Below are positions 1 through 27,226 of a stretch of DNA of 27,226 bases, in pieces. The notes under the pieces were generated by a model that searched no databases, was not told where the DNA came from, and saw only the letters and a list, made by a program, of their open reading frames with translations. Within the stretch, counting starts at the first letter, position 1. Each line of letters opens with the position of its first letter. Source of the DNA: a virus. The stretch covers positions 1 through 27,226 of IMG/VR virus record IMGVR_UViG_3300021964_007824. The stretch is one strand, 5' to 3'. Both the position numbers and the translations under genes were made by a program.

Positions 1-2
1 AT

Positions 3-1643
3 AATATAATAGGCTATGACATACCTATGATACAAAAGATAACTGGCATTGATCTGTTCAGTAAGAAATTACACGATACATGGATCATGAGTCAGACTCT
101 TAACTATAATAGAGGTCATAAGCATGGGCTAGGTAGCTGGGGAGATCAACTCGGCTATGCTAAGTTTGAGTTCGATGATTGGACTACCTACACTCAAGGC
201 ATGATGAAGTACTGTACAAGAGATGTATCGCTTAATACTAGAGTGTATGAGATACTTCTTAAGGAACTACAAGATCAATCTACTACTAAGCCATTGATAA
301 CTAAGGGTCTTCGTGCAGAGCATGATGCCGCAGTGTTTGAGGCTAAAGTACGTATGAAGGGTTGGTTGTTCGATGTGAATGGAGCTAATAAACTTCATAA
401 GCAAATGACAGACGAACTCAATGCTATCGAAGATAGGATACACCCTAATCTACCTGAGATGACCATATGGATTGATAAAGCTCCTAAGAAAGCTAAGTAC
501 ACTAAGAAAGGGGCATTCACAGCAGTCACTAGAAGACTACTCACCGAGTATCTTGATGGCAATGAGCCTGATGAGATGGAGTGGAATCCTGAACAAGAGT
601 TTCAACGTAGTTATAAGACACAGGTCACACTAAAGAACATGGAAGAGATAAAAGAATATCTCTATACCATTGGATGGAAGCCTGATGACTGGAACTATAA
701 GAAAGTCGGTTATGAATTCCATAAGACAAGTCCAAAGTTAACCTCTACTAGCTTAGCATTGTTAGGTGACATAGGTAAGGACATAGATAGGTACTATACT
801 ACTAGGTCTAGGAAGTCTATATTAGAAGGCTGGCTAGAAGCAGTCAAAGATAATAGACTTCATGGTAAGATGTGGGTCATAGGAACACCTACATTCAGAG
901 CTAGACATGAGATAATAACTAACTTACCTAGTGTAGAAGCTGCATGGGGTAAAGAGATGAGGTCATTGTTTATCTGTGAGGAAGGCTATCGAGTGGTTGG
1001 AGCTGACTCAGCTGGTAATCAGATGAGAGCCTTGTGTCACTACATAGGTGATGATAAGTTTACAGAGGAGGTTACTAGTGGAGATATACATTCTTATAAT
1101 GCTAATATTCTTGGAAGCTCTCGTGGTGATGCTAAGAGGTGGCTGTATGCCTATCTCTTTGGTGGCGGAGGTAAGAAGCTTGGTACGATACTTACAGGTA
1201 AACCAGATGATAAAGCTGGCAATGCAAGTAAAGCAAAGTATCAATCAGCGATTCCTGGACTTGGAAAGATCAAGGCAAAACTTGATACCATATTTCAGAA
1301 AACAAAGAATGGATATGGACATGCTTTTGTACCTGCTCTTGATGGGAGGCGTGTATACGTTAACAGTGCACACCAATCTTTAAACTACTTACTACAATCA
1401 GCTGAAGCTATCACATGTAAGGCTGCAGTAGGTTATGCCATGAATAAGATAGCTGAGGAAAAGCTAGATGCCTATCCAGTTATATTCTATCATGATGAGA
1501 TGGCATGGATTGCTAAAGAGACTGATGCAGAACGAGTCAAAGAGATTTGTATTGAGTCATTCAAAGAAGCACCTAAACAATTCAATGTAACTTGTATGGA
1601 TGGCGATGGTGTCATTGGTCATTGTTACGCAGATGTTCATTAG
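3..1643 (+). CDS. DNA polymerase, family A (T7 gp5-like), 5' partial
   Basis: Replicative phage DNA polymerase. The frame is open to the left edge from the codon at 3, so the gene begins outside the window and the ATG at 27 is internal: the residues before it (NIIGYDIP) match the exonuclease region of T7-like polymerases. What remains is the end of the 3'-5' exonuclease domain, with the Exo III Tyr...Asp in YCTRDVSLN, followed by the whole polymerase domain. Motif A is GADSAGNQMRAL, motif B is RGDAKRWLYAYLFGGG and motif C is YHDEMAW. The motif B tyrosine (codon 1146-1148) is the equivalent of T7 Tyr526 / E. coli Pol I Phe762. The cysteine-rich DnaJ-like insertion described for SAR116 phage HMO-2011 polymerase is not visible here. 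The gene heads the replication cluster and is followed 12 nt later by a small gene with a strong Shine-Dalgarno sequence. Family assignment is secure. Confidence 0.96.
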   Translation, partial: NIIGYDIPMIQKITGIDLFSKKLHDTWIMSQTLNYNRGHKHGLGSWGDQLGYAKFEFDDWTTYTQGMMKYCTRDVSLNTRVYEILLKELQDQSTTKPLITKGLRAEHDAAVFEAKVRMKGWLFDVNGANKLHKQMTDELNAIEDRIHPNLPEMTIWIDKAPKKAKYTKKGAFTAVTRRLLTEYLDGNEPDEMEWNPEQEFQRSYKTQVTLKNMEEIKEYLYTIGWKPDDWNYKKVGYEFHKTSPKLTSTSLALLGDIGKDIDRYYTTRSRKSILEGWLEAVKDNRLHGKMWVIGTPTFRARHEIITNLPSVEAAWGKEMRSLFICEEGYRVVGADSAGNQMRALCHYIGDDKFTEEVTSGDIHSYNANILGSSRGDAKRWLYAYLFGGGGKKLGTILTGKPDDKAGNASKAKYQSAIPGLGKIKAKLDTIFQKTKNGYGHAFVPALDGRRVYVNSAHQSLNYLLQSAEAITCKAAVGYAMNKIAEEKLDAYPVIFYHDEMAWIAKETDAERVKEICIESFKEAPKQFNVTCMDGDGVIGHCYADVH

Positions 1644-1655
1644 AAAGGAAATACT

Positions 1656-1874
1656 ATGGGACAAATGAAAAGACTAGCTATGATTAACGAAGAAAGCTTT
1701 TGGGAGATAGCTCAGGAGTATTTGTATATAGCAGAAACTTGGGCTGAGTACAGAGATCATATGAGAAATCAAAAGGACTTAGTTGTTCATCTTGATTATA
1801 ATCAAGTAGAAGATGAACTTAAAGATAGCTGGAATGACTATCAACAAGGCTATGCAGAGGAGAATTATGAATGA
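1656..1874 (+). CDS. Small hypothetical protein (72 aa)
   Basis: No recognised family. It encodes 72 residues, acidic, rich in Glu, Tyr and Trp and probably mostly helical (for example EESFWEIAQEYLYIAETWAE), with no Cys cluster, signal peptide or membrane segment. The start at 1656 is preceded by GAAAGGAAAT, the same Shine-Dalgarno block used by several genes in this cluster. Its end overlaps the start of the exonuclease gene by 4 nt (ATGA), so the two are very likely translationally coupled. The position between polymerase and exonuclease suggests a replication accessory role, which is inference only. Confidence 0.75.
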   Translation: MGQMKRLAMINEESFWEIAQEYLYIAETWAEYRDHMRNQKDLVVHLDYNQVEDELKDSWNDYQQGYAEENYE

Positions 1875-2557
1875 TAGCAGTAGTTGATGCAGACAGTTGT
1901 ATCTATCAAGCCGCTTGGCAGATGGAGACTGTAGAGAATGCTTTAGATAATTACAAGTATCTCTTAGATAAGAACTGGGTTGGTCCTGTATGGGCTGATG
2001 AAGTGATAGTATATTGTGGTGGTAAAGATAACTTTAGATATAAGCTATGTCCACAATATAAAGCCAACAGAAAAGAACCACCTAAAGATGCACAACTCTT
2101 TAGACCATTGATGGATCTTATTGTTGAAAAAGAGCTTGCTATACCTGCACATGGTATGGAAGCAGATGATATGGTACGCATTAAATCAATAGAACTCCTT
2201 GAAAAGAAAGAGGATTTCTGTGTAGTACACATTGATAAAGACCTTGACTGCATTGTGGGTGACCACTATAATCCTCGTCGAGAACAATTCTATAAGATAG
2301 ATGAGGACAGTGCTGATTTACATTACTGGTTACAGATGCTTAAGGGTGATCCAACAGATAATCTTCCTGGACTACCTAAAGTAGGACCAAAGATTGCTGA
2401 GAAGATGCTCAAGGGAGTACCAATGAATAGACGTAAGGCTAGAGTCCTAGCAGCTTATCGAGCTAAGTTCGGTATAGTAAACTGGAAAGAGAAACTGATG
2501 GAGACAGCTAATGGTATACATATACTGAGAACTCCAGATGATTTCTTTAAGATATAG
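1871..2557 (+). CDS. 5'-3' exonuclease (T7 gp6 / FEN-like)
   Basis: Flap/5'-3' exonuclease of the FEN/PIN superfamily, expected to degrade host DNA and remove RNA primers, as T7 gp6 does. Metal-binding acidic residues occur in the family order: D6 and D8 (VVDADS), E97/D99/D100 (GMEADD), D122/D124/D126 (HIDKDLD) and D160/D163 (GDPTDNLPG). The helix-hairpin-helix segment that grips DNA follows at about 164-180 (NLPGLPKVGPKIAEKML). A basic stretch (YKANRKEPP, about 63-71) lies where the helical arch is expected. At 228 aa it is compact compared with T7 gp6 (about 300 aa). It starts within the ATGA overlap with the preceding small gene and lies directly downstream of the polymerase, as in T7 (gp5 then gp6). 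Confidence 0.93.
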   Translation: MIAVVDADSCIYQAAWQMETVENALDNYKYLLDKNWVGPVWADEVIVYCGGKDNFRYKLCPQYKANRKEPPKDAQLFRPLMDLIVEKELAIPAHGMEADDMVRIKSIELLEKKEDFCVVHIDKDLDCIVGDHYNPRREQFYKIDEDSADLHYWLQMLKGDPTDNLPGLPKVGPKIAEKMLKGVPMNRRKARVLAAYRAKFGIVNWKEKLMETANGIHILRTPDDFFKI

Positions 2558-2569
2558 AAAGGAAATGTT

Positions 2570-3250
2570 ATGTCTAATATAACAGACCACCAAAGATACG
2601 AAGACGTAATCATTACAGAGGTAACTAAAGTAGATAGTAAAGGTTGGGTTGGGATAAAGACAGAAGAACATGGTGAGATAAGGTGTAAGTCTAACTTAAG
2701 GACTAAGCTAGGTCTCAAGAAGAAATGGGAGGGTGACCTGACTGTATGGGTCAATCCCAGTAATAGCACTGTGTGTGTAGCCTTTGATCAGAAAGCTTGG
2801 AAGGCTACTGGTGATGACTCAAAACCTAATGGTCAATGGGAAGTCACATTCAATAATAATCCATATGAAGCAGAAGGCTTTGTATATCTTATCATTGAAA
2901 AGAGTACAGGAAAGAAATACATAGGTAAGAAGTCTTATTGGAACTATAGTAAAGGTAAACGAGTAAGACAATCTAATTGGAAGACCTATGCTTCTTCTAG
3001 CTCAGAGATATCTGTTAAGGTAGCTGATAATAAAGATGATTATGAATTCATTATGTTAGCAGAAGCACCAGATAAATCTGCTTTAAATTATTTAGAAATA
3101 AAATCACAGATTGAGTATGAAGTTCTCACTTCGATAGATAAGAACGGAGAGAAAGTCTTTTATAATAAGACACTTGGTAGTGAGAAATGGATGTTAACTA
3201 AATCATTTATAGAGGAATACAATGAACGCAACACAACAAAAGCGTCCTGA
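2570..3250 (+). CDS. Putative GIY-YIG-type endonuclease
   Basis: A 226-aa protein with two parts. Residues about 10-75 look beta-rich and may be an OB-like nucleic-acid-binding part (unproven). Residues about 103-205 resemble phage GIY-YIG endonucleases: FVYLI (104-108, in place of GIY), KYIGKK (116-121), a basic/aromatic stretch, SNWKTYASSSSEI (135-147), and a later helix with a glutamate (NYLEIKSQIEYEVL) where the catalytic Glu is expected. Its place between the 5'-3' exonuclease and the primase-helicase suggests a job in host-DNA breakdown or recombination, possibly in place of T7 gp3; a homing endonuclease is the alternative. The start has a GAAAGGAAAT Shine-Dalgarno sequence 3 nt upstream of ATG. 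The 3' end overlaps a short basic ORF. Confidence 0.72.
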   Translation: MSNITDHQRYEDVIITEVTKVDSKGWVGIKTEEHGEIRCKSNLRTKLGLKKKWEGDLTVWVNPSNSTVCVAFDQKAWKATGDDSKPNGQWEVTFNNNPYEAEGFVYLIIEKSTGKKYIGKKSYWNYSKGKRVRQSNWKTYASSSSEISVKVADNKDDYEFIMLAEAPDKSALNYLEIKSQIEYEVLTSIDKNGEKVFYNKTLGSEKWMLTKSFIEEYNERNTTKAS

Positions 3251-3371
3251 GAAAGCTTGGGATGAATTATTTGGTAACAAAAGAGGAGAGCGTAACTCAC
3301 GCTCACAAAGAGCAAGACGTAAACGAAAGGAAAACCGTTATGCTAAAGAGAAAAGAATATTCGGAAAGTAA
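3222..3371 (+). CDS. Tiny highly basic ORF (49 aa) overlapping two genes
   Basis: A 49-residue reading frame with about 18 Lys/Arg, dense in its second half (RNSRSQRARRKRKENR). The ATG is preceded by AGAGGAAT at a normal distance. It overlaps the last 29 nt of the endonuclease gene and the first 32 nt of the primase-helicase gene (from its preferred start at 3340), so it fills what would otherwise be an 89-nt gap. Charge suggests binding to DNA or RNA; no family is recognised. It could be a genuine small gene that couples translation through the overlap, or a chance frame. The good ribosome binding site and the absence of any other use for the gap favour a real gene. Confidence 0.5.
   Translation: MNATQQKRPEKAWDELFGNKRGERNSRSQRARRKRKENRYAKEKRIFGK
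3325..3342 (+). promoter_or_regulatory. Ribosome binding site fixing the primase-helicase start at 3340
   Basis: GAAAGGAAAA lies 5 nt before the ATG at 3340, a copy of the block found before the genes at 1656 and 2570. An in-frame ATG at 3262 has only a weak match upstream (GAGAAAG), and the 26 extra residues it would add do not resemble the gp4 N-terminus. The start at 3340 is therefore preferred. Confidence 0.75.
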
Positions 3372-5001
3372 AGAGATAGGTAAAACTAATTGTGAAGACT
3401 GTGGTAGCTCAGATGGATTCGCTTTATACGATGACAATCACGGTTATTGCTTTGTATGTGGAGTTCATATACAAGATGTAGGACAACGAAAGGAAATTAA
3501 TATGACCAATATGTCTAATGTTGTAATAGATATGGAGAAGTTTAAAGAGACTCTTGGAGACCATAGGGGTTGTCAAGAGAGAGGTATCACTAAAGCAATA
3601 GCAGAACACTTCGATGTTCGTGTTATGTATAATGATAAAAGAGAAATAGAGGCATACTGTTATCCTTACTATAACTCTAGTAATACACTAGCTGCTTATA
3701 AGATAAGGACTATGCCTAAACAATTTAAGACAGTAGGAGAATTTAAAGATGTCCAGCCGTTTGGTAGTCAAGCTTTTGGAAATGGAGGTAAACGCCTTGT
3801 CATCACAGAAGGAGAGTTCGATGCGATGGCGGTTGCACAAGCTTCCCTCAACAAATACAAGAAGATCTATCCAGTTATTAGTGTGGCTTCGTCAACTAAT
3901 CTCAAGAGTTTACTCCTCAATCGTACATGGATTAGATCGTTTGAAGAAGTAGTTTTATTCTTCGATAGTGATGATGCAGGTAATAAGGCTATAAGAGAAG
4001 CCGCTAATATAATTGGTATAGATAAGGTTAAGGTAGCTAGTAGCACTGCTAAAGATCCTTGTGAACTATTCAATCAAGGTGGTTACATGAGAGTCATGGA
4101 AGCTATATGGGATGCACAACCCTATAGTCCAGCTGGGATTGTTATGGGTCATGAGGCTGTATGGGAGCAATACCTTGAGAGACAATCAAGAGAAAGTATA
4201 CCATATCCTGATTGCCTTAGAGGTATCAATGATAAGACTAAGGGTATGAGGTTTGGTGAGATAACTTTGTTCACCAGTGGTACTGGTAGTGGTAAAAGTA
4301 CTGTCATTAAAGAGATAGTGCTGGACTTGCTTGCTAAAACTGAAGATAAAATAGGTATGATATCACTTGAAGAATCTGTTGGTGATACTGCTGAGAAGTT
4401 TATTCAGATGCAGTTGAGACAGAACCTACAAGAGTATGATGTATCACTTGAAGAACAAGAACAAGCATCTAAAGAAGTCTTTGGTACTGATAGGCTAGTA
4501 CTATTAGATCATCAAGGCTCTGTAGGCGATGAGTCATTGATAGATAAGATAGAGTACATGGCTCTGATGGGCTGTAAGTATCTTATACTCGACCATATAA
4601 CTATAGCAGTATCTGAGGGTGCTGAAGGTTATAGTGGTAATGAAGCCATAGATAAGGTTATGTCAGACCTCTTGAAGATAACTAAGAAGCATAATATATG
4701 GCTAGGCATTATCAGTCATCTGCGTAAGGGGCTAGTGGGTAGTAAGAACTTTGAAGAAGGTAAACTACCTAGTCTAGATGATATCAAAGGCTCAGGCTCT
4801 ATTAAGCAGATATCATTCGATATAATAGGTTTTAGTCGTAACATGACTGATGAGAATGAAGATGTACGTAATACAATTAACTTCACTGTTCTTAAGTCTA
4901 GGTTTACAGGTAAGACTGGTCCAGCTGGTGCAGCTAAGTATCATCATAATACATCTCGTCTCACATGGACAGATGGTTTAGACTTTGAGGTATTAGACTA
5001 A
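3340..5001 (+). CDS. Primase-helicase (T7 gp4-like)
   Basis: Bifunctional replication protein: makes RNA primers and unwinds DNA at the fork as a ring hexamer. It encodes 553 aa from the ATG at 3340 (T7 gp4 is 566). The zinc-binding domain has Cys18, Cys21, Cys37 and Cys40, including NCEDCGSSDG, nearly identical to T7. The TOPRIM primase core shows ITEGEFD (E157) and LFFDSDDAG (D209, D211). The helicase has Walker A SGTGSGKST (313-321), ISLEES (341-346), Walker B YLILDHI (D418), the SH-loop residue H460, and a late KSRFTGKTG motif. The family's acidic C-terminal tail is short here (LDFEVLD). A second ribosome binding site and ATG at 3502 (residue 55) would give a shorter form lacking the zinc finger, as in T7 gp4B. 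The stop overlaps the next ATG (TAATG). Confidence 0.96.
   Translation: MLKRKEYSESKEIGKTNCEDCGSSDGFALYDDNHGYCFVCGVHIQDVGQRKEINMTNMSNVVIDMEKFKETLGDHRGCQERGITKAIAEHFDVRVMYNDKREIEAYCYPYYNSSNTLAAYKIRTMPKQFKTVGEFKDVQPFGSQAFGNGGKRLVITEGEFDAMAVAQASLNKYKKIYPVISVASSTNLKSLLLNRTWIRSFEEVVLFFDSDDAGNKAIREAANIIGIDKVKVASSTAKDPCELFNQGGYMRVMEAIWDAQPYSPAGIVMGHEAVWEQYLERQSRESIPYPDCLRGINDKTKGMRFGEITLFTSGTGSGKSTVIKEIVLDLLAKTEDKIGMISLEESVGDTAEKFIQMQLRQNLQEYDVSLEEQEQASKEVFGTDRLVLLDHQGSVGDESLIDKIEYMALMGCKYLILDHITIAVSEGAEGYSGNEAIDKVMSDLLKITKKHNIWLGIISHLRKGLVGSKNFEEGKLPSLDDIKGSGSIKQISFDIIGFSRNMTDENEDVRNTINFTVLKSRFTGKTGPAGAAKYHHNTSRLTWTDGLDFEVLD
3488..3504 (+). promoter_or_regulatory. Internal ribosome binding site and second start of the primase-helicase gene
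   Basis: GAAAGGAAAT at 3488-3497 is identical to the blocks before the genes at 1656 and 2570, and is followed 4 nt later by an in-frame ATG at 3502. The product would be about 499 aa and would lack the four-cysteine zinc finger, leaving TOPRIM and helicase. T7 gene 4 has the same design: gp4B starts at Met64, just after the zinc finger, with a similar first sequence (MTYNV in T7, MTNMS here). Confidence 0.7.
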
Positions 5002-5180
5002 TGACTGAAGAGTATATGAGGAAGTGTCAAGAAGTAGAGTTGCTTGGTAAGCATATAGAGAGTCTTACTAAGGAGCGTAATATGTATCGTACACAAGCTA
5101 TGATGCGAATGAATAGAATAAAGGAATTAGAAGACAATGAACGTAAGATACTCAAGGAATCACTCGATCAAGGCTCATGA
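5001..5180 (+). CDS. Small hypothetical protein (59 aa), likely helical
   Basis: The ATG overlaps the primase-helicase stop (TAATG), a common arrangement in this genome and a strong argument for translation by coupling. The 59-aa product is highly charged, Met-rich (7 Met) and probably one long alpha-helix or coiled coil (KELEDNERKILKESLDQ near the end). No family recognised; no membrane segment or metal motif. Confidence 0.65.
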   Translation: MTEEYMRKCQEVELLGKHIESLTKERNMYRTQAMMRMNRIKELEDNERKILKESLDQGS

Positions 5181-5313
5181 AGATGCTGAACAGATAATCA
5201 ATCAGCTCAGAGCTAATAAGGTAGTGAGACACCTTGTTGAGTGGACAGTGAGTGAATGTAAAAATTTTATAGTGGTGAAACTCAATGAAGAAAATAAAGA
5301 GACAACTTATTAA
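5137..5313 (+). CDS. Small hypothetical ORF (58 aa)
   Basis: Opens inside the end of the preceding small gene (44-nt overlap) in another frame. The product has a likely helical middle (AHEDAEQIINQLRANK) followed by a more hydrophobic, strand-like part (KNFIVVKLNEE). The Shine-Dalgarno candidate AAGGA is about 11 nt from the ATG, longer than ideal. It accounts for the otherwise gene-free DNA between 5180 and 5285. No family recognised; it may be a chance frame. Confidence 0.4.
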   Translation: MNVRYSRNHSIKAHEDAEQIINQLRANKVVRHLVEWTVSECKNFIVVKLNEENKETTY

Positions 5314-5410
5314 GATACAAAATAACATGGCTAAAGGTGGAGGTAGAATACCCTCCATAGCTGAAGCCTTAATCATGCTAAGAAAGGCACAAGGAAATGA
5401 CAAAGGATAA
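5285..5410 (+). CDS. Small basic hypothetical ORF (41 aa)
   Basis: Encodes 41 residues with a Lys-rich N-terminus (MKKIKRQLIKIQ), a Gly-rich turn (KGGGRIP) and a short helix (SIAEALIMLRKAQ). It overlaps the previous small ORF by 29 nt and the dCMP deaminase gene by 14 nt. The upstream signal is modest (GGTGA about 7 nt before the ATG). The chain of overlaps through to the deaminase favours a real gene, but no family is recognised. Confidence 0.42.
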   Translation: MKKIKRQLIKIQNNMAKGGGRIPSIAEALIMLRKAQGNDKG

Positions 5411-5867
5411 TGTTAGAGATAAAGTTAAAGCTGAATCAAATAAGATTAAGATTGAAAAGTATGATCACTTATATATGGACATTGCTAGACGAGTCGCTGA
5501 GATGTCCTATGATACAGACACTCAAGTGGGAGCAGTCATTGTTAAAGATGGGAATATTATTTCAATGGGTTGGAACGGTACTCCTTCAGGGTTTCCTAAT
5601 AATTGTAAGGATACTACAACTGGGAATACACTTCCTATTGTTATACATGCTGAAGCTAATGCTATATGTAAGCTGGCTCGTTCTAGCACGGATGGACAAG
5701 GTGCTACCCTCTACACTACGCTTTCTCCTTGTACGGAATGTACTAAACTTATCCTCCAATCTGGTATTGATAATGTCGTGGTTGGACAAGCATATGAGAA
5801 GGATATGGTGGGGTATACAATCTTAAACAACAGAAAAATGGTAAAAGTACTTGCCAAGAAGAAGTAA
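5397..5867 (+). CDS. dCMP deaminase
   Basis: Zinc-dependent deoxycytidylate deaminase converting dCMP to dUMP, the substrate for dTMP synthesis, useful for replicating AT-rich phage DNA. The 156-aa product carries the family signature: HAE at 84-86 (zinc His plus proton-shuttling Glu) and PCTEC at 111-115 (two zinc Cys). GWNGTPSGFPNNC (58-70) is the expected upstream substrate-binding loop of the T4 dCMP deaminase type. The first about 24 residues are charged and variable, so an internal start cannot be excluded. The ATG at 5397 has AAAGG about 9 nt upstream and overlaps the preceding mini-gene. No thymidylate synthase is seen in this window. Confidence 0.94.
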   Translation: MTKDNVRDKVKAESNKIKIEKYDHLYMDIARRVAEMSYDTDTQVGAVIVKDGNIISMGWNGTPSGFPNNCKDTTTGNTLPIVIHAEANAICKLARSSTDGQGATLYTTLSPCTECTKLILQSGIDNVVVGQAYEKDMVGYTILNNRKMVKVLAKKK

Positions 5868-5879
5868 ACATGTTATAAT
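5851..5879 (+). promoter_or_regulatory. Host sigma70-type promoter before the RNA polymerase gene
   Basis: TTGCCA (-35, five of six consensus bases) at 5851-5856 and a perfect TATAAT (-10) at 5874-5879 are separated by exactly 17 nt. The predicted start is near 5886, giving a leader of about 20 nt before the RNA polymerase ATG at 5909. The -35 lies within the last codons of the dCMP deaminase. It would let host RNA polymerase transcribe the phage RNA polymerase independently of the upstream operon. Confidence 0.7.
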
Positions 5880-5908
5880 ACAAGTCCAGAAAAGAAAGAG
5901 AGAACTAT

Positions 5909-8026
5909 ATGCAGGACATAAAAGAGTACCTCCTCAATAAAATAAGAGGAGATGATCTAGGAGTAAAGCCTAGAAGAAATTTACAGCTCATGCGTATGAT
6001 TGATACGGATGGCGTTGACATGTTAGACTTTCTAATAGATGACATGATATCCTACGCCAGAAAGGTAATTCAACGTTGCTTTAAACGAAATAAGGTTGAA
6101 GGTGAGTCAGCAATAACTCAAGCTTCAATGGCAGTAGGTAAATATATAATAGAAGGTTGGGATAGCTCCAATGTAAACTTCAGAGACCATGTACGAGTAG
6201 GTGATCTTATCATTGAAGGTTTCGTTATGTGTGGCTATCTAACTATATCAGTAGGACATATGAAAAGTCGTAAGCCAGTGACCATACATGCCACAAGTAA
6301 GTGGGGTGAAATGGAAGTAATCACTGGCAAGACTACTTGTATAAGTGCTACGCCAATTCCTCCCATAACTAGTTTATTCCAAGACAATGGTAGACCAGTT
6401 ATAAAGACTTGGGAGAAAAATAAAGAACAAAAGTTCCTTAAGTACCTTGATAAGCCATTTGTAAAGGCAATAGATAAGCTACAAGCAACTAGGTTTATAG
6501 TTAACTCTGATGTGCATAAAGCTATCCTAGAGAACTGGGATATGTTTATTAGTAATGAGGAGTATAACGGTGAAGACAAGAATGAGAACGCTAAGCTCTA
6601 TCAACGTCAAGCTTCTAAGAATAGAGAAGTCAAAGAGGTTATGGCTGCAGCGGATAAATGGTTAGATAAAGAGTTTAGCTTTTATCTAGATGCAGACTAT
6701 AGAGGTAGACTATATTATAGTGAACCGTTCTTTAACTTTCAAGGAGCAGATATAGCAAGGAGTCAATTACTCTTTGCCAAAGGAAAACTCTTTGATGAGA
6801 CAGCTAACTTCTGGTTAGCAGTACATACTGCTTGCTCATTCAATCAGTCATATAGTATAGATCAAATACCTAATTGGGCTTCTGTAGATTATAAAAGTAT
6901 ACTACAAGAAGAAGAGCTAGATACTATATCGGTAGATAAGATGACACTAGAAGATAGAGCTAGATGGACTCAAGAGAATATGGATGTTATCCTAGAGATG
7001 GGTGAGATGAGAATCTTTGCAGAAGAAGCAGAGAAGAAAATAGCATTCATGGCTTGTTGTATTGAGTGGTATAAGTACTCTCAATCTAAAGGCGAGTTCT
7101 ATACTCAATTACCTATACCTATTGATGGTGCTAACAATGGTTGGCAACACTTAGGTGCTATGTCTAAAGATGCTCTTACAGGTAGACTAGTAGGATTAAC
7201 TGCTGAAGAAGTACCTAATGATTTCTATGTGCAAGTTGCAAAGAGATTATGTGAGAGGATGCCTGAATGGTTTGAGGAAAGGCAGATGCCTATGAAACAT
7301 ATTAGGAAGGGCATAGCTAAGAGAGGTGCTATGACTAGAGCTTATAGCTGTGGTCAAAAGAAAATGTCAGAGTCTATGTATAGTGATTGTTATCAATTTG
7401 GTTACACTAAAGATTACAATATCAACACATGGGATTGTGATGAGCTTAGTAATCAAGTGATACGAGCTATACAAGAGGTCTGTCCAGGACCACTAGATAC
7501 TATGAGATACCTACAACGACTAGCTGATAAAGAGATATCTAATTGGCTAGACACTTATGGTACTGATAGAGGTCGAGGTATACAATGGGAATCCGAATCA
7601 GGCTTTCCAGTGATATACGAATGTTATCGTACTAGACCTGCAAAGGTAGACTGTTACGGATTCAATACACCAGATGGTGAACTGAGATTCAAGCATGTGA
7701 TAAGAGAGAAGACTGATATACCAGATAGGCGAGGCTTTATGTGTGGTATTAGTCCTAACTTCGTTCATAGCTCTGATGCAGCTCATATGGCTCTTGTAGT
7801 AGCCAATTGGGATGGCGAGTTCGGTGCAGTACACGACTCATTCAGTGCTCATGCTAGTAGGGTTGAAGACCTTATGGTAGAGGCACGAGATAAGTTCGTT
7901 AAGATATACGATAAAGAAAACTTTTATGACTCAATTCCATTTGGAAGAGGTTATGAAGGTGAGCAACCGACCATCGGTGCTTTAAATATAAATGAAGTAG
8001 TCCAATCGGATTACTTCTTCTGTTAA
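5909..8026 (+). CDS. DNA-directed RNA polymerase, single-subunit T7-like
   Basis: Phage RNA polymerase expected to transcribe later phage genes from its own promoters. The 705-aa product is shorter than T7 gp1 (883 aa), mainly at the N-terminal promoter-binding side. Core motifs are in order: DYRGR (263-267); motif A PIDGANNGWQH with catalytic D406; motif B K467-x3-K471-x3-M475-x3-Y479, where the nucleotide-binding Lys and the ribose-selecting Tyr are present but the usual leading Arg is Lys and the Gly after Tyr is Ser; motif C VHDSF with catalytic D643. SPNFVHSSDAAHM (615-627) also matches the T7 family. It is the last gene of the rightward block, whereas in T7 the polymerase gene comes first. 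It has its own sigma70-like promoter, and its stop codon merges into the terminator. Confidence 0.95.
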   Translation: MQDIKEYLLNKIRGDDLGVKPRRNLQLMRMIDTDGVDMLDFLIDDMISYARKVIQRCFKRNKVEGESAITQASMAVGKYIIEGWDSSNVNFRDHVRVGDLIIEGFVMCGYLTISVGHMKSRKPVTIHATSKWGEMEVITGKTTCISATPIPPITSLFQDNGRPVIKTWEKNKEQKFLKYLDKPFVKAIDKLQATRFIVNSDVHKAILENWDMFISNEEYNGEDKNENAKLYQRQASKNREVKEVMAAADKWLDKEFSFYLDADYRGRLYYSEPFFNFQGADIARSQLLFAKGKLFDETANFWLAVHTACSFNQSYSIDQIPNWASVDYKSILQEEELDTISVDKMTLEDRARWTQENMDVILEMGEMRIFAEEAEKKIAFMACCIEWYKYSQSKGEFYTQLPIPIDGANNGWQHLGAMSKDALTGRLVGLTAEEVPNDFYVQVAKRLCERMPEWFEERQMPMKHIRKGIAKRGAMTRAYSCGQKKMSESMYSDCYQFGYTKDYNINTWDCDELSNQVIRAIQEVCPGPLDTMRYLQRLADKEISNWLDTYGTDRGRGIQWESESGFPVIYECYRTRPAKVDCYGFNTPDGELRFKHVIREKTDIPDRRGFMCGISPNFVHSSDAAHMALVVANWDGEFGAVHDSFSAHASRVEDLMVEARDKFVKIYDKENFYDSIPFGRGYEGEQPTIGALNINEVVQSDYFFC

Positions 8027-8081
8027 AAAAAAATACCCCACAAGGTTTCCATAAGGATTCCCTGTGGGGTGCGTTTATTTT
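8025..8081. terminator. Bidirectional hairpin terminator between convergent blocks
   Basis: ACCCCACAAGG (8035-8045) pairs with CCCTGTGGGGT (8060-8070): eight bp, one A/C mismatch, then two more G-C pairs, with a 14-nt loop. For leftward transcripts the stem is followed by nine U (the A-run 8025-8033), a very good intrinsic terminator. For rightward transcripts it is followed by GCGTTTATTTT, weaker but usable. It separates the RNA polymerase gene from the last leftward gene. Confidence 0.88.
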
Positions 8082-8322
8082 AAGGTAATAATTCCATGAT
8101 TTGTCGCTTAGCTTTAGCTCTTAATCGACCAGCCTCTGCTCTAGCTTTATCTCTAGGCATACCCCTATCTATAAAACCAGATACATTTTTAGCGTAGACA
8201 TTATCTAACATCGCAAAATTAATTCCTTTTGTGTATGCTAGATTAGGATCTAATTGAAATTCTTTAACAAATTCCATATCATCAATATCAAAGCCCTGAA
8301 GGGCTAACGCATTATAATTCAT
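8080..8322 (-). CDS. Hypothetical protein (80 aa), last gene of the late block
   Basis: An 80-aa soluble protein, acidic at the N-terminus (DIDDMEFVKEF) and strongly basic near the C-terminus (RDKARAEAGRLRAKAKRQ), probably helical. No family recognised. A perfect AGGAGG lies 6 nt upstream of the ATG, overlapping the end of the 1220-aa gene, so it is almost certainly translated with that gene. It ends at the shared terminator. Possible roles include a partner of the upstream virion polymerase candidate or a minor virion component, but nothing in the sequence decides this. Confidence 0.75.
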   Translation of the reverse strand: MNYNALALQGFDIDDMEFVKEFQLDPNLAYTKGINFAMLDNVYAKNVSGFIDRGMPRDKARAEAGRLRAKAKRQIMELLP

Positions 8323-8331
8323 AATTTCCTC

Positions 8332-11300
8332 CTAATTATATTGATACATAATAGTCTTTAATAACTGATTATATATTTTCTTTCTAGCTGCTTTAGCTTC
8401 AAAGGCTAGATTCTCAAGGCTAGTTCTTAAGTTAGTTTCTTTATAAAATATTTCTAAGATTTCTTTTAATGTTTCATTCGTAATAGAACCAGTACCGTCT
8501 GCTTTCCATCCATCATTAATTGCAAACGCAAGAATTTTTCTTTTATTATCTGGAGTTAAGTTAATTGGTTTTTTATATTTACGACCACGAGGTCTTCCAG
8601 TTCCTACTCCTCTTTCTTCTGCAGTTTTAGTTCTTAATTCTGCTAATTCAAATTCAATTCTAATTAATTCATCATGAACTGCTCTATACTTAGAATCATA
8701 ATTCATAAGCTGTTTACCTTTAGGATTATCCATTAATGTTTTAGTAACATTTTCAAAGGCATTATCAATTCCTTTTAATATTTCTTTTCCTATTGAGTAA
8801 GACATATTAACTTCTCGAAATTGTTGATTAATAGTCGAATGATATAGCTTAACAGATGAAGCATCCGTAATTATTGCATCATGAATTGGTATAACAAATG
8901 CAGGTGATCTTCTATTTAACGCATCTATATTAGCCTTATAAATAGTCTTTGCCATTATAGCTCCATCAATTTGCTGTACCGTTAATACTGGTAATTGATT
9001 AGCTACTTCTTGACCAAATCTCCTGTTAGTATCATCTTCCCTTTTCCATTCAGCATAACCATCTTGGTTCTTTACCCTTATTAATTTCTTTTTCTTAGAT
9101 TTAGCACTCCCTGTAGCATATCTTTTAGTCAAAGGGATAAACACTGAGCCTTCTGGAGTCGCAACCTCTACTGTTTTAGCTTGACCAGTAATAGGATCAA
9201 GCATTGGCTTATAATCGTATGAACCCATATAAATATCAGTACCTAGCGGACCTTTCATTTTAGGAATTACACCTAGCTTAGCCCACATATATCCAGCTTC
9301 TTTAAATATCTTTTGATTTCTTAAATTTAAAGTCTCCCTAAGTGTTTCGGTAATAATATCATTGAGATCACTAATCATATCATCTCGACCATATCCCTTA
9401 GCATTTGCCATGATTAAACCTTCAAATATTTGAGGGTTTTTATCTATAAAATTAATAGCAGTTTCTTCATTAAATCCTTCATATTTAGCATAAGATGTTT
9501 CCATTAAGGGTGTTTTAGAAAGTTCTTTACCAAGAGTTTTTAATGCCGATTTATCTTCTAATAATTTAGCTCTAAATGATAGCCAATAAGCTAATCTATC
9601 TTGATCTGTTGCAAACGCAACTGAGATTCCTTGCTCTATTTTTTCTAAAAATCTATCTCTAATATCTCCGAAAGGAGTAACAACATCCCCTGAAGTATAC
9701 ATTGCACCTACTAATTGTAGGATATCTCGTCTACCAAATTGCATAGCTTGTATTGCAATTCCATTTTGTTTTCCATCGTGTTGAGTCTGAGATTTTGCTT
9801 TGAATGAAGTTCCATTCTTTCTTGCGACATCAAAATCATAAACATCCATATAAGACTGATAAGGATAACCCCATTCACCAGCCATTCCATTTCCGTCAGG
9901 ATCAAATAGTTCATTAAATAATTCTTGACCTATACGTTCTTTAAACTGTTGTAATGTTTGTGGCTCTTGCTTTGAAGCTTCATAGGCTTCTTTAAGTAGC
10001 TTGCCTTTCTTTACCCAATTTAAATAAATAGGATCACTAGGATTACTTAATATTGATAATGAAGTATTTAAGATTGTGTTATAAGTAAGGTCTTCTGTTC
10101 TTTGTGCTCCTAAGCCTGTCATTTTGCTTTCATACATACGACTACTAGGAGGAAGAATATTCTTTCCTATTATATAAGCCCAGCCTTTGTATGTATCAGT
10201 CTTAGTGTCTTTGTTTGGATCAAGAGTAATTGCTACTGCATTACCAACAAACATCCTTGCAACTTTATTTAGCTGAGAATTAATATCAGTATTACGTATG
10301 AAGTATCTTCCTACTGAAGATGCATGAAATTGTTTATTATAATATACGCCTCCATTTGTTTCTTCTGCGGCATATTTTTTTAACTTTAATAACTTCTTAG
10401 CCTCTCTAATCATAACAAGATTAGCCTGTTGTTCAGCCCTTTCTACAGGCAATAACTTTTTTGCATGATTAAAAGCTTTCATCCAATGAGCTTCATCAAG
10501 ACCTAATGTTTTAGCAGCATCTCCTTTAGACCAACGTCTTCCAGGAGTTCCTTCATCTCTAAAGCCTAAAACAGTTTCTCCATCATCAGTGATAATAACA
10601 GAATCTATTAATTGATTAGCCATATTATATCTTTCATCAACGACAGTTAATGGCATACTTTTAAGGAGTTGCTTAACAGTATCTTCAATGTAAGTGTTAT
10701 AAGACATTTTATTTGTTTGAGATACTGAACCTCTTTTTCTTTCTCCAGCAAATCTAGCTCTACTAGGTATATCTAGACCTGGAACTTTAGATCTAAAAGT
10801 AATATCTCTAGATAATATATCATCTAAAATACTTCTATTATTTTGAAATACCATTTCTCCTTTTTCTGAAATAACAATCATATCATCTTCAATACCTAAT
10901 TCTTTATTATTTTCTTTAGGTATTTTTTGAATCCAACCAAGATTACTTAATGTTTGAAAAAGAACTGCATCACCTGCAGCAATAATATTAGGTCTTAACG
11001 TTTCTCCGAAGCCTCCAAATCCAGTTTGAGCACCTGGAGCACCTGGTATCCCTAATGCCTTAGGGTTCTCAACTACGCTGTTTAATATCCTAGTAAATAA
11101 ACCTTTTCTTAAATCAGAGGCATCAATTAATTTATTTTGCAATGAAACTTTTTTAACCTTATCTTTCATTGCTCTATAGTTTTGAGCAGTCAATTCATTT
11201 TGAGCAAGCATTAGTTCAGGTTTAGTTACTAATTCATCTTCTTTATTAACAAGATCTCTCATAACCTCTAATATAGACTTAAGAATATTATTAGCTAAAT

Positions 11301-11994
11301 TAGGGCTTATTCTTTTAGTATTTGTATCAATTAGATTTGAATTTGAAAGTATATTTAATATTGCTTCACTTTCTTTTGTTTGATTGTTAAAGAAAGGAAG
11401 TGAAGTTCTATCAAATTCATCTTGAACTAAAATACCATTGTCAATAAAAGAACTAACATCATCAATAGTAGATACAGGGGGCTCTACTGATTTAGTATTT
11501 TGAAGTCTAGCTTTTAAAACATCAGGACTAGTAGTATCAAATAGATCAGGTGTTGTCTGATCATAAATACTCTCGTCTCTTTCAATAGCTTGACCCATAG
11601 CTTCATAAGCGGTTTTTTTAGTCTTGTCAAAGACTTGTTCACCAGTTTCATCTGTTCTTAATATTCCACCAGCTTTTCTTATTTGATCAGAAAGAACGTC
11701 AAAAGGTAATCCTCCTTCTCCTTCTTCTGTGGCTGATTCAAATTGTTTATCGATATCTTTTAATCCAGGAACAATTCGTTTAGATTGTGCTTGTACTTCA
11801 GTTATGTCTTCAAAAGTACGACCTTCAGTTATTCCAATATCGCCTCGATCAACCCCTGTATAAAACTCTTCGTCAGTAATAGGGGTCGCTTCAGTATCTA
11901 TTGAAACATCTTTACGATCTTGTAATAATTTTTTGCTGTCTCTTAATCTCTCTGAGATTGATTTAACATTTAGTCCGCCTACATTTATTGTCAT
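8332..11994 (-). CDS. Putative virion-associated RNA polymerase (N4 vRNAP-like)
   Basis: A 1220-aa protein encoded in the late virion block, directly after the giant ejection protein. The middle has single-subunit RNA polymerase motifs in the right order: SSVGR (559-563, the TxxGR element of N4 vRNAP, followed by INSQLNKVAR); motif A HDGKQNG with D740; motif B K823-x3-K827-TPL-M831-x3-Y835, where the leading Arg is Lys and the Gly after Tyr is Ala; motif C PIHDAI with H1038, D1039. The spacing D740-K827 (87) is close to T7 (94), and Y835-D1039 (204) lies between T7 and N4. About 430 residues precede the core. The tail after about 1090 holds an AT-hook-like GRPRGRK. By analogy with N4 it would be packaged, ejected and transcribe early genes. 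N4 vRNAP is about 3500 aa, so this is a much smaller version. A degenerate, non-catalytic internal protein is the alternative. The start has GGAG 7 nt upstream. Confidence 0.8.
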   Translation of the reverse strand: MTINVGGLNVKSISERLRDSKKLLQDRKDVSIDTEATPITDEEFYTGVDRGDIGITEGRTFEDITEVQAQSKRIVPGLKDIDKQFESATEEGEGGLPFDVLSDQIRKAGGILRTDETGEQVFDKTKKTAYEAMGQAIERDESIYDQTTPDLFDTTSPDVLKARLQNTKSVEPPVSTIDDVSSFIDNGILVQDEFDRTSLPFFNNQTKESEAILNILSNSNLIDTNTKRISPNLANNILKSILEVMRDLVNKEDELVTKPELMLAQNELTAQNYRAMKDKVKKVSLQNKLIDASDLRKGLFTRILNSVVENPKALGIPGAPGAQTGFGGFGETLRPNIIAAGDAVLFQTLSNLGWIQKIPKENNKELGIEDDMIVISEKGEMVFQNNRSILDDILSRDITFRSKVPGLDIPSRARFAGERKRGSVSQTNKMSYNTYIEDTVKQLLKSMPLTVVDERYNMANQLIDSVIITDDGETVLGFRDEGTPGRRWSKGDAAKTLGLDEAHWMKAFNHAKKLLPVERAEQQANLVMIREAKKLLKLKKYAAEETNGGVYYNKQFHASSVGRYFIRNTDINSQLNKVARMFVGNAVAITLDPNKDTKTDTYKGWAYIIGKNILPPSSRMYESKMTGLGAQRTEDLTYNTILNTSLSILSNPSDPIYLNWVKKGKLLKEAYEASKQEPQTLQQFKERIGQELFNELFDPDGNGMAGEWGYPYQSYMDVYDFDVARKNGTSFKAKSQTQHDGKQNGIAIQAMQFGRRDILQLVGAMYTSGDVVTPFGDIRDRFLEKIEQGISVAFATDQDRLAYWLSFRAKLLEDKSALKTLGKELSKTPLMETSYAKYEGFNEETAINFIDKNPQIFEGLIMANAKGYGRDDMISDLNDIITETLRETLNLRNQKIFKEAGYMWAKLGVIPKMKGPLGTDIYMGSYDYKPMLDPITGQAKTVEVATPEGSVFIPLTKRYATGSAKSKKKKLIRVKNQDGYAEWKREDDTNRRFGQEVANQLPVLTVQQIDGAIMAKTIYKANIDALNRRSPAFVIPIHDAIITDASSVKLYHSTINQQFREVNMSYSIGKEILKGIDNAFENVTKTLMDNPKGKQLMNYDSKYRAVHDELIRIEFELAELRTKTAEERGVGTGRPRGRKYKKPINLTPDNKRKILAFAINDGWKADGTGSITNETLKEILEIFYKETNLRTSLENLAFEAKAARKKIYNQLLKTIMYQYN

Positions 11995-12005
11995 TTAATT
12001 TCTCC

Positions 12006-12041
12006 ACTAGAAGAGTAGCCATATGATAGACTACTCGTAGT
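12006..12041. promoter_or_regulatory. Hairpin in the gap before the candidate virion RNA polymerase gene
   Basis: The 51-nt gap 11995-12045 is the only real spacer in the leftward block. It holds an inverted repeat: GAGTAG (12013-12018) pairs with CTACTC (12031-12036), extended by ACTA (12006-12009) with TAGT (12038-12041) across a small bulge; the loop is 12 nt. There is no U-run after it, so it is not a typical terminator. It could be an RNA-processing or translation-control element, or part of a promoter. Confidence 0.45.
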
Positions 12042-12045
12042 TATA

Positions 12046-15000
12046 TTATTGTTTACCAAATAGGTATTCACTTAAATCTTCATTTAAAGGATTCTTTAGA
12101 TGAAAAGCATCAGAGATTCCTTTTCTTGCAACTGGTACTGGTGCAACTCCAGGTAATGTTTTTCCAAAACTATTAATTGCTCTTTCAGTTTCGCCTTCAA
12201 TTAGTTGACCCATGCCAGTAAATACATTTTGAATATTCCTAGCTGCAGGACCAGCCTCACCTAATATAGCTCTTGAAAGATTATCAAGCCCTGTATCTCG
12301 GTCTGGATAAAGGGGTACTGCAAAGTCTAGCACTCTTTCATATTGACCAAGTATTCCTGATGCGTAGATAGCTCTTTGTACATATCGAGGACCATCTAGA
12401 TAAGGACTAGGCTCAAGGAATTTTATTAAGTCTTTTAAATACTGAGATGCACCTCCAAGACCTATCATAAAAATCATAAGAGCAAATGTATCATACTTTA
12501 CTTTAGTATTTCCTTTTCTAAGATTTCTATTCCATAATTTAGGAACTATATTAGCAGTAAAAGTACTTAAGAAACCATTAAACTGAGTTAATAATTGATA
12601 ATGAGGATCTTGAAAGAATAGAGGTCTATTACTAGCTCCTGGAAGTTGAACTCGTTCATTTACAAAACGATATATACCAGTTTCTATTTCATCATCTAGC
12701 GATGCGGCTAACTCTTGAACTCTATCAACAAGCTTTTGCTCATTAATTCTTAATTTATTTTTAACTCTTTCTATTGTGCCATCCTGATAACTTCTAGTTC
12801 TTGATTTAAATTCTCCACGAGCAATAGTTCTTAATAATTGTTCTCTAGGAGAGATACCCTTAAGCTGATTAATAGCCTTGCCTTCTTTATCGTATACTGG
12901 CATAGTTTCAAATTCTTTACCAACCCTAGGTTTAACTTTAGTTGTCACATCAAATAAAATATCAAGAGGTGATTGTCTGTTTTCAAAGGTATTATCTGAT
13001 AAATCAAATAAACTATCTCTCAATAATTCATCAATGCCAGATACATATTGATCAACAGACTCAACATCTATTCCTAATTCTTTTAATTGATTATAAGTTA
13101 ATCTTTCTCTCTCAGTAAATTTATCAAAGTCAAAAGCATTTCGATCACCTGTAATTTGATTATACCTTCGAGGGGCTAATCTTAATATACTAAAGTTAGA
13201 TTTAATAAAGTCTAAACCAATAGCAGCATTTAATCTTCTTTGAAATTGAGTTATCTTTTGGATACCAACTCCTTTAAAGAAAGCTTCATGTGCTCTTAAG
13301 AATGCAATATCTCTTTCTCCTGTAGCATATCTATCTACCACGGTATTTTGATCTGTAGCTAATCCTATTTGCTTTAAAAGCTTTTCTGTATTCTTTACAT
13401 CAGCTTTTAATGCTTTATTAAAAATAGATGCTAGATCTTTCACCATAATATCAGTTGCTCTTTTAAACTCCTGATCATCTTTTAAATTGAAATAGACCAT
13501 AGCTGTTTCTGGAATAGAAGCTATTGCAGCCAAAGGTAATCCTGAAAATATAGTCCAACTAGTTAAATAACGATTAACAGCTGCCCATTCGTTACTAGCT
13601 ATTCTATTAAAATTACCATGGGCACTATCAATTATAGCCTTAGTGTAATAAGCAAATTGTCTAATATCTTTCTCATCAAGATTATTTAATCCTGCCTGGG
13701 TTTCTTTTTTAAGGTCATCAAATAACTGATTTAATTTCCAACCACCATCACCAAAATACTCAGCACTTGAAACAAATTTAGATATCTCTATTTGATTTCT
13801 ATTTAATGCTTCAAAAAGATTTTGACTAGAAAATTCTTCAAATCCTTTTTTATTATAGAGCATTTTAAATTTAGGATTAAAAGAAAAGTTTTGATAAGGT
13901 TTACCATCAACTAAAGAAAATTCTTCATTTATAGAGCTTGTACCTTCTCTAGAAATAGTGATATACATTCTTTCAGCTTCTTCTTTAGTTATATTTTTAG
14001 TTCCTATAAGCCACTTTTTAAACTTAACAGGATTTCGTTTAACTTTTTTCCAATCAAAGCCTTGATTCGTCCACCAATAATCTGGATCATACTCATCATT
14101 TATATTTTGATTTCTTTCTTTTCTAACTTGTTCAGCATATAATTGAAAGCTTTTATCATATGACGCTTTTATTTTAGAAGCCGCAATGAATAATTTAGTC
14201 ATCCTATCAAATTCTGCTTCACTAGTAATAGAATCCTTAGATGTAATATAATTACCTGTCTTTTTATCTTTAATTATTTTCTTAAGTAATTTAAACTTAT
14301 CAGTAATTACTCTTTGGGTTTTACCTGTTGGTCGATTATTGCTATCTAATTCATTTACTACTTCAGAATTATTATTAATATAATCAATAACATCTGTGAT
14401 CTCATAAGTTTGAATGCCAAATTTATCAGCAAGATGCTCTTCGATTACTCTAATTCTTCTTTCTAAATCAGCTTCTTCGTCTTTATTTCGAGGAACTGTA
14501 CGATTTAATTCTTGATAGAGCTTAAGTAAATTTGGACCAGTAATACTTCTCCTTTCTCTTGAAGCTAATACATCTAAGTCATGAATTGTTGTTGCAAATA
14601 AGATAGCTTTTATTGCTTTAAAGTTACCTGATTTACCAAATTCAATTAACTCTTTTGATATATCAACTGCAGAGCTAGCAGTCAAAGTGTCACCAGTTAA
14701 ATCCATTGCAATATCGTTTTCATCGACATAAGATTTTAAATCACTAACAATATCTCTAGCATACTCAACAAAGTTTCTTCCAGTTAGATAAGCAGCACTA
14801 GTTAATCCTGCTATTCTTGACCATATTTTTAAAGCAATATCAGAGGTTACTAACTTTTTATGATCTAACATATAATTTTCTACTGCTCTAAATAACTTAG
14901 CTACATTAGTAGTTGCATTAACTACAAAATCTTTTAAGCCATCACTGTTAGCTATAAAGTTATAAGTTCCTCTATCTGTATCTTCATGTTCTCTAGCAAG

Positions 15001-17457
15001 ATCTCCGACTATTTGTTTATTTTTCTTATCGGTCTTATCAAACTTAGTGTCTGGAAGTGAGGGTATATCTTGATGTAATTGAGGTTCGTCAATTCGTTCT
15101 AGCTGATATTGAATAGCTTTTAACTCAGCAGATATTGGTCCTAGATCTGAAGGAAAAACTTTACCTTGCTCCTTTCTTTTTTTATATTCATTAAATAAAG
15201 CGGCTTTTCGAGCTTGTAATTCTTTTTTACTTAGCTCATTAACTATAGAGCCATCTGATAATACAAATCTTTGGTTAAGAGCAGACATAGTAAAAAAGCT
15301 TCCCTTATTTAAAGTATGTTCTTTAGTTATCTTAGAGTTATCAGGTTTGATTACTGTTTGACCATTTAAAACTTTAAGTCTGATTCTTAATGCATTAATT
15401 TTTAATATAAGATCTGAATAACCTAATTGGTCAGTTGCCCCTGCATCTTTCATAGCTTTAAGTTGACTTTCTAATTTAGGTAAAAGATTTTCTATTTCTT
15501 CTTTAGTAAAGCCTTTAGAATTAACGGTCTGATTAACATTTCCAGTATTAAAATCAATACCGTCATAAATACTTTGTTCATGATAATTCCCTTGATTAAG
15601 GATATGCTCTGATCCGTCTTCTAACTTAATTTTTTTAGTACCTAGTTCACTAATTGCTATTACAGTAGCTATAATAGGGTTACCAGCAAGATCATAAACA
15701 ATTATTTTATCTTTATTAATTTCTTCTTTTAAATCTAGTAAGTCTCTAACTTTAATAGGTTTAGTTGGAGTTCCCTCTACTAATATTTTTTTATGAGGCT
15801 GACCATTAGTGTCATAAACAGTTACTGTAGGTAAACCATCAGGATTAGAAGGGTCTGCTCTATCTTTAACGTTAGCCTCTTGTCGAGCAATATCTTGATC
15901 AACCCTTCTGTTAGTATCGTTTAGTTTACCTGCTTTCTCATCTTCAAGTCTCTTCTGTTCAATAGGAGTTGATCGAGTATCGTCAGCCCTCAAATACATT
16001 TTCTTTGTAAGTTGATTTTTACCTTGTCGATATATATTTCCTGCTGAACCATATGCCCCACCAAGAATTGCACCACCAATACCTGCGTTCATTAATCTAT
16101 TTTTTAATTCTTCATCAGTAAAGGTAGTATCTGATCCTGCTGTAACTGCTACTGCTTGAGTTAACTCTTGACCTATTTCAGTAAGCCCTTCTCTAGTCAT
16201 ACCTTTAGCAGCTGCTTTACCAAATGTTGCAGCTGATAGCTTAGCAAAATCTTTACCTAAAAATTTAACTTGTTCTTTAATTGCTCCCTTTAATTGTGCA
16301 TTTAATACAATTTCTGCTTGTTGAATTGTCATGCCTTTGTTGTTATTAACAATATGTTTTAAGGCTCTATTACGACCAGCTACAGAAAGTAAATCTACTG
16401 GTTGCATTAAACCTCTTAGACCTACTCTTTCTAAAGTAGCCTGTAATACTCCTGACATATTAGCTATTACAAATTGAGATAGACCTTTTTCGCCTTCCAT
16501 CTCATTCCAAGTATGACCAGCATACACCATAGTTTGAGGTATCTGAGACAGTATCATTCCTATTGCTGGAGTAGTAAGAGCTCCTAAAGGAATTGCTGCT
16601 GCTAATGATGAAAAACCTGCTATCATATATGGAGCTGCCATACCTGCAGTGTTCATAGCATATTGAAAACCATCGGTAATGCTGTCTACGTCTTTATAGT
16701 TAAGAAGCAACTGAGGTGCTTGCGACATTTCATCACGTATTCTTATGACATTTCTTTCACCGAAATTTTCAATCATCTCAATATCAGTCATCTGACCTAA
16801 AGCATCAATATATCCATATAATCCTTCAAATACTCCGTCAGCTCCAACTCCAAAACTTCTTGCACCTGAATTCCAAAATCCTAGAGGTTGATTATCGATT
16901 GTTTTAGAAGGATCACGAAAGGCAACCCCACTATGAATATTTTTATTATATTCTCTTTCATTAAGAGCTTTCTCTTTAAAACGAAGAGGGATAGTAGCCA
17001 TAGTATTACGGTACTCTTCACCTATCTTGTCATACGGAGTATTAGAGTTACCTAACAGGGCATTAGATAACTCCATGTCTCTTTGAGCTAATATATTTTC
17101 TTCTGAAGTAAAGGAATCTACGCTAGCTATTCCTTGTTTGTATAGTTCGGTAGCCGCATTTTCTCCTTTATTATTTATAAAGTCAATTATACGTCTTTCA
17201 CCTTTACTCTTATCAATCTCATCTGAATATTTGGCAAAGAAGTTTCCTGTAGAAAGAAGCTCGCCTACCTTCTTAGTTTGAAAGTCAGCTCCTATTTCTC
17301 CTCTCTGTACTATCCAATTACCATCTTTATCTTTTATGACTTTATCTGTTTCTAAACCATCGAAACCTCTTACTCGAAATCGTTCTCCATCTTTATTAAC
17401 TGCAGTATCTGAATCGATTAACGTTAAAGATTCTCCGTATTCATCTAAGATATTCAT
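12046..17457 (-). CDS. Giant internal virion (ejection) protein with N-terminal nuclease-like domain
   Basis: At 1803 aa this is the largest gene here and most likely the T7 gp16-type protein that is ejected and helps form the DNA channel. Residues about 11-135 read as a staphylococcal-nuclease-like domain: IDSDT (D15, D17, T18), FRVRGFDGLET (R28, D33, E36), R88/R89 in KGERRIIDF and YKQGIAS (106-112) line up with SNase residues 19-22, 34-44, 87 and 104-109. A long hydrophobic, Ala/Gly-rich stretch follows at about 265-315, with another at 457-473 (NAGIGGAILGGAYGSAG). The C-terminal third contains NERVQLPGASNRPLFF and a hydrophobic helix at about 1657-1668, a layout typical of the large ejection proteins of marine podoviruses and of phage polyvalent proteins. 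AAGGAG precedes the ATG and overlaps the upstream gene's end. Ejection role inferred from size, hydrophobicity and position. Confidence 0.82.
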   Translation of the reverse strand: MNILDEYGESLTLIDSDTAVNKDGERFRVRGFDGLETDKVIKDKDGNWIVQRGEIGADFQTKKVGELLSTGNFFAKYSDEIDKSKGERRIIDFINNKGENAATELYKQGIASVDSFTSEENILAQRDMELSNALLGNSNTPYDKIGEEYRNTMATIPLRFKEKALNEREYNKNIHSGVAFRDPSKTIDNQPLGFWNSGARSFGVGADGVFEGLYGYIDALGQMTDIEMIENFGERNVIRIRDEMSQAPQLLLNYKDVDSITDGFQYAMNTAGMAAPYMIAGFSSLAAAIPLGALTTPAIGMILSQIPQTMVYAGHTWNEMEGEKGLSQFVIANMSGVLQATLERVGLRGLMQPVDLLSVAGRNRALKHIVNNNKGMTIQQAEIVLNAQLKGAIKEQVKFLGKDFAKLSAATFGKAAAKGMTREGLTEIGQELTQAVAVTAGSDTTFTDEELKNRLMNAGIGGAILGGAYGSAGNIYRQGKNQLTKKMYLRADDTRSTPIEQKRLEDEKAGKLNDTNRRVDQDIARQEANVKDRADPSNPDGLPTVTVYDTNGQPHKKILVEGTPTKPIKVRDLLDLKEEINKDKIIVYDLAGNPIIATVIAISELGTKKIKLEDGSEHILNQGNYHEQSIYDGIDFNTGNVNQTVNSKGFTKEEIENLLPKLESQLKAMKDAGATDQLGYSDLILKINALRIRLKVLNGQTVIKPDNSKITKEHTLNKGSFFTMSALNQRFVLSDGSIVNELSKKELQARKAALFNEYKKRKEQGKVFPSDLGPISAELKAIQYQLERIDEPQLHQDIPSLPDTKFDKTDKKNKQIVGDLAREHEDTDRGTYNFIANSDGLKDFVVNATTNVAKLFRAVENYMLDHKKLVTSDIALKIWSRIAGLTSAAYLTGRNFVEYARDIVSDLKSYVDENDIAMDLTGDTLTASSAVDISKELIEFGKSGNFKAIKAILFATTIHDLDVLASRERRSITGPNLLKLYQELNRTVPRNKDEEADLERRIRVIEEHLADKFGIQTYEITDVIDYINNNSEVVNELDSNNRPTGKTQRVITDKFKLLKKIIKDKKTGNYITSKDSITSEAEFDRMTKLFIAASKIKASYDKSFQLYAEQVRKERNQNINDEYDPDYWWTNQGFDWKKVKRNPVKFKKWLIGTKNITKEEAERMYITISREGTSSINEEFSLVDGKPYQNFSFNPKFKMLYNKKGFEEFSSQNLFEALNRNQIEISKFVSSAEYFGDGGWKLNQLFDDLKKETQAGLNNLDEKDIRQFAYYTKAIIDSAHGNFNRIASNEWAAVNRYLTSWTIFSGLPLAAIASIPETAMVYFNLKDDQEFKRATDIMVKDLASIFNKALKADVKNTEKLLKQIGLATDQNTVVDRYATGERDIAFLRAHEAFFKGVGIQKITQFQRRLNAAIGLDFIKSNFSILRLAPRRYNQITGDRNAFDFDKFTERERLTYNQLKELGIDVESVDQYVSGIDELLRDSLFDLSDNTFENRQSPLDILFDVTTKVKPRVGKEFETMPVYDKEGKAINQLKGISPREQLLRTIARGEFKSRTRSYQDGTIERVKNKLRINEQKLVDRVQELAASLDDEIETGIYRFVNERVQLPGASNRPLFFQDPHYQLLTQFNGFLSTFTANIVPKLWNRNLRKGNTKVKYDTFALMIFMIGLGGASQYLKDLIKFLEPSPYLDGPRYVQRAIYASGILGQYERVLDFAVPLYPDRDTGLDNLSRAILGEAGPAARNIQNVFTGMGQLIEGETERAINSFGKTLPGVAPVPVARKGISDAFHLKNPLNEDLSEYLFGKQ

Positions 17458-17460
17458 ATA

Positions 17461-20400
17461 TTACTCCTTCTCTAAGGCTGATATTATTTTAAGAGCATCA
17501 GGGTCATTCTTAACAACTTGATTAACCCAATTTATAAAGTCATTCATGCCTTTAGTTTTAGTTCCAATAAAATTTTTCCTAAGACCTTTTTCTTCTAAGG
17601 CTTTATCAGACATTTTTGAATATTTATTCCATATTGTTTTTAATTGATTTTGAAAATTTTCTGCTACCTTTACTAGCTTATTTTCATCTACATCATTTAA
17701 CTTTAGCATATCGAATAAACTGTTTTGGACTTCTTGTAATCTTTCTGCACTAGTATCTTTTACTAAATCAGGAGTCCAAATACCTCCAGTCCTAAAGGTA
17801 ATCATTCGCTTATTAAAGAATTCTTTTAGTGAACTAGGTTTGTCAGCTCCTGTTTCACCTTTTAAATAACGTCTATAAGCTTCGTAATAGTCGCCCATCG
17901 CTGCTTCTAGCTCTGAAATTATTTCTGCTCTTGCAACTGTATCCTTTTTAAACTTTTGATTTTTCATCTCATTTCTTAATAAAGATTCAGCTTGATTAGA
18001 TACCTTTCGTATTTCAGATTGATTTATTTGTTTCTCTTCATCAATATCTTTATTAACAAGAGCTAAATAATCTTTTGAAGCTTTAGCAAAATTATCTTTA
18101 ATGGTAGTTGAATCATGTATCTTAGGATCAAGAGTATCTAGTCTTCCAGCCACTTGAGGATACGGTATTAACTTACCCTCTATTCTAGCTGCTGTTGTTC
18201 CATCTGCCATCTCAAACATTTGAACAACCTTTTGAGTGTTTCTATCAAACATTGGTGTCAATGGTTTTTTAATAGATGAACCTTTCTTAACTAATTCACT
18301 ACGATCTCCATTAATTAAAAACCTTTGAATAGAAGACTGTTCATAGTTATCAGTAGCGGCTTTACTATTAGCCCATTTTTTATTAGCATCCATTTGAGCA
18401 TCTATACGCTTAAGATAATTTTTACCTACATAATTAACAGAGCTACCATGCTCATAGCCTAATGCTCTTGAACCTAAATAAGCTAAAGCTGCTCTAGTTA
18501 ACTCTTGAGTATCAAAGAATTGAGAGAAAAAACCTTTAATATAATCATACGTTGTAGGATCTTCTTTAGCCTTCTTTGCACCTAACTCTGTTACTATTTT
18601 TGTATTCTCTTTAACTGCAGGCGAATCATTAGTTTGTGTTACTAGACTATTCACTATTTGTTTTAATTCAGGAGAGGTATTATTAACACTTCCAGGAATT
18701 AAACTTTGTTTTAGTTTTTCCTTCTCATCTTCTAATGCTTTTACTAAAGTAGAGTTATTATTTTTCTTAGCCTCTTCTATTTTAGCATCTAACTCTTTTG
18801 TTTTATTTGTAACAATTCCAGACTTTTCAATAAACTCTGCTTTTTTATCTGATGCTTCCTTATCTGCTATGTATTTTTTATAAGCCTTATCTTGTTTAAC
18901 TGCTTGATTATAGTCTTCCATATAAAAGTTATAAGATTTTTCATTGCCATCCTTAGCAAATTTCTCTGCTAACTTTTTAGGAATATCTTCAGATACTCTA
19001 TTAGGATTAACAGGTTGAACTGCTCCTGTTGAATCAAGTATAATATCATCATCAACTCCTAATTCAAATCTTTTAATCTCAACTGGATTCATTCCAGAAT
19101 ACATGTCTTGATCCACTGGTTCTGGAATCTCATTATCACCAGTACTAGCTTGAGCCGACATAAATCCACTTTCTATAGGTGTACTGTCATACACGGCTGG
19201 TCTAGGTTCAGGCATAGGGATTTCACCCATTATTGCATTCACTTTACTAGCATACTCCTGACCACGAGGACCGAGTTTCTCTTGTCCAGATCTAGCTTTG
19301 AGAACATTGCTAAGACCTGAATGGTATGCAGTAATTATTTCGTCTCTACTTAAATGAGGATTTCTATCAGCTAACTTTTGCATATATCTTTTAGCAAAAT
19401 CCTTAGCTAATACTGGATTTTTAAGATCTTCAAGAGCTATAGGCTTAACTCCATATCCAGGATTTTGTGCTGTAGATGGTAATATTTGCATTGGACCGAT
19501 AGCACCTGCTTCAGACTCTGCATTTACATCCCCTCCAGATTCAACTTGCATCATAGCATTAACAATGTCGTCTGTAATCGTGACTCCTCCTTCATTAAAA
19601 TATTTAGGAGGTTTACCTAAATAAACTGAGTCATGCATATCTGAAGCTTGATCCATAAAATTTTGTACAAGATCAGTAGAACGAGGTGTACCCTCTGCAT
19701 TGTATTTAGGGATTTGTGATACTGTAGATCCAGAAGAACCACCTATTAAAGAGTTTTGGGTTGGTTGCAAAGCACTTACCGCTTGATCTGAACTTAAATT
19801 AAGATTATCTTCAAGAGCAGTCATCATCTGATTATTAGGCAGCCCCATATCTTTCATTTTTTCTACTTCGCCTTTAACAAGGTCATTATTAATTGGCTGA
19901 TAAAGTTTACTAACTTGATAAGGTCTACCATAGTAATCTGTATAAGTGTTTTTACTTCCATAATTTATTTGATTTTCACCAATAACACCTCCTTCTTGTA
20001 GATAAGAACCATCATCTCTGAAGTTCATTAAGTTTTGACTGTTAAGTCTTGCATAATAGTCTGCTTCAGTGGGTGTTTTAAACCTCATATCTGGTTGCGG
20101 TATTTGACCTTGATATAACATCTGCTCTATTTGCTGTGGAGTATATTGTATACCGTTATATATACTAGGTACATGACCATAGCCATGTGTATTATCTCCA
20201 ACAGTAATTCTTTGCTCAGATACTTTATATCCATCAGGTGTTTCATAGACTTTTTTATCGGTAACTGTTCTCATACCAGTGTCTTTACCTGCCGATTTCC
20301 CTTCTACCTTAGAACCCTCTGCATTATAACTAGGTATTGGTCCACCTTGTTTCTTTTGAATAGCACGACCCATATCATTAATATCATCTAATAGGGGCTG

Positions 20401-20592
20401 AACCCCAGGAAGTCTAGATGCCTCTGCGTTAATTACATTTTCTCCTGGAGTTAACCATGCAGGTACTGTATCAGTTCCTCTTGGCTCTCCAGGGTGATCT
20501 GGCTTAGGTACTTCGTTCATAGAAGGTACATTAAATTCATAAGAAAACATATTACCATGGCGGTCTTTCTGTGTAAACTTTTTTAGTTGCAT
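17461..20592 (-). CDS. Internal virion protein with lytic transglycosylase (SLT) domain
   Basis: A 1043-aa virion protein expected to cut peptidoglycan locally during DNA entry. The SLT domain lies at about 338-450: catalytic Glu351 in MQVESGG, then NAESEAGAIGPMQILPSTA and ITAYHSG, the classic goose-lysozyme-like pattern. In T7 the SLT domain is at the N-terminus of gp16; here it is in its own large protein next to the giant gp16-like protein. The N-terminus has GTDTVPAWLTPGENVINAEA (39-58), a motif seen in tape-measure and other virion proteins. Repeated Y/F-N-x-x-G elements occur at 89, 297 and 332. Residues about 540-680 and 850-1043 are highly charged and helical or coiled coil. The ATG overlaps the previous stop (TAATG) and has AAGGAG upstream. 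Confidence 0.9.
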   Translation of the reverse strand: MQLKKFTQKDRHGNMFSYEFNVPSMNEVPKPDHPGEPRGTDTVPAWLTPGENVINAEASRLPGVQPLLDDINDMGRAIQKKQGGPIPSYNAEGSKVEGKSAGKDTGMRTVTDKKVYETPDGYKVSEQRITVGDNTHGYGHVPSIYNGIQYTPQQIEQMLYQGQIPQPDMRFKTPTEADYYARLNSQNLMNFRDDGSYLQEGGVIGENQINYGSKNTYTDYYGRPYQVSKLYQPINNDLVKGEVEKMKDMGLPNNQMMTALEDNLNLSSDQAVSALQPTQNSLIGGSSGSTVSQIPKYNAEGTPRSTDLVQNFMDQASDMHDSVYLGKPPKYFNEGGVTITDDIVNAMMQVESGGDVNAESEAGAIGPMQILPSTAQNPGYGVKPIALEDLKNPVLAKDFAKRYMQKLADRNPHLSRDEIITAYHSGLSNVLKARSGQEKLGPRGQEYASKVNAIMGEIPMPEPRPAVYDSTPIESGFMSAQASTGDNEIPEPVDQDMYSGMNPVEIKRFELGVDDDIILDSTGAVQPVNPNRVSEDIPKKLAEKFAKDGNEKSYNFYMEDYNQAVKQDKAYKKYIADKEASDKKAEFIEKSGIVTNKTKELDAKIEEAKKNNNSTLVKALEDEKEKLKQSLIPGSVNNTSPELKQIVNSLVTQTNDSPAVKENTKIVTELGAKKAKEDPTTYDYIKGFFSQFFDTQELTRAALAYLGSRALGYEHGSSVNYVGKNYLKRIDAQMDANKKWANSKAATDNYEQSSIQRFLINGDRSELVKKGSSIKKPLTPMFDRNTQKVVQMFEMADGTTAARIEGKLIPYPQVAGRLDTLDPKIHDSTTIKDNFAKASKDYLALVNKDIDEEKQINQSEIRKVSNQAESLLRNEMKNQKFKKDTVARAEIISELEAAMGDYYEAYRRYLKGETGADKPSSLKEFFNKRMITFRTGGIWTPDLVKDTSAERLQEVQNSLFDMLKLNDVDENKLVKVAENFQNQLKTIWNKYSKMSDKALEEKGLRKNFIGTKTKGMNDFINWVNQVVKNDPDALKIISALEKE

Positions 20593-21842
20593 TAATCTTC
20601 TCCTTTTAAGATTTTAACCTCTGATTGTAATGCTGTTACTTGTGAAGATAACTCTTTAACTGCATTTACTAAATGCCAAGTCATATTTTCTGGATTAACA
20701 CTTAGAATTCCGTTGCTCTCTTCGTTAACCATATCTGGTAAGATAGCTTGTATTTCTTGTGCTATAACACCCAATTGAACCCCATCTCTATGGACAACAA
20801 CAGATTCAGGATTATTAAAATCAGTGAGTTCATCTTCAGTTTTATATTCAAAGTTTTTAACTTGAACTTTGTTTATAGCATCGAGACCAACTGTATTATC
20901 TTCTATGTTTTTCTTAACCCTCTCATCTGACCAGCCTTTCCAGAACTTAAGCTTATGATAGGAATTCTTTTTTCGTTGTTCTTCTGCTGCTCGTGCTCGT
21001 GCCGCTGCTGCCGCCGCATCCGCTGCTGCCTTTTCCTTAGCTAATCTTTCAGCTTCTAGTCTCTCAGCTTCTATTTTAGCTAATCGTTCAGCTTCTAGTC
21101 TTTCAGCTTCTATCCTAGCCGCTTCTCTTTCTTCGGCAGTTGTTCCTTCTCTAAATCCAGCATCTTCTAAGCCCATAAGATCTCTTATTGATTGATCTCG
21201 AAGGAATTCCTTTCTTCTTTCTGAATCTGTAACGCTTTCTTTATTTTGGTCTGCAATAAGTTGGGTAAGATCTACTTCTGTTCCTAAATTAGGTTGATTA
21301 GTGCTATCAGTAGAACTAAGCGGAGCTGGCTTTGGACGTTTTACTATATCTAGGGAAGAGCTTGGTTGTATTCCAGTGATTCCGCCTACAGCATTATCTG
21401 TAAATCTATTTCCTAATTTACCTCCAGCCGATTCAGAAGGCTTTATTCCTTCAAAGGATTCTCTTATATTGGCTAGCGTATCTTGTAGTGTTGCATTAAA
21501 ATTTTTAATCGGAGATCCTTTTGTACTTTTTGAATTAGAGGCTAATGGATCAGCCATAGCTATATTACCTAAGGTGTTAGCCGAACCCATCTGTGTAGAT
21601 CCAGATGTTTTTGCAGGAGCTGATCCTGCTGTTGTTAATGCAGAAGCATTAGTATTGCCCATGTCAGTAATCTTAATTGGTGTTGACGTAGTTGATAGAG
21701 GTGAATAGTCACTTTGAGCTCCTGAAAGCGGTCCTAGCCCATAATAAGAAACAGGACTGGCTATGACATCTTTATCTTGGTCCTCATCCTCGTTGAGAAG
21801 GCTAGATTCAATGAAATCACCTCGTGCTAGATATCTGTTCAT
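20592..21842 (-). CDS. Virion protein with coiled coil and C-terminal peptidase S74 chaperone domain
   Basis: A 416-aa protein in three parts. Residues 1-235 are Ser/Thr/Gly/Asn-rich and look disordered. Residues 236-292 are a long Glu/Arg/Ala coiled coil with a perfect tandem repeat of IEAERLEAERLAK. Residues about 305-416 are an intramolecular chaperone (peptidase S74) domain: SDERVKKNI carries the Ser305/Lys310 dyad, followed by NFEYK, GVIAQEIQAILPDMV and a final helix ending in LVNAVKELSSQV. In tailspikes and fibres this domain trimerises the protein and then cuts itself off just before the Ser. Here it would cut after Trp304 and leave a trimeric coiled-coil protein. It sits among internal virion genes rather than with a clear fibre gene, so it may be a short fibre or an internal trimeric component. 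The start overlaps the previous stop (ATGA). Confidence 0.88.
   Translation of the reverse strand: MNRYLARGDFIESSLLNEDEDQDKDVIASPVSYYGLGPLSGAQSDYSPLSTTSTPIKITDMGNTNASALTTAGSAPAKTSGSTQMGSANTLGNIAMADPLASNSKSTKGSPIKNFNATLQDTLANIRESFEGIKPSESAGGKLGNRFTDNAVGGITGIQPSSSLDIVKRPKPAPLSSTDSTNQPNLGTEVDLTQLIADQNKESVTDSERRKEFLRDQSIRDLMGLEDAGFREGTTAEEREAARIEAERLEAERLAKIEAERLEAERLAKEKAAADAAAAAARARAAEEQRKKNSYHKLKFWKGWSDERVKKNIEDNTVGLDAINKVQVKNFEYKTEDELTDFNNPESVVVHRDGVQLGVIAQEIQAILPDMVNEESNGILSVNPENMTWHLVNAVKELSSQVTALQSEVKILKGED
21037..21114 (-). repeat. 39-bp tandem duplication in the coiled-coil region
   Basis: Two adjacent 39-bp units (21037-21075 and 21076-21114) encode identical 13-residue blocks IEAERLEAERLAK with about three synonymous base differences. 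The unchanged protein and diverged DNA suggest selection on the coiled coil, or an older duplication. Each block also contains the inner half-repeat EAERL twice. Confidence 0.85.
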
Positions 21843-22642
21843 TTCATTTCTCCGTATTCAGGTCTTATCATTCCTAATAAATTATTTTGTTGTAAAGGAC
21901 CACCTTGAGATTTATATTGTGGTATTTCCTCACTATAAGGAGGTACTATAGGATCATACCCCTCTGAAATCATAGAAGCATCATTGGGATTATTATATAA
22001 GTACATTTCAGTAGCACTAGGTCTTGGTGTTGGCATAGCCATTTCTAAGAGTAATTCTTCGGGATCTGGAAAGTTTATGGCTGGTTGATTATTCATCAAT
22101 GCCATTGCCTGTTCTTTTGACATTGTACCTTGTGCATTATACTGAGGTGCTAATGGTCCAACCTGTCCACCCTGATTAAACAATCCAAGTGCTTTGCCAG
22201 CAATAAGACCTGCACCGATATACGGAACTGCTGTTCCTAATGCTGCCATACCTGCACCCATGCCTGCACCTGTTGCACCTGTAGCTGCTAAAGACGGAGC
22301 TAATGATTGTCCAGCTAGGGCAATTTCCGCACCACCCATACCCATAGTTGCTGGGGCTGATGCTAAAGCAGCATTAGTGGCTGCTTGACCTGCTACTGCA
22401 CCAGCACCAGCTGATCCTGCAGGATTAATTGCATTAATCATTTTTTGCATATAAGGTTTTGCACCTGAAGTAATCATTTCTTGTCCAGTATTTAATGTAC
22501 CTTCCATAGCTCTTTTCTTAGCCATATCACCCATTTGCCCAGCGATTCCTTTTTCTGGTTGAGGAACATTAGCAATCTGTGCCTGATATTGTTTCATTCT
22601 CATTTTTTCTTCTTCATTTGGACTTGCTATTTGAATTTCCAT
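21839..22642 (-). CDS. Ala/Gly-rich internal virion protein (putative membrane-inserting)
   Basis: A 267-aa protein whose middle (about 73-153) is extremely rich in Ala, Gly and Met with small-residue spacing (GATGAGMGAGMAALGTAVPY then IGAGLIAGKALGLF), the pattern of membrane-inserting or pore segments. The C-terminal third is Pro-rich and contains Y/F-N-x-x-G elements (FNQGG 155-159, YNAQG 168-172, YKSQGG 243-248) and MPTPRPS (203-209), which also occur in the 1043-aa protein. It lies between the gp14-like and S74 proteins. A gp14/gp15-like role in the ejection apparatus is inferred from position. The start overlaps the upstream stop (TAATG), with GGAGGT in front. Confidence 0.75.
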   Translation of the reverse strand: MEIQIASPNEEEKMRMKQYQAQIANVPQPEKGIAGQMGDMAKKRAMEGTLNTGQEMITSGAKPYMQKMINAINPAGSAGAGAVAGQAATNAALASAPATMGMGGAEIALAGQSLAPSLAATGATGAGMGAGMAALGTAVPYIGAGLIAGKALGLFNQGGQVGPLAPQYNAQGTMSKEQAMALMNNQPAINFPDPEELLLEMAMPTPRPSATEMYLYNNPNDASMISEGYDPIVPPYSEEIPQYKSQGGPLQQNNLLGMIRPEYGEMK

Positions 22643-23292
22643 TATTTACCTCCGCCTGAAGATGTTTGAGTATTGGTTTGAGGAGCACCAGATAGATATC
22701 CAAAATATCTTTGAGCACTGGTATGAGGAGCATCTAGCCTTTCTTGATTGTACTTTTGTTTTGTTGTTCCTACTTTTCCAAGATCACCAATTCCTTCTTC
22801 CATCATTCTTAACCGATCCATTTGTTGTTCTCTTGATCTGTTAGCTAGTGCAGATTCTCTAGCCATCATAGCTCGTCTAGAACCGAAAGTACCTTTCCTA
22901 TAAGAAGAAAAATCTTGTTTTCCAGCAAGGTCTTCTAAAGCTCTTCTATTTGCAGACTCCATATTGTATGCTCCTCTTCCTGATATTTTATCATAAGCAG
23001 CCTGTTTTTGTGAGTCAAGAGCTTCTTGTTGTTCAGGAGTTAACGCAGCTAGTATTGAGTCTGGACCTCCAGCAACTTCACTTTCGTAACGACCAGTAAC
23101 ATCTTTAAGTACTCTTTCTAAATAAGGTTTAAACTCTTCGTCAATTCCTGATTTAGTTACAGTAGTTGTTCCTCCTCCTCCGCCTTTCATGCATATATTC
23201 ATATTTATTTTATTAGCAAGAGATTTAGGTAATCCTGTAGTATCTCTTTGCATATCATATATACCTAGATTAGGTTCATAATCATCATTCAT
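22642..23292 (-). CDS. Internal virion protein, T7 gp14-like
   Basis: A 216-aa protein with a Gly-rich N-terminal stretch (KGGGGGTTTVTKSGIDEE, 36-53) followed by a helical region (FKPYLERVLKDVTGRYESE), an Arg/Met-rich helical stretch (about 135-170) and a flexible Gly/Ser/Thr tail. The Gly-rich block followed by a PYL helix is a recurring layout in podovirus gp14-like internal proteins. In T7 gp14 is ejected first and sits in the outer membrane. Gene order (nozzle, gp13 position, this gene) agrees. AGGAG lies 7 nt before the ATG, which overlaps the end of the GNAT-like gene. The assignment rests on layout and synteny rather than clear motifs. Confidence 0.68.
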   Translation of the reverse strand: MNDDYEPNLGIYDMQRDTTGLPKSLANKINMNICMKGGGGGTTTVTKSGIDEEFKPYLERVLKDVTGRYESEVAGGPDSILAALTPEQQEALDSQKQAAYDKISGRGAYNMESANRRALEDLAGKQDFSSYRKGTFGSRRAMMARESALANRSREQQMDRLRMMEEGIGDLGKVGTTKQKYNQERLDAPHTSAQRYFGYLSGAPQTNTQTSSGGGK

Positions 23293-23767
23293 CTTTATTC
23301 TCCTGTATTACACCTCTTACTGAGACATGTATTTCTGCATTATATCTTTTTTGTAAGAAGCGACCATAATCTATAGCTTCTTTTTCGTTTTGAACAGAGT
23401 CAGCCCTCCAACTTTTTCCTCCATATTTCTTTATATGATCTATCATATAGTCAAATAGACGACATACAACATAAGCATTGTTATAATCGTGATCCACTAT
23501 ACAGTCTTTAACATCCATAACCCATTGATCATTATAATAGTTACTATAAGTTTCTGCAGAAAGAAAGCCTCTCAATTGAGTACCGTCATAATCACCTATG
23601 ACTAATACATGAGGGCTTCCTTCCTTTTGCTTTTTAACTAAATCCAAAAAGAATGAAATCCAAACAGCTTCATTTCTTTCATAGCCTTTGTATTCATTGT
23701 CTTGGCAGGATTTATTCATTAACTTAATGGCTTCAAAAACATCATTATCTTTTATAACTTTTATCAT
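23285..23767 (-). CDS. GNAT-like acetyltransferase-fold protein at the T7 gp13 position
   Basis: A 160-aa protein with the secondary-structure rhythm of the GNAT fold: N-terminal helix (DVFEAIKLMNKS), strands with HVLVIGDYDGTQLRGFLSA, the central segment WVMDVKDCIVDHDY, and a helix (VVCRLFDYMIDHIKKYG) after the presumed acetyl-CoA-binding turn. The usual Q/R-x-x-G-x-G/A loop is not clear, so catalysis is doubtful. It lies directly after the nozzle gene, where T7 has gp13, a small virion-assembly protein that I recall as belonging to the same fold group. It may therefore be structural rather than enzymatic. The start overlaps the preceding stop (ATGA). Confidence 0.65.
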   Translation of the reverse strand: MIKVIKDNDVFEAIKLMNKSCQDNEYKGYERNEAVWISFFLDLVKKQKEGSPHVLVIGDYDGTQLRGFLSAETYSNYYNDQWVMDVKDCIVDHDYNNAYVVCRLFDYMIDHIKKYGGKSWRADSVQNEKEAIDYGRFLQKRYNAEIHVSVRGVIQENKDE

Positions 23768-23934
23768 TGTCTACTTTTTACCTTATCTTGAAGATCTGAA
23801 AAGCTAGTAGCTTTAGATATATCTATAATTAAGTTTGTTTGTTTTTTATTTAATAAATTTAACTCTTTTATAAGTGATAATAACGTTAAGTTTAACGTTT
23901 TATTATCAGTAAGAGGTGGATTAATTATTGCCAT
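23764..23934 (-). CDS. Small hypothetical protein (56 aa)
   Basis: The ATG at 23934 overlaps the nozzle stop codon (TAATG) and has a full AAGGAGG about 9 nt upstream, which decides this start over an in-frame ATG 51 nt further upstream that would overlap the nozzle gene and lacks such a signal. The 56-aa product is Leu/Asn/Lys-rich, probably helical in the middle (LNLTLLSLIKELNLLNKK), and ends with a charged tail. No family recognised. The gene order suggests a minor tail or assembly factor. Confidence 0.78.
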   Translation of the reverse strand: MAIINPPLTDNKTLNLTLLSLIKELNLLNKKQTNLIIDISKATSFSDLQDKVKSRQ

Positions 23935-26900
23935 TACTTTATTCCTCCTTGAGTTGCTCTCAATTGTAATCCTGAAATATTCCATCCTTTATTATTATTA
24001 GCCAGATAACCATTAGTAGTATCTCCTACTGCATCATCGATTCTAAAATTAATAAATCTTCCTTGAGATCTAACATCTACTTTATACTCAGAAGATACTA
24101 CAAATTCATTAATAATAAGTTTATTACTCCTAGAATCAGATTGATTATCATCTACAGGACTTGTTAAAAAAGGATCTTCTCCAGGATAATTAGTTCCTCT
24201 TGATCTAACTTGGAGAGTTGCCCTCTGAAGATCTCCTCCTGACGTAACTCTTGTGCCACCGTCTGCCCATAATGAAATACTTTCTATTGTTTCCGTATTA
24301 AAAGTAGGAGTAATTGATATTTGCTCTCTTTCAAAATAAGAAACATAATTAACTCCATCAAAATCAAATCCCAAATCCCCAGCTCTTAATCTATTTAAAA
24401 CTGTATTATTATCATAATAGAATTGAGCAAAAATAGGATATAAATTAGTAGGATTAATTTTGTTACTCGCCCAAGGTCTTATTAAATCTAAGGTAGTATT
24501 TATACTAGTTCCTGCAGTAGATTGGGCTGGAGAAGTAGCTGGTACTAAAGTACCTTCTGAAACAGCAATAATTGATGCGGTTGTAGGGGCTACGCTTGCA
24601 TCTATTAATTGGGTATCAGGGCTAAATGATTCAACAAAACTACCAGATAATCCAAATTGAGTAGGACTAACGTCAAGATACTGAGGTGTAACTGTATCAT
24701 CAGGTATTACGTCTATATTCCTGAGAGTTGATAATTCGCTTAAGGCTTGCTGCATAGCAATTAATGTATCAACTACAGCTCCATTTGGTTTAGAATTTTC
24801 TACTAATGGATCTCCACTTGGATTATAGTATAAGGCTAAATATGCCGCATTGTCTGTTACACCAGTATCTCCATATGTATTATCGTTTTGTGCTGGTGTA
24901 AACTCTGGATCTAACAATCTTCCTGGACCTTCTCCATAATGTTTATCCCAAATAACACTATCACCTGTAGATGTTTGTAGTGTAATTGTAACACGAGTCA
25001 TCTTAGCATATACTGCATCTATTCCTTCAGTTGTAACTGAAATATCACTGCCTGTAGAGTCTGCTATTAAAGGAGTCACAAGTGTTCCTGTTCTAACATC
25101 ACCATTGACAACTGTATAACTAAATTCTCCAGCTACAGCTAATCGATTTACACTTGTAAATGTAAGAACATTGTTAACCCTTGAAACAGTAAAATGAGAA
25201 TACTCAGGATGATTAGTATAAGTAAGTGTAGTACCTGCAGGAATATCTGAAACTACATTCGGACCTACTTGAATATTAGGATGCTGAAAATCTCCAGGTT
25301 CTGAAACTCCAATTATTTCAGTTCCTGGAGCAAGTCCAGGTCCTGAGATTGTGGCTGGACGTAAAAAATCTGTTTTAATACCAGCAACACTTGCTAATTG
25401 TATGATAACTCCACCTGCTGTTCTTAGCACAGTAGTTGTTAAAGTGCCTGAAGGCACTCCAAATTCTTCTTGAATTTTGGTTGCTATCTCTGTTGATGTA
25501 ATCTCTTCTACATTAGTAGGTGAGCTTCCTGAATCAGGATCAAACGCAGCTGTACTATCAAAATCAACAGTAATTGGAGCTCCTAATGGAGGTATTAATT
25601 TTATTCTATCAGTTACACTATGTGCTGCCCTTCCAGCTCTTACGCTTTGATATGGCGGTGCTGGTTGAGTAAACATACTACTTGAAAAATCATTAGGAAA
25701 AGAACCTGAATAAAGAGGAGTAACTGAAATTCCAAAAGGGTTAATTGGTCCTACTGTCGCATGAGTAGCTCGGACAAAAGAAGGATTAACAAAGCTACTA
25801 CTTGTAAAAGCAGAGCTAGCATTAATAATCGTATTCAGTCTTTCTGTAATGTTATAATCGTTATTGCCTGCATTTGTGCTAAGAGAATATTTAATATTGC
25901 CTTCTATTATCAGAGAAGACGTTGAGCCATCAGGAAAGGTTACTTCCAGATTTACTAGAGGTATTCCATTATCTATACCAGTTTGAGTTGTAGCTACTGT
26001 AACTGTTCCTAAATCTGCTCCAAATTGACTACCCACTGCATAAGTAGTTCCACCTGTTGGAACTTGATATTTAGTATATAAAAAGCTTCCACCCTGACCA
26101 AAGACAGGACGAGGTCCTCCTGTTGTTGCTGTAAAAATAAGTTTTAAATCAGAAGTACTGTTTGCCAAAGAAGAAGATACGCTATATAAGGAATTGCTAT
26201 CTCCATTAAACTGTGGAATAGCTTGTATCTTTGGTAGTATATCATCTATTAAACCTTGCTGAGTAGTTATGTTTTTATCAAACTCTATTTCTGCAAATAT
26301 ATAGTTAGGATCATCACCTAAACCTTCAGTTGTAGGATAATTTCGTAGTTTTAAACCTATAGCAGGACTATCTGCAAGGGAAACTCCATATACACCAGCA
26401 GCTGTTCCTCCGTTAACGGAATCATTAGTTTCTGTAGCATTAAAGTTAGAAGTACTGCTTGGATTTTGAGAAGGAAAATAAACAAATGTTACATTAGAAA
26501 AAGTTCGATCAGATCCTGGTACATCTGAAGTTAAAACTAGGTTACCATTTCCACCGTTAGGTACTACACTAGCAGTCCAGTCAGAAAGAGGTCCATCATA
26601 ATTAGGATCATTAATATAATCTCTCGCTGCATATAAAAAATCATTTAGTGATTTAAGTTGAAGAGGTAATCCAGTTCCAAATACATCAGTAGAATTTAAT
26701 TGGTAGGTAGTAGCGGCACTAGATTGTGGAAAAAATGCATCCCTATTACCATTAAAAGTTATCCAAGCTTGATTAGAAGTTCCACTTACTCTAAAAGTAG
26801 GACTACTTACTCCTCCCCATGCTAATGTAGCTACTGCGTTATTAGCAACTGGACCAGTATTATTATTACCAGAATTATATGGAATAGTTATTTCTTGTAC

Positions 26901-27226
26901 GTCTCTAAAGTCAGTACTAAAGTCAGAAAAAAAAGAATTATGTATTTCTACGATTGCTTTAGTTCCTACTGTTGGTTTTGGTGTACTGCCAGTAATAGTA
27001 ACTTCTTGAACTTCGTGTTTACCTACATTAGTATAACCAGCATTTCCTGAATTTCCTTGAAGAGCTAGCCTTGCGGTAGGAATTCCACCACCTTTAATTG
27101 GTCCAATAGCACCTGAAGAAACATTATTAAGCTCTCTTATTGTCCAAGTATTATCTCTATAATTCCATATTAAAGCCTCATCACATTCACCTTCAATTGA
27201 AGCGAGTGTTGGATAACAAATCCAAA
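23934..27226 (-). CDS. Tail nozzle protein (tail tubular protein B, T7 gp12-like), N-terminus outside window
   Basis: Large beta-rich tail protein that closes the bottom of a podovirus tail. The reading frame is open from the stop at 23934 to the right edge, so at least 1096 aa are encoded and the N-terminus is missing. A TTG at 26168 is internal: there is no Shine-Dalgarno sequence before it, and the residues upstream read as protein without interruption. Near the window edge, CYPTLASIEGECDEALIWNY followed by RDNTWTIREL (about 27130-27218) is the sequence I associate with gp12-like nozzle proteins (YP...ALVWNYRDNTWS.R.LP). Much of the remainder is Ser/Thr/Gly-rich beta structure. T7 gp12 is 794 aa, so this protein is markedly larger. 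Downstream order (gp13-, gp14-like genes) matches T7. Confidence 0.8.
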   Translation of the reverse strand, partial: WICYPTLASIEGECDEALIWNYRDNTWTIRELNNVSSGAIGPIKGGGIPTARLALQGNSGNAGYTNVGKHEVQEVTITGSTPKPTVGTKAIVEIHNSFFSDFSTDFRDVQEITIPYNSGNNNTGPVANNAVATLAWGGVSSPTFRVSGTSNQAWITFNGNRDAFFPQSSAATTYQLNSTDVFGTGLPLQLKSLNDFLYAARDYINDPNYDGPLSDWTASVVPNGGNGNLVLTSDVPGSDRTFSNVTFVYFPSQNPSSTSNFNATETNDSVNGGTAAGVYGVSLADSPAIGLKLRNYPTTEGLGDDPNYIFAEIEFDKNITTQQGLIDDILPKIQAIPQFNGDSNSLYSVSSSLANSTSDLKLIFTATTGGPRPVFGQGGSFLYTKYQVPTGGTTYAVGSQFGADLGTVTVATTQTGIDNGIPLVNLEVTFPDGSTSSLIIEGNIKYSLSTNAGNNDYNITERLNTIINASSAFTSSSFVNPSFVRATHATVGPINPFGISVTPLYSGSFPNDFSSSMFTQPAPPYQSVRAGRAAHSVTDRIKLIPPLGAPITVDFDSTAAFDPDSGSSPTNVEEITSTEIATKIQEEFGVPSGTLTTTVLRTAGGVIIQLASVAGIKTDFLRPATISGPGLAPGTEIIGVSEPGDFQHPNIQVGPNVVSDIPAGTTLTYTNHPEYSHFTVSRVNNVLTFTSVNRLAVAGEFSYTVVNGDVRTGTLVTPLIADSTGSDISVTTEGIDAVYAKMTRVTITLQTSTGDSVIWDKHYGEGPGRLLDPEFTPAQNDNTYGDTGVTDNAAYLALYYNPSGDPLVENSKPNGAVVDTLIAMQQALSELSTLRNIDVIPDDTVTPQYLDVSPTQFGLSGSFVESFSPDTQLIDASVAPTTASIIAVSEGTLVPATSPAQSTAGTSINTTLDLIRPWASNKINPTNLYPIFAQFYYDNNTVLNRLRAGDLGFDFDGVNYVSYFEREQISITPTFNTETIESISLWADGGTRVTSGGDLQRATLQVRSRGTNYPGEDPFLTSPVDDNQSDSRSNKLIINEFVVSSEYKVDVRSQGRFINFRIDDAVGDTTNGYLANNNKGWNISGLQLRATQGGIK

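Follow-up and report, generated by a model that had tools for sequence, protein, structure and literature searches.

The window analysed here, a stretch of 27,226 nucleotides of viral DNA (IMGVR_UViG_3300021964_007824:1-27226), encodes a 1220-aa protein that is almost certainly a single-subunit RNA polymerase (RNAP). Judged from its sequence, it is probably a compact and separately encoded form of the virion RNA polymerase (vRNAP) that lies outside the Schitoviridae as defined. Packaged polymerases of the single-subunit kind have been presented as a speciality of that family, and as giant proteins. We infer that the 1220-aa polymerase is active, that it is packaged and ejected, and that it uses hairpin promoters. 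The course of infection that we consider likely as a whole is as follows. A catalytically competent polymerase of a compact, previously unrecognised family related to N4 vRNAP would be made late and packaged with the adjoining ejection proteins, and would enter the host together with the DNA, either carried along or threaded in. It would transcribe the phage's first (early) genes there, with short DNA hairpins as probable promoters, until the T7-like polymerase of 705 aa, synthesised inside the cell, took over.

The reading frame at 8332-11994, which the original prediction gave with no strand, is real and lies on the minus strand. It and its neighbours are arranged as follows.

5909..8026 (+): single-chain T7-like RNA polymerase of 705 aa with 15 cysteines, transcribed towards the virion-type gene
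8036..8070 (no strand): strong bidirectional hairpin terminator where the two convergent operons meet, folding z -4.29
8080..8322 (-): 80-aa ORF, final ORF of the late operon
8332..11994 (-): predicted compact virion-type single-subunit RNA polymerase, 1220 aa, no cysteine
11485..11994 (-): residues 1-170 of the 1220-aa protein, an N-terminal tail outside the structure model
12046..17457 (-): large ejection-type protein, 1803 aa, no cysteine, phrog_6958 'virion structural protein'
17461..20592 (-): ejection-type protein with an SLT transglycosylase domain (PF01464, E 5.3e-15), 1043 aa, no cysteine

On the minus strand runs a late block whose final large gene is the 1220-aa one; the 1803-aa and 1043-aa genes lie upstream in it. 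The separate 705-aa T7-like polymerase that had been foreseen is present (PF00940, E 7.7e-52), and the terminator sits between this convergent gene and the 1220-aa gene with its 80-aa ORF. Relatives carry an element similar to the terminator, and several near-complete ones have a small ORF in the position matching that of the 80-aa ORF. A GIY-YIG (SegE-like) endonuclease gene lies amid the replication genes at 2570-3250 of the window (PF19835, E 4.4e-23).

A direct IMG/VR search with the 1220-aa protein returned a single close relative (83%), and tblastn against isolated phages gave no match. Using the neighbouring 705-aa polymerase as bait led to Roseobacter phage CRP-7, and an alignment of such polymerases led to 78 further loci. 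Among the 57 loci with enough downstream sequence, 56 have a convergent family member beside the T7-like polymerase, the family gene lying 259-462 bases past the T7-like gene. Full-length family members in the alignment are 1156-1385 aa long. PDB and Pfam searches with a single sequence or with small alignments found nothing, and hhalign of an 8-sequence family alignment against N4 alone gave nothing useful. The polymerase relationship was resolved only by the deep alignment built via the neighbouring T7-like polymerase.

With a 38-member alignment, the profile-profile comparison proposed alongside the original prediction places N4 vRNAP as the closest sequence relationship of the family among polymerases (hhalign E 3.6e-18, probability 99.0, covering the TxxGR element and motifs A and B), against E 3e-9 over 547 columns for T7-like polymerases. 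Motif C was aligned with N4 vRNAP separately, from two window-type sequences (E 4.2e-4), and the family profile also detects CRP-7 gp33 (E 9.6e-16). The PHROG annotated as 'virion RNA polymerase' (phrog_2206) is matched by the window protein at E 6.6e-8 and by 5/38 family members (best 3.9e-11); T7-like phrog_414 is matched by 8/38. Moreover, tblastn of one relative's protein against 50,697 phages, a collection that includes thousands of T7-like polymerases, retrieved only Schitoviridae-type vRNAPs (19 records, best E 2e-7). A Pfam scan of the 1220-aa protein gave no match, PF00940 included, and in the family-gene frames of several relatives PF00940 scored below threshold (3.3e-6, 3.2e-5).

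The original prediction hung on a right-hand polymerase fold, and the predicted structure matches solved single-subunit RNAPs, N4 mini-vRNAP among them. An AF2 model of residues 171-1220 (pLDDT 79.6, pTM 0.80) had as its top Foldseek matches yeast mtRNAP (6.7e-15), N4 mini-vRNAP (1.4e-13) and T7 RNAP (4.2e-13), with moderate TM-scores (0.41-0.46) and large rmsd; a BFVD search returned viral N4-type and T7-type polymerases. The omitted tail can be aligned in two near-identical window-type proteins and not in distant relatives. A poorer model of a CRP-7-type protein (pLDDT 64.8) retrieves single-subunit RNAPs too (best 6.9e-8), and the two models are not independent because the CRP-7-type alignment included window-type sequences.

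N4 gp50 consists of a membrane-inserting N-terminal domain (NTD), the polymerase (1007-2101) and a C-terminal domain (CTD) with HExxH that damps activity (PMC12633501). Compared with N4 gp50 (mini-vRNAP PDB 2PO4, 3C3L), the 1220-aa protein has in common the single-subunit fold, a TxxGR-type element instead of DxxGR, an NxQxxKxxR element with counterparts of K437 and R440, motifs A, B (KxPL...Y) and C, and the lack of cysteine. Both genes are the last large gene of a late operon, adjoin ejection proteins and converge on replication genes. They differ in size, the window protein being, as originally estimated, about one third of N4 vRNAP (1220 against about 3500 aa), and in domains, since it has neither NTD nor CTD. 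On sequence grounds it is a polymerase alone, with a tail of about 170 residues at its N terminus; with the N4 NTD and CTD absent, the family barely exceeds the N4 polymerase core. HExxH occurs in 1/38 family members compared with 11/11 N4-type sequences, and is absent from the window's 1220-aa and 1803-aa proteins. The partner polymerase differs as well, being the gp15/gp16 heterodimer in N4 and a single-chain T7-like polymerase here. We considered the 1803-aa neighbour as supplier of the missing NTD and CTD; its residues 374-444 match the N4 NTD weakly (hhalign E 1.9e-4, probability 47.8%), as does its CRP-7 counterpart (1.6e-4). With a weak NTD-region match only, and no CTD or HExxH, the idea of a split protein stays a lead.

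Cysteine is nearly missing from the family (5 in 46,912 residues; 0 in the window protein), as it is from N4-type vRNAPs (0 in 11) and from the family of the 1803-aa neighbour (1 in 15 proteins); the 705-type polymerases have 8-17 each (mean 13.9). If cysteine occurred at the rate seen in the other genes of the window, a protein of 1220 residues would have none with a probability of 4e-7. For N4-like vRNAPs, the absence of cysteine has been put forward as a requirement for crossing tail and periplasm (PMC3715699). Other late virion proteins are likewise cysteine-poor; low cysteine is therefore not specific to ejection and marks the company of virion proteins more than ejection itself. An active polymerase could instead be made late and stay unpackaged, serving a late gene class or replication primers in the cell. 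The late-operon position shows late expression only, and the N4-type domains thought to aid delivery are absent, the membrane-inserting NTD being one that may have such a role. But the 705-aa polymerase is already at hand for middle and late genes, and a site among ejection-type genes together with near-zero cysteine, as in N4 vRNAPs, points to delivery, so we regard an unpackaged polymerase as improbable. Operon position, the absence of cysteine and analogy with N4 argue that the 1220-aa polymerase is probably packaged and ejected.

The elements of the catalytic core lie at the following positions.

10306..10320 (-): TxxGR-type element SSVGR (559-563), R563 invariant, Ser replacing the Asp of T7 DxxGR
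10255..10281 (-): NxQxxKxxR element (572-580), K577 and R580 being counterparts of N4 mini-vRNAP K437 and R440
9760..9780 (-): motif A HDGKQNG (739-745) with D740, aligning with N4 D559 (ADGVTNG)
9487..9528 (-): motif B K823xxxK827TPLM831xxxY835, aligning with N4 R-xxx-K670-NPLTITI-Y678
8953..8976 (-): QQIDGAIM helix preceding motif C, counterpart of N4 IGTGDGMMM and T7 HSQDGSHL
8866..8889 (-): motif C PIHDAIIT with D1039 (PIHDAI 1036-1041), aligning with N4 FDG, D951

Every motif by which the protein was first recognised occurs once, at the residues proposed, and D740, K827, Y835 and D1039 align with N4 catalytic residues by profile or motif. C-terminal to TxxGR is the additional N4-like element INSQLNKVAR (571-580); the role of K437 and R440 in N4 mini-vRNAP has been described (PMC4496689). 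The ordered motif pattern was found in 0/20,000 composition shuffles of the 1220-aa protein, using a regex composed after the family had been seen, which makes conservation the better test. In 38 relatives that span 14-85% identity, the invariant residues include R563, K577, R580, D740, G745, D777, R779, D1039 and N1056; with the CRP-7 branch added, R563, K577, R580, D740, R779, D1039 and N1056 remain so. Most of the 38 aligned sequences have motif B as [KR]xxxKxP[LI]MxxxYG, and Ser, Thr, Asn or other residues take the position of the DxxGR Asp.

Podovirus ejection proteins are often non-enzymatic, and the 1220-aa protein might be a polymerase-derived one that has lost catalysis and acts only as a structural or DNA-threading part. 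In its favour, Arg replaces the motif-B lysine (K827) throughout the CRP-7 branch and in the window-type relatives L037, L059, L070, L038, L051 and L081. But the window protein retains this lysine, and proteins with no more than 14-20% identity to it preserve both catalytic Asp residues, the Arg of TxxGR, the K/R pair and, with few exceptions, the Tyr of motif B. Such conservation at that distance fits active enzymes, and we judge loss of catalysis very unlikely. Two deep-branch members, L085 (L085:3770-7927 -, residues 967-1074) and L089 (L089:10617-14717 -, residues 965-1066), have a NADAR-like insert between motifs B and C (PF08719, E 1e-4 and 1.3e-3, under the curated cut-off); that of L089 is also similar to a protein of a crAss-like phage (6e-11).

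An unrooted tree built on the catalytic core unites T7-like with 705-type polymerases in a single clade (support 1.0). It separates N4-type vRNAPs from all others (1.0) and sets the family, together with CRP-7 gp33, on its own (0.79). Descent of the 1220-aa protein by duplication of the adjacent 705-aa polymerase, which two single-subunit polymerases side by side and weak detection of the 705-type by the family profile might suggest, is scarcely credible, since that clade excludes the family, which is closer to N4 vRNAP and has the DxxGR Asp replaced. As the tree cannot place the root, we do not claim that the family is sister to N4; as far as it tells, the family would be a lineage of its own and not a branch inside the Schitoviridae vRNAPs. 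The original label 'N4-type' thus holds for similarity, as read from the profile score, phrog_2206 and the tblastn of a relative, and probably for function. It does not hold for lineage, the family being apparently separate and without the N4 NTD and CTD.

An isolate with a homologue is Roseobacter phage CRP-7, whose gp33 (QBQ72826.1; 1235 aa, no cysteine) also lies beside a T7-like polymerase and shares the invariant residues, but is about 22% identical and has Arg for the motif-B lysine. It is a 'hypothetical protein' in its record and is not named as a polymerase in the parts consulted of the isolate paper (PMC6918029). T7-like (Autographiviridae) RNAPs, with PF00940, share the superfamily and the catalytic motifs with the 1220-aa protein, which differs in having no PF00940 match, no DxxGR Asp (SSVGR), no cysteine and a place in the late operon. 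Thermus phage P23-45 has a virion RNA polymerase fused to its tape measure protein (PMC10770324). It likewise pairs this with a second, non-virion phage polymerase, but the virion enzyme is a homologue of cellular (two-barrel) RNAP, of unrelated fold, and the tape measure fusion is a further difference. Schitoviridae are defined by three RNA polymerase genes, a giant vRNAP of about 3500 aa and the heterodimeric gp15/gp16 (PMC7650795). In the window, itself a fragment, and in each relative record searched, PF00940 finds one single-chain polymerase above cut-off, which is not the three-gene set of Schitoviridae, and in some records it matches the virion-type gene below threshold. The portal of a near-complete relative (L104 of G001, 12217-14391, minus strand) belongs to phrog_1216 (E 1e-81), as does that of N4, and its capsid protein to phrog_1328, not phrog_1357. 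The common portal PHROG suggests shared ancestry with N4 for part of the virion genes.

A published survey of N4-like phages removed polymerases below 2,500 aa (PMC10654107). With this filter, and with no Pfam model that catches the family, such surveys would miss it. At about one third of the size of N4 vRNAP, this marine family would reveal what is truly indispensable to a virion polymerase, and it provides a compact enzyme for which single-stranded hairpins may serve as promoters. A packaged polymerase would explain how such phages could begin transcription without the host polymerase. As CRP-7 is an isolated phage, the idea of packaging is directly testable.

The window, which begins within the DNA polymerase gene, does not reach the early region, and the data on promoters come from relatives. 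In near-complete relatives the early block lies between the terminase and replication genes. Perfect short hairpins of the form RGRYA-N4-TRYCY, for example AGGACAATCCTGTCCT, stand directly upstream of the ribosome-binding sites of early genes. This pattern, defined after inspection, occurs about 15 times in early regions, compared with 3 times (expectation 1.2) across some 200 kb of other sequence. Three of the five pairs vary on both sides (11 sequences, 98% paired), and a scan of the collection found the element in four more contigs, all of the same phage group by terminase. Some hairpins lie immediately 3' of a terminator-like hairpin. One near-complete relative has 21 sigma-70-like promoters in its early region, no excess over the expectation of 21.7. 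The promoters of N4-like phages are short hairpins, with loops of 3 nt, that precede early genes (PMC4496689; PMC3715699), and the candidates differ in having 4-nt loops; they are absent from several relatives (G005, G021 and others) and from CRP-7. Given the loop, the post hoc pattern and these absences, hairpin promoters stay a lead, and we put the chance that the hairpins are promoters of the vRNAP at roughly even; they may instead be RNA stems or protein-binding sites. An earlier pattern that required a TAAC tail showed only slight enrichment and was dropped, and two of the families from the pattern scan (L134/135/137/140 and L141) were chance matches without the flanking architecture. Rfam had no match in the hairpin regions, with only a sub-threshold mir-451 elsewhere.

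A broader reading is tentative, and we hold it somewhat less likely than its opposite. In it, the family would be a third lineage of phage single-subunit RNAP, compact and packaged, with polymerase and ejection domains split (1220 + 1803 aa), hairpins of 5-6 bp with a 4-nt loop and handover to a T7-like polymerase. N4 vRNAP would then be a fusion, or the arrangement here a fission, and the N4 NTD and CTD would be dispensable.

Two further elements were seen in the relatives. One is a composite early element, in which an upstream stem-loop or terminator is followed by a covarying GGACA-N4-TGTCC hairpin and then a ribosome-binding site:

L102 (G001), 161-225, 640-700 and 2930-2990: composite early element, with homologues in L107, L109, L118, L120, L121 and L123

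The other, in G005 (L111) at about 9950-10031 and 18688-18785, is the sequence ACTCTATAAGGGGTATATAGGAG, which is repeated and may be a promoter for the T7-like polymerase.

Follow-up and report, generated by a model that had tools for sequence, protein, structure and literature searches.

Among the enzymatic domains known from podophage ejection proteins, peptidoglycan hydrolases predominate, and N4-like phages add an RNA polymerase. T7 uses three virion proteins, gp14, gp15 and gp16, of which the giant gp16 bears a hydrolase, while N4 encodes an operon of three virion proteins, the ejectosome, in which the virion RNA polymerase (vRNAP) gp50 is packaged and ejected together with gp51 and gp52 (PMC12633501). 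The LUZ24-type phage phiIBB-PAA2 has a large protein, orf48, that is annotated as a virion protein and belongs to the type collected in PHROG 6958 (virion structural protein). Staphylococcal nuclease (SNase, or thermonuclease; PF00565; PDB 1ey0, 1snc and many variants), an OB-barrel with helices, is in turn known as a free secreted enzyme. A search of openly accessible literature found no report of an SNase in a phage protein that is part of the virion, internal or ejected.

Here, we analyze a viral locus in which an SNase domain almost certainly forms the front of a giant protein of the ejection type. In this family, which also includes the cultured Roseobacter phage CRP-7 (MK613349), the domain stands at the head of proteins of 1300-1800 aa, unlike the secreted enzyme. 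It is thus a known enzyme fold in a setting for which no earlier report was found in the literature searched. The passages found in the published description of CRP-7 mention ORF30 alone as an RNA polymerase and name no nuclease (PMC6918029).

Identification of the N-terminal domain

The window, by which we mean the whole stretch of DNA that was analyzed, is the virus record IMGVR_UViG_3300021964_007824 of IMG/VR (27,226 nt, positions 1 to 27,226). Its source is a short-tailed marine phage, which probably shoots the giant protein considered here into its host. This virion or ejection-type protein is encoded by an ORF of 1803 aa on the minus strand (12046..17457), which starts three bases past the upstream ORF (17461..20592, minus strand). 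A good ribosome-binding site, GAAGGAGTAATATATG, precedes the start, with GAAGGAG at 17464..17470 (minus strand) before the ATG at 17457, and the SNase domain is therefore the true N-terminus of the protein. The initial annotation had placed an SNase-like domain at residues about 11-135, and the positions 17053-17427 correspond exactly to residues 135-11 of this ORF. The residues named as evidence at the time (D15, D17, T18, R28, D33, E36, R88 and R89) are indeed present in the sequence, as is YKQGIAS at residues 106-112.

On its own, the window domain gave no SNase match in searches of Pfam, PHROGs and PDB sequences, only noise such as Rpb2 domain 6 and USF. Since this single sequence is too divergent for such searches, the assignment rests on its relatives. 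These were gathered by scans of IMG/VR, which yielded 31 loci at first, 55 with an alignment and a further 7 with gp34 of CRP-7, many contigs recurring between scans. The resulting alignment holds 53 distinct N-terminal sequences, counting those of the window and of CRP-7, and for most of these homologues the identity to the window is about 19-40%.

Once relatives were included, the searches pointed to a single family. A 48-member profile, built from the window and its IMG/VR relatives, was compared with the PDB by hmmsearch, and SNases made up all 60 matches listed, with a best E of 1.9e-5; for a 24-member profile, the 60 matches listed were again all SNases (best E 1.7e-4). The N-terminal part of a full-length profile likewise matches SNases in the PDB. 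Single relatives reached the Pfam SNase family with best E values of 5.6e-5 and 3e-5 (in the latter search, they matched no other Pfam family at E 0.01), and a single relative matched the NCBIfam thermonuclease NucI (E 9.5e-5). A chance match to SNase was ruled out by this addition of relatives, and we assign residues 1-150 of the ORF to a PF00565-type SNase domain with very high confidence.

The same answer was obtained from a structural perspective. With an alignment guided by the relatives, AlphaFold2 predicted the N-terminal domain with a pLDDT of 90.6 and a pTM of 0.82, and the model has the OB/SNase fold. Absence of this fold had been named in the initial annotation as a refutation, and the outcome thus favors the proposed domain. 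The core comprises residues 6-132 (17062..17442, minus strand); VIA-align places the model on SNase residues 9-136 over 109 residues (Z 9.9, rmsd 3.1). In a Foldseek search of the PDB, the best matches were SNases (E 1.3e-4, TM 0.48, rmsd 5.5), and a model of 520 residues contained the same SNase domain (Z 9.0). Among viral predicted structures, the best match was a protein of 1368 residues, which is the length of CRP-7 gp34. Profile, fold and invariant active-site residues thus agree on the domain first proposed for residues ~11-135.

The phage domain and SNase share about 17-20% identity. Besides the barrel and helices, they have in common the equivalents of D19, D21, T22, R35, E43 and R87 and an (L/I)xxxG end of the C-terminal helix. 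They differ in that the phage family often has Asn in place of D40, has T41-P42 replaced and carries a beta-hairpin insertion, at residues ~39-51, directly after E36 (SNase E43). The alignment with SNase had initially been described as gapless at key places; the active-site residues do correspond, while gaps occur elsewhere, the hairpin among them.

Conservation of the active site

Of the aligned columns, exactly six do not vary among the 53 distinct homologues: D15, D17, T18, R28, E36 and R88. In the profile alignment, they map to D19, D21, T22, R35, E43 and R87 of SNase, so that every one of them is an active-site or adjacent position. D15-x-D17-T18 constitutes the metal-site motif (17404..17415), the stretch from R28 to D33-G34-L35-E36, equivalent to SNase R35, D40, T41, P42 and E43, is encoded at 17350..17376, and R88 at 17194..17196, all on the minus strand. 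The chance that the counterparts of D21, R35, E43 and R87 would all fall within six random invariant columns of 135 is ~1e-6. One locus, L086, reads DADS and was excluded from the 53 by the D.DT filter; it retains the R, E and R positions as judged by eye, and T18 is therefore not strictly universal.

Other positions are less uniform. Whereas G98 is found in 52/53 homologues, R89, which the initial annotation had paired with R88 as the counterpart of R87, varies among relatives, leaving R88 as the equivalent. Position 34 (SNase T41) is Ala in 39 sequences, Thr in 7, Gly in 5 and Ser in 2, and the reported replacement of T41 by Gly thus describes the window but not most of its relatives. Position 33 (SNase D40, a Ca2+ ligand in that enzyme), which is Asp in the window, is Asp in 28, Asn in 23 and Glu in 2 of the 53. 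Because Asn stands at this position in 23/53, some family members may use metal differently, and the Asn and Glu variants could hint at a shift in metal use within the family. An Asn at D40 in nearly half of the family is a puzzle in its own right.

The SNase domain evolves under purifying selection, with dN/dS of 0.04-0.27 in the eight pairs for which it could be computed. Judged from these conservation patterns, the N-terminal domain is likely to be catalytically competent.

The body of the protein and the neighboring genes

Behind the SNase domain, the protein is homologous to the LUZ24-type large virion protein. An hhalign comparison of 28 full-length relatives with phiIBB-PAA2 orf48 gave a Prob of 99.66 and an E of 3e-25, aligning window residues ~196 to ~1684 (12406..16872, minus strand) with residues 65-956 of the 1055 in the template, and 27 of the 28 relatives matched PHROG 6958. 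In contrast to the window protein, the LUZ24-type protein has only ~64 residues before the shared body and is without an SNase domain, so the nuclease has been added at the N-terminus of an internal virion protein whose kind is known. When all six frames were scanned with the SNase profile, no match appeared in the fetched structural regions of phiIBB-PAA2, Vibrio phage KIT05, N4 and T7, and no locus had more than one matching ORF. Neither an SNase nor a virion RNAP was seen in the annotated neighborhood of the LUZ24-type protein gene.

We also compared the protein with the T7 and N4 ejection proteins, which resemble the locus in forming sets of three, including a virion RNAP in the case of N4, but are without an SNase domain in the regions tested. 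Against T7 gp16 and gp15, a C-terminal stretch of the body aligned with gp16 at an E of 0.27 only, and we do not claim homology. The N-terminal part of the family is collinear with the N-terminus of N4 vRNAP at an E of 0.043, which is not significant. N4 gp52, which at 150 aa has the size of an SNase, was considered as a counterpart and rejected.

Almost all relatives whose flanks are long enough show the same gene order: a protein of ~600-1400 aa, the SNase gene and a protein of ~1120-1330 aa. In the window, the upstream partner (1043 aa; 17461..20592, minus strand) carries an SLT transglycosylase domain at residues 340-439 (Pfam SLT, E 5e-15). A peptidoglycan-hydrolase domain was present in 9/9 upstream partners tested, those of the window and eight relatives, and in the relatives it was of the SLT, Phage_lysozyme or Pesticin type. 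Several upstream partners have a lysozyme domain instead of SLT, and a strict SLT motif therefore missed many of them. Between the same neighbors, the hydrolase domain is swapped among these three types and sits at varying positions (e.g. in loci L002, L004, L016, L051 and L088). Directly upstream of the hydrolase gene, a 416-aa protein (20592-21842, minus strand) has a C-terminal Peptidase_S74 intramolecular chaperone domain, which is typical of tail fibers.

The downstream partner (1220 aa; 8332..11994, minus strand) resembles the N4-type virion RNA polymerase (PHROG 2206 virion RNA polymerase, E 6.6e-8). Among 47 distinct sequences, the single-subunit RNAP residues D740 of motif A and D1039 of motif C are present in 47/47 and Y835 of motif B in 46/47. 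Across motifs A and B, the profile of this partner is collinear with N4 gp50 (pairwise E 5.6e-4); the CRP-7 branch does not retain the N4-like DGxxNG version of motif A, and a search of the RNAP profile against PDB sequences found no N4 or T7 RNAP. Besides this virion-RNAP-like protein, the same phage encodes a separate single-subunit RNAP of 705 aa (5909-8026, plus strand).

The trio recurs in CRP-7 as gp35-gp34-gp33, all three annotated as hypothetical. The N-terminus of gp34 reads DGDT..R..DAGE..GR, gp33 is virion-RNAP-like and gp35 has a lysozyme/pesticin-like domain; gp33 and gp34 are ~16-24% identical to the window proteins. With the SNase gene placed between hydrolase and virion-RNAP-like genes, the trio looks like an ejectosome operon. 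These conserved neighbors, together with the LUZ24-type body and the PHROG virion matches, bear out the initial designation of the 1803-aa product as a giant ejection protein.

Possible roles of the domain

By analogy with T7 gp14-16 and N4 gp50-52, the trio would be packaged, would leave the virion with the DNA or ahead of it, and would build the trans-envelope channel, and on this analogy it is likely that the SNase domain is delivered with the ejectosome. All relatives examined have an intact active site, so infection by these phages probably begins with the delivery of a nuclease that is ready to act. The chemistry is most likely that of SNase, in which case D17 and D33 would hold Ca2+, E36 would serve as the base, and R28 and R88 would act on the phosphate; the nuclease is probably dependent on Ca2+. 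SNases need Ca2+ at the levels of seawater or the periplasm, and free Ca2+ in the cytoplasm is far lower.

It is this Ca2+ need, satisfied in seawater and periplasm and unsatisfied in the cytoplasm, that leads us to favor an envelope-active nuclease. With somewhat better than even confidence, we regard the front domain as a genuine SNase-family nuclease, fused to a LUZ24-type ejection protein, that is active at the envelope and cuts nucleic acid outside the channel. Such an enzyme would work at millimolar Ca2+, whether in the periplasm or on the surface of the marine host cell. It would have almost no activity in the cytoplasm, where Ca2+ is scarce and the phage genome arrives; its targets could be DNA that is stray or comes from a superinfecting phage, or nucleic acid of the host at the time of entry. 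A Ca2+-activated nuclease lying beside the genome in seawater (~10 mM Ca2+) must somehow be kept in check; no inhibitor was identified. How a nuclease of this type is kept off the packaged genome in seawater poses a biophysical puzzle.

Alternatively, the SNase domain could enter the cytoplasm with the virion RNAP and cut the host chromosome or mRNA, shutting down the host early. We consider this unlikely, as free Ca2+ in that compartment is far below the SNase need, the phage DNA, itself unprotected, would be put at risk by a few nuclease copies entering just before it, and no immunity partner was identified, even though the catalytic residues are conserved, as is the operon with the virion-RNAP-like protein, whose N4 counterpart has been proposed to refold in the cytoplasm (PMC12633501). 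The partnership with a polymerase also invites the idea that the nuclease processes the DNA that the phage itself brings in, or early RNA, for use by the virion RNAP, for instance by nicking or trimming that exposes single-stranded promoters. Where the flank is long enough, the SNase domain is found only with a virion-RNAP-like neighbor; it is absent from the LUZ24-type relatives, beside whose body gene no virion RNAP was seen, and in vitro, N4 vRNAP accepts denatured N4 DNA as a template but not the native form (PMC12633501). This co-occurrence of domain and neighbor may, however, go back to the shared ancestry of a single phage group. With their low sequence specificity, SNases would put the genome at risk, and N4, in whose structural region no SNase was found, uses host gyrase instead; we consider such processing improbable.

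One could also speculate that no cutting takes place, and that the OB/SNase fold serves solely to bind nucleic acid, or another protein of the virion core, in the manner of Tudor-SN repeats. Tudor-SN/SND1 structures are indeed among the fold matches, and the D40 equivalent is Asn in 43% of the sequences. Against this, the equivalents of R35, E43 and R87 are invariant in 53 divergent sequences, where some loss would be expected of a non-catalytic domain. A domain that only folds or binds would not need these three residues together, and their invariance across sequences that are mostly 19-40% identical favors catalysis over mere binding, so that we regard a purely structural role as improbable. 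A further, quite unlikely idea is that the injected nuclease and RNA polymerase act as a pair, the SNase conditioning the genome end or clearing competing nucleic acid so that the vRNAP can start immediately. If true, this would be the first virion-delivered SNase in an entry machine and would add a new class of enzyme to the cargo, alongside peptidoglycan hydrolases and polymerases.

Returning to the envelope-active nuclease that we favor, its conservation within the entry machinery would mean that infection by a marine phage group with one cultured member, CRP-7, involves the cutting of nucleic acid from its first step. The possible purposes of an ejected nuclease, namely superinfection exclusion, host attack and genome processing, thereby become testable.

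Additional observations

In one relative, L096 (CALGTL010000115.1), the contig is binned as part of a Dehalococcoidia MAG; as this may be a phage contig in the bin, the bin is not safe evidence of the host. Elsewhere in the window, an ORF of 226 aa (2570-3250, plus strand) has a SegE-type GIY-YIG endonuclease domain (Pfam, E 4e-23). Its best PHROG is labeled 'NAD synthetase', a name also given to CRP-7 gp22, and in view of the GIY-YIG domain this label of the 226-aa ORF looks wrong.
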